DNA of 64,000 bases from an uncultured Rhodospirillaceae bacterium (lineage in GTDB: Bacteria > Pseudomonadota > Alphaproteobacteria > Rhodospirillales > UBA2165): positions 62,001 to 126,000 of the forward strand of contig CAJWAR010000003.1 in the NCBI GenBank assembly GCA_913020445.1, in the 5' to 3' direction. Shown here one piece after another: positions 1 through 64,000 of the stretch. A program made the translations under genes and the position numbers. Every line of letters starts with the position of its first letter. Within the stretch, counting starts at the first letter, position 1. Under the pieces are notes generated by a model that worked only from the letters and a program-made list of their open reading frames with translations, did no database searches and was not told the origin of the DNA.

Positions 1-1152
1 TCACGGGTTTATCTCATGCCGGAAAAAATGGCGATGACTGATGGCCGGGTCGATGACGACAAGCTTGCCGTGATCTTGGCCAAAAGTGCCCATAAATCAG
101 TGCTGTTTGATGCCCATGTCGCTGCCCAGGAAGCCGGCGCCATTGTTAATGCGGTCATGCTGGGTGCCGTAGCGGCAACTGGTGTTATCGGTATTGAGCT
201 CGATGATTTTATTGCTGCGATCACGCAAGAAGGCAAAGCGGTCGAGTCTAACATTGCCGGTCTTAAAAGCGGCTACGCGATTGCCAATGGTGAAAAACCA
301 GCGGTCGAAGAGCCGGATAATGTTATTGCGATTTCGGAAGTCAGCACCAAATCCGATTTTCCCGAAAATGTTCAAGCCGTATTGGATCATGCCTTGAAGC
401 GGCTGGCGGATTATCAAAATGAGGTTTACGCTGCGACTTATCTCGGCCACCTTGAGAATTTTAAAGATTGCGATCCGGAGCTGCTTAAAGTTGTCGCCAG
501 GCAGTTGGCGCTTCGTATGTCTTACGAAGATATCATTCGCGTGGCCCAAGCCAAAATTCGCGCCGAGCGAATTCAACGCATCAGGCAGGAGACCGGTGCC
601 AAGCCCGGTGATCTTGTGATTGTCACTGAATTTTTCAAGCCGGGTGTGGCTGAAATCAGCGATCTGTTGCCCAGCGGAATGGCGAAAAGTCTGATCGCTT
701 GGGGTGAGAAAAACAACAAGATCGAAAATTTTGGTTTTGCTATGGAAGTAAAAACCACGACCGTTACCGGTTTTTTGAAATTATGGTTCCTCGCCAAACT
801 TAAATGGTGGCGGCCAAAATCTTATCGCTGGCAAATTGAACAGGCCAATATTGAAGACTGGCTGGATCTGGTCGATTCGGCGTCCACTCTCAACGTAAAT
901 TTCGCCATTGAAGTAGCTGAGCTTGCCCGCTTGATCAAAGGCTATGGCAGTACCTATCGCCGGGGCATGCGCAATTATTCCCGCATTGTTGAAGAATTTG
1001 TCCGGCCCCTGCTGACGGCTGGCGCTATTCCAAGTGAGGCGACCGGGCAATTGAAACACATGCGTGATGCTGCGACATCCGATCCGGATGGCGTCACGTT
1101 GGATAAAGAGTTGTCCGAAATTCGAACCCCTGGAACTATCGCCGCAGAATAA
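1..1152 (+). CDS. iorB: Indolepyruvate oxidoreductase beta-type subunit, C-terminal part (5' end outside window)
   Basis: The reading frame is open to the first base of the window, so the ATG at 16 is probably internal and the gene begins upstream. The visible 383 codons match the C-terminal part of the roughly 500-residue IorB family: the end of the pyruvate ferredoxin oxidoreductase gamma-type domain (the segment around AHVAAQEAGAIVNAVMLG) followed by the long helical domain that follows it in IorB proteins (DUF6537), with the conserved stretch RIQRIRQETGAKPGD. With IorA, expected just upstream, such proteins oxidise indolepyruvate and other aryl pyruvates to acyl-CoA, passing electrons to ferredoxin. 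The assignment rests on family recognition by eye. The next gene starts 64 bases downstream on the same strand and may be cotranscribed. Confidence 0.8.
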   Translation, partial: SRVYLMPEKMAMTDGRVDDDKLAVILAKSAHKSVLFDAHVAAQEAGAIVNAVMLGAVAATGVIGIELDDFIAAITQEGKAVESNIAGLKSGYAIANGEKPAVEEPDNVIAISEVSTKSDFPENVQAVLDHALKRLADYQNEVYAATYLGHLENFKDCDPELLKVVARQLALRMSYEDIIRVAQAKIRAERIQRIRQETGAKPGDLVIVTEFFKPGVAEISDLLPSGMAKSLIAWGEKNNKIENFGFAMEVKTTTVTGFLKLWFLAKLKWWRPKSYRWQIEQANIEDWLDLVDSASTLNVNFAIEVAELARLIKGYGSTYRRGMRNYSRIVEEFVRPLLTAGAIPSEATGQLKHMRDAATSDPDGVTLDKELSEIRTPGTIAAE

Positions 1153-1216
1153 CCTCACAAAATTCTCACCGCTAAGTGATTTGGCTCTTGGCGGATTAGT
1201 CGGTATCCCCTTTGCC

Positions 1217-2656
1217 ATGTTTGAAAATTCTCTTTCTTGGCTGGTGATGCTAGCCTATGGCCTGATTGTCTGGCAGTTCGCGCCTAAGCGGGTTTCGATC
1301 AAGGGCTTCTTCACGGGTGCGGACGATAAAGCAGGCGTTCAAGGCAGCGCGCCCGGTTTATGGCTCCTCGTTGCGAGCGCTGCAATATCTTGGATTTTTG
1401 CCAAATCCATCGCCAATGCGGCTAGCCTCGCGCAAGCTTTTGGCTTATCAGGCTCGATCGGTTATGCCTTTTATTATTTAAGTTTTCTGGTTGCCGGTGT
1501 GGTTATTTATATCATCCGGACAAAAGGTGGCGACCAGTCTCTGCCAGCTTTTCTAATCCGCAAATACGGCACTCTTTGTGCCAAGCTATTCGTGGCTGCG
1601 ATTGCGATCCGTCTGTTCAACGAGGTGTGGTCCAACACTAAAGTCGTCGGTTTGTATTTTGGCGCCGAAGGCAGCGCCGGTTATTGGGTGTCCGTTGCAG
1701 CGGTAACCGGCTTTACGGTTTTTTATTCCTGGCGCGCTGGATTGCGGGGCAGTCTGTTGACCGATGGCGGCCAAATGATCCTGGCCTCGGTGTTACTCGC
1801 CGGCATTCTACTATTTATCATGCCGGAATTTGCTGCCCGTGGCTTACCACAATTCCCGGAGGCCGCGAGTATGGCCGGATGGACTTTTGCGGGCTTGGCA
1901 CTTGTGCAGGCCTTTAGCTATCCTTTCCATGATCCGGTGTTGACCGACCGCGGCTTCATTACCTCACCCAAAACCATGCTCAAGGGATTTATCCTGGCGG
2001 GCCTGATTGGTGGCGGTTTTATTTTCCTCTTTGGCTTTGTTGGTATTTATGGCCGGCTCGAAGGCTTGGGCGGCAATCCATCCTTGGCCGTTCCAGCAAG
2101 TTTTGGCATCACCATGCTGTTGATTGTTAATGCGATCATGATGACCAGCGCCGGTTCGACGTTAGATTCGACTTTTGCCAGTACGGCTAAACTAACCGCG
2201 CGTGACTGGTCGGGTCAAAAAGATGAGCCGACGGCAGGACAGTTAACCACCGGGCGAAAAGCCGTTATTATCATCGCGGTGCTTGGCAATTTGCCGTTAT
2301 TTAGCCTGTATCTCGGCTCTGAAGTTGGCCCTGCTGTAATTGCGGCAACGACGATCAGCGGCACCATGGTCATGGGCTTGGCGCCGATCTTTATTCTCGC
2401 CTTCTTGCCGGGTGCCGGGCGTTGGAGTTTTCATCTCGCTTTTTGGCCGGGCATTATTCTTGGTGTCGTAATGACCCTTGAAGGAGCCGTCGGCCTGCAG
2501 ATTGTGCCCGCCTGGGCTGATATAGGTGTTGGCAAATATGCCGATGATCTCGGGGTAAATCTCTGGGGTGTCGGCATTTGCACCATCGGGTTTCTGATCG
2601 GTTGTGCAATTGAGCTTATAATCCCCAAAAAGAGTTTGGTCGTGACCCCGGCTTAA
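1217..2656 (+). CDS. Solute:sodium symporter-like membrane protein
   Basis: About 479 residues with a dozen or so hydrophobic segments along the whole length, as in the sodium:solute symporter (SSS/LeuT-fold) family. Conserved-looking features are a GxxGFxFYxxxF-like region near residues 95-105, a polar break in the middle (SYPFHDPVLTDR) and the segment NAIMMTSAGSTLDSTFAS, which resembles the serine/threonine-rich sodium-site helix of SSS proteins. The frame extends upstream into iorB, but the ATG at 1217 leads straight into the first membrane helix and is preferred; a TTG at 1179 is a possible alternative. The substrate cannot be told from sequence. Its position after an aryl-pyruvate oxidoreductase could fit uptake of an amino or organic acid, but that is inference. 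Confidence 0.7.
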   Translation: MFENSLSWLVMLAYGLIVWQFAPKRVSIKGFFTGADDKAGVQGSAPGLWLLVASAAISWIFAKSIANAASLAQAFGLSGSIGYAFYYLSFLVAGVVIYIIRTKGGDQSLPAFLIRKYGTLCAKLFVAAIAIRLFNEVWSNTKVVGLYFGAEGSAGYWVSVAAVTGFTVFYSWRAGLRGSLLTDGGQMILASVLLAGILLFIMPEFAARGLPQFPEAASMAGWTFAGLALVQAFSYPFHDPVLTDRGFITSPKTMLKGFILAGLIGGGFIFLFGFVGIYGRLEGLGGNPSLAVPASFGITMLLIVNAIMMTSAGSTLDSTFASTAKLTARDWSGQKDEPTAGQLTTGRKAVIIIAVLGNLPLFSLYLGSEVGPAVIAATTISGTMVMGLAPIFILAFLPGAGRWSFHLAFWPGIILGVVMTLEGAVGLQIVPAWADIGVGKYADDLGVNLWGVGICTIGFLIGCAIELIIPKKSLVVTPA

Positions 2657-2670
2657 GCTAAAACCGCTAC

Positions 2671-4677
2671 ATGTGTGGAATAGCAGGCATTCTCAGAACT
2701 GCCGGTGAGCAGCCCGTAGACCGGTCCGTTTTGGTAGCGATGAACCAATCGATGGCGCATCGTGGCCCGGATGGTGATGGCATTTGGGTGTCACCGGATC
2801 AGCGCGTTGGCATCGGCCATCGCCGCCTCTCGATCATTGATCTTTCGGACGATGCCGGGCAACCGATGGCCAATCAGGATGGCTCCGTTATCGTTACCTT
2901 CAATGGCGAAATTTATAACCACGTCGCCCTCCGCCAAGAATTAGTGGCGGCGGGCTACCAATTCGCCACCGATCATTCGGATACCGAGGTGCTGGTGCAT
3001 GGCTTTCAGGAATGGGGTATTGCCGGGTTGTTACCCCGTCTCGAAGGCATGTTCGCTTTCGCCATTTGGGAAGAGAAATCAAAAAAACTCACAATTGCCC
3101 GGGACCGGGTTGGCATAAAGCCAGTTTATTTTACCAAACGCGACGGTTGGTTTTTGTTTGCCTCGGAAATCAAAGGCTTGCTGTGTCATCCCGCCGTGCC
3201 GCGACGTGTTGGTAAGCTGGCGCTGTATCATTATTTAACCTATCTGACGACACCGGCCCCGCTCACCATGTTCGATGGTGTTTATAAATTACCGGCTTCA
3301 ACTTATATGGAAATCGATCGCACCGGTCGTATCACGTCTGAGCGCTATTGGGATGCGGTGCCGGGAAAAAGTGGTATTGAAGGCGAGCTATCAGGCTTAA
3401 GCGCAACTTCGCGCGAGGATTTCTTTATTGATGGCGTTCGCAATCGCCTCAATGACGCGGTTGAGAAACGCATGATGTCGGATGTGCCTTATGGCGCCTT
3501 TTTGTCAGGTGGCATCGACTCGTCGGTTAATGTTGCGCTCATGGATCGTTTTACCGATGAGCCGGTAAATACATTTACCGTCGGTTTCAAAGATCATGAG
3601 CACCTCAATGAGCTCGATTATGCGACCAAGGTCGCCAAGCTTTTCAAAACAAATCATCACGAAGTCTTGGTTGGCGAGGACGACATGGTCGGCTATCTCG
3701 ACGATCTTATTCACCATCAAGATGAGCCGCTGGCCGATTGGGTGTGTATCCCGTTGCATTTCGTCTCCAAGCTGGCGGCAGAGGCGGGCGTTAAAGTCAT
3801 TCAGGTCGGTGAGGGCTCGGACGAGCAATTCTGTGGCTATAACAGCTACATGATGTATCTAAAATTACATCAACATTGCTACGGTCCATTTCAGAAATTC
3901 CTGCCTAAACCGTTGCAACGCGTGGCGGCTAAGGCAGCGCAGGGAGTCGCCCGTATCCAACCATCTTTTGGTCTTTATGCCGACGCAGTCGAAAGAGCGG
4001 CTCAGGACCAGGAAGCTTTTTGGAGTGGCGCCATTGCGTTTTGGGAATCGCAAAAGAAAGATATTCTGCCGGTCATGGGTCCAGAGTTGCCGCACGGTGC
4101 CGAGGAGATGATCGAGGCTGGTCTGTTGCCCGGCGATATATTGGTGCCGGATAGTTTCGCCGTCGCTCATGACACCTTGTCTGATTTTGATCGTGCTCAT
4201 CCGGGGCAGGATCAACTGACCCGGATGATCCACAATGAGTTTCGTCTGCGCTTACCGGAATTGTTATTGATGCGGGTCGATAAAATCACCATGGCGCAAT
4301 CCTTGGAAGCGCGTGTGCCGTTTCTCGATCATGCCTTGGCCGAATTCACCATGGATATGCCACAAAGCGCCAAGATTAAAAATGGTGTGGCTAAGTATGT
4401 TCTCAAGAAATCTGTTGAGGGTATCATTCCGGACGATGTGATCTACCGTAAAAAAATGGGCTTCAATGCACCAATGGCAGAATGGCTGCGGGGTGATTTT
4501 GGCAGTAAGGCCGAGGCCGGTATCATGAATTCACCTTTGCTTGACCAAATTGGCTTTGACCGCGAGCAAGTTGCCGGTCTTATATCCGATCACCGCCGAG
4601 GCCGCCGCGATACATCATTGATGGTTTGGGTATTGTATAATCTGACCGCTTGGCATTCTCATTGGATTGAAGTTTAG
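2671..4677 (+). CDS. asnB: Asparagine synthetase B-like glutamine amidotransferase (copy 1)
   Basis: 668 residues, close to the usual AsnB length for exopolysaccharide loci. The protein starts Met-Cys-Gly-Ile-Ala-Gly, so Cys2 is the class II glutaminase nucleophile, followed by HRGPDGDG and FNGEIYN motifs. The synthetase half carries the ATP pyrophosphatase loop SGGIDSS at residues 279-285 and the GEGSDEQFCGY segment further on. The family transfers glutamine-derived ammonia to an AMP-activated carboxylate, aspartate in true AsnB. Because it borders glycosyltransferases and a second homologue lies 2.5 kb away, amidation of a sugar acid (as proposed for WbpS-type proteins) is a real alternative. 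Its stop codon overlaps the convergent ligase-like gene by four bases. Confidence 0.9.
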   Translation: MCGIAGILRTAGEQPVDRSVLVAMNQSMAHRGPDGDGIWVSPDQRVGIGHRRLSIIDLSDDAGQPMANQDGSVIVTFNGEIYNHVALRQELVAAGYQFATDHSDTEVLVHGFQEWGIAGLLPRLEGMFAFAIWEEKSKKLTIARDRVGIKPVYFTKRDGWFLFASEIKGLLCHPAVPRRVGKLALYHYLTYLTTPAPLTMFDGVYKLPASTYMEIDRTGRITSERYWDAVPGKSGIEGELSGLSATSREDFFIDGVRNRLNDAVEKRMMSDVPYGAFLSGGIDSSVNVALMDRFTDEPVNTFTVGFKDHEHLNELDYATKVAKLFKTNHHEVLVGEDDMVGYLDDLIHHQDEPLADWVCIPLHFVSKLAAEAGVKVIQVGEGSDEQFCGYNSYMMYLKLHQHCYGPFQKFLPKPLQRVAAKAAQGVARIQPSFGLYADAVERAAQDQEAFWSGAIAFWESQKKDILPVMGPELPHGAEEMIEAGLLPGDILVPDSFAVAHDTLSDFDRAHPGQDQLTRMIHNEFRLRLPELLLMRVDKITMAQSLEARVPFLDHALAEFTMDMPQSAKIKNGVAKYVLKKSVEGIIPDDVIYRKKMGFNAPMAEWLRGDFGSKAEAGIMNSPLLDQIGFDREQVAGLISDHRRGRRDTSLMVWVLYNLTAWHSHWIEV

Positions 4678-5939
4678 ACATTTCTTCTGCTGGTCACCAA
4701 GGTCAGGCATAGGCATAAGAATTGCGTGGCGATCCACCAGCTTTGCCAGGCGCCAAAACTTAGAAAATTAAAAGCCAAAATTGAGATGACGACGCCAAGA
4801 AGTGCTATATCGGTATTATTATCCGCCAGCTTTCTAATAAACAGCCAACCAAAAATGGCGACGATGATCGCCCCCACCGCACCGAGTTCCAGCCAAATCT
4901 GAAGAGCAGCGTTGTGAGGATGAAGGGGCAGATAAAAATCTCTAAAAAGGATGATATTCTTACCTGCTGGTGTGTCTACTCGGAGAGTATATTTATTATC
5001 GCCGCCAGGAATTTGCCGCGCTGTATTCATACCCCACCCGAAGAGCGGTTTTTCAAAGATGCGCTGCGTAGCAAACCGCCATATTAGCAGACGGTTGGTG
5101 CCAGAATTTGGCAAATTTAAATCGTATGAAAATTGGCCTATTTCCTGAACGCTTTTATTAGCTGTAAACTGGTGAACAATGAAAGGAGCCCCAACGAGCA
5201 AGAATACGAACATGCTTGCGACAAATATGCTGGCAAATTTCCGCCGATAACGCGCAATACCAATACCGATAATTGAACCGATAATGGCGATGATCGCCGT
5301 AGCGGATGAAAATCGGAAAACCAAATATATCGTCAGAAGAAATAACAACGCTGCGCCTAAGTGGTGACGGCGGCGCACTAATGCTGACATTATTGGCCAT
5401 TGAAGGATGGCCAAAATGACAACGCCATTTCTTAAAAACGCTTCAATATTTATGCCGCCCGATTGGAAATTAATCACTTCGTACCATGGCAAGGCGCGGC
5501 CAAAACGGGTGAGCCAAGAACCGGTTACAGATTCAAATAAAAGCAACGCGATCGTTATTGCCGCACCCCAAATCAGCAATTTTTCTGTCATCTCCCGTGC
5601 TGAGCTAGAGACGATTTTCGATTGGCTGAGAGCAAAAATACCTAAGCCAAAAAGTGCCGTAAGCGGCAGGAGCAGTTTTCCGCTGAGGCTTTGGTCAAAG
5701 GTCCAAAGCAAACTAGCTGCTGCCCAAAGCAGCAAGAAAAGAAAAGCTAAAACCGGTAATTTTGGCAAAGAAAATTTACGGTCTTTTTCGGAAAAATTCA
5801 GCGTCATTAGCACGAGTGCCAACAAAACAAATAACGGCGCCATTGCTTTGGAGGAGAATATGGCTATCGGCAGGATTAGTAAGGCAATCAGGCCAAAAGC
5901 ATTTTTTCGTAATTCTTCCTGGTTTCGCCAATTAAGCAT
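4674..5939 (-). CDS. O-antigen ligase/polymerase-like membrane protein
   Basis: 421 residues with about eleven to twelve hydrophobic helices. A larger non-cytoplasmic loop in the second half has the features of the Wzy_C/WaaL family: an arginine-containing stretch (NRLLIWRFATQRIFEKP), a glycine-rich GWGMNTAR segment and the HPHNAALQIWLELG motif typical of O-antigen ligases and polymerases. Such proteins act at the outer face of the inner membrane, joining or extending undecaprenyl-linked glycans. WaaL ligases and Wzy polymerases cannot be separated by sequence reading alone. It is the last gene of a four-gene minus-strand operon; its start overlaps the end of the preceding glycosyltransferase gene by eight bases. 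Its stop shares TTAG with the stop of the convergent asnB. Confidence 0.8.
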   Translation of the reverse strand: MLNWRNQEELRKNAFGLIALLILPIAIFSSKAMAPLFVLLALVLMTLNFSEKDRKFSLPKLPVLAFLFLLLWAAASLLWTFDQSLSGKLLLPLTALFGLGIFALSQSKIVSSSAREMTEKLLIWGAAITIALLLFESVTGSWLTRFGRALPWYEVINFQSGGINIEAFLRNGVVILAILQWPIMSALVRRRHHLGAALLFLLTIYLVFRFSSATAIIAIIGSIIGIGIARYRRKFASIFVASMFVFLLVGAPFIVHQFTANKSVQEIGQFSYDLNLPNSGTNRLLIWRFATQRIFEKPLFGWGMNTARQIPGGDNKYTLRVDTPAGKNIILFRDFYLPLHPHNAALQIWLELGAVGAIIVAIFGWLFIRKLADNNTDIALLGVVISILAFNFLSFGAWQSWWIATQFLCLCLTLVTSRRNV

Positions 5940-7167
5940 CGGCTTCGCCCTTTGATTTTCTCAAAGTGTCCGACAATATTTCTGCCAATTTTTCTGACTG
6001 TGATTCCCAGGTGAGTTTTTTTAATCCACTGTCGTCTTCGATATCGAAGTGACCGGTTTTTAAGCTTTGATCAAGCGCCGCCGAGATTTTCTCCGGGCTT
6101 TCACAAGAGAACAAAGGAACGACTGTTGACTGAGATATTTCAATTGCTTCTTTAGCCTCCTCGGGATAACAAATTAGTGGCCTTCCCGCTGATAGCATTT
6201 CAACGGTCTTATGATGAAAGGTGCGATTGCTTTTAATATATAAATTGGCAATCGCACTGCGATGAATTTGTCTCAATTCCTCAAAGGGGATGTAGCCTTT
6301 GATTTCGATCTTGCAAATTTTAGATAATTCTGAGGTTGCTGCCGCAACCTCCTCGGAATCTTGCCCAGCATAAACAAAACAAGCGTTAGATCGTTTTTCA
6401 TCTGGCAATCCCGCCAGCCATGATCTGACTCCTTGAATTAATTGATCTAAAGCCTGCCGGTCATAGATAGCGCCGGTAAGACTGATCGTAATATTATCAG
6501 AAATTGGCGTTGGCGATGGCGCTAATTGTGACGCGGGAAATCCACTATAAATAACAGCTGCTTGTGTCCCAAAGTATTTTTGGATGTCGGCGGCATGAAA
6601 TTCGGAAAAAGCCGTCATGGCTGCACTATCACTAAAATAATTGGCGAGATAACTTTGCAAAGCCCGCGGAATGAAAGTCTCCCAGGGGTCCTTAGCATCG
6701 GCAATCCAGGGACAATTTGCTGCCTGAGCGAGATCGCGGGCGATATTCCAGCAATCGGTATTACCGAAAGTCGCCCAAACAATATCTGGTTCAAAATATT
6801 CGACGATAGGCGGAATATAGGGCTGACTGCCGGCTCGCCAATCAGTGAATACACCGTGCTGCTGCCAGTAATACCAGACAACCACTGCTTGTCGAATGCC
6901 CCAGGGCAAAGTTTGGGCGCGTAGTTTTTTAATTAACGGATGGCCCTTTGGCTCGCTCGCCAAATTTAGCGGTGCACTAAAATCGTGATCTTGAATAACT
7001 CGGGCTACCCGGTCAGGAGGAATATCAGTTGGCTGATCCGCCAAAGTTTCGGTGAGTAAGATCACTTCATGTCCGAGCTTCGTAAGCACCTGACTAAATT
7101 CCCGCATTCTGGTGGCGCAAACATGCGGCGTTTTAGGATGACAGTGATTAACTAATACCACTCGCAT
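5932..7167 (-). CDS. Glycosyltransferase, GT-B fold, family 4-like
   Basis: 411 residues. The N-terminus (MRVVLVNHCHPKTPHVCATR, then LTKLGHEVILLTE) has the shape of the GT-B acceptor domain. The C-terminal half contains ISLTGAIYDRQALDQLI and the sugar-nucleotide-binding style segment HHKTVEMLSAGRPLICYPE, where the glutamate in VEMLSAGRP corresponds to the second Glu of the GT4 EX7E motif. It most likely transfers a sugar from a nucleotide donor to a lipid-linked glycan in the cytoplasm; donor and acceptor are unknown. The ATG shares bases with the stop of the upstream asnB-like gene (ATGA-type junction), so translation is probably coupled. Confidence 0.75.
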   Translation of the reverse strand: MRVVLVNHCHPKTPHVCATRMREFSQVLTKLGHEVILLTETLADQPTDIPPDRVARVIQDHDFSAPLNLASEPKGHPLIKKLRAQTLPWGIRQAVVVWYYWQQHGVFTDWRAGSQPYIPPIVEYFEPDIVWATFGNTDCWNIARDLAQAANCPWIADAKDPWETFIPRALQSYLANYFSDSAAMTAFSEFHAADIQKYFGTQAAVIYSGFPASQLAPSPTPISDNITISLTGAIYDRQALDQLIQGVRSWLAGLPDEKRSNACFVYAGQDSEEVAAATSELSKICKIEIKGYIPFEELRQIHRSAIANLYIKSNRTFHHKTVEMLSAGRPLICYPEEAKEAIEISQSTVVPLFSCESPEKISAALDQSLKTGHFDIEDDSGLKKLTWESQSEKLAEILSDTLRKSKGEADA

Positions 7168-9071
7168 CAGGCCGGCCCTTCAAAAATGGCAATTTTTTCA
7201 CCTGAATTGATTCGGCCATGGAAGTGAGTGATCCATGCTTCTTCGATTACCGGCCGCCACAGCATGCTGGCGAGGTGATTTTCACCGGCTTGAAATCTAT
7301 TCAGCACCCCTATCCACCAGCCTTTACGCCAAACGCCAGATCGTTCAAAAGTTGATCCGTTGATGATTTCACGCGCATGATCACCAAGTGAGTTCTTAAA
7401 CCAATCAGACTGGGGCGGCACAAAACCTTGTTTGTTCCATCGTGTTCTAACCGGCTCCGGCAAAATTCCTTTCATTGCCCCTCGTAAAAGGCGTTTGGTT
7501 TCGGCTCCTCCCATCAAATATTCAGGTGGCAGCGAAAAGGTAAACTCAGCTAAGCGATGATCGCAAAACGGCAGGCGTACTTCTCGCGAATGAGCCATCG
7601 AGTTGCGGTCACCATAGCGCATCAATACCGGCAAATGGGTGTAAAGCATTTCCTGATACAAGGCGCCCGCTAAAGGATGAAACGAACGCGCCCCGGTTGG
7701 TGGTGGCGGCAGGCTGGCGAATAATTTGGCGGCATAGGATTTAGTCAGGCCGAAGGAAAAGTCGCTGCCCTTGCCGGTTAAGCCAGCTAAAAAATGACGC
7801 AGGCCTTGAGGCAGGCTGTTTTTTGTGGCTTGAGATTTTGTCAGCAAGCCGAGCGGGTAACGTTGCTCAATTTTGCGGCGTTCTGAACTCACATCTGATG
7901 CCAGGCTAGCGAGATATTTTTCAAAAAATTGTTCATAACCGCCGAGCAGTTCATCGCCGCCCTGGCCATCAAGCAGAACGGTAATGCCGGCCTCCTTGGC
8001 GAGGCGAAATACACACCATTGGGCATATTGGCTGGTGCTGCCGACCGGGAGCTCGTTGTGCCACATGAAGTCGGCAAGCTCTGCCTGAAAATTCTCGGCA
8101 CTTGGTTCGGTGACGTGAGATGTCGTTTGAGAATGATTGATAACTTTTTCAGCCCACGGCCATTCATCGGCTTCTGAATTCGGAAATCGCCCGGTAAATA
8201 CATCATAAGGATTATCAGCGCCCCGGAGATCCCGGGCAATGCAGACGATAGAGCTTGAATCCAGACCACCCGACAGACACGAACCCAATGGCACATCACT
8301 GCGCATACGCAATTTAATCGCATCTTCGAAAAGTTCCCGGAAATGAGTTTGCGCGTCCTGTTCGCTCAGTGCAGCGAAATCGTTATCGGGCTCAATATCC
8401 CAATACCGTTGAATTTGATATTCTAAGCTATTGCAATCCAAGGACAGGCAATGGCCCGGCGGCAATTGTTTGATATCGTTGAAAACAGTCTGAATATCGT
8501 CATCTAGACCCCGAGTTGGATGATAAAGGAAACGTAATATGCGTTCTTGATCATAATCGCTATCGACATTTCGCAAGGCCAATAACGCTTTATATTCCGA
8601 GGCAAAGGCAAAACAATCATTGCTGCTATGAAATAGCAGAGGCTTCTCGCCAAATCGATCTCGCGCACAAAAAAGGCGATGCCGATTGGCGTCGTAAATG
8701 GCAAAAGCAAACATACCGTTCAATTTATCCAATACATCTTCGCCCCAAGTTTGATACGCTTTGAGCAACACTTCGGTATCTGAAGAAGATGATAATTCGA
8801 CGCCTTCCGCTTTCAGCTCAGCGCCGATTTCAAGGTAGTTGTATATTTCACCGTTAAAGGTGATGACGTGAGAACCGGCCTCCATGGGCTGATGACCGGC
8901 GCTGCTGGTATCAATGATTGAAAGGCGCTGATGGCCAAATACAACCTTTCCATCTGCGGATTTCCATAAACCCGAATCATCTGGTCCACGGTGCTCTTGC
9001 AACAAATTCATATGTTCGACTGCATCAGAATTAACGCGTCGATGACCTATGATTCCTGCTATGCCGCACAT
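7167..9071 (-). CDS. asnB: Asparagine synthetase B-like glutamine amidotransferase (copy 2)
   Basis: 634 residues with Cys2 after the initiator Met, the glutaminase motifs HRGPDDSG and FNGEIYNY, and a PP-loop SGGLDSS near residue 265, followed by GQGGDELLGGY. It is clearly a paralogue of the copy at 2671 but well diverged: length, mid-region and C-terminus differ, and it reads MRYGDRNSMAHSREVRLPF where copy 1 reads VDKITMAQSLEARVPF. This variant is common in exopolysaccharide and lipopolysaccharide clusters, where the substrate may be a sugar carboxylate rather than aspartate. It lies between two glycosyltransferases in a compact operon, which supports a role in glycan modification; the substrate remains inference. 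Confidence 0.9.
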   Translation of the reverse strand: MCGIAGIIGHRRVNSDAVEHMNLLQEHRGPDDSGLWKSADGKVVFGHQRLSIIDTSSAGHQPMEAGSHVITFNGEIYNYLEIGAELKAEGVELSSSSDTEVLLKAYQTWGEDVLDKLNGMFAFAIYDANRHRLFCARDRFGEKPLLFHSSNDCFAFASEYKALLALRNVDSDYDQERILRFLYHPTRGLDDDIQTVFNDIKQLPPGHCLSLDCNSLEYQIQRYWDIEPDNDFAALSEQDAQTHFRELFEDAIKLRMRSDVPLGSCLSGGLDSSSIVCIARDLRGADNPYDVFTGRFPNSEADEWPWAEKVINHSQTTSHVTEPSAENFQAELADFMWHNELPVGSTSQYAQWCVFRLAKEAGITVLLDGQGGDELLGGYEQFFEKYLASLASDVSSERRKIEQRYPLGLLTKSQATKNSLPQGLRHFLAGLTGKGSDFSFGLTKSYAAKLFASLPPPPTGARSFHPLAGALYQEMLYTHLPVLMRYGDRNSMAHSREVRLPFCDHRLAEFTFSLPPEYLMGGAETKRLLRGAMKGILPEPVRTRWNKQGFVPPQSDWFKNSLGDHAREIINGSTFERSGVWRKGWWIGVLNRFQAGENHLASMLWRPVIEEAWITHFHGRINSGEKIAIFEGPA

Positions 9072-9115
9072 GTATTTTCGTTTCTTACGATCACATTTTC
9101 AGACTTTTCTCTGTT

Positions 9116-10144
9116 TTAAGTTTGTAATTTCTGACAGGCTTCGATCACATCTTCACGCTTGATCGAGAGGATTGACGAACCGGCGGTCCGAAAACCTGCT
9201 TTGTTACTTACGGTATTCGCCATTTCCCAGGGATAAAATATATGATGATTATCACCATGTGGGAACCAAACCCCCGGCTTTGCGCGGGCACTGAAAAGTG
9301 CAACGCAGGGAACTTTCATCAAGGCGGCTAAATGCATCGGTCCGCTGTCATGACCAAGATAAAATATCGCCTGCTTCATCGCCAGAGCGCTGAGACGTGG
9401 ACTGGTCTTACCACACAAGTTTAACACCGGCCCTTGCCACTTTTGAGCGAGCTTAGAAGCTCGCGCACTTTCATCTTCTGCACCGATGAGTAAAAGACCT
9501 AAAGACGGGTTTGCAGCAGATAGGTTTTCTAAAACAAAGCTCCAGTTTACGTCACCCCAATCCTTGTCTGGAAGTTTGCCGCCGATACTGAGGGCGATAA
9601 ATGAAATATCAATGAACTTTTCAGCAATAATATTTTCAGCTTGATTTTGTTCTTCCACGCTAAAGTTAATCTCAAATCTTTCAGGCCATGGCAATCCGAC
9701 GGCGCGCAATAGCCGATCGCTTTCAGATTCCCAAAGCTTATCGGATTTCGGCAGGTACTCACGAACGGATTGGGCGAAAGGAATGGCTTCAATTTGCGCA
9801 ATACCGCAGGCTTTGAAAAATAAATACTCTTTTACGAGCGAAAATATCGATGAGGGCTCCGACAAATAGATCAACTTGTCAGGAGACCACAATTTAATGG
9901 CAGACCTAAAGCGAAGCATTGATGAAATGCCGCCACCGCCTGGCGGCAAGGAGAAGTATTCGGAAATTAAATCTGTATGACCTAACATTGATTTGATGTC
10001 TGCTGCGCGGCCCATAATCGGTGCGTTGGTCAATATGCCAAGCTCAGCTTGGGGAGAACGATCACGAATGCCAAACAGTGCCGGCAGGGATACCACTGCA
10101 TCACCGATACTACCGCGTCGAAAAATTAATATTCTTTGAACCAT
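9116..10144 (-). CDS. Glycosyltransferase family 9 (heptosyltransferase-like)
   Basis: 342 residues from the ATG at 10144. The frame opens 14 codons earlier, but the chosen Met gives MVQRILIFRRGSIGDAVVSL, the standard GT9 N-terminus (R-x-x-x-IGD). The C-terminal domain carries ALSIGGKLPDKDW and the GT9 signature GHDSGPMHLAA followed by VPCVALFSA. GT9 enzymes such as WaaC and WaaF transfer heptose to the lipopolysaccharide inner core; this member could use another donor. It is the first gene of the minus-strand operon GT9 - asnB - GT4 - ligase, 44 bases ahead of asnB, and faces the divergent GT4 operon across a 129-base gap that should hold both promoters. Confidence 0.85.
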   Translation of the reverse strand: MVQRILIFRRGSIGDAVVSLPALFGIRDRSPQAELGILTNAPIMGRAADIKSMLGHTDLISEYFSLPPGGGGISSMLRFRSAIKLWSPDKLIYLSEPSSIFSLVKEYLFFKACGIAQIEAIPFAQSVREYLPKSDKLWESESDRLLRAVGLPWPERFEINFSVEEQNQAENIIAEKFIDISFIALSIGGKLPDKDWGDVNWSFVLENLSAANPSLGLLLIGAEDESARASKLAQKWQGPVLNLCGKTSPRLSALAMKQAIFYLGHDSGPMHLAALMKVPCVALFSARAKPGVWFPHGDNHHIFYPWEMANTVSNKAGFRTAGSSILSIKREDVIEACQKLQT

Positions 10145-10273
10145 AAAGTCTATGTTAGGTGTTGGAAGGAATCTACTATATATCAAATTTACTAATTGCT
10201 AGCATGGCTTTATTATCACGGCAAATTTCTAAATCCTAGGGTTGTGGGAAACGATGAGAGACTATAGGGCACA
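10145..10273. promoter_or_regulatory. Divergent intergenic region between two glycosyltransferase operons
   Basis: This AT-rich gap of 129 bases separates the minus-strand GT9 operon from the plus-strand GT4 operon and by position must contain or border promoters for both. Candidate AT-rich -10-like tracts (for example around 10172-10180) are visible, but I find no pair of -35 and -10 boxes good enough to call. An AGGG about six bases before the ATG at 10274 can serve as its ribosome binding site. Confidence 0.45.
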
Positions 10274-11440
10274 ATGAGCCAGAAATTCCTGAAGAGTGAC
10301 CGTCTCCGAGTCTTGGTCAATGGTATTCACGCGAAAAGCGGCGGCGGCGTAACATATTTGCGAAATATATTGCCATTGCTGGCAGATGATTCTGAATTGG
10401 AAATTCATCTGTTTATTCATCGTGATCAATTTGAGCTTTTTGGCGTGTTGGATGAACGCATTCGAATTCACCTTTTGAATTTCAGCAGCGGTTTTTTTTA
10501 CAACCTGTTTTGGGAGCAGTTTGCCCTACCAATATTGGCGAAAATTATGACGGTGGATGTGACCGTCTCGCCGGCAAATTACGGCCCTTTGGCGGCGCCC
10601 GCGCAAATAATAATGTTGCGCAATTCCTTGGCCGTCGCGGGCAAGGAAACCCGTCCGATTAAACGCCTCTATTGGGGCGGCTTAACGTTGATGACGGCGC
10701 TTTCTCTGTTGACCTGTCGTCGCGCTATTGCCGTTTCTGAATATGCCCGGAAGGCTTTGACCTTTGGTTTAGGTAACCGCTTTCAGAAAAAAGTCACGGT
10801 CGTTCATCATGGTGTCGGCGAACAGTTTAAAGCCGATTCCAGCATCGAACGACAGAATTACCTCTTGGCGGTTTCTGATATCTATGTTCAAAAAAACCTG
10901 CATACCCTCGTTCGGGCACTGGCAGAAGTAAGAAGAAAATTTCCCGATGTTATTTTAAAAATTGCCGGTAAGGCCATCGATCAGGGATATTTATACGAAA
11001 TTCAACAGGTCCTTGATCAGGCGAAGTTGACGGATGCGGTTGAATTTTTAGGCGAGAAAAACGCTAGTGAATTACTGACCTTGTATCAAGAATGTAAGCT
11101 ATTCGTATTTCCGTCGACTGTTGAGACCTTCGGTAACCCATTGGTTGAGGCAATGGCTTGCGGCGCGCCTATTGTATCATCGAACACTGCTGCGATGCCG
11201 GAAGTATTGGGCGAGGCAGGGCAGTATTTTGATCCGTTAAATGTCCGCGATATGGCAGAGCAAATAATTTCTCTGCTTGAAGATGATGAAGCTAGAGTTG
11301 AATTGAGTAAAAGAGCCTTTCAGCGGGCACATTTATTCTCGCGGCAGGCCACCGCAAACCGAACCGTGGATGTTATTAAATCCGTTGTCCCTGAGCGTTA
11401 TGCTCAAATTATCCATAACCAAACTCAGACGTCGTCGTGA
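10274..11440 (+). CDS. Glycosyltransferase family 4
   Basis: 388 residues. The N-terminal domain begins with LRVLVNGIHAKSGGGVTYLRN, a Gly-rich acceptor-side loop. The C-terminal donor domain has YLLAVSDIYVQKNLHTLVRA and the GT4 EX7E motif in FPSTVETFGNPLVEAMACG. GT4 enzymes are retaining transferases using nucleotide sugars; mannosyl, fucosyl or rhamnosyl transfer are all possible. Architecture and motifs closely resemble the transferase at 13607, which suggests an internal duplication. It leads a five-gene operon whose members overlap by four or eight bases, indicating coupled translation. Confidence 0.88.
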   Translation: MSQKFLKSDRLRVLVNGIHAKSGGGVTYLRNILPLLADDSELEIHLFIHRDQFELFGVLDERIRIHLLNFSSGFFYNLFWEQFALPILAKIMTVDVTVSPANYGPLAAPAQIIMLRNSLAVAGKETRPIKRLYWGGLTLMTALSLLTCRRAIAVSEYARKALTFGLGNRFQKKVTVVHHGVGEQFKADSSIERQNYLLAVSDIYVQKNLHTLVRALAEVRRKFPDVILKIAGKAIDQGYLYEIQQVLDQAKLTDAVEFLGEKNASELLTLYQECKLFVFPSTVETFGNPLVEAMACGAPIVSSNTAAMPEVLGEAGQYFDPLNVRDMAEQIISLLEDDEARVELSKRAFQRAHLFSRQATANRTVDVIKSVVPERYAQIIHNQTQTSS

Positions 11441-12558
11441 CAACCAAACTGCTTTATTTCGTCAGTCATCCGATTCAGTATCAGGCACCCTTATTGCGGC
11501 GGATTTCTGAAGATCCAGAGATTGATCTTGAAGTAGTCTTTGAATCCGATTTTTCTGCGGACGCCTATTTTGATGATGGTTTTGGCATTGATGTTAAATG
11601 GGATATCCCGTTGAGGGAAGGCTACAAAAACAGGTTACTGAGTGAAATCGATATCGATCATTGCATTAAAAGCTCTGCGGCAGTTTGGTTTCATGGTTGG
11701 CAAAGCCATAAGTTTAGGCAGCTTCTTAAAGCGTCAAATAATGCCGCCACACCAGTTTTGATGCGGGGAGAAAATTGGTCGGGGGCAATGCCAGATGGCA
11801 ACGGTGTTCAGGGTTGGTTGAAACGCCGGTATCTCGGCAACATTTTTTCCAAGTGTGACGCTTTTTTGGCAATTGGCAGCGCCAACCGTCACTACTATAT
11901 GGATCACGGTATTTCCCATAACAAAATTTTTGATATGCCTTATGCGATCAATAATTCTTTTTTTACGCAAGGCGGGGAAGTAACAACACTGTTGAACTTT
12001 CGCCACGAGTTGGGCATTAACGCGGCACAAAAAATAATCCTGTTTGCCGGTAAAATGACCGCCAGAAAAAAACCGGACGTGTTGTTATCCGCCTGGAAGC
12101 AAGCTGATTGGAAGGATCAAAAACGTCCTGCATTGATATTTGTCGGTGACGGAGAGCTTAAGCAGTCTCTTATGGCGGAAGTTGAACAATTGTCATATCG
12201 GGAGGATGTCTATTTTACTGGCTTTCGCAATCAAACGGAATTACCGGCAATTTATGACGCTGCGGATGTTTTTGTTTTGAATTCCAAAAAAGAGCCCTGG
12301 GGATTGGCAATCAATGAAGCCATGGCTTGTGGAACGGCAGTTATCGCCTCTGACCAATGCGGTGCAGCCTTTGATCTGTTGGACGAGGAAACCGGTATCA
12401 TCGTCAAAGCTGGAGATGCTACTGACTTAGCTGCGGCGCTAATCAAAGCTCTAGAGCAGTCTGACGAAATGGGTGCGGCCGCCCAACGTCGAATTTCCAA
12501 CTGGGATTTTGAGGCTGATTTGGTGGGGCTTAAATCTGCATTGGCTTACGTTTTATGA
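11437..12558 (+). CDS. Glycosyltransferase family 4
   Basis: 373 residues. The N-terminus KLLYFVSHPIQYQAPLLRRI is a recognisable variant of GT4-type transferases in polysaccharide loci. The donor half contains ILFAGKMTARKKPDVLLSAW, FVGDGELKQSL and VLNSKKEPWGLAINEAMACG, the last being the EX7E nucleotide-sugar motif. It acts in the cytoplasm on a lipid-linked acceptor; specificity is unknown. The ATG overlaps the preceding stop by four bases (GTGA arrangement at 11437-11440, so the initiator is GTG), and the next gene again overlaps its stop by four bases. Confidence 0.87.
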   Translation: MTTKLLYFVSHPIQYQAPLLRRISEDPEIDLEVVFESDFSADAYFDDGFGIDVKWDIPLREGYKNRLLSEIDIDHCIKSSAAVWFHGWQSHKFRQLLKASNNAATPVLMRGENWSGAMPDGNGVQGWLKRRYLGNIFSKCDAFLAIGSANRHYYMDHGISHNKIFDMPYAINNSFFTQGGEVTTLLNFRHELGINAAQKIILFAGKMTARKKPDVLLSAWKQADWKDQKRPALIFVGDGELKQSLMAEVEQLSYREDVYFTGFRNQTELPAIYDAADVFVLNSKKEPWGLAINEAMACGTAVIASDQCGAAFDLLDEETGIIVKAGDATDLAAALIKALEQSDEMGAAAQRRISNWDFEADLVGLKSALAYVL

Positions 12559-13610
12559 TGCCACCTTCCATCTTATTTGTTGGTCAGACAGTCGCTGGTT
12601 CACGGACGATCCAACGAATTAAAGCGTTTGAAAAATTGGGCTGCCGGGTGGAGGTTGTGTCGACAAATTTGCCGGGTGCAAGTTATGAGGATAAACCGAG
12701 TCTCATGACCCGGCTGCGTTACCGTTTGCGCTATCCTGCCGATGTTGCCGGAGCTGGAAGCCAAATTTTGAAAAGCCTGAGTGCAAGCCAATTTGATATT
12801 TTATGGCTTGAACGAGCGGTGGAAATCGGTCCCAAAATTCTGCGTAGCGTTAGGGATCAATTTCCCAAAACAAAAATAATTTGGTATGCCGAAGATGACA
12901 TGATGAATCCTCGGCATCGTACACGCCAAGTCGAAGCGGCAATGCCATATTACGATTTATGGGTAACGACCAAATCCTTTAACGCCAAACCAAACGAGGT
13001 GCCGACTTTCGGCGTTAAAAATATTTTGTTCGTCAACAATTCATACGATCCAACTCTTCATCGTCCGATCGATCCAAGTGAGCAGGATAGGTCTGACTTT
13101 GGATCAGAAGTGAGTTTTGTCGGCACCTATGAAAAAGATCGGGCGGACAGTTTAATATATCTTGCTAATCAAGACATCTCAGTCAGGGTATGGGGAAATG
13201 GTTGGGCCAATTATAAAGGCAAAATTCCAGGTCTCCTGATCGAAGGTCGTCCAGTCTATGATGATGAATACATAAAAGTAATTTGTTCAAGCCAAATAAA
13301 TCTTTGTTTCTTACGTCAGGAAAATCGAGATTTGCAGACCTGCCGGTCAATTGAAATACCAGCCTGTGGTGGATTTATGCTACATGAACGTAATGTTGAA
13401 ATGGCAGATATCTTTGAAGAAGATAGTGAAGCGGTCTATTTTTCCAGTGATCAGGAATTATTTGAGCAATGTAAAAAGTGGTTGTTAGATTCAACGATGC
13501 GGGAAGAAGTAGCAATAAATGGTTTGGAAAAAGTGACCAAAGGCTCTTTTAGCCATAACGAACGCCTCCAGGAGATACTTGATGCTGCTCGTCAGGCAGG
13601 CGCAGAATGA
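12555..13610 (+). CDS. CgeB-like glycosyltransferase
   Basis: 351 residues. The order of features fits the CgeB / Glyco_trans_1_2 type: an N-terminal SILFVGQTVAGSRTIQRIKAF-like domain, an Asp-rich centre (WYAEDDMMNPRHR), then EVSFVGTYEKDRADSL and the C-terminal LQTCRSIEIPACGGFML, where family members bind the sugar nucleotide. It lacks the classic GT4 EX7E spacing, which is normal for this group. The product is probably a cytoplasmic transferase in the same glycan pathway as its neighbours; donor and acceptor are not predictable. Start and stop overlap the flanking genes by four bases each. Confidence 0.78.
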   Translation: MMPPSILFVGQTVAGSRTIQRIKAFEKLGCRVEVVSTNLPGASYEDKPSLMTRLRYRLRYPADVAGAGSQILKSLSASQFDILWLERAVEIGPKILRSVRDQFPKTKIIWYAEDDMMNPRHRTRQVEAAMPYYDLWVTTKSFNAKPNEVPTFGVKNILFVNNSYDPTLHRPIDPSEQDRSDFGSEVSFVGTYEKDRADSLIYLANQDISVRVWGNGWANYKGKIPGLLIEGRPVYDDEYIKVICSSQINLCFLRQENRDLQTCRSIEIPACGGFMLHERNVEMADIFEEDSEAVYFSSDQELFEQCKKWLLDSTMREEVAINGLEKVTKGSFSHNERLQEILDAARQAGAE

Positions 13611-14752
13611 GAGTTCTCGTTAACGCTTTATCGGCCCGCAAAGGCGGTATTGTTACCTATACCAATAATCTATTACACGCCTTTCAAAAACGCGGCATCG
13701 ACATTAACGTCGCCGTGTCCGAAGATTTTGAAACTGAATTTGATCAATCGATCAGCCGGCTGAAAGTTGCCCGATTTTCCCCATTGCAAAGATTGATTTG
13801 GGAACAAACGTCGTGGCGGAAATTTGTGAAAAACTACAATCCTGATATTCTTTTTTCATCCGCCAATTTCGGTCTAATTAATTGTCCGGTAAATCAAATT
13901 TTACTACTGCGCGAAGGCGGCTTGTTTGACCCGTTTTATCTCGCCAATATGACAGCGCCGCTAGGTGTTTGGAATGGTGTTAATCGATATTTCCGCCGCC
14001 GTCTGATGCTCCTATCAGCAATGTCGGCTGATCAAATTATTACCCCAACCATAGCCATGCACGATTTGGTCTCGTTATGGCATCCGGAGATAACCGAGAA
14101 ATGCAGCGTTAATCCATATGGCACTATCAATGAGGCTTTTAAACCGTTGGCGGGCAGAAGAAAATGGTGTGGTGATGGTGTCTGCCGGTTGGTGTATGTA
14201 TCGGTTTATTACCCCCACAAAGTCCCGCGTATGTTGTGTCTGGCGGTCGATAAATTAAGAGAATCGGGCCTTGAATGTCATGCAACCATAACCATGGCGC
14301 CACATGAATTTACTGAGATGCAAGGCGGTGATCTGGATGAAATCATTGTCAACGAAGCGGCCCAGCGCGGTATCGTTTCCTTAGGTAATTACAAATACGA
14401 AGCTTTACCAGAATTATATCGCTCGCAAGATGTGTTTGTTTTTCCGTCAGTCTCCGAAACTTTTGGCCACCCTATGGCTGAGGCGATGAGCAGCGGGCTG
14501 CCGGTCGTTGCCGCGGATACGCCGGTCAATCGTGAAATCTGTGGCGACGCCGCACTATATTTCGAGCCATTTTCGGTAACTGGTTTGGCCGATAGTATCC
14601 GGCTATTGGACCGCGATGAGAATTTGCGGGAAAGTTTGCCGAAAATTGGACGCGAGCGGGCTCTTGAGAAATTCGGCTGGGAGGATCATATCGACCGTCT
14701 GATTGAAACAATGGAAAAAATGTTGCGCGGCCAAGCTGAAAATCATGAGTGA
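13607..14752 (+). CDS. Glycosyltransferase family 4
   Basis: 381 residues, beginning MRVLVNALSARKGGIVTYTNN and containing FPSVSETFGHPMAEAMSSG (EX7E) followed by LPVVAADTPVNREICGDAALYF. This pattern is almost superimposable on the first gene of the operon, including the Gly-rich N-terminal loop and the region after EX7E, so the two are likely paralogues that add related sugars. The start overlaps the CgeB-like gene by four bases. The end overlaps the next gene by eight bases in an ATGAGTGA junction. Confidence 0.87.
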   Translation: MRVLVNALSARKGGIVTYTNNLLHAFQKRGIDINVAVSEDFETEFDQSISRLKVARFSPLQRLIWEQTSWRKFVKNYNPDILFSSANFGLINCPVNQILLLREGGLFDPFYLANMTAPLGVWNGVNRYFRRRLMLLSAMSADQIITPTIAMHDLVSLWHPEITEKCSVNPYGTINEAFKPLAGRRKWCGDGVCRLVYVSVYYPHKVPRMLCLAVDKLRESGLECHATITMAPHEFTEMQGGDLDEIIVNEAAQRGIVSLGNYKYEALPELYRSQDVFVFPSVSETFGHPMAEAMSSGLPVVAADTPVNREICGDAALYFEPFSVTGLADSIRLLDRDENLRESLPKIGRERALEKFGWEDHIDRLIETMEKMLRGQAENHE

Positions 14753-15911
14753 GCAGAACCCAGACAGGTTAAAAATTGTTGTTTCGGTACATGGCCGGTG
14801 GCATGGCTTTGACCTGGCGGATGGCTTGCATCAGCGGGGATATTTGGCCCGATTGATAACGACTTATCCGGCATCAGCAGCGGCAAAATTTTTACCCTTG
14901 GGCGTGCCGATCGTGACCGCACCCTGGCTTGAGTTGCGCCGCCGGTTCTATGATAAATTTCCTATTGGCAGTAAGCCTGATCTGGCGATCGCTAAAGCTT
15001 TTGGTAATTTCGCCTCCCGTCACGCTGTTGGTAAAGTTGACGTGCTGGTTGGTTGGAGTTCAGCCACGCTGGAAGCCATCCCCCTTGCCCATGAGCTAGG
15101 TGTGAAAGTGGTGATCGAGCGCGGCTCCAGCCATATTGCCCATCAGACAGAGATTTTAACCGCGGCATATCAGGAGTTTGGGCTCGATTTTGCCGGCACC
15201 CATCCGGAAATGATTGCACGTGAGGAACAGGAATATGCGGCCGCTGATGCGATTGCCGTACCGACGCAGTTTGCGGCAGCGACATTTGCGGCACGCGGGT
15301 TGGGCGAAAAACTTATCGTCAACCCGTATGGCGTTGATTTAACCAGATTTTTACCCCCTGGCGAGCCCGGCCGGAACACCAAACCACGCATTCTTTTTGT
15401 TGGCAGCGTCGGCCTTCGCAAAGGCGTGCCGTGGCTATTGCAGGCCTTTGAAGGCCTTTCAGATGTCGCTGAGCTGCATCTTATTGGCCCGGTGGAGAAA
15501 GGATTTGAGAAAGTTCTGGCGCAGCAAAATCTGGCCGGTGTGACACTAAGAGGCGCGCTTTCGTCGGATCAATTAGCGGCAGAGCTGCAGTCCGCTGATA
15601 TCTTTTGCCTGCCGTCACTTGAAGAAGGTTTCCCTTTGTCGATGTTGCAGGCAATGGCGAGTGGATTGCCGGTTATAAGCACCGAAGCGGCTGGGGCCAA
15701 TGATATAATTGAGCAGGGGATTGAGGGAATTATTGTCCCGTCTAACGATGCCGCCGCCTTAACCGAAGTGCTCGGCCAACTCGTTAATAATGCGGATCTG
15801 CGCCGCCAAATGAGTATCGCCGCCCGCCAGCGGGTCGAGCAGGGCTTTAGCTGGGATGATTATATCGAGCGGGCGATCACGGCTTATCACGCGTTGGCAG
15901 CGACCACATAG
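14745..15911 (+). CDS. Glycosyltransferase family 4
   Basis: 388 residues from the ATG at 14745. A longer frame begins at 14703, but the chosen start overlaps the previous stop in the same coupled manner as the rest of the operon and leads directly into DRLKIVVSVHGRWHGF. The donor domain shows ILFVGSVGLRKGVPWLLQAF and LPSLEEGFPLSMLQAMASG, the EX7E motif. It is the last gene of the plus-strand glycosyltransferase operon. No terminator follows: its final 25 bases are overlapped by the convergent small phage-like gene. Confidence 0.88.
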   Translation: MSEQNPDRLKIVVSVHGRWHGFDLADGLHQRGYLARLITTYPASAAAKFLPLGVPIVTAPWLELRRRFYDKFPIGSKPDLAIAKAFGNFASRHAVGKVDVLVGWSSATLEAIPLAHELGVKVVIERGSSHIAHQTEILTAAYQEFGLDFAGTHPEMIAREEQEYAAADAIAVPTQFAAATFAARGLGEKLIVNPYGVDLTRFLPPGEPGRNTKPRILFVGSVGLRKGVPWLLQAFEGLSDVAELHLIGPVEKGFEKVLAQQNLAGVTLRGALSSDQLAAELQSADIFCLPSLEEGFPLSMLQAMASGLPVISTEAAGANDIIEQGIEGIIVPSNDAAALTEVLGQLVNNADLRRQMSIAARQRVEQGFSWDDYIERAITAYHALAATT

Positions 15912-16213
15912 CGGCTGGAATCAACACCGGCATCCTTGAACGTCTGATAAAGCTCTGCCTTTAGATCACCGTGCAGGAACGTGTGCGGGATGACCATCTC
16001 GCCTGGAGTCAAATGGGCAAGCTCGGTATCTCCATGGCGCCCCAAATTAGCCAGCCTGCCAATGCGCCCGCGCATATCAAGCTTGCGAGCTCCTGGTTTC
16101 TCAGCTGATTTTCCCATTGATTTCTGGTGGGCCAGCTGCTTGTTTAACTCCCGTGTCGCCAAATTGATCATTTTCAATGGCGGAATGCTGAGACCATCAT
16201 AAAGCGTGTTCAC
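15887..16213 (-). CDS. Small phage-like protein with LTPGEMVIP motif
   Basis: 108 residues, basic in the first half. The C-terminal half contains RHGDTELAHLTPGEMVIP, a motif I associate with phage structural proteins (GDT-x-L-A-x-LTPGE-x-V-x-P), often near the C-terminus of tail or internal virion proteins. Its start overlaps the end of the preceding minus-strand gene by 17 bases, so the two form one unit. Its stop lies 25 bases inside the convergent glycosyltransferase gene. No other phage genes are visible, so this is probably a remnant or a domesticated piece. Function unknown. Confidence 0.6.
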   Translation of the reverse strand: MNTLYDGLSIPPLKMINLATRELNKQLAHQKSMGKSAEKPGARKLDMRGRIGRLANLGRHGDTELAHLTPGEMVIPHTFLHGDLKAELYQTFKDAGVDSSRYVVAANA

Positions 16214-17441
16214 CCGCGCGCGCTAAGAGGCTTGCCGGGATGCCGATGGTGAGACTCTCAAGCACCTTTGGATCTCGGGCCAGCCTATTAAGCCGCCGGG
16301 AGACATCGATCAAAGGCTCGGCCTGATCGCTTAACAGCTGACCATGCATATATTTGAGCAGCAGGGTGGGCACAATGCCCGCCTTTAAAATATAGTCGTC
16401 TTCGATGCGTTGGCGGGCCTCGGCACTTTGCGCTTCGTCCAAGGTAGAAATAAAAAATTCGTAATGCGCATCAGCGGCCTCGCGGTGCTCAGGAACACGG
16501 GCATCCGATTGTCTACCGGTACGGATTATCTGGCGCGTCAGCTCGGCGAGCTCCGCCTGCTTTTGCTGGGCTGCTATATAGTCGGCTAATTGGCCCTCCA
16601 TCACCGCAGCTTCGTGCTCATTGATAAGATCATCATAGAGTGCCTTAGCGATCATGCGATGTGACGCCGTGCCGGCTTCGAGTGCCGCGTCAAAATCTAC
16701 GTAAAATTGCAGCAGTTCCTGCTGGGCAGCGATAAACTCCAAGTGCTCCAATCGCTCATGTTCGAGTTTCCTATCCTCTTCCGCCGCTTCTTTGGAGAAG
16801 TCGATAAGCTCAACATAGCGCGATTTTTCCTCGTCACTTTCAATCCACTGATTAAACTCGGGATCATGCAACATCGCCTCACCTAACTCGGGATCGATGT
16901 TAGTCGCCCCATAAAGCGCCGCGTGAATGAGCTCAGCCCGGAAAGACAATAGGCGCTCATCGATCGCGGCTTGAACAATACCGCTTTGGACAAGCCGGCT
17001 GAGCGCATCCTCACCGGACGCCATATAGGCCTCGGCGTTTTCCGGATAAAGCTCGGCCAGATTGGTATATTGGGTAAGCAGGGCCTCGGTGCTCATGGCG
17101 CGATCACCGACACGGCCGGCTTGCTCGTCGCCAATGGCGCGATTGAGGTGGCGCTCGGAAACTTCGGTTAAGACTTGCCTCAAGGCATCACGGCTTCGAT
17201 CATTCGGTGCCTGGGCCAAAAAAGTTTTGAATTCCGCATCATAAGTCGCGGCCAGTTTTTCGGTAAATTTATGCGCCGAACCGGCTTGCATGCCGGCATA
17301 GGCGGCATCGTAGATATCCCGGAAGCGGGCCTCGATCGGCGCGCGTTGGACCAGTAGAAAATCAAGCAGGTCTAATTTGTCGATCAGTGTTGGTTCAGGT
17401 GCTGTGGCGTTGGCGTGATTTAGAGTTAGCTTAATGTTCAT
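16197..17441 (-). CDS. Helical phage virion-like protein, function unknown
   Basis: 414 residues from the ATG at 17441. The frame opens 28 codons earlier, but that stretch reads through an inverted repeat and looks non-coding. The protein is soluble, acidic, almost entirely helical and rich in Ala, Glu, Leu and Gln, with no signal peptide or membrane helix. Segments such as RAELIHAALYGATNIDPELGEAMLHDPEFNQWI recall the repetitive helical region of podovirus-type internal virion proteins, in which bound residues alternate with xxDPxxA units. Together with the downstream LTPGEMVIP protein this suggests a phage-derived pair. The assignment is by pattern only; a helical scaffold of other origin is possible. 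Confidence 0.5.
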   Translation of the reverse strand: MNIKLTLNHANATAPEPTLIDKLDLLDFLLVQRAPIEARFRDIYDAAYAGMQAGSAHKFTEKLAATYDAEFKTFLAQAPNDRSRDALRQVLTEVSERHLNRAIGDEQAGRVGDRAMSTEALLTQYTNLAELYPENAEAYMASGEDALSRLVQSGIVQAAIDERLLSFRAELIHAALYGATNIDPELGEAMLHDPEFNQWIESDEEKSRYVELIDFSKEAAEEDRKLEHERLEHLEFIAAQQELLQFYVDFDAALEAGTASHRMIAKALYDDLINEHEAAVMEGQLADYIAAQQKQAELAELTRQIIRTGRQSDARVPEHREAADAHYEFFISTLDEAQSAEARQRIEDDYILKAGIVPTLLLKYMHGQLLSDQAEPLIDVSRRLNRLARDPKVLESLTIGIPASLLARAGEHAL

Positions 17442-17447
17442 GATATG

Positions 17448-17480
17448 TATCCTATATTTTCTGGTGTACTCTCTAGGATA
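17448..17480. repeat. Operator-like inverted repeat before phage-like gene
   Basis: TATCCTA at 17448-17454 and its reverse complement TAGGATA at 17474-17480 flank a 19-base spacer. The pair sits 7 to 39 bases upstream of the ATG at 17441, where a repressor could block transcription or translation initiation. Seven-base arms are short, so chance cannot be excluded. Confidence 0.35.
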
Positions 17481-17757
17481 TAAAAGTTTAGCTCGACTAC
17501 AACGGAATTCGACACGAAGGGTCAAAATAAATTATAACCAGCTGAAATCAGGGGAAAAAACGGTGCATTTTTTTTCGATTCTAAGCGAAATTGGTTGTTT
17601 AAATTCCAACTTTTTACAGTTAATGCTAGAATGTTTTTGAGTAAATGTGATTTTTTGGAACATCCGCCAATCAGGATGTCTCAACTTTTTTTCTCAACCG
17701 TTGATTTTTTTTTGGGGCGGGCGGGATTAAGTCTTTGAACCTACGTCGAAAAAACTT

Positions 17758-17783
17758 AAAAAAAATTTGGCAGGCAGGCCAAA
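17758..17783 (-). terminator. Intrinsic terminator of the wecB-wecC-gmd-fcl operon
   Basis: Read on the minus strand, a six-base stem TTTGGC / GCCAAA with a six-base loop is followed immediately by eight T residues (the A run at 17758-17765). It lies 55 bases beyond the fcl stop and ahead of the phage-like genes, so it should end the nucleotide-sugar transcript. The stem is short but the U tract is strong. Confidence 0.6.
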
Positions 17784-17790
17784 AGGCGTT

Positions 17791-17831
17791 CTGAAATTCC
17801 AACTCTTAATCGCGGAAAATTGGAATTTCAG
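17791..17831. repeat. 12-bp perfect inverted repeat downstream of fcl
   Basis: CTGAAATTCCAA at 17791-17802 and TTGGAATTTCAG at 17820-17831 are exact reverse complements with a 17-base loop. On the minus strand it begins seven bases after the fcl stop codon and precedes the terminator, so it could form a 3'-end-protecting hairpin; it could equally be a protein-binding dyad. Confidence 0.6.
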
Positions 17832-17837
17832 TTGCTG

Positions 17838-18818
17838 CTAATCAGCAATATTATCAAGAAACCACTGATAGGTTGCGGCCAGTCCGGCCTCAAGCGATAT
17901 CGTCGACGTCCAGCCCAGCCCCTGCATGCGGCTGGGGTCAAGCAATTTGCGTGGTGAGCCGTCGGGCTTTGAGGTATCAAATTCCAACTCACCCTCGAAG
18001 CCGACTACTCTCGCGATGATTTTGGCGAGCTCTTTGATTGTGACTTCTTCGCCGGTGCCCATATTGATGTGGATGTCACCGCTGTAATGTTTGATCAAAT
18101 GGACCAGCGCGTCGGCGCAATCGTCGACATGGAGGAATTCGCGGAACACCTTACCCGAGCCCCAAATCGGCATCGTCTGGTCGCCGTTGACTTTGGCGAT
18201 ATGGGCTTTATGCATCAGCGCCGGGATAACGTGACTGCTTTCGAGTTCGAAATTATCACCCGGCCCGTAGAGGTTGTTGGGCTGGGCCGAGATATAGTCG
18301 CAGCCATATTGCTTGCGGTAGGCCTCGCACATTTTGATGCCGGCGATTTTGGCGATGGCATACCACTCATTGGTCGGCTCCAGCGGTCCGGACAGCAGCG
18401 TTTCCTCGGCCATCGGCTGGGCGGCCTCACGGGGGTAGATGCAGGCTGAGCCTAAAAATAACAGCTTCTCAACTTCATTTTGATGGGCTGCCTCGATGAT
18501 GTTGCTCTCGATCGCAATGTTATTATAGATGAACTCCGCCGGCCGGGTTGAATTAGCGAGAATGCCGCCAACCGTGGCCGCGGCGATGACCACCACATCA
18601 GGCTTATTTGCCGCCAGCCATTGATTGACGGCGGCCTGATCAATGAGATCAAGTTCGCTGTGAGACGTGGTCAGAATTTTGCAGTTTTCAGTGGTCAATC
18701 TGCGCACCGTGGCGCCGCCGACCATGCCGGAAGCACCGGCGACCCAGACTTTCTTGCCGCTTAGGTCGAACGGTTCGGCGAGTTTGATATCGGTGGCGCT
18801 ACTGTCCATCACCGCCAT
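17838..18818 (-). CDS. fcl: GDP-L-fucose synthase
   Basis: 326 residues, the normal length for Fcl/WcaG. It is an extended short-chain dehydrogenase with the NADP-binding [11 protein letters not shown] motif near residues 29-39, GSACIYP in the middle and the catalytic Tyr-x3-Lys in WYAIAKIAG. It epimerises and reduces GDP-4-keto-6-deoxymannose to GDP-L-fucose, the step after Gmd, whose gene it overlaps by about 20 bases (11 if the Met at codon 4 is used). The coupling strongly supports the assignment. It is the last gene of the nucleotide-sugar operon and is followed by two hairpins. Confidence 0.93.
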
Positions 18819-19857
18819 TCCGCATCAATTCTAAATCACTTTTAACCATATCGCTGACCAGTTCGGCGAAGGGCGTGGTGTGCTGCCAACCGAGCTTTTC
18901 AAGCGCTTTGGAGGGATCACCCAACAGGGTCTCAACCTCGGTCGGCCGGAAATAGCGGGAATCGATCTCAACCAGTACATCGCCGCTGGCGTCATCCACG
19001 CCCTGTTCCTCGATGCCGCTGCCTTGCCAGACTATTTTGCGGCCGATCTCGGCGAAAGACAGCTCGACGAACTCACGGACCGAGTGCTGTTCACCGGTCG
19101 CAAGCACGTAGTCATCGGGCTCATCTTGCTGCATGATGCGCCACATTCCCTCAACATAATCCTTGGCGTGGCCCCAATCCCTGAGGGCGTCGATATTGCC
19201 GAGATAAAGCTTGTCCTCAAGGCCGAGTTCAATGGCGGCGACGGCGCGGGTGATTTTGCGGGTGACAAAGGTTTCACCGCGGATTGGGCTCTCATGGTTG
19301 AACAGGATGCCGTTCGACGCATGCATGCCATAAGCCTCCCGGTAATTAACCGTGATCCAATAGCCATAGAGCTTGGCGGCGGCGTAAGGGCTCCTGGGAT
19401 GAAACGGGGTGGTTTCGGATTGCGGGGTTTCGACAACTTTGCCGTAGAGCTCGGATGTAGAAGCTTGATAAAACCGGGCGGTTTTTTCCAGGCCTAAAAT
19501 TCGAATGGCTTCAAGCAGGCGTAGCGGACCAATACCATCCGAATTGGCGGTATATTCTGCGGTTTCGAAACTTACTTGGACATGGCTTTGCGCGGCGAGG
19601 TTATAAATTTCATCCGGTTGAACTGACTGGACGAGCCGGATCAAATTGGTCGCATCCGTCATATCGCCGTAATGCATGAAAAAATTGGTGCCTTCGATAT
19701 GGGGGTCGGTATAGAGATGATCGACACGGCCGGTGTTAAATGATGACGAGCGGCGTTTGATGCCATGCACTTCATAGCCTTTGGTCAGCAGTAACTCAGC
19801 GAGATAGGCCCCATCCTGTCCAGTGACTCCGGTGATAAATGCTTTCTTTTGGGTCAA
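18799..19857 (-). CDS. gmd: GDP-mannose 4,6-dehydratase
   Basis: About 352 residues. The N-terminus carries the NADP motif [15 protein letters not shown], and the catalytic Tyr-x3-Lys lies in [12 protein letters not shown]. The C-terminal part includes [16 protein letters not shown], a Gmd hallmark. It converts GDP-mannose to GDP-4-keto-6-deoxymannose, the substrate for Fcl. There is no ATG near the conserved start. Of two TTG codons, the one at 19857 lies nine bases after GGAG and gives a typical N-terminus; the TTG at 19863 would be too close to the ribosome binding site. It lies 19-25 bases after wecC in the operon. Confidence 0.94.
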
Positions 19858-19882
19858 TTCCAATTACTCCCAAATTGTGATG

Positions 19883-21139
19883 TTACGATTTTATCCGCCA
19901 AACGCCGCGTGTATCAATAAGGCTCTTGCCGTTCAATAATGCAGTCTGATCAGTTTCTTTAAACTCGCGGTGGTCCGTCAATAAGAGCACCGTATCCGCT
20001 TTCTGCACAGCTTTTTCGAACGCCAGAAGTGTAACGTTTTTATGCGCCGCTAAGGAAGCCGGCAGTTCAGTAATATTAGGTTCAACCACTAAAATATCGC
20101 CATCATGCTGTGCCGCCAGCTTTTCGACAATCGCCATTGCCGGACTTTCGCGCAAATCATCGATATCAGCTTTATAAGCGAGGCCCAGACACGCAATCGC
20201 GGAATTGGCCGGGGCAGCAGCAAGAGTTCGTTCGATCACCCAATCCGGCTTGCCGTCATTAACCTGGCGTGACGCTTGGATAAGCGGCGTTTGGTCAGCG
20301 GCAGATTCGACAATAAACCAGGGATCGACCGCAATACAGTGACCACCGACACCGGGCCCGGGCTGCAAAATTTCGACCCGGGGATGAAGATTGGCGAGAT
20401 CGATCATCTGCCAGACATCTATATCCAGCTGATCGCAGACCAGCGACATTTCATTGGCGAAAGCGATATTGGTGTCGCGGTAGGCGTTCTCGGCGAGTTT
20501 GACCAATTCCGCGGTTTGCGCATTGGTTAAATGACAAGAGCCATTGACGAACAGGCTGTAAAGATCGCGCGCCCGTTGGCTGCAAATATCAGAAAGCCCG
20601 CCGATAACCCGGTCATTGTCGACGAGCTCGATCAGCACGCGGCCCGGCAAAACGCGCTCCGGGCTGTGGGCGATGTTGATATCAGGATCGCTTATGTCTG
20701 GGGCGGGAAAGCTTAGATCGGGACGGGCGGCAGTCAACCATTCGGCAATCTGTGCAGTCGTGCCAACCGGCGACGTTGATTCGAGAACCACCAGATTACC
20801 TTTGGCCAGCACCGGCGCCAGCGCGTTCGTCGCTTGCTCCAAAAATGTCAGATCGGGTTTGTTGTTCGCTTTGAAAGGCGTCGGCACGGCGATAATAAAC
20901 GCGTCTGCCGGTTCCGGCGAGGTGGCAGCACTAAGTTTGCCAGATGACACTGCGCTCCGAACCAGAATATCCAAATCCGGCTCGACAATATGGATATCGC
21001 CTTGATTGATGGTCTCGACGATTTCGCTATTTACATCGACACCGAGGACATCAATGCCGCGATTGGCAATGACGGCGGCGGTTGGCAGGCCGACATAGCC
21101 CAAGCCAATGACCGATACTTTGTTAAACTCAATTGTCAC
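19883..21139 (-). CDS. wecC: UDP-N-acetyl-D-mannosamine dehydrogenase
   Basis: 418 residues of the UDP-glucose/GDP-mannose dehydrogenase family. The NAD-binding motif [12 protein letters not shown] is at residues 12-23, the helical middle domain contains [14 protein letters not shown], and the active-site Cys is in [16 protein letters not shown]. The C-terminal domain has [18 protein letters not shown]. The family oxidises a C6 alcohol to a carboxylate in two NAD-dependent steps. Pairing with wecB directly upstream (11-base overlap) points to UDP-ManNAc as substrate, giving UDP-ManNAcA. A UDP-GlcNAc dehydrogenase (WbpA-like) is the closest alternative. The start codon is GTG. Confidence 0.88.
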
Positions 21140-22247
21140 GCGTTAACTCCGTCACAATTCTCTCGCTCGCCTTGCCATCGCCGTAAGGGTTATGCGCTTG
21201 CGACATCTGGAGGTAGTGATCTTCGTTATCAAGTAAAGTCATTGTTTCTTCTACTATTTTCCGCTCAACAGTGCCAACAAGTTTGACCGTTCCGGCGTCG
21301 ACCGCTTCCGGACGTTCGGTGACATCGCGCATCACCAGAACCGGTTTGCCGAGCGACGGCGCTTCTTCCTGAATGCCGCCTGAATCAGTAATAACGAGAT
21401 GCGCCGCCTTCATCAAATAAACGAACGGCAGATATTCCTGCGGCTCGATCAGATGAATGTTGGCAAGCTTGCCGAGCTGGCGATTGACCGGTTCCTGAAC
21501 ATTGGGATTGAGGTGAACCGGGTAGATTATTTGCACATCATCACGCGCCGCCAATTGGGCGAGGGCGCTGCAAATGCGCTCGAAGCCATCACCAAAATTT
21601 TCGCGGCGGTGACCGGTGACGAGGATCAGTTTTTTGGCTTTATCCAAATCCGGCAGTTGCGAGGCCGCTTGGTCACGGACAGTCGCGTCGCTATCGAGCT
21701 GGTCACAAACTTGCAGCAAAGCATCAATGACCGTATTGCCGGTGACGATGATACCTGATTGCGGGGCGCCACACTTAAGCAGGTTTTGCGCAGCTGATTC
21801 TGTCGGTGCAAAATGCAGGTCACAAATCGTATCGGTCAGCCGCCGGTTCATCTCTTCCGGCCATGGGGCGTAAATATTACCGGTGCGCAATCCGGCCTCG
21901 ACATGGCCGACCGGGATTTTTTGATAAAACGCGGCCAGCGACGCGGCAAAACTCGTCGTCGTATCACCATGCACCAGGACCCGATCCGGCTGATAGTCAT
22001 TTAATACTTGTTCGAGCCCCTCAATGGCGGCGGTCGTTATATGCGTCAGGTCTTGATTCTCCGCCATGATATCGAGATCGAATGCAGGTTTAATATCAAA
22101 CAGCGAGAGCACTTGGTCGAGCATATCGCGGTGCTGGGCGGTTACACAGACTGCGTGCTCGATGCTATTTTCTGCATCAAGAGCCTTTACCACTGGCGCC
22201 ATTTTAATAGCTTCGGGCCGTGTGCCAAATATCGATAGTATTTTCAC
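21129..22247 (-). CDS. wecB: UDP-N-acetylglucosamine 2-epimerase (non-hydrolysing)
   Basis: 372 residues, the usual length. Family landmarks are [17 protein letters not shown] at the start, [32 protein letters not shown] and [22 protein letters not shown]. It interconverts UDP-GlcNAc and UDP-ManNAc in the cytoplasm, supplying the substrate for WecC. It heads the minus-strand operon wecB - wecC - gmd - fcl and starts with GTG. The 220-base gap upstream, shared with the divergent PDZ gene, should hold the promoter, although I see no clear -35/-10 pair. Confidence 0.93.
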
Positions 22248-22467
22248 CGCGTACTACCTACTGTAAATCAGGTTTTGAATGTTTCAATTCAGCGATATAT
22301 AGAGTGAATAAAGCGCTGCTGGCTTATTCGCAAGGGCGTATCTATTAGGAAAGTCATTGAATCATCACTATTTTTTCAAATAAGGTCTATTGTTTGGATA
22401 AATATAAGTCGTTAGGTTTTAAGAGCCCCGCCAATTTTTGGCTTTATTTGCTGAGTAAGCTATCGAA

Positions 22468-23169
22468 ATGAAAATTCGGTTGACGAAAAAAATATTGGTA
22501 ATACTTGGCGTGATGGCCGTCGGGACGGGTTCCGCACGGGCTGAAACGGGATTTCTCGGCCTTGAAGTGCAAGGGTTCGATAAAAAAGTCGCCAAAATTC
22601 TTGGCCAGATAGACCAAAACGGTGTCCTGGTGAAAAATGTCGCCATCGGCGAAGCGGGCGCCATCGCTGGATTTCGGCGGGGTGATTTGATCATCGAGTT
22701 TAACCGCCAGAAAATAAGAAATTTCGATGGGCTGTTGAAGGCGGTTATAAAAACCAAACCGCGTCAGAAAATTCCTGTAACCGTGAAACGGAATGGCCGC
22801 ACGGTTAAGCTGATTTTACAATCGGGTACGCGACCGGCCGCCTGGAAAGTCGCCAAAGGATCGTTTGCCAATTATCCCAATATCGGCATCACCGTGGCCG
22901 CCATCACTAAAAAAGTGCGGGAGCAGTTTGCATTGCGCTGGGACTCGATGGGTGTCGTCGTCACCTTGGTCGACAGCAAAAGTAAAGTCGTTTCAACTGG
23001 GTTAAAACCAGGCGATGTGATCGTGCAGGCGAATCTCCAGGAGATTTGGCAGCCTCAACAACTCACAAAGATTATCAGATCGGCTAAAAACGGCGGTAGA
23101 TCAGAAATATTGATCCTGATCGACAGCCCGAATGGCTTGCGCTATTCGCTGCTGCCACTCAAAAAATAA
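22468..23169 (+). CDS. Secreted protein with two PDZ-like domains
   Basis: 233 residues. Residues 1-25 form a Sec signal peptide ending in Ala-rich SARA-E. Two PDZ-like units follow: one around residues 30-115 with VAIGEAGAIAGFRRGDLIIEFNRQKI, and one around 130-230 with VSTGLKPGDVIVQANLQEIWQ. These resemble the tandem PDZ domains of DegP/DegQ, but no trypsin-like protease domain is present and the protein is complete. It is probably a periplasmic protein- or peptide-binding factor, possibly an adaptor or inhibitor of a Deg-type protease encoded elsewhere. It ends 16 bases from the convergent DsbA-like gene. Confidence 0.75.
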   Translation: MKIRLTKKILVILGVMAVGTGSARAETGFLGLEVQGFDKKVAKILGQIDQNGVLVKNVAIGEAGAIAGFRRGDLIIEFNRQKIRNFDGLLKAVIKTKPRQKIPVTVKRNGRTVKLILQSGTRPAAWKVAKGSFANYPNIGITVAAITKKVREQFALRWDSMGVVVTLVDSKSKVVSTGLKPGDVIVQANLQEIWQPQQLTKIIRSAKNGGRSEILILIDSPNGLRYSLLPLKK

Positions 23170-23185
23170 CAGGTAATTTAGGGTC

Positions 23186-23983
23186 TTAGCCTTTGCGCGC
23201 GTCTGCGACCAATTGCTTGAGCGTTACCATGTCGACCGCGCCTGGCACAATCTGATTGCCGATAATAAATCCTGGCGTACCGTTGATGCCCAATCGCTGT
23301 GCCAGGGCGCGATTACCGGCAATAATCTGGCTTATGCTTGATGATTGCATGTCCTTTTTCAGCTGAGCCGTGTTGAGACCAAGCTTTTCCGCCATCCGCA
23401 TGATACGGCTTTCGGTAAAGCCGCCAGTTGATCGGATAAACTCGGTATGCAGCTGAACATACTTTGTTTTGTCCTGACGCCAGGCTGCCAAGGCGGCGCG
23501 GGCGGCGAGTTCTGATTGTGGCGACAGAATCGGAAATTCCTTAAAGACATAGCGGATGTTTTTATCTTCCTCGAGAAGTTTTTTTATGGTTGGAAAAACT
23601 CTTTTACAAAAGCCACAATTATAGTCGAAAAACTCGACAATCGTGACATCGCCTTGGGGATTGCCGCCGATCGGCGAGGTCGGGTCGTTGAATATCATCT
23701 CCCGATAGGTAACTAGATTCTTGAGGCCACGATCTTGCTGTTGGCGTCGTTCCCGTGCCTGCATGTTGCGGATGGATTCGATGATAATTTCCGGGTTATC
23801 GCGCAGATAGTCACCGATAATTTTCTCAATGGCTTTTTTCTGAGAGGCGTCGAAGGGCGTGCTCTGGCCAATAATTTTTGGCGCCGTCGAACTTTGTCCT
23901 TGGGCTTCGGGGATCAAGCCGAACGAAGCGCTCAATAGGAAAACGCTGGTAATTGCGGTAATCACCAAATTTCGAATTTTCAT
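23186..23983 (-). CDS. Periplasmic DsbA-family thiol:disulfide oxidoreductase
   Basis: 265 residues from the ATG at 23983, which follows AGGTAAG by a suitable distance. The frame opens 28 codons earlier, but that segment would precede an otherwise normal signal peptide (residues about 1-28). A helical stretch (about 45-95, DASQKKAIEKIIGDYLRDNPE) precedes the thioredoxin fold, with the active-site Cys123-Gly-Phe-Cys126 in FFDYNCGFCKRVF. The cis-Pro region is INGTPGFIIG. This architecture matches the Com1/ScsM-like DsbA group rather than classic DsbA. It probably forms or isomerises disulfides in exported proteins. It lies 140 bases downstream of a lipoprotein gene with a long perfect hairpin between them. 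Confidence 0.88.
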   Translation of the reverse strand: MKIRNLVITAITSVFLLSASFGLIPEAQGQSSTAPKIIGQSTPFDASQKKAIEKIIGDYLRDNPEIIIESIRNMQARERRQQQDRGLKNLVTYREMIFNDPTSPIGGNPQGDVTIVEFFDYNCGFCKRVFPTIKKLLEEDKNIRYVFKEFPILSPQSELAARAALAAWRQDKTKYVQLHTEFIRSTGGFTESRIMRMAEKLGLNTAQLKKDMQSSSISQIIAGNRALAQRLGINGTPGFIIGNQIVPGAVDMVTLKQLVADARKG

Positions 23984-24072
23984 AAAACTTACCTGTGTTC
24001 CAATTCTCTTACCGTCATCTCTACAAGAGAGATATAGGGCATTGCACGCACAATCGAAACATTTCACGCAAA

Positions 24073-24103
24073 TGTAATAAAGGTATCTGGTACCTTTATT
24101 ACA
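24073..24103. repeat. 13-bp perfect inverted repeat between DUF3047 and DsbA-like genes
   Basis: TGTAATAAAGGTA at 24073-24085 and TACCTTTATTACA at 24091-24103 are exact reverse complements around a five-base loop. It lies 20 bases after the stop of the DUF3047 gene and about 90 bases before the DsbA-like start, both on the minus strand. The stem is A/T-rich and only three T residues follow on the minus strand, so it is a weak intrinsic terminator at best; a dyad operator or an RNA-processing hairpin is equally possible. Confidence 0.65.
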
Positions 24104-24123
24104 ATGCTAACCATTTGCGGCAG

Positions 24124-24840
24124 CTATTTCGCCAGCACATAATCGGCGAAAGCCGCGCTTGTTGGTGTTGCGTTTTTGCGGGCGGCAAAGCCGGCGAACA
24201 TAATTCGAACTTTATGAAACTCATCTTTGGGCCAAAGTCGCTGGTAGATATTGGCCAGGTCGATATTCTCGGTTTGCCATTTGTCGGTTTTATCGATGCC
24301 GCCGCGGGCAATATATTTTGGCAGTTTGGCGGCGCGATCAATGGTGCCTCGAAGCAGGCCGTTGCGATGCCAAATAATTGAAATAGCGCGATCAAAAGGT
24401 GGCGTTATCTGGCCAAGGTAAACCAGCGGCTGGCTGCCCCAGCTGCCGCTTTTGGGATCGCCGCCATGAAAACCGATAATCAGGCGAACCGGGTATTCTT
24501 CACCTTCAAATGAGGGCACATTCCAAGACCAGCTTAAAAACGGCGCCGCCAGCAAGCTGGCCCGTGTGCGTTTGGCGAAGATATAGTTTTGGGCGCCGGC
24601 GGAAATATTCAGCGCAGGTGAGCCATCAATGCGCTCGATGTTAAGATGGCCTGCCAAAAAAGATGATTTTTCCATGCCGTCGACAAACCATTCTCCCGAC
24701 AGGTTGGCTTTCTTAAGGGTGGTGGAGGGGCCAAATATTTCGAGATAGCCCTCAGGCGTGATGCTCGTTGCTGGAATCGCGCAGGCCGAAACCAGCAATG
24801 TGAGGGCAGCTCCAATTAGTGTTACCGCTTTGGCTGACAT
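24124..24840 (-). CDS. DUF3047-family lipoprotein
   Basis: 238 residues. The N-terminal signal has a lipobox-like LLVSAC with Cys at about residue 20, so the mature protein is probably a lipid-anchored envelope protein. The body shows the DUF3047 pattern: FLSWSWNV near residue 105, a following EYPVRLIIGFHGGD, a central SIIWHRNG, and the C-terminal RIMFAGFAARKN. The biochemical role of the family is not known to me. The gene starts 12 bases after the M48 protease gene and is likely cotranscribed with it. Confidence 0.75.
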   Translation of the reverse strand: MSAKAVTLIGAALTLLVSACAIPATSITPEGYLEIFGPSTTLKKANLSGEWFVDGMEKSSFLAGHLNIERIDGSPALNISAGAQNYIFAKRTRASLLAAPFLSWSWNVPSFEGEEYPVRLIIGFHGGDPKSGSWGSQPLVYLGQITPPFDRAISIIWHRNGLLRGTIDRAAKLPKYIARGGIDKTDKWQTENIDLANIYQRLWPKDEFHKVRIMFAGFAARKNATPTSAAFADYVLAK

Positions 24841-24852
24841 GCCACTCCTGCA

Positions 24853-26232
24853 CTATTTCTTGTTTTTCAAATTTTCCCGGGCTGCCGTAATGATGTCTTC
24901 GGCCCGCAGCCAATCGGGTGAACCTCGCCTTAACAGTTTTTTTGCCCGCTCGGCGATACCGATCGCATCGCGGGAGCGGCCTTGCAAAATGGCTTCTTCC
25001 GCCAATGCCCGGGAGCTTTCACCCATTTTCCCAAGCCGTCCATAGGCAATACCCAGCTGCCGCCAGACGGATGGCCGGTCGGCATCTTTATCGACAGAAT
25101 AGAGTAAATTTTCGACAGCTTGCGTGAGCAGGCTCCGATTGTTTGGATCAACGCCGGCCATCTCCACTTGGGCGTGGGCCAATTGTGCTTTTAAAATTGC
25201 TGATTCCGGCAACAGATCGACGGATTTTTGATAAGACGGCAGCGCCAGTTTAAGCTTGCCGTTTTCAAAATAAATTTGACCTTTCAATTCATGAAAATAG
25301 GCATCATTGGGGAATTTGGCGATCAGCGTATCAATGAGCCCGATCGCTTTTTTAAGATTCGGCTGCCGGTAATAGGCGATAGCCCGGGCATATTGACCAT
25401 CCAAAGTATTGCTGTTTTCAGGGTACGCCCGCAAGGTCCGCGTCAAGCCTTGGGTAAAACCAATTAACTTTGCTTTCATGCGGGCGTGGCTCACGCGGTA
25501 GGAATTTGTGATCGGTTTGTCGGTTAACCGTGATTTTTCCAGATGATGCCGAAGGGAATCAATGCGATCCCTGGTCAGCGGGTGGGTGCGGACATAAGGG
25601 TCTTGGTTGCGGACACTTAATAATTCCTGATCTTCCAGCACTTCCATGAATTCGAGCAATCCTTTGGCCGATTGTCCGGTATTATCTAAAAACCGCAAGC
25701 CGGCACGATCGGCAGCGGATTCCTGGGTGCGGCTGAAGCTCATATATTGCCGGGCGCCAACTTGGCCACCCAATTGTATGGCAGCGGCACCGGCATCAGG
25801 CCGTCCGGCGATGATTGCCGCACCGCCCAGCAGGTAGCCAAGCAACACCGCTGCCGAGATGTCTTTTTGGGCGGTTGCGGCTTTAATGAGATGACCGCCG
25901 GAAATATGGCCTATTTCATGAGCCAGCACGCCGATGACCTGACCGGCATTTTTGCTTTTCATAAGGAGGCCGGTATTGATAAAAATTTGTTGACCTCCGG
26001 CTACGAATGCATTGAGCGTGTTGTCATTTACGATATGAATGCGTATGGATGATGGTTCAAGACCAGCGGCTTCTAATAGTGGTGTCGCAAAGACGCGAAT
26101 GGTATTTTCAATTTCGGCGTCACGGATCATTGAAATGCCTTTGGCCTTGGCGCTGGAAGGCAAGAGGACGGAAATAGTCCCGAGTATTAGGATGATTAAA
26201 GAAAAGACGAATAAGTTGATGCGGTATTTCAA
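24853..26232 (-). CDS. M48-family metalloprotease with TPR domain (BepA-like)
   Basis: 459 residues. A signal peptide (about 1-30, ending SSAKA) is followed by a peptidase M48 domain with the zinc motif HEIGH at residues 105-109 and the third ligand Glu171 in QESAADRAGL. The C-terminal half (about 270-450) is a series of TPR-like helices, including AIAYYRQPNLKKAIGLIDTL. This layout is that of periplasmic BepA/YfgC, which degrades or assembles outer-membrane proteins such as LptD. It probably serves envelope quality control. The start codon overlaps the divergent gamma-glutamyltransferase gene by 14 bases, so promoter elements must lie inside one or both coding regions. Confidence 0.88.
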   Translation of the reverse strand: MKYRINLFVFSLIILILGTISVLLPSSAKAKGISMIRDAEIENTIRVFATPLLEAAGLEPSSIRIHIVNDNTLNAFVAGGQQIFINTGLLMKSKNAGQVIGVLAHEIGHISGGHLIKAATAQKDISAAVLLGYLLGGAAIIAGRPDAGAAAIQLGGQVGARQYMSFSRTQESAADRAGLRFLDNTGQSAKGLLEFMEVLEDQELLSVRNQDPYVRTHPLTRDRIDSLRHHLEKSRLTDKPITNSYRVSHARMKAKLIGFTQGLTRTLRAYPENSNTLDGQYARAIAYYRQPNLKKAIGLIDTLIAKFPNDAYFHELKGQIYFENGKLKLALPSYQKSVDLLPESAILKAQLAHAQVEMAGVDPNNRSLLTQAVENLLYSVDKDADRPSVWRQLGIAYGRLGKMGESSRALAEEAILQGRSRDAIGIAERAKKLLRRGSPDWLRAEDIITAARENLKNKK

Positions 26233-27952
26233 AATTTTAGCCCCAAATCTGCGCTTTCATTTAAATAAAGCGTATAAGCAAGGTAGTTCTCGTAAACCCC
26301 GGCGTCAAATCACTGGTGGTTCAGCTGGCGATATCCGCCGCAAATCCCTGGTCTGCGGTTCAATTTTGGGATTGGCCGTAATTTTAACATCGTGTGGTGC
26401 ACCAAAAGAGGAACTGGGATCTGAAGGTTTTGTGCAGGGTTTCATCGGCGGTGTCGCCGCTGATGAACCGCGCGCGGTTTTGGAAGGCCAAAAAATATTA
26501 TCAGCCGGCGGACATGCTGCAGATGCCGCGACGGCACTATATTTTACCCTTGCCACGACTTTACCCTCGAAAGCCAGTCTGGGCGGCGGCGGGGTTTGTA
26601 TGGTCTATGATAGCAAGACAAAAAAAATCGAAGCACTGGATTTTTTAAACCGCGTACCCAGTAAAATTCCAAGCTCTGCCTCACGACCGAGTGCCGTGCC
26701 TGGAAACCCGCTTGGTATATTTGCCCTCCATACCCGCTATGGCCGTTTTCAATGGGCGCAACTGGTTTCAATCGGCGAAAAATTGGCGCGATTCGGGACA
26801 CAAGCTTCACGTTCGCTAATAACGGATTTGAAACCGGTAGCCGGAGCCCTGGTCGCTGATCCTGGAGCCCGTAAGGTATTTCTCCAGTCAAATGGCCAGG
26901 TTATTGGCGAGGGCAACTTTATGCGGCAAATCGATTTGGCGGGAACGCTTTCGAATTTGCGGGCGAAAGGTCCGGCTGATTTCTACCAAGGTAAGTTTGC
27001 AGAGCTGCTGGTGGACGGCGTACGTCAGGCCGGTGGCTCATTGTCGCTGGAAGATTTACGCGCCTTCAAGCCGCAATGGAAAAAAACGATGGTGAAAAAA
27101 ATGGGCTTTCATCAGGTGCATTTTATGCCGCCACCTGCTTCCGGTGGTTTGGTTGCGGCACAAATGTTCGGTATGCTGAATGATAATGATTTATTCGAAG
27201 ACGCGTCGGCACGAGAAAAATATCATGTCTTAGCTGAGACAGCCTTGCGTTCTTATGGTGATCGGGAGGCCTGGTTGCGGGATGATTTTTCGATTGCCAA
27301 TCCACCTAACACGCTGATTTCAGATCGGCATTTAGAAAGTTTGATCAGCAATTACCGGTCAGACCGTCACCTCTCACCGCGCGCCTTCCAGCCGACGCCC
27401 AAGCAACGCGCCGAAAACGCCTCAGCGACTAGTTTTGTCGTCGTTGATCGCGAAGGCTCGGCGGTCGCCTGTACCTTTACCATGAATAATAATTTTGGCA
27501 CGGGCCGTATGGCGCGGGGGACCGGTATCATTTTAGCGGCGGCGCCAACCAGTCGAGGTAAAGGTCCGACGGCGCTCGGGCCGGTAATGGTGCATAACAA
27601 AAGTTCAGAAACATTATTTTTTGCCGGCGCTGCAGCTGGTGGAATTGCGGCGCCGACAGCGCTCATGAACGTGTTTGCCCGCTCCGTGCTGGCAGGTGAA
27701 AAACTCGAAAGCGCCATGGCAGCGAGCCGCATTCATCATGGCGGGGCGCCGGATATAACTTTCCACGAGCCGAAATTGGCGAAATCCGTTACCGCCTACC
27801 TCCGGGAACGCGGTCATCAGGTCGCCGTGACTCCGGTTCTCGGTTTGGTGAACGCGGTTTCTTGTCCTGGCGGCTTGCCGCGTGATCCTGAAAGTTGCTC
27901 GATCATGTCAGATCCCCGTGGCAGCGGATTAGCTGCCAGTGCGAGCGAATAA
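26219..27952 (+). CDS. Gamma-glutamyltransferase family protein
   Basis: 577 residues from the only plausible ATG. The frame opens at 26039, but the earlier part is antisense to the M48 gene. Residues about 1-41 form an unusually long basic N-region, then RRKSLVCGSILGLAVILTSC, which reads as a twin-arginine-like signal with a lipobox Cys. The Ntn-hydrolase core has GGHAADAATAL, GGGGVCMVYD and the predicted autoprocessing nucleophile Thr404 in ASATSFVVVD, followed by FTMNNNFGTG. The family cleaves gamma-glutamyl bonds of glutathione or related peptides in the periplasm. The substrate-side residues are not canonical enough to fix specificity. It ends three bases before the aminotransferase gene. 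Confidence 0.82.
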   Translation: MRYFKILAPNLRFHLNKAYKQGSSRKPRRQITGGSAGDIRRKSLVCGSILGLAVILTSCGAPKEELGSEGFVQGFIGGVAADEPRAVLEGQKILSAGGHAADAATALYFTLATTLPSKASLGGGGVCMVYDSKTKKIEALDFLNRVPSKIPSSASRPSAVPGNPLGIFALHTRYGRFQWAQLVSIGEKLARFGTQASRSLITDLKPVAGALVADPGARKVFLQSNGQVIGEGNFMRQIDLAGTLSNLRAKGPADFYQGKFAELLVDGVRQAGGSLSLEDLRAFKPQWKKTMVKKMGFHQVHFMPPPASGGLVAAQMFGMLNDNDLFEDASAREKYHVLAETALRSYGDREAWLRDDFSIANPPNTLISDRHLESLISNYRSDRHLSPRAFQPTPKQRAENASATSFVVVDREGSAVACTFTMNNNFGTGRMARGTGIILAAAPTSRGKGPTALGPVMVHNKSSETLFFAGAAAGGIAAPTALMNVFARSVLAGEKLESAMAASRIHHGGAPDITFHEPKLAKSVTAYLRERGHQVAVTPVLGLVNAVSCPGGLPRDPESCSIMSDPRGSGLAASASE

Positions 27953-27955
27953 AGA

Positions 27956-29107
27956 ATGGCTCTAAAGATTGCCGAGCGGGGCGTTATTCCGCCATTTATC
28001 GTGATGGACGTGATGCGCGCCGCCAATGAGCGGGCAGCCAGCGGCAAAGACGTTCTCCATTTGGAAGTAGGACAACCCAGTACCCCGGCGCCGGTGGCGG
28101 TAATCGAGGCGGCGAAGCAGGCCTTGGACAGCGATTTGCTCGGTTATACCGATGCCCTTGGGGTGCCGCCTTTGAGGGAGCGGCTGGCAGCCTATTACCA
28201 GGAATATTATGGCATCACGGTGCCAATGGAGCGGATAATAGTCACGACCGGATCGTCGGGTGCTTTCATGCTGTCCTTTTTGGCCGTATTTGATCAGGGC
28301 GATAAAGTCGGCCTCGCCAGCCCCAGCTACCCCGCTTATAAAAATATTCTGCGCGCCCTCGGCGTCGAAATCATTGATATTCCGGTTGGGCCCGATACGG
28401 CCTTTCAACCGACCGCGGAGATTTTGGCAAATCTGGATGTTGAACTTGATGGTCTGATTGTTGCGAGCCCATCTAACCCAACTGGCAGTATGCTTTCAGC
28501 CAAGGCACTTGAAGAAATAGTTCAGTGGTGTGACGCCAGCGGCGTTCGCTTGATATCTGATGAAATTTATCATGGCATCACTTATGAAGGAAAAGCGAGC
28601 ACGGCGTTGTATTATGGCGATGATGCGATCATTGTGAACAGCTTTTCCAAATATTTTTCGATGACCGGCTGGCGGTTGGGCTGGATGATTGTGCCTGAAA
28701 ATCTGATTCGAGCATCCGAATGTCTGGCGCAAAATCTATTTATTTCACCACCGACTTTGTCCCAGCTGGCGACGATTTCAGTATTTGATTGTTTTGAAGA
28801 ATTAGATGCCAATGTGGCGCGCTATGCCGAAAATAGAGCGCTGCTGCTGAAAGAATTACCGAAGGCCGGCCTCGATCAATTGGCGCCGTCTGATGGGGCG
28901 TTCTATGTCTATGCCGATGTAACTCGTTTCACCAATGACAGTCAGGTGTTTTGTCAAAAAGTGCTGGCTGAAACCGGGGTCGCCATCACGCCCGGTATCG
29001 ATTTTGACACCGAGCGTGGGTCACAATTTGTGCGGCTTTCATTTGCCGGCTCAACTGCCGACATGGCGGCAGCGGCTGATCGTCTTGGCGATTATTTGGC
29101 CAAGTGA
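27956..29107 (+). CDS. PLP-dependent class I/II aminotransferase
   Basis: 383 residues, typical for the fold type I aspartate aminotransferase superfamily. Landmarks are LGYTDALGVPPLRERLAAYY, the cofactor contact ASPSNPTGS, the Asp in LISDEIYHGI, the Schiff-base Lys in NSFSKYFSMTGWRLGW and the C-terminal Arg in FVRLSFAG. It transfers an amino group between an amino acid and a 2-oxoacid in the cytoplasm; sequence reading does not fix the substrate. It follows the gamma-glutamyltransferase gene by three bases and should be cotranscribed, perhaps linking peptide breakdown to amino-acid use (inference). It converges on rne with a 13-base gap. Confidence 0.88.
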   Translation: MALKIAERGVIPPFIVMDVMRAANERAASGKDVLHLEVGQPSTPAPVAVIEAAKQALDSDLLGYTDALGVPPLRERLAAYYQEYYGITVPMERIIVTTGSSGAFMLSFLAVFDQGDKVGLASPSYPAYKNILRALGVEIIDIPVGPDTAFQPTAEILANLDVELDGLIVASPSNPTGSMLSAKALEEIVQWCDASGVRLISDEIYHGITYEGKASTALYYGDDAIIVNSFSKYFSMTGWRLGWMIVPENLIRASECLAQNLFISPPTLSQLATISVFDCFEELDANVARYAENRALLLKELPKAGLDQLAPSDGAFYVYADVTRFTNDSQVFCQKVLAETGVAITPGIDFDTERGSQFVRLSFAGSTADMAAAADRLGDYLAK

Positions 29108-29120
29108 TTAACGAGCGAGA

Positions 29121-31565
29121 TTAACTGCCGGTTATTTTATCCCACCAACCGCCACGATTTTTACCGTTTTCATCGCCGCCGGTGTCACCGACTACGGTAA
29201 CATTTGGATTGTATGACGGCTCGCTAGGTTCAGCTTGCTCAGCGGCAACAACTTGCTCGGTTTCCGGTTTAGCAGCCGGCTCGGCAATTGCTTCTTTTGG
29301 CTCTTCTGCTTCAGGTTCTGCCGACACAGGTTCCGGCGATTTATCGGACTTGCTTTTACTATCAGACTTGTTGTCGCCCTTAGGGGCGGCCGCTTTCTTG
29401 CGGCGAACGCGACGCCGGCGTTTTGGCTTATCGTCTTCGCTCTTTGCCTTAGCTTCCGATTTATCCTTTGCCTGATCTGCTTTTTGATCTGGCTTTTGAT
29501 CCTCTTTTTTATCTTCAGGCGCTTTTGCCTCAGCATCTTCAGCAGAGACACTGCTTTCTTCACTGGCAGTTTCACCAGTGGTCTCGCTCGAAGTTTCGCT
29601 GGCAGCTTCGGTACGCCGGCTGCGGCGACGGCCACCACGGCGACCGCGGCGACGACGTGCTGGTTTTTCTGATTTTTCCTCATCTGCCTTGGCAGCGTCG
29701 GCGGTTGCTGCATCATTGTCGCCAGTTTCTGCCTGTTCTGTTGCGGCGGCTTGATCCTCAGGTGATATCGCCGCGCCATCGTCTTCATCACGCCGACGGC
29801 GTCTTGAGCGGCGGCGACGTTTTTTCTTAGGCTGATCCTCTGAGGTTTCATCCGCCTCGACACTCGACGCCCGGCCACGCGAAGACTTTGCTTCCGCACC
29901 GGCTTGTTTATTGGTGATCGTCCGGTTGATATTAAAATCCGGTGGGATTAAGCCATCGTCTTCGAGGATGACGATTTTAATCTCAAATTTCTGCTCGATC
30001 TCGGCAATTGCTTCGCGTTTGTGATTCAGCATATAAAGCGCGACTTGCGAGTGCACAAAAACTTCCATTTCCTTGGCACGCTGGCGGGTGCCTTCTTCTT
30101 CAATGCCACGCAGCACATGCAATGCCGTTGATTCTATCGACCGGCGAATGCCAGAACCGCCGCAATGCGGGCAAACTTCGGTCATCGTTTCGGTGATGCT
30201 TGGGCGTAAGCGCTGACGTGATAGCTCGAGCAGGCCAAAGGGCGAGATACGGCCGATTTGAATACGGGCACGGTCTTTACGCATCGCTTCTTTAAGGCGG
30301 CGCTCCACCGAGGTTTGATTACGGTGAATTTCCATATCGATAAAGTCGATCACGACGAGCCCGGCCAGATCGCGCAAACGCAATTGACGGGCAACTTCAG
30401 TGGCCGCTTCAAGATTGGTTTTAAGCGCGGTCTCTTCAATGTTGCGTCCGCGGGTGGCGCGGCCCGAGTTCACGTCCACGGCGACCAGGGCTTCGGTGAT
30501 ATTAATAACGATATAACCGCCAGATTTTAGCTGCACATCGGCACTATTCATGGTCTCAAGCTGGCTCTCGATGTGAAAGCGATTAAATAATGGGACAAGC
30601 GTGTCTTTATAAGGTTGGACCTTCTTAGCGTGGCTCGGAACCAGCATTTTCATTAGATCCTTGGCTGTCCGATAGCCTTCTTCACCCTCAACAATAACTT
30701 CATCAACATCGCGGCTGTAATGATCCCGCACGGCACGCTTGATGATGCTTGCTTCTTCATGGATCATGGCTGGCGCAGTGGATTCCAAAGTCAGGTCACG
30801 CACGCCACTCCACAATTTAATTAGATATTCGTAATCGCGCTTGATCTCCGCCTTGCTGCGATCAGCACCGGCAGTTCTGACGATCACGGCCATGCCATCC
30901 GGTATGTCGAAATCTGAGATAATTGTTTTGAGGCGCTTGCGGTCGCTGCCATTGGCGATCTTACGGGAAATTCCGCCACCTTTGCCGGTGTTAGGCATCA
31001 ATACGCAATAGCGGCCTGCCAAGGACATATACGTCGTCAGCGCAGCACCCTTGTTGCCGCGCTCTTCTTTGACGACCTGCACCAGTAGAATCTGGCGGCG
31101 TTTGATAACTTCCTGGATTTTGTAGCGTTTAGCGGGGAAAAATTTGCGGCGCGTTTCGACTTCGTCGATGTCATCGCCACCAACGGTTTCGACGGACTTG
31201 CCGTTGTTTTCCTGACCATCGCTGTCTTCGCTGGTTTCTTCGTCGATGTCGTAATCTACATCATCACTTTCAGATGCGGCAGATTCTTCCGCCAGCAATT
31301 CTTCACGATCAGCGACCGGGATTTGATAATAGTCGGGATGAATTTCGCTAAATGCCAGAAAACCGTGACGATTTCCGCCATAGTCGACAAACGCTGCTTG
31401 GAGAGACGGCTCGGCTCGCGTGACTTTTGCGAGATAAATATTGCCCTTTAATTGACGCCGGGCAGCTGATTCAACATCAAGTTCTTCGAGTTGGTTCCCG
31501 TCCATAACCGCGACCCGGATTTCCTCCGGGTGGGCGGCATCGATTAACATTCTTTTGGTTGCCAT
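29121..31565 (-). CDS. rne: Ribonuclease E
   Basis: 814 residues. The N-terminal catalytic half begins MATKRMLIDAAHPEEIRVAV and contains an S1 domain split by an acidic insertion (about residues 80-130, rich in Asp/Glu/Ser). The DNase I-like domain has VDVNSGRATRGRN and VVIDFIDME, which carry the catalytic Asp residues, and the Zn-link CPHCGGSG near residue 465. The C-terminal 270 residues are low-complexity: Arg-rich patches alternate with Ala/Glu/Asp/Lys stretches, as expected for an RNA-binding and degradosome-scaffold tail. It initiates decay of mRNA and processes rRNA and tRNA precursors. The 490-base upstream gap may form an autoregulatory leader. Confidence 0.96.
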   Translation of the reverse strand: MATKRMLIDAAHPEEIRVAVMDGNQLEELDVESAARRQLKGNIYLAKVTRAEPSLQAAFVDYGGNRHGFLAFSEIHPDYYQIPVADREELLAEESAASESDDVDYDIDEETSEDSDGQENNGKSVETVGGDDIDEVETRRKFFPAKRYKIQEVIKRRQILLVQVVKEERGNKGAALTTYMSLAGRYCVLMPNTGKGGGISRKIANGSDRKRLKTIISDFDIPDGMAVIVRTAGADRSKAEIKRDYEYLIKLWSGVRDLTLESTAPAMIHEEASIIKRAVRDHYSRDVDEVIVEGEEGYRTAKDLMKMLVPSHAKKVQPYKDTLVPLFNRFHIESQLETMNSADVQLKSGGYIVINITEALVAVDVNSGRATRGRNIEETALKTNLEAATEVARQLRLRDLAGLVVIDFIDMEIHRNQTSVERRLKEAMRKDRARIQIGRISPFGLLELSRQRLRPSITETMTEVCPHCGGSGIRRSIESTALHVLRGIEEEGTRQRAKEMEVFVHSQVALYMLNHKREAIAEIEQKFEIKIVILEDDGLIPPDFNINRTITNKQAGAEAKSSRGRASSVEADETSEDQPKKKRRRRSRRRRRDEDDGAAISPEDQAAATEQAETGDNDAATADAAKADEEKSEKPARRRRGRRGGRRRSRRTEAASETSSETTGETASEESSVSAEDAEAKAPEDKKEDQKPDQKADQAKDKSEAKAKSEDDKPKRRRRVRRKKAAAPKGDNKSDSKSKSDKSPEPVSAEPEAEEPKEAIAEPAAKPETEQVVAAEQAEPSEPSYNPNVTVVGDTGGDENGKNRGGWWDKITGS

Positions 31566-32055
31566 TTACTTGTAAACTCCGAATATGCGATCGCACCCAA
31601 TCATACAAAATGGCGGTGCGTCGCAATATGTTTTGAGAAAAGCTTGTGGCGCCGACGGACAAAATGACACGAGACGGCATTCCATTCGCCAACAAGACGA
31701 ACGGCAATGCAGATGTGTTAAATGTACGGGCTGCTCTCACAAGCATGGAAAAATCCAATATTATTGCAGTTATTAATTTTAAATCGTTTGACGCTCACGA
31801 GGAAAAATAAACCGGTAGTTCCTACGCTAAAATATACAGGTCGTGCGTCAAACCGTTGACCCGATTTTTTCCGGTAATTGTTAACATAACGGTAGGAATT
31901 TGGTTCGACAATCACATTTAGAATAATTTTTATTATTTGTTAGTAGATTTCAGGGTTTCAAGAGCTCGATAATGGTCTATAAATCCGCCAGAATTGAGAC
32001 CATTTGGGTTCTATTTAGATTGTTATGAAGCCATGGTAAACGCTATTAGGAAGCG
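31566..32055. promoter_or_regulatory. 490-base divergent region between rne and the amidase gene
   Basis: No gene is supported here. By position it holds the rne promoter and leader (minus strand) and the amidase promoter (plus strand). Visible structure includes GTTTGACGC at 31786-31794 facing GCGTCAAAC at 31845-31853, and TTCCTAC near 31819 facing GTAGGAA near 31891. A long AT-rich stretch spans about 31900-31960. I find no -35/-10 pair good enough to call. Long, structured rne leaders are known targets of RNase E autoregulation in Escherichia coli; whether this one works that way is inference. Confidence 0.5.
31786..31853. repeat. Imperfect inverted repeat in the rne leader
   Basis: GTTTGACGC at 31786-31794 and GCGTCAAAC at 31845-31853 are exact complements. 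With a two-base bulge the pairing extends through the adjacent ACGA / TCGT, giving 13 pairs. The arms are 50 bases apart and lie about 220-290 bases upstream of the rne start. Confidence 0.4.
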
Positions 32056-33345
32056 GTGTTGAGCGTATTTTTAATTAATTGCCGGAAAATGATAATCCAT
32101 TCGGCTAAGAACCTAGGTCGCCTTATTTTGCCTAGCGCGATTGTGATCGCTGCCGGTGCGGTTAATTTAGGCATGAAATCGGCTAATGCGGCCGCCCCCA
32201 CGGCAACCGATATCCGAATAGGTTCGCACGCTGACAAAACCCGATTTGTCATCGATATCTCGGAAGACGTTAAATTTAAAGTCTTTACCCTATCCGATCC
32301 CTACCGCGTGGTGATCGATTTGCCTGAAATGGGGTGGCGCCTGCCGGGTAACGTCATGTCACGAAAAACCGGCGTTATTGATAAGTTTCGCTACGGCTTG
32401 TTTCGCGCCGGCCTGTCGCGGGTTGTGCTGGATGTTAAGAAGCCGGTGAAAATCAAGGCGGCATTTGTGCTGCCGCCGGCTGAAGGTAAGCGCTATCGCC
32501 TGGTTCTCGATCTGGCGCCAACATCACTGGCGCAATATTTGGCTGCTCTGCGCCCGCCAACATCATCGTCGCGTCAGCGGCGCGAGTCTGACACTACTCC
32601 TGAAGCTTCAACTGGTATTCTACCACCCGGGCGTAAACCTGAAAAAACTGCCATTAGGAAACATGTGATTGTGATTGATCCCGGACATGGCGGCATCGAT
32701 CCGGGCTCAACCAGTGGCCGGGTTTTCGAAAAACACATAACCCTCGCCACAGCGCGGGCGATCAAAGCCCATCTGGAAGCGCAGGGCAAATACACGGTCC
32801 GGCTCACCCGGAAAAAGGACAGCTTCGTTCGGCTGCGCCGGCGGATTGCGATTGCACGGGCTCATCAGGCCGAATTATTTATCTCGCTGCATGCGGACGC
32901 GATAAGAAATAAACGCATTCGGGGCTTATCCGTCTATACGTTATCCGAAAAAGCGTCGGATAGAGAAGCGGCTGAATTGGCCGAGAAAGAAAACAAAGCT
33001 GATCTTATCGCGGGCATGGATCTATCTACCGAATCCAAGGAAGTCACCAATATTCTCATTGATCTCGCCCAGCGCGAAACCATGAACGAATCGGCGCGCT
33101 TTGCTGTTGATTTGGTCAAACATATCCGCAAAGTCTCCAAAACCCTGTCCAATGCTCATCGGTTTGCCGGCTTCGCCGTCCTCAAAGCGCCGGACGTGCC
33201 CTCGATACTTATTGAGATGGGTTTTTTGTCAAACCGGGCCGATGAACAAGCGCTACGCAGCAAAAAATACCGGGCCAATTTAGCCCGCGCCATAGGCAAT
33301 GCGGTTGATGGGTATTTCTCCCGCAACGAACAGGTTCAGCGGTGA
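32056..33345 (+). CDS. amiC: N-acetylmuramoyl-L-alanine amidase with AMIN domain
   Basis: 429 residues. The GTG at 32056 is chosen because AGGAAG lies just upstream; an ATG at 32089 would still keep the signal peptide (hydrophobic core at about residues 22-42, ending in SANAAA). An AMIN domain (about 50-150: TRFVIDISEDVKF, YRVVIDLPEM) targets the protein to septal peptidoglycan. The Amidase_3 zinc domain has ligands His211 (IDPGHGG), Glu225 (EKHITL) and His279 (SLHADA). It cleaves the bond between MurNAc and L-alanine to separate daughter cells. The order rne - amidase - PBP1A is common in alphaproteobacteria. Confidence 0.92.
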   Translation: MLSVFLINCRKMIIHSAKNLGRLILPSAIVIAAGAVNLGMKSANAAAPTATDIRIGSHADKTRFVIDISEDVKFKVFTLSDPYRVVIDLPEMGWRLPGNVMSRKTGVIDKFRYGLFRAGLSRVVLDVKKPVKIKAAFVLPPAEGKRYRLVLDLAPTSLAQYLAALRPPTSSSRQRRESDTTPEASTGILPPGRKPEKTAIRKHVIVIDPGHGGIDPGSTSGRVFEKHITLATARAIKAHLEAQGKYTVRLTRKKDSFVRLRRRIAIARAHQAELFISLHADAIRNKRIRGLSVYTLSEKASDREAAELAEKENKADLIAGMDLSTESKEVTNILIDLAQRETMNESARFAVDLVKHIRKVSKTLSNAHRFAGFAVLKAPDVPSILIEMGFLSNRADEQALRSKKYRANLARAIGNAVDGYFSRNEQVQR

Positions 33346-33443
33346 ACTGGGTGTTCATCGATTGGGACTTGCGATCTGCCATAAACCCGCCATATTGTTC
33401 CCGTAATTCCCGGTATCTCTAATGATGATACTCTAGGCAGACG

Positions 33444-35873
33444 ATGCTTCGGACACTCGCAATTATTTTAAGCTTATTGGTACTAATCGCCTTTGCGGGC
33501 GTTGGTGGTGGCGTCTATGTTTTTTATAAATTCGGACGCGGTCTGCCGGATTATAAACAGCTCGCCGATTATGAGCCGCCGGTAATGACCCGGGTGCATG
33601 CCGGCGATGGCCGTCTGCTCGCTGAATATGCCGAGCAAAAGCGCGTGTTCGTGCCGCAAGCGGCGATGCCGCGCCGGGTGGTGAAGGCTTTTCTGTCGGC
33701 CGAAGATAAGAACTTTTATTATCATCCCGGCATTGATCCACTGGGCATTGCCCGTGCGGTCATAACCAACATTAAAAACATTGCTTCCGGGCGCCGGCTG
33801 GTTGGTGCTTCGACGATTACTCAGCAGGTGGCGAAGAACTTTTTGCTGTCGGCTGATGTGACCATTGAGCGTAAAGTCAAAGAAGCCATTTTGGCCTTCC
33901 GGATCGAGCGGGCACTGGAAAAAAATCGTATTCTAGAGCTTTATCTCAACGAGATTTATTTGGGCTTTGGCTCATACGGCGTTGCCGCGGCGGCGCTTAA
34001 CTATTTCAACAAATCATTGGATACGCTGACGATTGCTGAAGCTGCGTTTTTAGCGGCCCTTCCCAAAGCGCCTAATAATTATAATCCGTTCAAACATCCC
34101 AAAGCCGCTCGCGACCGCCGTGATTGGGTGATTGGCCGCATGCTCGATGACGGCGTCATTACGCCAAAGGATGCACGGATTGCCAAACTGACTCCCCTGA
34201 TAACCCGCAAGCGCCAGGAAACCGAATATGTAAAGGCCGACTATTTTGCCGAAGAAGTGCGCCGGGAACTGGCTAATCGCTATGGTGAAACCAACCTTTA
34301 TCGCGGTGGTTTGGTCGTCCGGACGACTTTGAACCCGCACTATCAACGGCTTGCCGATCGGGCTTTAAGGAATGGTCTGACCGCTTATGACCGCCGTCAT
34401 GGCTGGCGCGGTCCGATTACCAATGTCGATCCGTCACTCGATTGGCTGGGGGCATTATCAAAAGTAAAAACACCACCTGAATTAAGCGGCGAGTCGAACA
34501 CATGGCGCTTGGCCGTGGTGCGAGAACTGCTGCCCGAGCGTGCTGATATCGGCATTATTGATGGCCGCGTTGGCACTATACCATTGACCGAAATGAAATG
34601 GGCGCGGCCTTGGCTAAAGGGTGAACTGCTGGGCAAACGGGTAAAATTGCCCTCAGATGTATTGCAAGTTGGTGATGTCATAGCCGTCGAGCAAATGTTC
34701 GAAACCAAAGCCGGCAAAACCTATCCCGACAATACCTTTGCCCTCAGGCAGTTGCCGGAAATTGACGGCGCGCTGGTTGCGCTTGATCCGCATACCGGCC
34801 GCATTTTAGCGATGTCCGGTGGATTTTCTTATCAACGCAGTCAATTTAACCGGGTCATTCAGGCGCGGCGTCAGCCCGGCTCAGCGTTTAAGCCGTTTGT
34901 TTATTTGGCGGCGCTCGATAATGGCTTTACGCCGTCTTCACTCATCCTTGATGCGCCCTTTGTGATCGACCAGGGGCCTGGATTGCCGAAATGGCGGCCG
35001 GCCAACTATACCAAAAAGTTCTACGGTCCCAGCACGATGCGGCTGGGTCTTGAGAAGTCGCGCAATCTGATGACCGTGCGGCTGGCCCAAACAATTGGCA
35101 TTGAGACGATCACCAAATATGCTGAGCGCTTTGGCATCGTCAAGGAAATGCCGAAGCAGCTTTCGATGTCTTTAGGAGCCGGCGAGACGACGCTGCTAAG
35201 ATTGACGGCGGCCTATGCGATGCTGGTCAATGGCGGCAAGAAGATTGAACCAACTCTGATCGACCGCATTCAGGATCGGCACGGTAAAACTGTTTTCAAA
35301 CATGATCCGCGCAAATGCGAAAAATGCCAATCGACGTTTTGGACCAAACAATTGGTGCCGCAGGTGCCGGACCACCGCGAACAGGTCGCCAGTCCGGCCA
35401 GCGCCTATCAAATGGTCTCAATGATGGAAGGGGTTGTCCAACGAGGTACCGGACGCCGTATGCGTGATCTCGGTAAACCTTTAGCGGGCAAAACTGGCAC
35501 CAGCAACCAGGCCTTCGACGCTTGGTTTCTAGGCTTTTCTCCCGATCTCGCCATTGGCGTGTTTTCCGGCTTTGATACGCCGCGCTCGCTTGGTCGGCGG
35601 GAGCAGGGCGCCAGTGTCTCGGCGCCAATCTTCAAAGAATTTGTTAAAGCAGCGCTTGCCGATAAACCGGCAATTCCCTTCCGGATTCCTCCTGGAATTC
35701 GCCTCGTCCGGGTTGACGCAGTAACCGGCCGGCCAGCTCGGCCCGGCGATAAACGCATTATTCTGGAGGCTTTCAAGCCAGGTACTGTGCCAACCGGACA
35801 AGAGCAGGTCCTGGATGGCTCGGAAGAAACACCAACGTCGCTGCCGACTTCTGGTACTGGTGGCCTTTATTAA
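33444..35873 (+). CDS. mrcA: Penicillin-binding protein 1A, bifunctional
   Basis: 809 residues, the usual size. One N-terminal membrane anchor (about 5-28) precedes a GT51 glycosyltransferase domain with catalytic Glu87 in SAEDKNFYYHPG and the substrate motif STITQQVAKNF. An OB-like region follows, then the transpeptidase domain with Ser480 in PGSAFKP (SxxK), SRN (SxN) and GKTGTS (KTG). It polymerises lipid II and crosslinks peptides on the periplasmic side of the inner membrane. It starts 98 bases after the amidase gene and may be cotranscribed with it. Confidence 0.95.
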   Translation: MLRTLAIILSLLVLIAFAGVGGGVYVFYKFGRGLPDYKQLADYEPPVMTRVHAGDGRLLAEYAEQKRVFVPQAAMPRRVVKAFLSAEDKNFYYHPGIDPLGIARAVITNIKNIASGRRLVGASTITQQVAKNFLLSADVTIERKVKEAILAFRIERALEKNRILELYLNEIYLGFGSYGVAAAALNYFNKSLDTLTIAEAAFLAALPKAPNNYNPFKHPKAARDRRDWVIGRMLDDGVITPKDARIAKLTPLITRKRQETEYVKADYFAEEVRRELANRYGETNLYRGGLVVRTTLNPHYQRLADRALRNGLTAYDRRHGWRGPITNVDPSLDWLGALSKVKTPPELSGESNTWRLAVVRELLPERADIGIIDGRVGTIPLTEMKWARPWLKGELLGKRVKLPSDVLQVGDVIAVEQMFETKAGKTYPDNTFALRQLPEIDGALVALDPHTGRILAMSGGFSYQRSQFNRVIQARRQPGSAFKPFVYLAALDNGFTPSSLILDAPFVIDQGPGLPKWRPANYTKKFYGPSTMRLGLEKSRNLMTVRLAQTIGIETITKYAERFGIVKEMPKQLSMSLGAGETTLLRLTAAYAMLVNGGKKIEPTLIDRIQDRHGKTVFKHDPRKCEKCQSTFWTKQLVPQVPDHREQVASPASAYQMVSMMEGVVQRGTGRRMRDLGKPLAGKTGTSNQAFDAWFLGFSPDLAIGVFSGFDTPRSLGRREQGASVSAPIFKEFVKAALADKPAIPFRIPPGIRLVRVDAVTGRPARPGDKRIILEAFKPGTVPTGQEQVLDGSEETPTSLPTSGTGGLY

Positions 35874-35958
35874 TCCCAATATTTAGCTGTTCGCTATTTT
35901 TTCTGGCATTTTGACAAATCACAAATAGAATAGAGTTGTCAGGGAATGGCAAAAAGTC

Positions 35959-37260
35959 ATGAAAAAAGAACTCAATGAACGTTTAACCCAGATCGGCGCC
36001 GGCACGCCCATGGGCGAGCTGTTTCGCCGCTTTTGGCTGCCAGCATTATTGACCTCAGAACTCAACGGTCCAGATGAGGAAGCGGTGCCGCTGAGAATTC
36101 TCGGCGAAGACCTTGTCGCCTTTCGCGATACCGACGGCCGTCTCGGTGTGCTTGATGCCCATTGTCCGCACCGCTTGGCGTCATTGTCCTATGGGCGCAA
36201 TGAGGAGTGTGGGTTGCGGTGCATTTATCACGGCTGGAAGTTTGATGTAGAGGGCAACTGCGTTGATATACCGTCGGAGCCGGCGGCCAGTCAGAAAATT
36301 AGGGATAAGATTAAAATCAAATCCTATCCGACGCTGGAGCGTGGCGGCGCCATCTGGATTTATATGGGGCCTAAGGAATACACGCCACCTTTTCCTGAAT
36401 ACGAGTGGGCGCGTTTCCCCAGCGAACAAAGCGCAGCCATCAAGCGATTTCAGCCGTGTAATTATGCCCAAGCCCTCGAAGGCGGCATCGATTCTGCCCA
36501 TATTTCCTTTTTACACCGCGATTTTCCTGCCGCCGATAAATCCAATTCCGGGCCCAACAATGTTCACGGCAAATTTGCCAGTGAGTGCCGAAATCCAGAA
36601 TTCAGTGTCAACGAAACCAATTATGGGCTGCAGATTATCGCCAAGCGCGCACTCGATAATATCGACGATGTGTATTATCGGGTGACCCAATTTTTAGTGC
36701 CGTGTTTTCAGATGATCCCGCCGATCCTGATGGAAGGCCGACTTAAGACCAACCCGACAACCGGCAACGTCTGGGTACCGATTGACGATTACAATACCTG
36801 GAATTGGGGGTTCACTTCTGATGCTGAAGCGCTAACCGACCAGCAGAAAAAACTGCTCGGACCGGAAGGTATTTGGGGCGATCTGGATGACAATTATCAT
36901 GCCCTGCAAAACTCCTCCAACCGCTATATGTTTGACCTCGAACGTCAGCGCAAAACCAATTTTTCCGGCATTCAGGGCGTGCGTAATCAAGACGCTGCCG
37001 TGGTCGAGAGTATGGGGCCGATCGTTGACCGGACCCAAGAACATCTCGGCCATTCAGACAGCGGTATCGCCATGTTCCGGCGACTGATGCTGCGTTTGGC
37101 GAATGAGTTGGCAGACGGCAGGGAACCTGATGCTGCCCAGCGGGCGGAAGCTTTTAATATTCGTTCTGTCTCAATTATTTTGGATAAAAGCGAAGAGCTG
37201 CAAGATGTCCTCCCCAAAGCGGCTGCTGGCGCGCCGATTGAGGCCGAAGCTGCGGAATAA
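35959..37260 (+). CDS. Rieske [2Fe-2S] aromatic-ring oxygenase, large subunit-like
   Basis: 433 residues. The Rieske domain has Cys69-Pro-His71 and Cys88-x2-His91 (CIYHGW). The catalytic domain carries the mononuclear-iron ligands in GGIDSAHISFLHR, with Asp178 bridging and His181 and His186 binding iron. The overall layout matches the phthalate 4,5-dioxygenase and O-demethylase type, which need only a separate reductase. No reductase or ferredoxin gene is adjacent, so electrons must come from a partner encoded elsewhere. The substrate is probably an aromatic acid or related compound but is not predictable. A TGACAA / TTGTCA dyad at 35912-35941 just upstream could be an operator. Confidence 0.88.
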   Translation: MKKELNERLTQIGAGTPMGELFRRFWLPALLTSELNGPDEEAVPLRILGEDLVAFRDTDGRLGVLDAHCPHRLASLSYGRNEECGLRCIYHGWKFDVEGNCVDIPSEPAASQKIRDKIKIKSYPTLERGGAIWIYMGPKEYTPPFPEYEWARFPSEQSAAIKRFQPCNYAQALEGGIDSAHISFLHRDFPAADKSNSGPNNVHGKFASECRNPEFSVNETNYGLQIIAKRALDNIDDVYYRVTQFLVPCFQMIPPILMEGRLKTNPTTGNVWVPIDDYNTWNWGFTSDAEALTDQQKKLLGPEGIWGDLDDNYHALQNSSNRYMFDLERQRKTNFSGIQGVRNQDAAVVESMGPIVDRTQEHLGHSDSGIAMFRRLMLRLANELADGREPDAAQRAEAFNIRSVSIILDKSEELQDVLPKAAAGAPIEAEAAE

Positions 37261-37403
37261 ACCGATTGTGGTTTTCCGATGGATAAAATGGTTACTTTAG
37301 TCCTCGTATATGAGTATAATTTAGACCAATAGTTGAATTTATCATCACTTTCTTTTCTGCAGGCAAAACCCGTCGAAGAGTGGGTTAGCGTGGAAGCGTT
37401 ATT

Positions 37404-38516
37404 ATGGGATCAGTACAAAGTCTCTATCTCTACAAACTTGCCCGCGACAAATCGCCGGAAGGCCAGAAGGATTTTGCCAAATCGATCTCCGATGTATTTC
37501 TTGAGCATTATCCGTCGCTGACCAAACGCGAACGCCATTTGATGTATGAAATTTTGCAGCAGACAGTGCATCAAGCTGAAATGGGCTTGCGCAAAAATGT
37601 CGCCGAACGTCTCGCCAGTACAACGGGTGTGCCACGGGAGCTCGCCAAATTATTAGCCAATGACGAAATCGAAGTCGCTTTCCCGATATTGTCGATGAGT
37701 GATGCGCTGTTGGATGAAGATTTAATCGAAATTATTCACCAGCGTTCAATTGAGCACCAATTGGCGATTACCAAACGGCCAATGGTGAGTGAGATGGTTT
37801 CAGATGCCATTGTCGAGCATGGTGAGGAAGACGTAATCCGCAGTCTTCTGCTTAATCCGAACTCCAAAATTTCCAGCGCCACGGTGGAATATCTGGTCGA
37901 AGAATCAAAACGACTTACCTCGCTGCAGGAACCAATTTTGCGCCGTGAAGACCTTGATCCGGAATTATGCGAACGGATGTTTACCTGGGTTTCATCTGCC
38001 TTGCGGTTGTATATTTTGGACAATTACGAGCTTGATCCAGACTTTGTCAAAAGCGTTATCGACGAAGCCACGGATGACGTAATAAATGCCAAGCCCAAAA
38101 AGCCAGCGAAACGCGCCCCCGAAGAACGTCTGGTCGAAGAGCTTGAAGAAGACGGGCAGATGGAACCTGAAATTATGGTGCGAATTCTGCAGGATGGCGA
38201 TGTGCGCCTCTTTATTTCGATGTTCCAGCGTTATACTGGGCTCTCTGACAAGATGATCATGGAAATGCTGCAGGATCGGGACGGCACCGGCCTGGCAATT
38301 GCGTGCAAGGCGGCTCATCTGGAAAAACCGATATTTTCCTCGATCTATGCGCACAGCTATAAAGCCAAGCGAGGCGGCGTGAAAATTCGGAATCAGGAGA
38401 TCAATAAAATGCTCGGCCGCTATGATCTTATGTCTGAAACAGCGGCTGAAAAAGTTGTTGGCCGTTGGCATGAAAACGTCGCTTATAAGGACGCTATTCG
38501 CGAGCTTGAGCTCTAA
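37404..38516 (+). CDS. DUF2336-domain protein
   Basis: 370 residues, soluble and almost wholly helical. It has the HEAT-like repeated pattern of DUF2336 proteins, which are largely confined to alphaproteobacteria: repeats such as LARDKSPEGQKDFAKSISDVF, then ELAKLLANDEIEVAFPIL and ISSATVEYLVEES. The middle has an acidic/basic linker (about 225-250). Near the C-terminus LQDRDGTGLAIACKAAHLEKP resembles the second half of the domain. The family has been connected with regulatory and signalling roles, but I cannot assign one here. A TATAAT at 37315-37320 may be its -10 box; no matching -35 is clear. GGAAG precedes the ATG. Confidence 0.8.
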   Translation: MGSVQSLYLYKLARDKSPEGQKDFAKSISDVFLEHYPSLTKRERHLMYEILQQTVHQAEMGLRKNVAERLASTTGVPRELAKLLANDEIEVAFPILSMSDALLDEDLIEIIHQRSIEHQLAITKRPMVSEMVSDAIVEHGEEDVIRSLLLNPNSKISSATVEYLVEESKRLTSLQEPILRREDLDPELCERMFTWVSSALRLYILDNYELDPDFVKSVIDEATDDVINAKPKKPAKRAPEERLVEELEEDGQMEPEIMVRILQDGDVRLFISMFQRYTGLSDKMIMEMLQDRDGTGLAIACKAAHLEKPIFSSIYAHSYKAKRGGVKIRNQEINKMLGRYDLMSETAAEKVVGRWHENVAYKDAIRELEL

Positions 38517-38653
38517 TCCCGCCTTATTACAATCCAAGTGATCACGAAGATATTATCCCTACTATAATTGTGTAGAATTATACGCCCGTGCTAGTCTCCT
38601 GCAGTTAACAATAAAAAATAACAGTTCTTTCGGAACAACAGTGGGGATTTAAC

Positions 38654-39757
38654 ATGATTAAAACTAGATATTTGTTATCTGGTGTCGCGCTGGCAACATC
38701 TGTCGCGCTAACCGGAACTCTCGCTTTTGAAGCTAATGCCGCTTCTTTTTACGAAGGTAAAACGCTCAACATTTTAACCGGCTCCCGGGCCGGCGGTGGC
38801 GCTGATACGACGCTACGGGTCATGAGCAAGTATTTGACCAAATATATTCCCGGCCATCCAAAAATCGTGGTTAAGAATTTGCCGGGCGCAGGTGGGCAGA
38901 AGCCTTGGAACCTGCTTTATGAGAAATCCAAAAATGATGGGCTGACGATTATTTTCAGTGCCTGGAATCCGGTCGGGCGCGTCACGAAGTCGAAAGGTTT
39001 GCGGGCTGATTATACCAAGATGCCGTTTATTGGCGGCGCCAATTTTACTCGAATGAGCTATGTCAGCACCGAGGGGCGCGGCGTTAAGACCCGAGAAGCC
39101 CTCATGCAGGCTAAAAATATAAAGCTTGGCGGTAACCGGCCCACCAGTATTCTTGATCTTTCAATCCGGTTGAGCCTTGATCTATTGGGCGTGCCGTATC
39201 GCTATGTGCCCGGCCTCAACCCGCCGAAAGCGTACCGTGCTTTGCGCGGTGGCGAAGTTGATCTGACTACGGTCGGCATTAATTTCTACCGTAACCGGGT
39301 CGAAAAAAGCATGGTTAAAACCGGCAAAGTCATTCCCCTGTTTTATTATCCGGCGGTCACGGCTGACGGTAAACTCAAATCATCGCCGCATATCAAAGAT
39401 ATGCCGAGCATTTATGATTTCTATAAAAAAGTTAAAGGTGGCAAAGAACCAGCCGGTCCGGCTTGGGAAGCGCTAAAATGGATCAACGTTGTCACCGGCA
39501 ACATGATCTACACGTCTTTCGGCGCGCCCGGTACGTCAGCCGCTAAGATTGCCGATCTCCGCACTGGTTTCAACAAAATGAAAGCCGATCCGGAATATTT
39601 GAAAGAAAGCTTGAAAATCATTGGTGCACCAATCGATTTCGTCAGCGTTGCCGAAGGCGAGGCAATTGTGAATTCGGTTGACGGCATCAAACCCGAAATT
39701 GTTACCTATCTTAAGAAATTTCTGAAGGGTGGCAAAAAGCGGAAAAAGAAGAAATAG
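38654..39757 (+). CDS. Tripartite tricarboxylate transporter-type periplasmic binding protein
   Basis: 367 residues. The signal peptide ends near residue 29 (FEANAA). The mature protein begins SFYEGKTLNILTGSRAGGGAD, resembling the Bug/TctC-type binding proteins of tripartite tricarboxylate transporters, with IVVKNLPGAGGQKPWNLLYEKS next. The usual role is to bind a carboxylate in the periplasm and deliver it to TctA/TctB membrane proteins. No membrane components lie nearby, so it is an orphan, a frequent situation for this family. A TATAAT at 38563 upstream may be its -10 element. A strong intrinsic terminator follows 29 bases after the stop, so it is probably monocistronic. Confidence 0.8.
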   Translation: MIKTRYLLSGVALATSVALTGTLAFEANAASFYEGKTLNILTGSRAGGGADTTLRVMSKYLTKYIPGHPKIVVKNLPGAGGQKPWNLLYEKSKNDGLTIIFSAWNPVGRVTKSKGLRADYTKMPFIGGANFTRMSYVSTEGRGVKTREALMQAKNIKLGGNRPTSILDLSIRLSLDLLGVPYRYVPGLNPPKAYRALRGGEVDLTTVGINFYRNRVEKSMVKTGKVIPLFYYPAVTADGKLKSSPHIKDMPSIYDFYKKVKGGKEPAGPAWEALKWINVVTGNMIYTSFGAPGTSAAKIADLRTGFNKMKADPEYLKESLKIIGAPIDFVSVAEGEAIVNSVDGIKPEIVTYLKKFLKGGKKRKKKK

Positions 39758-39785
39758 TCGGCTCAGAAAACAATATTTATCTAAC

Positions 39786-39819
39786 GAGGCAGGAGATGAT
39801 TTTCCTGCCTCTTTTTTTT
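39786..39819 (+). terminator. Strong intrinsic terminator
   Basis: GAGGCAGGA and its exact complement TCCTGCCTC form a nine-base GC-rich stem with an eight-base loop, followed by eight T residues at 39812-39819. It ends the binding-protein transcript and isolates prfB, which starts 75 bases later. Confidence 0.92.
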
Positions 39820-39894
39820 AATGGCTCTTGCAGGTGATTAACGAACCGGATAAAACCCGCTTCAAGCTATGAATTATTAGAGAGTTGCCATCCC

Positions 39895-40999
39895 ATGCGC
39901 GCAGAGATCGAGAGCCAAGTCAGCGAGATCAAGCAGTCTATCGAACTGCTGAGGAGGCGACTTTGACTATGACAAAGCTGCCCGGCGTGTCGACGAGCTG
40001 AACGCGCTCGCCGAAGATCCGAAATTCTGGGACGACCCCACCACAGCGCAAGGTTTGATGCGTGAACGCACCAAGCTCGAGACCGGCATTAAGGCAGTCG
40101 ATGAAATCACCGGCGATCTAAATGACAATGTTGAATTGCTGGAGCTTGGCGAGGCCGAAGATGATCAGGAGGTCGTCAAGGAAGCAGAAGACGCCATTGG
40201 CGCCCTAAATAGCAAGGTCGAAAAAGCCCGCATTCAGGCGCTGTTATCCGGCGAGGCGGACGGCAATGATTGTTATCTCGAAATCCATCCTGGCGCTGGA
40301 GGCACCGAGGCGCAGGATTGGGCTTCTATCATGCTGCGGATGTATACCCGCTGGGCCGAGAGCCATGGCTATAAGCTTGAATGGCTGGAAGAAAGTGCTG
40401 GCGAGGAAGCAGGTATCAAATCCGTGACACTCAGGGTCAATGGCACGGATGCCTATGGCTGGCTCAAAACCGAAAGCGGCGTGCATCGTTTGGTGCGCAT
40501 ATCGCCGTTTGATTCAAGTGCCCGGCGGCATACCAGTTTTGCTTCGGTTTGGATTTATCCCGTGATCGACGAAAACATCGAAGTAGAAGTTGAAGAAAAA
40601 GATTTGCGCATCGATACCTACCGGGCGTCCGGCGCGGGCGGGCAGCATATCAATAAAACCGATTCGGCCATTCGCATCACCCATCTTCCAACCGGCATCG
40701 TCGTGCAGTGTCAAAATGACCGTTCGCAGCACCGCAACCGCGCTGCCGCTTACGATATGTTGCGCGCCCGGCTGTATGAGGCCGAGCTGCAAAAGCGCGA
40801 AGATGAAGCACAAGCCCAGCATGACGCTAAAACCGATATCGGCTGGGGTCATCAAATCCGCTCCTATGTCCTGCAGCCCTATCAGATGGTCAAGGATCTA
40901 CGCACCGAGGTTGAAACTTCGAATACGCAAGCTGTGCTTGATGGTGATCTTGATGACTTTATGGCGGCCGCCTTGGCCGCTCGGATAGAGGGCGAGTAG
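39895..40999 (+). CDS. prfB: Peptide chain release factor 2, with programmed +1 frameshift
   Basis: The ATG at 39895 opens a 23-codon frame ending in CTT-TGA at 39961-39966. Reading past the T at 39964 in the +1 frame gives GAC TAT GAC and continues to 40999, for 367 residues in all, the normal RF2 length. The shifted protein keeps the codon-recognition domain and the GGQ motif ([15 protein letters not shown]). RF2 ends translation at UGA and UAA and limits its own synthesis through the in-frame UGA: when RF2 is scarce the ribosome shifts frame. The frame starting at 40055 is only the downstream part. Upstream is a strong terminator, so prfB should have its own promoter. Confidence 0.95.
39952..39967 (+). 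promoter_or_regulatory. prfB programmed frameshift site
   Basis: AGGAGG, three bases (CGA), then CTT TGA C. This has the same layout as the Escherichia coli prfB site: an internal Shine-Dalgarno-like sequence three bases before the slippery CUU and a UGA stop followed by C. The frames on both sides are coding and collinear with RF2, which confirms that the shift is real and not a sequencing error. Confidence 0.93.
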
Positions 41000-41114
41000 G
41001 GCACGAACACGGTATTATTTGCAGAAATTCTCCGCCATTGAAATTATTGTGATAGATACCACGAAATGGCACATTCAGGTATCATTGACGAGGCTCTTAT
41101 CGGGGGGATTTTTT

Positions 41115-42803
41115 TTGAAAACAGTATTACTCGTCGAAGATTTGAAGTTCTCCCGCGTTGTCATTTCGCGAACCATTCGGTCCGTCAAGGATTGTACTAT
41201 CATCGAAGCCGAAAATGGTGAACAAGCTTTAGAGGCTCTGCGGAATAACAGCGAAATCAACGTGATCATTTCGGACATCATGATGTCATCGCCAAGCGGT
41301 CTGGAATTGTTGAAAATGGTTCGCGCCGGCAAAACTGCAGCTGACCGCGACATTCCATTTATCATTATCTCAGGGGCCATTACTGAAGAGGTACAGGACG
41401 CGCTTAATAACCTCGATGTCTCAGGCGCCATCTCCAAACCGGCAACCAAATCCAGTCTGACAGAAGCGTGGACGCAGATTGAGGCGGATATTCAAGCGGG
41501 TGGGCGTTCAATACGGCCAGAAACCGAGTACGATGCGATTCAGGTTTCGCATTTGCTGGAACCAGGTGCATTCGACGTTGCAAACCCATTGGATATCACC
41601 GATGACCAGAACAAGCTTATGGCATTTTTGGGCGCGGTTCCGGTCCTCGATAATCTGAACCAACGCGAGCTGGAATTGCTTAGCAGACAGGCCTACACGA
41701 TTCACTATTCTGGCGGTGAGGTCGTTGATGGTGAAGTGTTCGGTACTACACGCCTGCCGTTAATTTTCAAGGGTGAAGCCGAATTTCTACAATCGTCGCA
41801 GCTTCCCGATGGGAAAATCGTCGAACACCGGGTGGCCCTTCTCGAGGCCGGCAATGCGCTTGGGACATTCAATTTCATGAATCTAGCGGATGACTACAAG
41901 CACCCCAAAGTTCGGATAATCCGAGCAACAGACGTCGTCGTTCTGGAGTTCGACGATTCGGATCCGAATTCGGAATTGAGCCGAATTAAGGTCAAGGTAG
42001 AATCGATAATCGGACAGTTTCTGACACGACGCGTCACCTATGCCGACAAGGCGCTGGCCATGACGTTGACGCAGCAACTTGCGGAAACCAGGATTAAACG
42101 GACGGCTGGCGGTTACGTCATCATGATGTTCGTCCTGTTGGCGATTTACACCGTTGGCATGCGGATAATACTTGATATCGAGTTGAAGGGTTCGGCCCGT
42201 ACTATCAGTTCCGTGGCCTTGGTTCTGACCTTCCTGTTGCCTTTCATCATCATGCTGCGAAGCGGCTCAATAAAGGCTGTCGACCTCGGACTGACGTTCC
42301 ATGGTGCACGAGCCGCGACCGTTGATGCGGTGGTTATGTCTGCCATCTTTATTGCCGTGCTCGTCGGCTGCAAATTCCTCCTGGTGACATTCGTCGACGC
42401 ATTTCAAGGACAGCCGATGTTCGCCCTCTCCAAGGATTTCGCGCGCCTGACGCCGGCCGGTGGAACCGACTGGTTATTCTACGCAACCAACATCGCCATT
42501 TATGCGCTGTTTGTGCCGGTACAGGAAATCATCGCGCGCTGCGGCATTCAGTCACTACTGGTCGAGTTTTTATATGGATCGGACGCACGGCGTGCCGTTA
42601 TTGCCATCTTAGTGTCGAATTTCATTTTCGCCGCCGTCCACACCCATCTAAACGTCGGATTTGCCCTGGCCACTTTTTTCGGCGGATTGTTCTTCGGCTG
42701 GCTGTTTCATCGTAATCGGTCAATCGTCGGTGTCTCGATATCGCACATTATGATCGGGGGCGTGGCTCTTTTTGCGCTCGGCTTGGAGGAGTTTCTCAAG
42801 TAG
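41115..42803 (+). CDS. Receiver - cyclic-nucleotide-binding-like - CPBP membrane protein fusion
   Basis: 562 residues from the TTG at 41115, preceded eight bases upstream by GGGGGG; the longer frame from 41019 lacks similarity to a receiver start. Residues 1-120 form a response-regulator receiver domain with acidic Glu8-Asp9, phosphoacceptor Asp54 and Lys108. Residues about 165-290 look like a cyclic-nucleotide-binding or Crp-like beta-barrel (LNQRELELLSRQAYTIHYSGGE, then LLEAGNALGTFNF). Residues about 333-560 hold six to eight membrane helices with the CPBP/Abi layout: Gln470-Glu471-x3-Arg475 in place of EExxxR, Phe505-x3-His509, and His544. The first Glu and the last Asn-type residue are changed, so protease activity is uncertain. 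No sensor kinase is adjacent. Function unknown. Confidence 0.8.
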   Translation: MKTVLLVEDLKFSRVVISRTIRSVKDCTIIEAENGEQALEALRNNSEINVIISDIMMSSPSGLELLKMVRAGKTAADRDIPFIIISGAITEEVQDALNNLDVSGAISKPATKSSLTEAWTQIEADIQAGGRSIRPETEYDAIQVSHLLEPGAFDVANPLDITDDQNKLMAFLGAVPVLDNLNQRELELLSRQAYTIHYSGGEVVDGEVFGTTRLPLIFKGEAEFLQSSQLPDGKIVEHRVALLEAGNALGTFNFMNLADDYKHPKVRIIRATDVVVLEFDDSDPNSELSRIKVKVESIIGQFLTRRVTYADKALAMTLTQQLAETRIKRTAGGYVIMMFVLLAIYTVGMRIILDIELKGSARTISSVALVLTFLLPFIIMLRSGSIKAVDLGLTFHGARAATVDAVVMSAIFIAVLVGCKFLLVTFVDAFQGQPMFALSKDFARLTPAGGTDWLFYATNIAIYALFVPVQEIIARCGIQSLLVEFLYGSDARRAVIAILVSNFIFAAVHTHLNVGFALATFFGGLFFGWLFHRNRSIVGVSISHIMIGGVALFALGLEEFLK

Positions 42804-42917
42804 CGCTTATGGTCTGATCTGGATGTTCAACTGATTGCTCAAAGTGTCCGCCATCGGGGGTAGAGCAGAAATTGCTGCAATTTTGAACGCATCAGGTGTC
42901 GGTAAAACGAGAAAGTT

Positions 42918-43727
42918 TCAGCCCGCCGCAATCGGCTGGTAATAGTCGGCGCTGAAGCCGGCTTGTTCCCGAGCGGCGGTGGCGAAGGGTGGTTTGAGCT
43001 GGCCTTTGAAGTGTTTTTTGAACAACGCCTGATAGGTTTCTGTCGGCTCTTTTTCTTGCTGCTCACAGATATAATTAAACCAGCGCACACCGGCGGCGAC
43101 ATGGGCAATCTCTTCATCAGCAATGGTCGCTAATATGTCAGCCGCGTGGTTATCACCCACGTCGCGCAGTTTGGTGATGGTTGGCGGTGTCGTGTCCAAA
43201 CCACGCGCTTCCAAAACCATTGGCACGATGGCCAAACGGGCCAGGAGATCATGATAGGTATCTTCCGCCGCTTCCCACAAGCCATCATGAGCTGGAAAAT
43301 CGCCGTAGGCCGCGCCGTGATAGGATAAATAGTTAGCCAGCAGGCCAAAATGCCGCGCTTCATCAACTGCGACGCCGATCCAATCGGCGTAAAAATTTCG
43401 TGGCAGATCGTAAGCGGTAAAGCGGGCGATGATGTCCCAGGCGAGATCGATGGCATTTAATTCGATATGCGCAATGGCGTGGATCAAGGCGATGCGGCCT
43501 TTGTCGCCTCTGGCATTACGTTTCGGCATATCGCGCGGCGGCAGCAATTCAGGCCGCGCTGGTCTGGCCGGACGGTTCGGCGGCAGCGCGCTGCCGATAT
43601 CAGCGATTGAACCATTTGACCACTGCTCCGCAATCTCCTGAGTGAGAGATATTTTACCCTCAACAGACGGTTCCAACAAAACCGAGCAGGCGGCTTGGCT
43701 TAGTGAAGTGGCTGAATGATTTGGCAC
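42918..43727 (-). CDS. DUF455 ferritin-like protein
   Basis: 269 residues from a GTG start with AGGAAG five bases upstream. The helical core carries carboxylate and His pairs typical of a ferritin-like four-helix bundle: HIELNAIDLAWD, VAVDEARHFGLLANYL and IADEEIAHVAAGVRWF, as in DUF455 proteins. A di-iron site is likely from the ExxH-type pairs, but the reaction is not known to me. It is divergent from the NTF2-like gene with an 87-base gap and converges on the receiver-CPBP gene with a 114-base gap that contains no obvious terminator. Confidence 0.85.
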   Translation of the reverse strand: MPNHSATSLSQAACSVLLEPSVEGKISLTQEIAEQWSNGSIADIGSALPPNRPARPARPELLPPRDMPKRNARGDKGRIALIHAIAHIELNAIDLAWDIIARFTAYDLPRNFYADWIGVAVDEARHFGLLANYLSYHGAAYGDFPAHDGLWEAAEDTYHDLLARLAIVPMVLEARGLDTTPPTITKLRDVGDNHAADILATIADEEIAHVAAGVRWFNYICEQQEKEPTETYQALFKKHFKGQLKPPFATAAREQAGFSADYYQPIAAG

Positions 43728-43814
43728 CTGGACTTCCTGTTTAACACATCTAAACTGAGGTTCTCATATTCGAAGAACGGTAGTACGTCTAGAATAATTA
43801 TCGGGGGATTCTTG

Positions 43815-44450
43815 ATGAGCAATAATGACCGCTTAAATCTGGTGGCGGACGAGCATGAAATCGATCAAGTGCTATCCGCTTGGGCGTTCGCCCGCGACTG
43901 CGGCGATTGGGACATATTGAGCAACTGCTTCCAGCCTGATGCGGAGATTAATATTTCGTGGTTCTCAGGTCCGGCCAGTGAATTTATTGAGCGCTCCAAG
44001 GGGATGCTCGCTGATTTTAAGCCTGGTGAACACGGCAAGCATATTATAGGCCGGGCGCGCATAAATGTTGCGGGTAACCGCGCTACCAGTGAATGTCACG
44101 CCGAATTACTGCGCCGTGTGGTTGGTGATCCGTTTGATTTTGACGCCATAACCTGGGGCCGTTTTTTTGATCTGTTTGAAAAACGTGAAGATGGCGTCTG
44201 GCGTATTTTTCGCCGCACCATGGTCTATGAAAAAGACCGCATGGATCCGGTTAACCCGGCTGATGTACCGGCAGGTTACTTCGAAGCGATGGATCTTTCG
44301 CAATATCCGCCGGCTTGTCAGATACTCTGTTTCCGGCTTAGCTTGATCGGTCGCGCACCCATGGACAACATCATTCAAGCCGGTAGTGACGCTGAAGCGC
44401 AGCTCAAAAAAGATGCCAAGAGTTGGTTGATGGGTAGTGACATTACTTAA
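43815..44450 (+). CDS. SnoaL/NTF2-like domain protein
   Basis: 211 residues from the ATG at 43815, six bases after GGGGGA; the frame opens 33 codons earlier without support. The cone-shaped NTF2-like fold is suggested by IDQVLSAWAFARDCGDWDILSNCFQPDAEI at the start and by alternating strands ending FEKREDGVWRIFRRTMVYEKDRMDP. Such proteins are isomerases, dehydratases, hydroxylase partners or simple binding proteins; none can be chosen here. The C-terminal 50 residues have no clear counterpart in the shortest family members. Its stop overlaps the convergent glnE stop by four bases. Confidence 0.72.
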   Translation: MSNNDRLNLVADEHEIDQVLSAWAFARDCGDWDILSNCFQPDAEINISWFSGPASEFIERSKGMLADFKPGEHGKHIIGRARINVAGNRATSECHAELLRRVVGDPFDFDAITWGRFFDLFEKREDGVWRIFRRTMVYEKDRMDPVNPADVPAGYFEAMDLSQYPPACQILCFRLSLIGRAPMDNIIQAGSDAEAQLKKDAKSWLMGSDIT

Positions 44451-47410
44451 GGCTCGCCAATCAGGTCCATGTACACTTGATAGGCAGCATCTGCCGTTTC
44501 CTTCATGTGAATTTTGAGGGCATCAATGTCAGAACAGCCTCCGGCATCAGCCAAGGCTTGGGCGAGCGCTGCCGGTACTTCATGCTCACGCTCGGGGCGG
44601 AAATAGCCTTCGATGGTAAGCCGCAACATTCCTTGCACCGTCTGCCACAGTTTCAATGCGTTAGCCAAGGTGTCGGCTTGATCTTTGTCCAACAAACTTT
44701 CACCGTGCAGATTTTGGATCGCTTGACCGGTATTGGCGGCCAATATATCCGGATATTGATGGGCATGTTGGAGTTGCAGGTATTGAACCGTGAACTCGAT
44801 ATCGACGAGGCCGCCCCGCATATATTTCACTTCCCAAATAAAGTCGGAATGATGTTCTTTATCGATACGTTGCCGCATTTCTTTGACATCTTTAAGCAGC
44901 GTTTCAGGATCGCGCGATTTGGTTAGCGTGTCACAAATTTCGTCTTTGACCTCTTTCGTCAGCAATGGTGTGCCACTCACCACGCGCGCCCGTGATAAAG
45001 CCATATGCTCCCAGGTCCAGGATTTCTCCCGATGATATTGCACAAAGGCTGAATAATGTGAGGCGATGGGCCCGGCATTGCCGGAAGGGCGCAAGCGCAT
45101 ATCAACTTCATAAAGCGTGCCTTCGGCAGTTGGCGCTGTGATGGCATTAATCAGACGTTGACTGAGCCGGGCGAAATATTGGCTTGGGTGTAACGGGCGC
45201 TCGCCATCAGATTGCACGACATCGTCATCGTGGCGATAAATAAATATCAAATCGAGGTCGGAAGACGGCGTCATTTCTCGACCGCCAACTTTTCCCAGTG
45301 CTAAGATCGTCCATTCTCTCCCCTCAACCCTGCCGTGGCTTTTTTCAAATTCCCTGCCTACGTGTTTGATCAAATGCTGAATTGAGATTTCGGCAATGTT
45401 GCTATAAGCGATACCGAACTCCTGCCAATTTGCGTGGTGCCGCAAAGCTTGGATGCCGATCTGCAACCTTTTGTCATTTGCCCACCGCCGCACGATATCA
45501 AGTGCATCTTCAATGTTTTCAGAGCGCTTTAGAGCGAGGCCGAGTTCTTCATCCATTCGATCGGCATCCGGCAGACGCTCGAAGAAGTCTTCCTCTAAGA
45601 CGCTGTCCAATACACCGGGATTACGGCCTAAATGTTCAGCCAGTCGTGGCGCACTGCCCATGACCTCGGCGACTAGATTAAGTAACGAAGGATGGGCGTG
45701 AAACATCGAAAACAGCTGAATGCCTGCAGGCAGGACAGATAAGAAGTCATCAAATTTTCTAAAGGCAATGTCGGGTTCCGGTGTTTCGCCAAAGGCTTTG
45801 AGTATGACCGGCACAAGTTCGGTTAAAATCTGCTGGGCGCGGGTGCTGCTGGTGGCGCGGTAGCGGCCATGATGCCAGACCCGCACCGTATCAGCGATGA
45901 TCTCCGGTTTGGCAAAACCAATTGATTTAATTGTATTTAGAGTTTCCGGATCATCGTCGACGCCGGTGAATATCAAATTACCTTTTATTTCATCGGTGCC
46001 ATCAAGGCGCGGTGCTTCTTCGAACAACTGGGCGTAATGCGCCTCTACGCGGTCTAAATGCGACAACAGTTCTTGACGGAATGGTTCGCCATTTTCATAG
46101 CCGAGAAATAAAGCGACATGTTCAATGCCGCCGGCATCGCTGGGCAAATCATGAGTTTGCTGATCATCAATCATCTGCAGTCGATGCTCGACCCGGCGCA
46201 GGAACCAGTATGATTTGATCAGCTCGTCCGCAGTAGTTTGAGAGATTTTTCCCGTTGCAGCCAAGCTCATCAACGACTCACATGTCGGAGCTGTACGCAA
46301 TTCGGGCAGGCGTCCACCCCAAATAAGTTGCTGGGTCTGGGCAAAAAACTCAACTTCCCGAATGCCGCCCCGGCCCAACTTAATATTATGGCCTTCAACA
46401 GCAATTTCGGCGCCACCACGATGGGCATTGATCTGCCGTTTGATCGAGTGGACATCCTGGATGGTGGCGAAGTCGAGATATTTACGCCAGATAAAGGGAT
46501 GAAGCCGGTCGAGGAAATCCTGCCCGGCTTTGATATCACCGGCAATCGGGCGCGCTTTGATCATCGCTGCGCGTTCCCAGTTCTGGCCGATACTTTCGTA
46601 ATAGGTCTCCGCTGCCAATACAGATATCGCCGGCGGCGTCGAGCCTGGATCTGGTCTGAGACGAAGATCGGTTCTAAAGACGTATCCATCGGCAGTTCGT
46701 TCGGATAGGATTTTGACCAGATCGCGCGCCAGCCGGATAAAGCCTTTGGCTAAATTCTCCGGTTCCTCCGTTTCAATAACTTCCGGATCGAAGAAAAGTA
46801 TCAGGTCAATATCGCTGGAATAATTTAGCTCATGGCCACCGAGTTTTCCCATCCCTAGCACGATCAGACCGGAACCGTCGCTCAGATCATTCTCATTTGG
46901 CAATTTGAGAAAATTCTTCGCCGCCATATTTTGCAGCAGAAAGTTAACTGCATATTGGACACCGAGATCACTAAAACGGCTCAGCGCCTGGGTAATCTCC
47001 GGGCCGGTCCACAGATCAGCAATATCCGCCGCAGCAATGGTGAGGGCGGCCTGTTTACGGTTGATGCGCAGGAACTGCATTACCGCAGCTTGATCCAATT
47101 TTTCAGGCTTTTTTGTAAGTTTTTGCTCAATTTTTTTGAAACTTGCCTCTGGACCCTCCATAATCAATTTAAGGAAGAAATTTGGATCGGTAACGGCGCA
47201 CTGGCTCAAAAAAGGGCTGTTGCCGAATAGGGCGTCTAAGAATGGGCGATATTCTCCATTGGACGTAATGGCTTTGATATTTGAAATGAACGCATCATCA
47301 CCGGTTTCTTCCGAAACTTCGATCAGACGGTCGATGCCTAGTTCTGCACGATCCTTAAAGGCAGGTTTTGGCAAATTGATCGCATTGGTTAAAAAAGTCA
47401 TTTGATGCAT
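44447..47410 (-). CDS. glnE: Bifunctional glutamine synthetase adenylyltransferase/deadenylase
   Basis: 987 residues, as expected for GlnE. It has two nucleotidyltransferase domains: the N-terminal deadenylase with GKLGGHELNYSSDIDLI (about residue 190) and the C-terminal adenylyltransferase with GKVGGREMTPSSDLDLIF (about residue 715). Each carries the Ser-Asp-x-Asp metal site. GlnD_UR_UTase-like linker helices follow each. It adds AMP to or removes it from glutamine synthetase in response to PII and glutamine, tuning ammonia assimilation. The start may be codon 1 or the Met at codon 4; neither has a clear ribosome binding site. Confidence 0.95.
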   Translation of the reverse strand: MHQMTFLTNAINLPKPAFKDRAELGIDRLIEVSEETGDDAFISNIKAITSNGEYRPFLDALFGNSPFLSQCAVTDPNFFLKLIMEGPEASFKKIEQKLTKKPEKLDQAAVMQFLRINRKQAALTIAAADIADLWTGPEITQALSRFSDLGVQYAVNFLLQNMAAKNFLKLPNENDLSDGSGLIVLGMGKLGGHELNYSSDIDLILFFDPEVIETEEPENLAKGFIRLARDLVKILSERTADGYVFRTDLRLRPDPGSTPPAISVLAAETYYESIGQNWERAAMIKARPIAGDIKAGQDFLDRLHPFIWRKYLDFATIQDVHSIKRQINAHRGGAEIAVEGHNIKLGRGGIREVEFFAQTQQLIWGGRLPELRTAPTCESLMSLAATGKISQTTADELIKSYWFLRRVEHRLQMIDDQQTHDLPSDAGGIEHVALFLGYENGEPFRQELLSHLDRVEAHYAQLFEEAPRLDGTDEIKGNLIFTGVDDDPETLNTIKSIGFAKPEIIADTVRVWHHGRYRATSSTRAQQILTELVPVILKAFGETPEPDIAFRKFDDFLSVLPAGIQLFSMFHAHPSLLNLVAEVMGSAPRLAEHLGRNPGVLDSVLEEDFFERLPDADRMDEELGLALKRSENIEDALDIVRRWANDKRLQIGIQALRHHANWQEFGIAYSNIAEISIQHLIKHVGREFEKSHGRVEGREWTILALGKVGGREMTPSSDLDLIFIYRHDDDVVQSDGERPLHPSQYFARLSQRLINAITAPTAEGTLYEVDMRLRPSGNAGPIASHYSAFVQYHREKSWTWEHMALSRARVVSGTPLLTKEVKDEICDTLTKSRDPETLLKDVKEMRQRIDKEHHSDFIWEVKYMRGGLVDIEFTVQYLQLQHAHQYPDILAANTGQAIQNLHGESLLDKDQADTLANALKLWQTVQGMLRLTIEGYFRPEREHEVPAALAQALADAGGCSDIDALKIHMKETADAAYQVYMDLIGEP

Positions 47411-47520
47411 TTCAAATTGCTGTCAGATATAGCAGACTGCGTTAAGAGGGAGAGGTGGTCAAGTTGTTGCAAAGAAAGACAGAAATTAACAACCTGCCGG
47501 CCACGAATGGAGTTAGATAA

Positions 47521-50500
47521 TTGATAAGGCGGACGTTCCGCAGCGTTGTCCAGCTGATTGGAATTTTGGGACTTGGTTTTGCCGTTTTCGTTGGCGTCCT
47601 GGTGTGGCGATTGACGACCGGCCCCATATCTCTTGCCTTTTTGACACCCTATTTTGAATCCGCACTGAAGACTGCGGAAAGTCAGGTCGATATCAAGCTT
47701 GAGGACACCATCCTAACTTGGGCCGGCTGGGACCAAAGCTTGGATATTCGCTTGCGGGGCGCCAGAGCGATTGGTCCGGATGGCAAAGTATTAGCGGAAA
47801 TCCCGGAACTTGCTGTTTCCTTAAGTGGCTCTGCATTGATGAAGGGTGAACTGGCCCCACGCAGCTTAACTATTTTTGGACCGAGCTTGAATATTATCCG
47901 CACCGAGGCTGGTAAATTGGAGCTTGGGCTAGCAAATTTGGCCGCAGCAAATGGCGCCGGCAGGCGAGATATATCCCAGCAGATTATCGGCGAATTGCTT
48001 TCGCCACCCGATAAAAAACGTCCGCTCGGATATCTCCGCCGGATCAATATCATTGGCGGTAATGTCACCGTTGATGACCACCAGCTCGCCGTTAAATGGC
48101 TGGCGCCGGAAACCGATATCGCTTTGGTGCGGGAAGGTGAAAAAGTTTCGCTATCGGCTGAATTGGCGTTAACGGCAGGGGGGACCGATACCAACAACAC
48201 GGCAGCGATTACCCTGATGGGTGATTATGATCTGCAAAAGAAAGAGGCAAAAATAACTTTAGGTTTTGCTGATCTAAATCCGCTTGTTTTTGCCCCATTG
48301 ACAGAAAAACTAAAATTATTGAAAAGTTTCGATCTGCCAATGAGTGGCACGATAGATACCGTGGTGTTGACCGATGGTGAGGTTCGTAAATTTGAATTTA
48401 ATCTGACCAGTTCAAAGGGCCGGATTGCCTCAAATGATCCGGTTGATATTGATCTTGCTGTTCAATCTTCGAAAATACGTGGCGACTTTGATCAGACGAC
48501 CGGGCGGCTCAATATTCAAGAATTGGTTATGGATCTTGGTCCGGATGGCAAATTAAAGTTACCGGCGCCCATTAATCATGAATGGCCGCTGCAGAAAATA
48601 TCTCTTGCCGGCACCTATGATTCTGAATTTGACCGGCTTGAAGTGGAAAAAATCCGACTCGATTCCGATGGCCCCACCTTGGAAGCATCCGCCACGGTGC
48701 AGGAAATTGGTGGCGATATTTCTTTTGAACTGGGAGGTGAGGCCAGAAACCTTAAAATTGATCAAGCGCAGGAACTTTGGCCCCAAGGCTGGGGAGGTAT
48801 CGTACGGGACTGGATTATCAAGAATTTGTCCGATGGTATCGCGCCGGTTGCTCATGCCCGGGTAACTGGTCGTTACAATAAGAAAACGGGAGTGGAAATT
48901 ATCTCGCTCCTGGGTGACATGGATATTCGCAATCTCACAGCCGATTATTTCGCACCAATGCCGAAAGCGACGAAGGGGTCCGGGCGGGCTAAATTCGATC
49001 GCAAACGGTTTGAATTGGAAATCACTCACGGGGAATCTGGTGATCTAAAACTTAGAAATGGGCACATCGTTTTCACCGGCCTCGATCAGGTTGATCAGTT
49101 CTTCGATGCCAAATTAGAGATCGATGGCCCGCTGGGTTCAATTCTAAAAACCATCGACAGTAAACCGTTGGAGTTTGCCAAAACTATTGGCTTTCCATCG
49201 ACCGATGCAAAGGGTGATGTTTCCACCCGGCTGGCTTTAAATTTCCTGATCGAACGGAAAATGACGGCTGAAACCGTCACAGCGTCCGCCAATGCGATCC
49301 TTAAAAATGTCGCTGTGCCGAAAATTGCCTTCGATCTAGATTTAGCAAAAGCGAATTTGGTATTAATTGCTAACAACAAGGGGATGACGGTCAAGGGTGA
49401 TGGACTGCTCGGCGGGGTAAAAACGAACATTAAATGGACCGAGAATTTTGCTGATCAAAGTAAATTCCGCCGCCGCTATGAGCTTAAAGCGAAACTCAAT
49501 GACCATGCTTGGCGGGAGCAACTTAAACTTAATTTTGCGCCGTTCACGCCCCAGTTTATGACGGGCAATGTGGGAACGGATTTTACCGCCTCTTTCAAGA
49601 CCGACGAGACGGGCGATATCAAAGCCAAACTCGATCTTAAAGATGTAGCAATGGCTTTGCCTAAATTGGGTTGGCAAAAATCCGCTAAAGTGGCGGCCAC
49701 GGCGGTGATAGATGCAGAGTTCACCAAGGATGGATTTACCTCGATTCCCAAAGTAACGCTTAATGGCGGCGGCATGGATTTGTCGGCGGATATTTCTTTT
49801 GGTAAATCTGGAAAATTGGCCAAAGTATCAATTGATCGCCTGCAATTTGGCCAATCCGATATCCGTGCCATTATCGCACCTCACAATGCGCAGAAAGTTG
49901 CCGGAAATGGAGCGGGCTGGGATATTGATATCAGCGGAAAGCAGCTTGATTTGCGCTCTTGGATTGCCAGTGAAGAGGAAAGTGGAGTTGCTGAGAAAAG
50001 TGACCCGCTTACTTTGTCACTTAATGTCGATTCGGTGCAGCTCTATCCCGGTAAATTTCTTGAACGTGTAACCGGCGCCATGGCTTTTGACGGCTGGGTG
50101 TGGCAGCGAGCACAACTCACCAGCGGACTTGGCGGCACTAAGAATTTTGTTATCAATCTTACTTCGAAAGACGGCAAGAGGAATCTTCGGGTAACCTCCA
50201 ATGATGCCGGTGCGGCGCTGCAGACTTTTGACTATTACGATAATTTGATTGGTGGGCGGTTAACATTGACCGGTGAATATGTCGGCATGCTACCGGAAAG
50301 CAAATTTACCGGGCGCGCAACGATTGATAGTTTTCGCGTGATTAAAGCTCCAGTATTGGCACAATTGTTAAACGTTGCCTCGGTCACGGGAATTCTCGAA
50401 AATCTAGGTGGGTTGGGCTTGGCTTTTAATAAACTGGAGGCGCCGTTTGAGAGCCAAAACGATGTTATTAAAATCAATAATGCTTCGGTGACCGGCTTGT

Positions 50501-50799
50501 CTTTGGGGCTAACGGCGTCTGGAACCTTAAACACAGCCGTTGAGACGGTTGATATCAAGGGCACCATTGTGCCGGCTTATGCCATCAATAATGCCCTGAC
50601 GAATATTCCGATAATCGGCATGCTATTCTCCGGCGGTGAGAAAGATAGCGGCGTGTTTGCCGCTACCTACTCCATGACCGGTGATGTTAAGAAACCGGAA
50701 ATTTCGACCAATCCATTGTCAGTACTGGCACCCGGAATATTACGCAAACTTTTCGGTATTTTTGAGGGGGCGCCTAAAAAAGCATCGTCCAGTAAATAA
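47521..50799 (+). CDS. Large AsmA/YhdP-like envelope protein (DUF3971)
   Basis: 1092 residues starting at TTG, with GGAG about ten bases upstream. One N-terminal membrane anchor (about 8-30) is followed by a very long, mostly beta-structured region of repeated short strands, then a C-terminal AsmA_2-like part (INNASVTGLSLGLTASGTLN, AYAINNALTNIPIIGMLFSGGE). This matches the YhdP/DUF3971 group, in which long beta-groove proteins span the periplasm. By analogy with YhdP, TamB and AsmA it may move phospholipid to the outer membrane; this is family inference. It is divergent from glnE and converges on tyrS with an eight-base gap. Confidence 0.85.
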   Translation: MIRRTFRSVVQLIGILGLGFAVFVGVLVWRLTTGPISLAFLTPYFESALKTAESQVDIKLEDTILTWAGWDQSLDIRLRGARAIGPDGKVLAEIPELAVSLSGSALMKGELAPRSLTIFGPSLNIIRTEAGKLELGLANLAAANGAGRRDISQQIIGELLSPPDKKRPLGYLRRINIIGGNVTVDDHQLAVKWLAPETDIALVREGEKVSLSAELALTAGGTDTNNTAAITLMGDYDLQKKEAKITLGFADLNPLVFAPLTEKLKLLKSFDLPMSGTIDTVVLTDGEVRKFEFNLTSSKGRIASNDPVDIDLAVQSSKIRGDFDQTTGRLNIQELVMDLGPDGKLKLPAPINHEWPLQKISLAGTYDSEFDRLEVEKIRLDSDGPTLEASATVQEIGGDISFELGGEARNLKIDQAQELWPQGWGGIVRDWIIKNLSDGIAPVAHARVTGRYNKKTGVEIISLLGDMDIRNLTADYFAPMPKATKGSGRAKFDRKRFELEITHGESGDLKLRNGHIVFTGLDQVDQFFDAKLEIDGPLGSILKTIDSKPLEFAKTIGFPSTDAKGDVSTRLALNFLIERKMTAETVTASANAILKNVAVPKIAFDLDLAKANLVLIANNKGMTVKGDGLLGGVKTNIKWTENFADQSKFRRRYELKAKLNDHAWREQLKLNFAPFTPQFMTGNVGTDFTASFKTDETGDIKAKLDLKDVAMALPKLGWQKSAKVAATAVIDAEFTKDGFTSIPKVTLNGGGMDLSADISFGKSGKLAKVSIDRLQFGQSDIRAIIAPHNAQKVAGNGAGWDIDISGKQLDLRSWIASEEESGVAEKSDPLTLSLNVDSVQLYPGKFLERVTGAMAFDGWVWQRAQLTSGLGGTKNFVINLTSKDGKRNLRVTSNDAGAALQTFDYYDNLIGGRLTLTGEYVGMLPESKFTGRATIDSFRVIKAPVLAQLLNVASVTGILENLGGLGLAFNKLEAPFESQNDVIKINNASVTGLSLGLTASGTLNTAVETVDIKGTIVPAYAINNALTNIPIIGMLFSGGEKDSGVFAATYSMTGDVKKPEISTNPLSVLAPGILRKLFGIFEGAPKKASSSK

Positions 50800-50807
50800 C
50801 CCTAATT

Positions 50808-52064
50808 CTATTCAGCGGCGCGGATCAGGATGTGGCGCTTTTTCCCGGCCGATAATTTTATCACCCCATCCGCATTAATATCAGCGAACGTTATCATCTG
50901 AGTTTCATCGGCAATAACAGTATCGTTTAATTTGGCACCATTGCCTTTGATAAGGCGGCGCGCTTCACCATTCGAGTTGGCGAGACCGGCTTGGCGAAAT
51001 AAATCAAAGGCCGCAATACCTGCTTCAAGATCGCTTTTGGCAAGCTCGACTGTGGGTAGGTCGGCACTAATGCCGGAACCTTCGAAGGTATCTTCTGCTG
51101 TTTTTGCGGCCAACTCAGCGGCATCTTCACCGTGGCAAAGTTTGGTCACTTCACCGGCGAGAATTTTCTTGGCTTCATTGATCTCAGCATCCTTGAGATT
51201 TTCGAGGCGGGCAATTTCATCAAGTGGCAGCTCGGTAAACAAGCGCATGAAACGACCGACATCGGCATCTTCCGTGTTGCGCCAATACTGCCAAAAGTCA
51301 TAAGCCGAGAATTGTTCTTGATCGAGCCATATCGCACCCGCTGCGGTTTTGCCCATCTTGGCCCCGGATGACGTGGTCATTAAGGGTGTCGTCAGCCCGA
51401 ACAGCTGCGTGCTATCGGCGCGGCGTCCCAACTCAACACCATTGACAATATTGCCCCATTGATCGGAACCGCCCATCTGCATCAAGCAATCGTTGCGCCG
51501 CGATAGTTCAAGAAAATCGTAGGCCTGGAGGATCATGTAATTGAATTCGAGGAAGGTCAGGGGCTGCTCACGCTCCAGGCGCAGTTTCACACTATCGAAT
51601 GTGAGCATTCGATTGATGGTAAAATGCGGGCCATAGGAGCGCAGAAAATCGATATATTCGAGCTTATCCAACCAATCTGCATTATTGACCATAATAGCGT
51701 CGGTGGGACCATCGCCAAAAGTCAGGTATTTGGCGAAGATCGACTTGATGCCCGCCATATTTTCATTAATTTTTTCAACCGTCAAAAGTTGGCGGCTCTC
51801 ATCTTTACCGGACGGGTCACCGACCTTGGTGGTGCCACCGCCCATCAGCACAATCGGTTTGTGGCCGGTTTTTTGCAGCCAGCGCAACAGCATAACCGGC
51901 AACAGTGAGCCGACGTGGAGGCTGGGGGCCGTGCAATCGAAGCCGATATAAGCCGGAATAATATCCGCCAAAGCCTTTGCATCCAGCGCTTCAATGTCGG
52001 TGCATTGATGCATGAAGCCCCGCTCAGTAATGGCATTCAAAAAATCTGATTTATAGGTCGTCAT
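50808..52064 (-). CDS. tyrS: Tyrosyl-tRNA synthetase
   Basis: 418 residues, the bacterial TyrRS length. The class I signatures are HVGSLLPVM (HIGH variant, about residue 50) and KMGKT (KMSKS variant, about residue 235), with the tyrosine pocket in YMILQAYDF and [10 protein letters not shown]-terminal S4 RNA-binding domain (about 350-415: [16 protein letters not shown]) completes the protein. It charges tRNA-Tyr. It is divergent from anmK across 139 bases, an arrangement often seen in alphaproteobacteria. Confidence 0.96.
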
Positions 52065-52203
52065 GGTCCAATATGGCTCAATAGTATTTTAAGGGTTGTA
52101 TGAGTATGTTGCCTCATATTTGGGTGGTCGTTTAGCATAATCATCCTGTAGGCACAACGAAACCCGTGATAAATCTATACAATATGTCAAATTTCTTTAG
52201 GCC

Positions 52204-53280
52204 ATGACTGACGCAAAAATATACACCGCCCTCGGGTTGATGAGTGGAACATCATTGGATGGCATTGACGCTGCCGTCATCCAAGCCGATGGCAAATCCA
52301 TTCATTCCCTCGGACCCTTTGAGGCACAGGCTTACGATCCGGATTTCCGCGGGCGTTTGCGGGCGGCATTGGGGAGTAAAGAGGTTCCAACTGAGCTCGA
52401 ACATGACCTCACGCAATTGCATGCTCAGCTCATTCAGGACCTTTTAAAAAATCATAATCTGGCGAGCGCGGAAATTGATGTTATTGGATTTCATGGCCAG
52501 ACTATCCTGCACGAACCGGAGAATCAGTTTACCCTGCAAATAGGAAACGGTTTATTGCTGGCTGAACTGACAGGCCGTCCGGTCGTTAATAACTTTCGGG
52601 CCGCCGATGTCGCGGCCGGTGGTGAAGGGGCACCCTTAGCGCCGGTTTATCATCAAGCGCTTGCCGCCAATTTCGATCATCCGGTGGCAATTGTGAATAT
52701 CGGCGGCGTCGCGAATGTCAGTTTTATCAATACTGACGACCTGCTTGCCTTTGATACCGGACCGGGAAACGCGCTGATCGACGACCTTGTGCTAACTCGA
52801 ACCGGTAAAAGGTTTGATCAAGATGGCCGTTTGGCTGCCGAAGGGCGGACCGATAAAGCTATCCTCGCGGATTTTCTCAGCCATGGTTTCTTTGATCAAC
52901 CGCCACCTAAATCGCTTGACCGTAACGCTTTCGACATTTCAGCGCTTGAGAAACTTTCGCTGGAAGATGCAGCGGCGACATTGGTCGCCTTTACTGCCGA
53001 AGCAATCGCCCGCTCCACGGTTTATTTCCCGGAAACGGTGGGCCAATGGCTGGTGACCGGCGGCGGGCGTCATAATCCAACGATCATGAAAGAACTGTCT
53101 GAACGTCTCGGGAAAACTGCCGAGCCGGTGGAAAGCGTTGGCTGGAATGGCGATGCCATAGAGGCGCAAGCGTTTGCCTTTATGGCGGTACGCTCACTGC
53201 TTGATCTGCCTTTGAGTTTTCCGGCGACAACCGGCGTGGACGAGCCAATGGCGGGCGGTGAATTGCATCAGCCGAAATAA
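52204..53280 (+). CDS. anmK: Anhydro-N-acetylmuramic acid kinase
   Basis: 358 residues. The ATP-binding N-terminus GLMSGTSLDGIDAAVI is diagnostic, followed by DVIGFHGQTILHEP, NFRAADVAAGGEGAPLAP and the phosphate-binding FDTGPGNALIDD. The C-terminal GGGRHNPTIMKEL closes the actin-like fold. It hydrolyses and phosphorylates 1,6-anhydro-MurNAc to MurNAc-6-phosphate in peptidoglycan recycling. It ends six bases from the convergent hydrolase gene. Confidence 0.95.
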   Translation: MTDAKIYTALGLMSGTSLDGIDAAVIQADGKSIHSLGPFEAQAYDPDFRGRLRAALGSKEVPTELEHDLTQLHAQLIQDLLKNHNLASAEIDVIGFHGQTILHEPENQFTLQIGNGLLLAELTGRPVVNNFRAADVAAGGEGAPLAPVYHQALAANFDHPVAIVNIGGVANVSFINTDDLLAFDTGPGNALIDDLVLTRTGKRFDQDGRLAAEGRTDKAILADFLSHGFFDQPPPKSLDRNAFDISALEKLSLEDAAATLVAFTAEAIARSTVYFPETVGQWLVTGGGRHNPTIMKELSERLGKTAEPVESVGWNGDAIEAQAFAFMAVRSLLDLPLSFPATTGVDEPMAGGELHQPK

Positions 53281-53286
53281 GGGCCG

Positions 53287-53973
53287 CTATTTTTTCTTTT
53301 TAGCTTTGGGCGTCTTTTCTGTTTCGCCTTTATCCGGCGCCAATGATTCGTCGAGATAGCGGCAAATTTCCTTGTTCAGATTATCTATCCGATCTTTGTA
53401 AAAATGATCGGCCCCTTTGATTGGGGTGAAATCAATTTCGATATTCTTTTGAGCATCAAGCTTCTGGGCCAGTTTTTGTACAGATTCCATTGGAATAGAA
53501 TCATCTGCATCGCCGTGGGTGATAAGACCGGAAGACGGGCAGGGCGCCAGGAAGGAGAAATCCTCGGTATTAGCCGGAGGAGAAATGGAGACGAAGCCTT
53601 CAATCTCCGGGCGGCGCATCATCAACTGCATCGAAATCAACGCGCCAAAGGAATAGCCGCCAATCCAGCAATAAGGGCTGTTCTTGTTAAATTGCTGCAT
53701 CCAGTCAAAAGCATAGGCCGCATCGCTTAATTCACCAATGCCACTGTCAAATACGCCTTGCGAGCGACCGACACCGCGGAAATTGAACCGTAGTACGGAA
53801 AAATTACGCTCCACGAAGGCATTGTACATCATATAAACAATCCGATTGTTCATGTTGCCGCCGTGCAGCGGGTGAGGATGAAGAACAATAGCAATGGGAG
53901 CGTCGGGTTTCTTGCTTTGATGATACCGGCCTTCTAGCCGTCCATCAGGTCCATTAAAAATTACTTCCGGCAT
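53287..53973 (-). CDS. Alpha/beta hydrolase, dienelactone-hydrolase-like
   Basis: 228 residues. The fold is indicated by VLHPHPLHGGNMNN (oxyanion region), LRFNFRGVGRSQG, the nucleophile elbow GYSFGALIS and the acid and His of the triad in THGDADDSI and GADHFYKD. No signal peptide is seen. This HPHPLHGG type is widespread in proteobacteria and usually annotated only as hydrolase. The C-terminal 20 residues are Lys-rich (TPKAKKKK), perhaps a charged tail. Substrate unknown. It lies upstream of, and divergent from, the cysE promoter. Confidence 0.85.
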   Translation of the reverse strand: MPEVIFNGPDGRLEGRYHQSKKPDAPIAIVLHPHPLHGGNMNNRIVYMMYNAFVERNFSVLRFNFRGVGRSQGVFDSGIGELSDAAYAFDWMQQFNKNSPYCWIGGYSFGALISMQLMMRRPEIEGFVSISPPANTEDFSFLAPCPSSGLITHGDADDSIPMESVQKLAQKLDAQKNIEIDFTPIKGADHFYKDRIDNLNKEICRYLDESLAPDKGETEKTPKAKKKK

Positions 53974-54070
53974 GATTTTGCTGGTTTTACCTATCTTTGG
54001 CTGGGTTGTTGATGGATAATAGAGTATTTTAGTATGGTATTTTTCATTTTATTCATAAATTTTTACCACA

Positions 54071-54103
54071 ATACTTGACTAAAATGGTCGGGATACCTAT
54101 ATT
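54071..54103 (+). promoter_or_regulatory. Sigma-70-type promoter overlapping an IscR type 1-like operator
   Basis: TTGACT at 54075-54080 and TATATT at 54098-54103 are separated by 17 bases, a good sigma-70 promoter pointing at cysE. Overlapping it, the 25 bases at 54071-54095 have 21 positions agreeing with the Escherichia coli type 1 IscR consensus ATASYYGACTRWWWYAGTCRRSTAT as I remember it; mismatches are position 16 and the last three. Binding of [2Fe-2S]-IscR here would repress the cysE - iscR - suf run when clusters are plentiful. The predicted leader is about 90 bases and includes a small AAAAAAC / GTTTTTT hairpin at 54132-54150. Confidence 0.75.
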
Positions 54104-54201
54104 CACTTTATACAATTGCGGGTTCGACGTCAAAAAACTGTTCGTTTTTTATGGTTTTTTCGCGGAAGGGCCTTTTTTAATACACTACGGATTTATTTAC
54201 A

Positions 54202-54954
54202 ATGACACATATTTTTTTCGAACGTCTCAAGGAAGATATAAATTCTTTCATGACCCGTGATCCGGCGGCACGATCTAAAATTGAGGTCGTTTTTTGCTAC
54301 CCGGGTTATCACGCGATCCTATTTTATCGGTTTTCAAATGCCGCTTGGCGGCGCAAGTGGTTTCTGACCGGCCGCTGGATTTCTCATCTCGGTCGTTTTT
54401 TGACCGGTATTGAAATTCATCCAGGCGCGACCATCGGCCGACGTTTTTTTATCGATCACGGCATGGGCGTCGTCATCGGTGAAACCTCGGAAGTCGGTGA
54501 TGACGTCACGCTTTATCAAGGCGTCACGCTTGGCGGCACTTCGTTGGAAAAAGGTAAACGCCACCCGACACTGGGTAATGGCGTTATTGTTGGTTCCGGG
54601 GCGCAAATATTAGGGCCTCTCAATGTTGGCGAAGCGGCTCGAGTTGGCGCCAATGCGGTGGTTCTTCAAGATGTGCCGAAAGGGGCAACCATGGTCGGCA
54701 TTCCTGCCAAAATCGTAATGGGTAGAGACAAGACGCTTGAAGACGAATTTTGCGCCTACGGCACGCCAACCGAGGACCTTCCCGATCCAGTTGCCCGCAG
54801 TTTTGAAAGTTTGCGCAATCAATTGACCACGTTGAGCGAACGCGTCGTTCAACTGGAACAAGAACTTGATGATAAAAAGGATGAACTCGGGGATCAGGAT
54901 ACTGATACCGATGATCAATCTCAGCAAAAGTCAAAAGCCTCTTCAGGCAATTAG
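54202..54954 (+). CDS. cysE: Serine O-acetyltransferase
   Basis: 250 residues. The N-terminal helical domain (about 1-65) precedes a left-handed beta-helix of hexapeptide repeats with the active-site His in [13 protein letters not shown] and the coenzyme A-binding loop [16 protein letters not shown]. It makes O-acetylserine from serine and acetyl-CoA, the committed step of cysteine synthesis. An acidic, coiled-coil-like tail (about 205-250) is longer than in Escherichia coli CysE, where the C-terminal residues mediate feedback inhibition and contact with CysK. It appears to be the first gene of the iron-sulfur operon, so cysteine supply and cluster assembly may be coregulated. Confidence 0.93.
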
Positions 54955-55010
54955 ACTAAATTAGCAATATCAAAATTAATCAGTGGAACAAATAAAGCAG
55001 GAGAAAAACC

Positions 55011-55517
55011 GTGAAACTTAGCACCAAAGGCAGATATGCGGTAATGGCAATGGTTGATTTGGCTCGTCAAAGTACAGGTGGGCCAGTCGCGCTTGCAGAT
55101 ATCGCATTACGCCAAGATATATCGCTCTCATATTTGGAACAATTGTTCGGTAAGCTGCGCAAAGGCTCACAAGTTAAATCGGTACGTGGTCCCGGCGGCG
55201 GCTATCTATTGGCACGTGATTCCGAAGACATGAAAATCTCGGATATTATTATGGCTGTCGATGAACCTATTCAAACGACACGTTGTACACCGGGTTCACC
55301 GACGGGTTGCCGCACCGACAATTCCCGTTGCCTCACTCATGACTTATGGTCCGAGCTCGGCAATCAAATTTATCTATATTTAAGTTCGGTCTCGCTGGCT
55401 GATGTCGTCGAAAATCGAATTCTTGGAACCAGTGGAAATGATTTGTTGCAGTCTGCTGGATTAGTTGACCGTGAAATTTCGATTGTCTCTGAACCTGAGC
55501 TTAGGGTTGTCGATTAA
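55011..55517 (+). CDS. iscR: Rrf2-family transcription regulator, IscR-like
   Basis: 168 residues with a winged-helix domain at 1-75 (MKLSTKGRYAVMAMVDLA) and the cluster-binding loop with Cys92, Cys100 and Cys107 followed by His110 (CLTHDLW). Escherichia coli IscR has Cys92-x5-Cys98-x5-Cys104 and His107, so the ligand set is kept but the loops are two and one residues longer. It should sense [2Fe-2S] status and control the operon it sits in, through the operator-like site upstream of cysE. The start GTG is preceded by GGAG within AGCAGGAGAAAAACC. It lies 56 bases after cysE. Confidence 0.92.
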   Translation: MKLSTKGRYAVMAMVDLARQSTGGPVALADIALRQDISLSYLEQLFGKLRKGSQVKSVRGPGGGYLLARDSEDMKISDIIMAVDEPIQTTRCTPGSPTGCRTDNSRCLTHDLWSELGNQIYLYLSSVSLADVVENRILGTSGNDLLQSAGLVDREISIVSEPELRVVD

Positions 55518-55546
55518 TCTCGATAGCCGCCCCTAGAAAGCTAACC

Positions 55547-56671
55547 ATGACACGCGCGATTTATTTTGACCACAACGCGACGACGCCGGTAGCGGCGACT
55601 GTTGCAGATGCTATAGCTGGGGCCTTGGCGCTGACCGGTAATGCATCCTCTGTGCACACCGCCGGACGCCGGGCACGCCAGATGGTGGAGGAGGCGCGTG
55701 AGAAGGTTGCCGAGTTGGTTGGCGCCAGCCCGGCGCAGATCGTGTTTACGGGTAGTGGTACGGAAGCCAATAATCTGGTTCTCAGCGGCACGGCAAGTCG
55801 TCACATTTTAGCATCAGCGGTTGAGCATGATTCGGTGTTAGCGGCGGCCGATAATATCGAACAGATGCCGGTTGATGGCGATGGCGTAATAGATGTGGCG
55901 GCATTGGCGGCACGACTTTCTGACCTTGATGGCCAGGCATTGGTTTCAGTGATGCTGGCCAACAATGAGACCGGCGTCATTGAACCCGTCGCTGAAATTG
56001 CCCGCATTGCTAAAGAACACGGTGCACTTGTTCACACGGATGCCGTTCAGGCGCTGGGCAAGATTAACGTCGACTGGACCGATCTGGGCGTCGACTTTAT
56101 GAGTTTATCGGCCCACAAAATTGGCGGACCCCAGGGCGTTGGAGCCTTGGTGATCAATGAGGAAATTCCATTGCAATCACTCATCAAAGGCGGCGGCCAG
56201 GAACGCAGCCGCCGGGCCGGCACCGAAAACGTGCCGGGAATTGTCGGTTTTGGCGCCGCTGCCAAATTGGCCGCAACAAACCTTGATGAAATTGAAGAGA
56301 TTAAAACGCTTCGGGATCACTTGGAATCCGGGATCAGGACGATTGCGCCGGATACGGTTGTGTTTGGCGAAAGTGTTGATAGATTGCCGAATACGACGTG
56401 CCTATCGATGCCTAATGTCTCAAGTGAAACCCAAGTGATGAAGTTCGATTTGACCGGGATTATGGTTAGTGCGGGCTCGGCTTGTTCTTCTGGCAAAGTT
56501 CAGGCATCACATGTTTTGAAAGCTATGGATGTCGTTGAGGAATTTGCCTCTACTGCCATCCGTATCAGTCTCGGCCACGGCAATACGATGGATGAAGTCG
56601 AACACTTTGTCAGTCAGTGGCGGAAAATGTATGCGCAAGCAAATCCCAATAAGTTAAAAGGTGCGGCGTAG
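55547..56671 (+). CDS. iscS: Cysteine desulfurase, IscS/NifS-like
   Basis: 374 residues, class I desulfurase type. FDHNATTPV opens the protein. The PLP-binding Lys191 is in SAHKIGGPQG, and the sulfur-carrying Cys313 is in the AGSACSSGK loop. It takes sulfur from cysteine as persulfide, leaving alanine. This operon also encodes SufS (class II) five genes later, so two desulfurases are provided. At 374 residues it is somewhat shorter than Escherichia coli IscS (404), lacking part of the C-terminal extension. It starts 29 bases after iscR. Confidence 0.9.
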   Translation: MTRAIYFDHNATTPVAATVADAIAGALALTGNASSVHTAGRRARQMVEEAREKVAELVGASPAQIVFTGSGTEANNLVLSGTASRHILASAVEHDSVLAAADNIEQMPVDGDGVIDVAALAARLSDLDGQALVSVMLANNETGVIEPVAEIARIAKEHGALVHTDAVQALGKINVDWTDLGVDFMSLSAHKIGGPQGVGALVINEEIPLQSLIKGGGQERSRRAGTENVPGIVGFGAAAKLAATNLDEIEEIKTLRDHLESGIRTIAPDTVVFGESVDRLPNTTCLSMPNVSSETQVMKFDLTGIMVSAGSACSSGKVQASHVLKAMDVVEEFASTAIRISLGHGNTMDEVEHFVSQWRKMYAQANPNKLKGAA

Positions 56672-56708
56672 CAGCCGAGAGTACAATAAAGATACCAGGT
56701 ACAATTAA

Positions 56709-58172
56709 ATGAATGCAGCAGTTTCAGATACCGTCGATCAAGTCCAATCGGTCGAGAAATATAAATACGGCTTTGTCACCGACATTGAAGCCGACCAAGC
56801 CCCGAAAGGGCTGAACGAAGATATCATTCGCTTTATTTCAGCTAAAAAGGAAGAGCCGGAATGGCTGCTCGAATGGCGGCTCAAGGCCTATGCGCATTGG
56901 TTGACGATGGAAGAGCCGCATTGGCCAAAAGTTACCTATCCGCCGATCGATTATCAGGATTCGTATTATTACTCGGCGCCGAAATCGCCGGATGAGGGGC
57001 CTGAAAGTCTTGATGATGTCGATCCCGAATTATTGGCAACCTATGAGAAGCTCGGCATTCCGTTATACGAACAAGAGGTGTTGGCTGGCGTAAAAAACGT
57101 TGCTGTTGATGCCGTGTTCGATAGTGTCTCCGTTGCCACCACGTTTAAGGATGCGCTCGCCAAAGAAGGCGTCATTTTCTGTCCGATCTCCGAGGCTGTT
57201 AAAGAGCATCCCGAGCTGGTGAAACAATATCTGGGCTCGGTTGTGCCTTATTCGGACAATTATTTTGCCACCTTGAATTCAGCTGTCTTTACCGATGGCT
57301 CCTTTGTCTACATTCCGAAAGGCGTTAACTGCCCGATGGAGCTGTCGACCTATTTTCGTATCAACGCCTCCAACACCGGGCAGTTCGAACGCACACTTAT
57401 CATCGCTGATGAAGGTTCTCATGTGAGCTATCTCGAAGGCTGTACGGCGCCAATGCGGGATGAAAATCAACTTCATGCAGCGGTCGTCGAGTTGGTCGTT
57501 CTTGATGATGCCGATATTAAATATTCGACCGTGCAAAACTGGTATCCCGGCGATGAAAACGGCGTCGGCGGCATTTATAACTTTGTGACCAAACGTGCCG
57601 CCTGCCGCGGTAAGAACTCTAAGGTTTCCTGGACGCAAGTGGAAACCGGCTCGGCTATTACCTGGAAATACCCAAGCTGCATCTTGCAAGGCGACAATTC
57701 GGTCGGCGAATTTTATTCGGTCGCCATCACCAACAATTATCAGCAAGCCGATACTGGCACCAAGATGATCCATCTCGGTAAAAACACCTCTTCGCGCATT
57801 ATCGCCAAAGGTATCTCGGCCGGTAAATCGCAAAGCACCTATCGCGGGCTGGTTAAGATGATGCCGAAAGCGGAAGGCGCCAGAAATCATACGCAGTGCG
57901 ATTCACTGCTGATCGGCAAAGAATGTGGCGCTCATACCGTGCCCTATATCGAAAGCCGGAACAAATCCGCCAAAGTCGAACATGAAGCGACAACGTCGAA
58001 AATTGGCGATGATCAATTGTTTTATTGCCGCCAGCGAGGCATCTCCGAAGAGGAAGCTGTGGCGTTGATTGTTAATGGTTTCTGCCGCGAAGTGATGCAG
58101 GAACTGCCGATGGAATTTGCTGTCGAAGCGCAGAAGCTGGTCGGTATTAGTTTAGAAGGAAGTGTCGGTTAA
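56709..58172 (+). CDS. sufB: Fe-S cluster assembly scaffold SufB
   Basis: 487 residues, full length. The N-terminal helical part is followed by the parallel beta-helix core typical of SufB/SufD, with [39 protein letters not shown] and [17 protein letters not shown]. The C-terminal [20 protein letters not shown] and [11 protein letters not shown] are characteristic of SufB. With SufC and SufD it forms the ATP-dependent scaffold on which new clusters are built. The ATG lies 37 bases after iscS with only a weak AGG as ribosome binding site. Confidence 0.96.
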
Positions 58173-58198
58173 GACGCTTAAGGAAAGTAAGAAAATAA

Positions 58199-58947
<749 letters not shown>

Positions 58948-58948
<1 letters not shown>

Positions 58949-60240
58949 TGAGCACGCTTTCACCGATCAGTCAGAGTTTTGTTGATCAGCACGGTGATGC
59001 TGAGTTCGCCGCTCGGGCGCCGTGGCTGGATCAGTTGCGCCAAAGCGGGCTTGCGAGTTTTTCAAGCCAGGGCTTGCCGACACCGAGCGTTGAAGAGTGG
59101 AAATACACCAACCTCAATGTACTGGAAAAGTTAAGTGTAGAGCCGTCATCCATAGACCAAGAAATTGACCCGGCTGAACTTGCCTGGCTGCCGGAAGATA
59201 TGGCCGCCCACAAGCTGGTTTTTGTCAATGGCCGCTTTCATCAAGAACTATCCGAGATCGGTGATCTGCCGGATGGCGTCAGAATATTATCGTTAGCCGA
59301 GGCGATGACTTCGGATGCGGATTTGTTGGCACGACATCTCGGCCAAATCGGCACAATGGAAGATGCGCCTGTATTGGCCCTCAACACGGCCTTTATCGAT
59401 GACGGTTACGTCGTCGTGATTGAAAAAGCCGAGCTGGATAATCCTATCGAAGTGGTTTTTGTCAGTCAGGCGGGCGACGCAACGACCCACCATCCACGCA
59501 ATCTGATCGTTGCCAAAGACAATGCCCGGATGACCATTCTTGAAAGACATATTGGTGACGGCAGTTACCTCGCCAATCATGGGTTCGAAGTCAGCGTCGA
59601 TGGCGGCTCTCACGTGAAACACTACCGGTTGCTCGAAGACAGTGCCGCCGGCATCAATCTCTCGACTGTCAAAACGCGGGTGGGTAAAGATTCTACCTAT
59701 GACAGTTTTGTGCTCTCGATGGGCGGGCAATTGAGCCGCAGTGAAATTCACGTTGCCTGCGAAGCGGGTGGCGCGCATACCAATCTCAACGGCGTTTATA
59801 TTGGCCGCGACAGCCAGCACATCGACAATACAACACTGATTGATCATCTGGTGCCCAATACGACATCGAAGGAAACCTATAAAGGTGCTTTGGATGGTAA
59901 GTCGCGCGGTGTGTTTCAAGGGGCGATCGTGGTCGCCGAAGGGGCTGATGGCACCGATGGTCAAATGAGCAATAAAACGCTGCTGTTATCGGACGAAAGT
60001 GAAATTGACAGCAAACCACAACTTGAAATCTACGCCGATGATGTTAAATGCGCTCATGGGTCGACCACCGGCGAGCTAGAGGAAACGTCGCTGTTTTATC
60101 TGCGCTCACGGGGTATTCCGGAAGCCACCGCCCGCGCCATGCTGGTCGAAGGGTTTTTAGCCGAAGTGGTCGAAGAAGGCGTCGACGAAGTTTACCAGGA
60201 TATCTTTAAGGCAAAGATTTCCACCTGGATGGAAAATTAA
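58948..60240 (+). CDS. sufD: Fe-S cluster assembly protein SufD
   Basis: 430 residues. The central beta-helix and C-terminal helical part match SufD: SRSEIHVACEAGGAHTNLNG, HIDNTTLIDHLVPNTTSKE, CAHGSTTGELEETSLFYLRSRG and IPEATARAMLVEGF. SufD pairs with SufB on a SufC dimer. The N-terminal third (about 1-120) is the variable SufD region, including VEEWKYTNL, a recurrent SufD motif. Confidence 0.95.
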
Positions 60241-60241
60241 T

Positions 60242-61501
60242 ATGACGGCAGCTACGACAGTATTGAAACCGGATACCAGCAGCAGCTACGATGTCGCGGC
60301 TATCCGCGCTGATTTTCCAGCCCTAAGCCTTGAGATAAACGGTTATCCGCATGCCTTCCTGGATAGTGGGGCCAGCGCACAAAAGCCTAACCAGGTGTTG
60401 GAGCGGATGGATCAGGCCTATCGGTCGGAATATGCCAATGTTCACCGGGGTGCCTACACGCTCAGCCAATTGGCGACCGACAATTATGAAAACGCTCGGT
60501 CGACTGTTGCCAAGTTCATGAACGCCAAAACGCCGGATGAGATTATCTTCACCCGCAACGTAACGGCGGCGATCAATCTGGTTGCACATTCTTATGGCCG
60601 CGAGTTTTTGAGCGCCGGCGACGAGATCATCATCAGCCATATGGAGCACCACGCTAATATTGTGCCGTGGCAGTTGCTCCGGGATGCCATTGGGATCGAA
60701 ATTAAAGTTGCGCCGGTTGACGATGCCGGTAATTTCCTGATGGATGAGTTCGAAAAGCTCTTGAACCCCAAGACCAAACTTGTTGCCATCACGCAAGTCT
60801 CGAACGTATTGGGCACTATCGTGCCGATCAAAGAAGTTGTTCGACTGGCCCATGATCAAGATGCGCATGTGCTGATCGATGGCGCCCAAGGTATTGTTCA
60901 TGAAGGCGTTGATGTTCAGGATTTGGATGCCGATTTTTATGCTTTTACCGGTCACAAGCTTTATGGACCAACCGGCATTGGTGTGCTGTGGGGCAAGCTC
61001 GATCTGTTAAATAAAATGCCGCCTTATCAGGGTGGCGGCGACATGATCGAAAACGTCACTTTCGAAAAAACGACTTACCGCGATGCGCCAGCCCGCTTTG
61101 AAGCCGGTACGCCGCCGATTGTTGAGGCAGTTGGTCTGGCGGCCGCGATTGATTATGTTTCGATTATTGGTTTAACGAACATCGCTGCCCATGAGCAATC
61201 TTTGTTGGCTTATGCGAACGATAAACTCGCGACGATTGAAGGTTTGACGATCATCGGTCAGGCCGATAACAAGGCCGGCATTATTTCATTTATGCTGGGC
61301 GATATTCATTCCCATGATATTGGCACCATAATCGACGCCCGCGGTGTCGCCGTTAGGGCCGGTCATCACTGCGCCCAGCCTTTGATGGATCGTTATGGCG
61401 TCGCCGCGACAGCGCGTGCTTCGTTCGGTCTCTACAGCAATAAATCAGACATCGATCAGTTGGTCGATGCGCTCAATTACGTGAAGGAAATATTCGGCTA
61501 A
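60242..61501 (+). CDS. sufS: Cysteine desulfurase SufS
   Basis: 419 residues, class II desulfurase. The PLP Lys239 is in FTGHKLYGPTG and the catalytic Cys377 is in the short RAGHHCAQPL loop; class II enzymes bear a Cys in this position and lack the long mobile loop of IscS. It supplies sulfur to SufB, normally through SufE or SufU. The gene starts one base after the sufD stop, and its stop TAA overlaps the ATG of the sufU-like gene. Confidence 0.95.
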   Translation: MTAATTVLKPDTSSSYDVAAIRADFPALSLEINGYPHAFLDSGASAQKPNQVLERMDQAYRSEYANVHRGAYTLSQLATDNYENARSTVAKFMNAKTPDEIIFTRNVTAAINLVAHSYGREFLSAGDEIIISHMEHHANIVPWQLLRDAIGIEIKVAPVDDAGNFLMDEFEKLLNPKTKLVAITQVSNVLGTIVPIKEVVRLAHDQDAHVLIDGAQGIVHEGVDVQDLDADFYAFTGHKLYGPTGIGVLWGKLDLLNKMPPYQGGGDMIENVTFEKTTYRDAPARFEAGTPPIVEAVGLAAAIDYVSIIGLTNIAAHEQSLLAYANDKLATIEGLTIIGQADNKAGIISFMLGDIHSHDIGTIIDARGVAVRAGHHCAQPLMDRYGVAATARASFGLYSNKSDIDQLVDALNYVKEIFG

Positions 61502-61965
61502 TGGAAGACGATATTCGCGAGCTTTATCAGGAAGTCATCTTGGATCACGGCAAAAACCCACGTAATTTCCGTCATCCCGAAGATGCGACCTGTGAAGCCA
61601 ATGGCAATAATCCGCTGTGCGGCGACCGGCTGACGGTCTTCGTCAAAGTCGGTGAAGATGAAAGCATCGAAGATGCCGCCTTTGAAGGGCGGGGCTGTGC
61701 CATATCGGTCGCCTCCGCCTCGATGATGACTGATATCGTCCGTGGTAAAAAAGTCGTCGAAGTTGATGCCCTGTTCGATACTTTTCACAAAATGTGCATG
61801 GGCGAGGAAATCGGTGAAACACCGGCAGAATTTGAAGATGATTTGGATAAATTAATGGTGCTTTCTGGCGTCAAGCAATTCCCGATGCGGGTCAAATGCG
61901 CGACGCTGGCCTGGCATACAATGAACGCAGCCGTGCATGGCGACTCCGCCGCGTCGACTGAATAA
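61501..61965 (+). CDS. sufU: SufU/IscU-like scaffold or sulfur-transfer protein
   Basis: 154 residues of the NifU_N/IscU type, with Cys40 and Asp42 in NPLCGDRL, Cys66 in GRGCAIS and Cys133 in VKCATLAW. These are the three conserved Cys and the Asp that bind iron-sulfur or zinc in the family. The insertion of about 18 residues before Cys133, relative to Escherichia coli IscU, is shared with SufU-type members. With SufS it probably works as a sulfur acceptor, or else as a scaffold. Confidence 0.9.
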   Translation: MEDDIRELYQEVILDHGKNPRNFRHPEDATCEANGNNPLCGDRLTVFVKVGEDESIEDAAFEGRGCAISVASASMMTDIVRGKKVVEVDALFDTFHKMCMGEEIGETPAEFEDDLDKLMVLSGVKQFPMRVKCATLAWHTMNAAVHGDSAASTE

Positions 61966-61991
61966 AACAACGATAGAACGAGACTAAAATT

Positions 61992-62465
61992 ATGGATGAA
62001 AAAACATTGCCTCCGAGTTACACCCCTGGTGCAGGACTGCATGGACCAACCGGCTCACCTGGATTTGGTGCGCCGATGGGTGGTGGCGACATTGATCCGG
62101 AAATATTGAGCGAAGGCGGTTTGGTTGGTAAAGCTGGCCAGCCCAAGGAAGAAGGTAAAGCGGTGCCTTCCGATGAAGCAATAGTGGATTCATTGCGGAC
62201 CGTATATGATCCGGAAATTCCGGTAAATATTTATGAGCTTGGCCTCATTTACGAGCTGAACGTTGCCCAAAATGGCGATGTCAAAATCGAGATGACGCTG
62301 ACCGCGCCGGGCTGTCCGGTGGCGGGCATATTACCGCAACAAGTTGCTGATGCCGCCGCGTCCGTCGACGGCACCGGTGAAGTTGAGGTTTATCTCGTTT
62401 GGGAGCCTGCTTGGGATATGGATAAAATGTCGGAGGACGCCAAGCTCGCGCTCGGTTTCTTTTAG
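61992..62465 (+). CDS. sufT: SufT-like Fe-S maturation protein (DUF59/MIP18)
   Basis: 157 residues. A non-conserved, Gly/Pro-rich N-terminus (about 1-50) precedes the MIP18/DUF59 domain with VYDPEIPVNIYELGLIYE and the conserved Cys in LTAPGCPVAGI. SufT-type proteins help mature specific iron-sulfur proteins. It lies 26 bases after the sufU-like gene. Confidence 0.9.
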   Translation: MDEKTLPPSYTPGAGLHGPTGSPGFGAPMGGGDIDPEILSEGGLVGKAGQPKEEGKAVPSDEAIVDSLRTVYDPEIPVNIYELGLIYELNVAQNGDVKIEMTLTAPGCPVAGILPQQVADAAASVDGTGEVEVYLVWEPAWDMDKMSEDAKLALGFF

Positions 62466-62511
62466 ACTATATAGAACTTAAGTCGTTTGTTTGAGAGGTA
62501 GGAATCAAATA

Positions 62512-62877
62512 ATGAACGCCAGTAATACAAAAAGTAAACCAACAAGTAACCAAATTACCTTAACCGACGCTGCTGTTAAGCGCGTGAAATCGCTTATTAG
62601 CAATGCCGACAAGCCCGTCTTGGGTTTACGCGTCGGGGTCACGACAATGGGCTGCAATGGCCACAGTTATCTGGTTGAATATGCTGAAGAAAAAAAACCG
62701 CTCGAAGATGAAATTCAACAGGACGGCATTACTATTTTTGTTGATCCGCTGGCGATGATGTATCTTTTTGGCTCGACGATGGATTACGTAGAAGATAAAT
62801 TGCAGTCGAGCTTTGTATTCGACAATCCCAACGAGACCGGCCGCTGCGGCTGCGGCGAATCTTTTAGCGTCGGTTAA
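62512..62877 (+). CDS. sufA: A-type Fe-S carrier protein SufA/IscA
   Basis: 121 residues from the ATG at 62512, preceded by AGAGGTAGGA; the frame opens seven codons earlier at TTG. The three conserved Cys are at 48 ([10 protein letters not shown]), 112 and 114 ([11 protein letters not shown]), as expected for the HesB/IscA family. It accepts clusters from the scaffold and passes them to target proteins. The first 13 residues are a polar, non-conserved tail. Confidence 0.94.
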
Positions 62878-62900
62878 TTTCCTCAATATTTAGAGACATC

Positions 62901-63230
62901 ATGGCCAAAATTACTTTTATCGATCCGAGCGGCAATTCAACCGAAGTGGATGCGCCGATCGGCAAGTCCGTGATGGAAATTGCCCAAACCAATAACCTCG
63001 ATATTGAAGGCGCTTGCGAAGGTTCGCTGGCCTGCTCGACATGTCATGTCATTATCTCAACCGAATGGTACGACAAGCTTAGTTCGGTTGCTGAAGAGGA
63101 AGAGGATATGCTCGACCTCGCCCACGGTTTGACCCGGACATCCCGGCTGTGCTGCCAAATTGATATGACCGAAGAATTGGATGGGTTGGTCGTAACTTTG
63201 CCGGCTGAAACCCATAATCTGATGATATGA
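62901..63230 (+). CDS. fdx: Adrenodoxin-type [2Fe-2S] ferredoxin
   Basis: 109 residues. The four cluster ligands fit Cys39, Cys45 and Cys48 ([10 protein letters not shown]) and Cys85 in SRLCCQI; the extra Cys84 next to it is unusual. [10 protein letters not shown] is the helix after the loop. Position after sufA points to the cluster-assembly ferredoxin role, giving electrons for sulfur reduction. Its last four bases overlap the next start (ATGA). Confidence 0.93.
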
Positions 63231-63877
63231 GTTTATTTGGGCGCTTGAAGTCAGACAATCAGGCCGATTGGGATGCCTACATTGAGCATGAATTTGTTGC
63301 TCAATTGGCGGACGGCTCCCTCGCCGAAGCCAGCTTTAAACATTACCTCGGCCAGGATTATCTGTTTCTGATCCATTTCGCCCGCGCTTACGCTTTGGCG
63401 GCATATAAAGCCGACAATTTGGCCGATATCAGACAAGCAGCCGGAGGCTTGGCAGCGATTGTTGATCTCGAAATGGATTTGCACGTAAAATTCTGCGCCG
63501 ATTGGGGTATGAGTGAGGCCGATATGGAAGCCTTGCCGGAAGCGCCTGAAACCATGGCCTATACCCGTTATGTTCTGGAAAAGGGCCTGTCGGGGGATTT
63601 ATTAGACCTCCATGTGGCCTTGGCGCCGTGCATTATTGGCTATGCGGAAATCGGCGCAGCGCTTAAAGACAAAGCTGCCGGTAATCCCTATGGCGCGTGG
63701 ATTGAAATGTATGCATCGGAGGATTATCAAGCGGTGGCGAAGGCGGAAATTGAGCAGCTTGATAGTTTGCTGGCGACGCGTGGTGGCGAAGGCCGTCTGT
63801 CGTCGCTCTCAAAGACGTTTAATCAAGCCACCCGGCTCGAAATCGCCTTTTGGCAGATGGGCCTGGATGTAGAATAA
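63227..63877 (+). CDS. tenA: TenA/thiaminase II family protein
   Basis: 216 residues, helical. The TenA active site is represented by Asp44 in GQDYLFL, Tyr/Phe aromatic pairs in LIHFARAYA, and Cys135 in [11 protein letters not shown]. The Cys number coincides with that of Bacillus subtilis TenA. Glu at about 208 (EIAFW) is also conserved. It hydrolyses thiamine or its pyrimidine breakdown products, allowing salvage of the pyrimidine moiety in thiamine synthesis. Thiamine synthesis uses sulfur and ThiC iron-sulfur chemistry, which could explain why it is the last gene of this run (inference). It overlaps the ferredoxin stop by four bases. Confidence 0.9.
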
Positions 63878-63883
63878 ATTTGA

Positions 63884-63912
63884 ACCACAAAGGTCACAAA
63901 GAACACGAAGGA
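63884..63912 (+). repeat. Dispersed-repeat-like sequence
   Basis: The stretch reads ACCACAAAGGTCACAAAGAA then CACGAAGGA, a wording I associate with interspersed intergenic repeats in many bacterial genomes. Its internal CACAAAG units repeat. No other copy lies in this window, so the repeat status is recognition, not something the window proves. Confidence 0.4.
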
Positions 63913-63935
63913 TGTTGATGTAGATTTCAAATAAC

Positions 63936-64000
63936 TTCCCCTCCCTTGATGGGAGGGGATTGAGGGGAGGGTGATTAATTAATACACCCCCACCCAACCC
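63936..64000. repeat. REP-like G/C-strand-biased palindromic sequence
   Basis: CCCCTCCC at 63938-63945 and GGGAGGGG at 63951-63958 form an eight-base perfect stem with a five-base loop. GAGGGGAGGGTG and, beyond an AT stretch, CACCCCCACCC follow. On the minus strand it would encode NPLPSREGK, a string often met in spurious repeat-derived ORFs. The window edge cuts the element. Confidence 0.5.

Follow-up and report, generated by a model that had tools for sequence, protein, structure and literature searches.

A receiver joined to a Q-type CPBP membrane domain, a rare form within a group of CPBP proteins that have an altered motif pair and exchangeable sensors

The CPBP or type II CAAX proteins (Rce1-like, PF02517), among them MmRce1, the myxosortase MrtX, a CPBP protease (PMC11980579), and MrtJ, are defined by the motifs EExxxR, FxxxH and HxxxN. 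Several proteins with the same fold have roles other than CAAX proteolysis: DidK is an esterase (PMC10811503), LnsB is part of an acyl-transfer pair and is needed for lipoprotein N-acylation (PMC7387801), and the Gram-positive group includes Abx1 and SpdC/LyrA, SpdC being a CPBP protein without catalytic residues. The protein described here is encoded in a 64,000-nucleotide stretch of alphaproteobacterial DNA, referred to as a whole as the window. It shares FxxxH, the second Glu, the Arg and both His with the Rce1-like proteases but belongs to a group, here called Q-type, which has QExxxR and HxxxG in place of EExxxR and HxxxN, N-terminal cytoplasmic sensors and a lipid-gene neighbourhood. Abx1, SpdC/LyrA, DidK and LnsB also have the CPBP fold, but they lack any receiver or cNMP part and belong to separate lineages. 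Also close are the cNMP-CPBP proteins found in Alphaproteobacteria and in Legionella lytica (WP_252582690.1, whose annotation reads "cyclic nucleotide-binding domain-containing protein"), which have the same Q-type membrane domain and a barrel in the same position; these differ in having no receiver and an intact or nearly intact phosphate cassette, and most of the alphaproteobacterial ones lie in lipid-gene clusters. We propose, with a probability of about 45%, that the window protein is a phosphorelay-controlled Q-type CPBP membrane effector, that is, a response regulator with a membrane output, acting most likely in membrane-lipid remodelling.

The gene occupies positions 41115–42803 of the + strand, to which all feature coordinates below refer, and encodes 562 amino acids from a TTG start. 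The preliminary description had read it as a receiver, a Crp-like sensor and a CPBP domain in that order, and this proved correct, two of the parts being recognised by Pfam and the barrel by alignment and fold. The TTG codon, also proposed there as the N-terminus, is supported by two orthologues which open with MKTVLL or MKSVLL at the same position: L002 (JABILA010000112.1, from an alphaproteobacterial MAG, and the same protein as L091 of genome G580), a full-length orthologue with 77% identity, and L093 (genome G488), with 57% identity. The three parts and the start position are common to all three proteins, and the existence of full-length orthologues ruled out a chance or frame artefact for 41115–42803. 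Comparison with L002 gave an overall dN/dS of about 0.18, and no part of the gene exceeded about 0.3; we concluded that the 562-residue product is a maintained protein. Scans for promoters and terminators around the gene gave no clear signal. The spread of the receiver-type gene is patchy: no relative was found in 23 other genomes of the family to which the window belongs, eight of them from its own genus, a result that counts against the proposed reading, and the two genomes that carry the orthologues belong to another family of the same class.

The C-terminal part, residues 330–562 (42102–42800), is a CPBP-type transmembrane domain. The claim of a CPBP/Abi multi-helix domain was borne out by a PF02517 match at residues 458–547 (E 5.1e-11; 43.2 bits against a cut-off of 22.4) and by an AlphaFold2 model with an Rce1 fold (pLDDT 88.6, pTM 0.86), which was built on an alignment of 26 sensor-linked relatives. 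The best PDB matches to this model were two chains of MmRce1 (4cad), with TM scores of 0.59 and 0.55, probabilities of 1.00 and 0.98, and E values of 0.15–0.24; a sequence search of solved structures with the membrane-domain profile gave no match. Alignments and a residue check placed motif 1, QEIIAR rather than EExxxR, at 42522–42539 (Gln470, Glu471, Arg475), motif 2, FAAVH, which fits FxxxH, at 42627–42641 (Phe505, His509), and the last motif, HIMIG, at 42744–42758 (His544), where Gly548 replaces the oxyanion Asn of HxxxN. The residues noted earlier, Gln470 for the first Glu and a third motif without its Asn, were thus as stated. The family alignments show no exception at Gln470, Glu471, Arg475, His509, His544 or Gly548.

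The altered motif pair is not confined to this protein. Among 72 distinct CPBP domains taken from order, class and phylum samples, QExxxR was paired with HxxxG in 34 of 34 cases and (E/D)ExxxR with HxxxN or HxxxD in 38 of 38, and two further proteins, from the named organisms Legionella lytica and Azospirillum lipoferum, obeyed the same rule. In the tree a single branch (support 96/88; found in 97% of bootstrap trees) separated all Q-types from the rest. The data therefore do not support the idea that Q and G arose together several times independently; the pairing has been inherited, though retained over deep branches, and the two substitutions are one old event that has been kept since. The whole clade has the pair, and selection on the gene is purifying; Gln470 and Gly548 therefore do not reflect decay, and the idea of a single decaying protease gene was rejected. 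Of the earlier suggestion of a pseudo-protease or altered protease, the altered motif holds, whereas its supposed peculiarity to one protein does not. Most members carry an N-terminal sensor, most commonly a cNMP domain, otherwise a PAS domain (L069, L094) or, in three genes, a receiver with a degenerate cNMP domain. The receiver order, for which no described system had been known, is thus not isolated but one of three sensor arrangements. What emerges is a subclass of CPBP proteins in which the motif pair is altered, the sensor can be exchanged and the receiver form is rare. A literature search, of partial coverage, found no description of a CPBP protein with a cyclic nucleotide-binding domain or of QExxxR in connection with CAAX proteins, and the sensor-bearing Q-types apparently constitute an undescribed class. 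Sensor-less, stand-alone proteins also occur in the clade (L097, L103, L113, L115, L118, L119, L168 and L169); all of these except L097 were noted as alphaproteobacterial stand-alone Q-types with QExxxR or QExxxC and HxxxG.

Conservation of this kind bears on what the membrane domain does. A signal-controlled, true intramembrane endopeptidase would use Glu471 and His509 in place of the first Glu and cut a membrane protein after phosphorylation, and the fold, together with the invariant Glu, Arg and two His of the motifs, speaks for such an enzyme. The nearest NCBIfam models for the membrane domain are likewise those of sorting proteases such as MrtJ, although the MrtJ score of 32.8 bits is far under its cut-off of 75. 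Published accounts differ on the Glu that holds the water in MmRce1, one naming the first (PMC11980579) and the other placing water coordination on the second, E141, with H173 (PMC10811503), so that a hydrolase based on Glu471 is possible. However, DidK needs its first acidic residue for activity (PMC10811503), the adjoining genes showed no conserved candidate for a peptide substrate, and a standard endopeptidase mechanism is disfavoured because the whole clade lacks the first Glu as well as the oxyanion Asn; we regard an endopeptidase as rather unlikely. A non-catalytic scaffold, in which the Q-type domain would bind and regulate a partner membrane enzyme or kinase, has two precedents. One is APH-1, a homologue of CPBP proteins carrying QExxR and two His, which serves as a scaffold in gamma-secretase and is not a protease on its own (PMC6588880, PMC7387801, PMC7248309); the other is Abx1, which works via the CovS kinase independently of protease residues (PMC3578759). 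APH-1 resembles the Q-types by motif, having Gln-Glu in the first motif and two conserved His within a CPBP-like fold (PMC6588880), but it acts in a eukaryotic complex and has no sensor domain. Within the pocket, the Glu, the two His and the Gly do not vary across very deep branches, and the Arg hardly does, which exceeds what a scaffold usually needs, and we consider this explanation unlikely. Because the Gln-Glu motif is shared with the non-catalytic APH-1, the Q-type class may help to show how CPBP proteins leave proteolysis.

The phosphorelay-controlled effector that we favour depends on the two N-terminal parts. Residues 4–118 (41124–41468) form a receiver domain (PF00072, above the Pfam cut-off, E 1.1e-14) with a complete pocket consisting of the acidic pair Glu8/Asp9, the phospho-acceptor Asp54 (41274–41276), Ser86 and Lys108, in agreement with the intact-looking receiver described earlier from Asp54 and Lys108. 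In the full-length AlphaFold2 model, with a mean pLDDT of 72, the receiver section reached only about 50, a low confidence that counts against the proposal, while the barrel was mostly at 67–87. The Crp/cNMP-type beta barrel, at approximately residues 166–286 (41610–41972), gave no PF00027 match in a Pfam search of the 562 residues up to E = 1; even so, the earlier assignment of a cyclic-nucleotide-binding-like barrel stands, since the region can be aligned with cNMP domains that Pfam recognises in relatives, and the modelled barrel matches the cNMP folds of PKA-RI and PKG (Foldseek E 2e-6; TM by target about 0.66–0.71). Its phosphate cassette, residues 250–265 (41862–41909; GTFNFMNLADDYKHPK), is degenerate. 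In relatives without a receiver the cassette reads GE...R, with the Glu in 21 of 21 and the Arg in 19 of 21. Each of the three receiver-type proteins instead reads GT...K, both Glu to Thr and Arg to Lys having been exchanged. The receiver-type barrel probably no longer binds nucleotide, and because the two cassette residues are lost in all three orthologues the input has probably passed from the cyclic nucleotide to the receiver. That the barrel still senses a cyclic nucleotide or other small ligand, so that the protein integrates two signals, would agree with the retained fold and the 75% barrel identity between the two nearest orthologues, but is very improbable given the double exchange in 3/3 receiver-type proteins at positions which relatives without a receiver keep.

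For phosphorelay control of the effector, the neighbours of the gene are informative. At the locus of the G488 orthologue (L124) the receiver-type gene is preceded, at a distance of 51 bp, by a same-strand Hpt gene; further out comes a divergent PAS-HisKA-HATPase kinase, and a CDP-alcohol phosphatidyltransferase gene lies downstream of the receiver-type gene; at the L002 locus (L125) there is a divergent REC-Hpt-HATPase gene, and a HisKA-HATPase kinase downstream. The window copy sits between prfB and a DUF455 gene with no adjoining kinase gene, which counts against the proposal. The absence of a kinase beside the gene, reported earlier, is therefore real for this genome, but both orthologues elsewhere do adjoin kinase or Hpt genes. 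A search of the rest of the window genome for genes closely matching the Hpt of L124 or the hybrid protein of L125 returned general two-component genes only, the best a 1001-residue frame on contig C25, and this too counts against the proposal. Of the two modes of control suggested in the preliminary description, phosphorylation is supported by the kinase and Hpt genes adjoining the other two receiver-type orthologues, whereas control by a ligand is made unlikely by the cassette loss.

The association with lipid metabolism rests on the genes that surround members of the class. A tblastn search at E 1e-10 found at least one lipid gene beside 22 of 28 Q-type loci; the corresponding counts were 0 of 20 for E-type CPBP loci and 0 of 20 for stretches chosen arbitrarily from genomes that bear a Q-type gene. 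These counts describe a strong association and not a formal probability, since the queries were drawn from Q-type loci, which makes the count partly circular, and the loci are related. When only lipid families matched in more than one locus were counted, the number was 17 of 28, five of the 22 having depended on a query that matched its own locus alone. Three kinds of neighbourhood recurred beside cNMP- and PAS-type genes: (i) a B12-binding radical SAM gene together with a GT4 glycosyltransferase and, in many cases, an LpxH-like phosphoesterase; (ii) an MGDG/diglucosyl-diacylglycerol synthase-like glycosyltransferase, a second GT4, GalE, a fatty-acid desaturase, a cyclopropane synthase, a methyltransferase and a lipid kinase; and (iii) single lipid genes, encoding a CDP-alcohol phosphatidyltransferase, GDPD or TMEM164. 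In L127 the CDP-alcohol phosphatidyltransferase gene overlaps the cNMP-CPBP gene by 4 bp. The window locus is among the 6 of 28 without a lipid gene, and of the receiver-type loci only L124 has one nearby; both facts count against a lipid role for the receiver form.

In the mechanism we propose for the phosphorelay-controlled effector, a histidine kinase/Hpt phosphorelay would phosphorylate Asp54 of the cytoplasmic receiver, and the change would be relayed through the cNMP-fold barrel, which would no longer bind nucleotide, and then along a predicted 68-residue helix (residues 287–354, 41973–42176, in the AlphaFold2 secondary structure) that leads from the barrel into the first transmembrane helix. 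The polar pocket at Gln470, Glu471, Arg475, His509 and His544 would thereby be opened or closed. The cavity of MmRce1 opens to the cytosol (PMC7248309), and the sensors must be on that same side. In relatives, an intact cNMP domain or a PAS domain would drive the same membrane domain. The pocket would most likely act in glycolipid or phospholipid remodelling, either on lipids or on a protein of a lipid pathway, and we favour a lipid-linked role because the gene neighbourhoods of the class hold lipid genes; DidK and LnsB also show that ester or acyl chemistry is within the range of the CPBP fold. More tentatively, the Q-type proteins as a whole might be a separate class of lipid-acting, non-proteolytic enzymes switched directly, within the membrane itself, by a cyclic nucleotide, by a PAS ligand or, in the receiver branch, by a phosphorelay. 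If so, there would be post-translational two-component control of lipid remodelling. The protein stands for a clade of protease-like membrane proteins in which the altered active site is fixed, cytoplasmic sensors are built in and the link to lipid genes is strong, and it offers a testable route on which a phosphorelay could act on the membrane itself and not on transcription.

Several individual loci deserve description in their own right. In L142, L143 and L145 (and in part in L138, L140 and L146) a cNMP-CPBP gene is accompanied by GalE, an MGDG/diglucosyl-DAG synthase-like glycosyltransferase, a second GT4, a desaturase, a cyclopropane synthase, a lipid kinase and DUF6962; this conserved cluster is a probable glycolipid gene set in the taxonomic order of the window organism. 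A B12-binding radical SAM gene with a GT4 lies next to cNMP-CPBP in L128 (4525–6066), L133, L135, L139 (1696–3249), L147 and L149, where the radical SAM protein weakly resembles the PhpK P-methyltransferase, and a gene of the same radical SAM family adjoins the PAS-CPBP gene in L069 (2254–3726). In L150 a bacterial TMEM164-family gene (6035–6766; Pfam E 1.2e-50) shares 4 bp with the start of the cNMP-CPBP gene; its human namesake TMEM164 has been connected with the acylation of ether phospholipids. In L126 (1364–11335; contig C60 of G488) a cNMP-CPBP gene lies between a hybrid histidine kinase with Hpt and genes for a CDP-alcohol phosphatidyltransferase and inositol-1-phosphate synthase, possibly an inositol-lipid locus. 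In the window itself, prfB just upstream (39945–39970 and 40055–40999) retains the classic site of programmed frameshifting (AGGAGGCGACTTTGAC, CTTTGA at 39961), and the listed 314-residue open reading frame therefore lacks the true N-terminal part, which begins further upstream in another frame.
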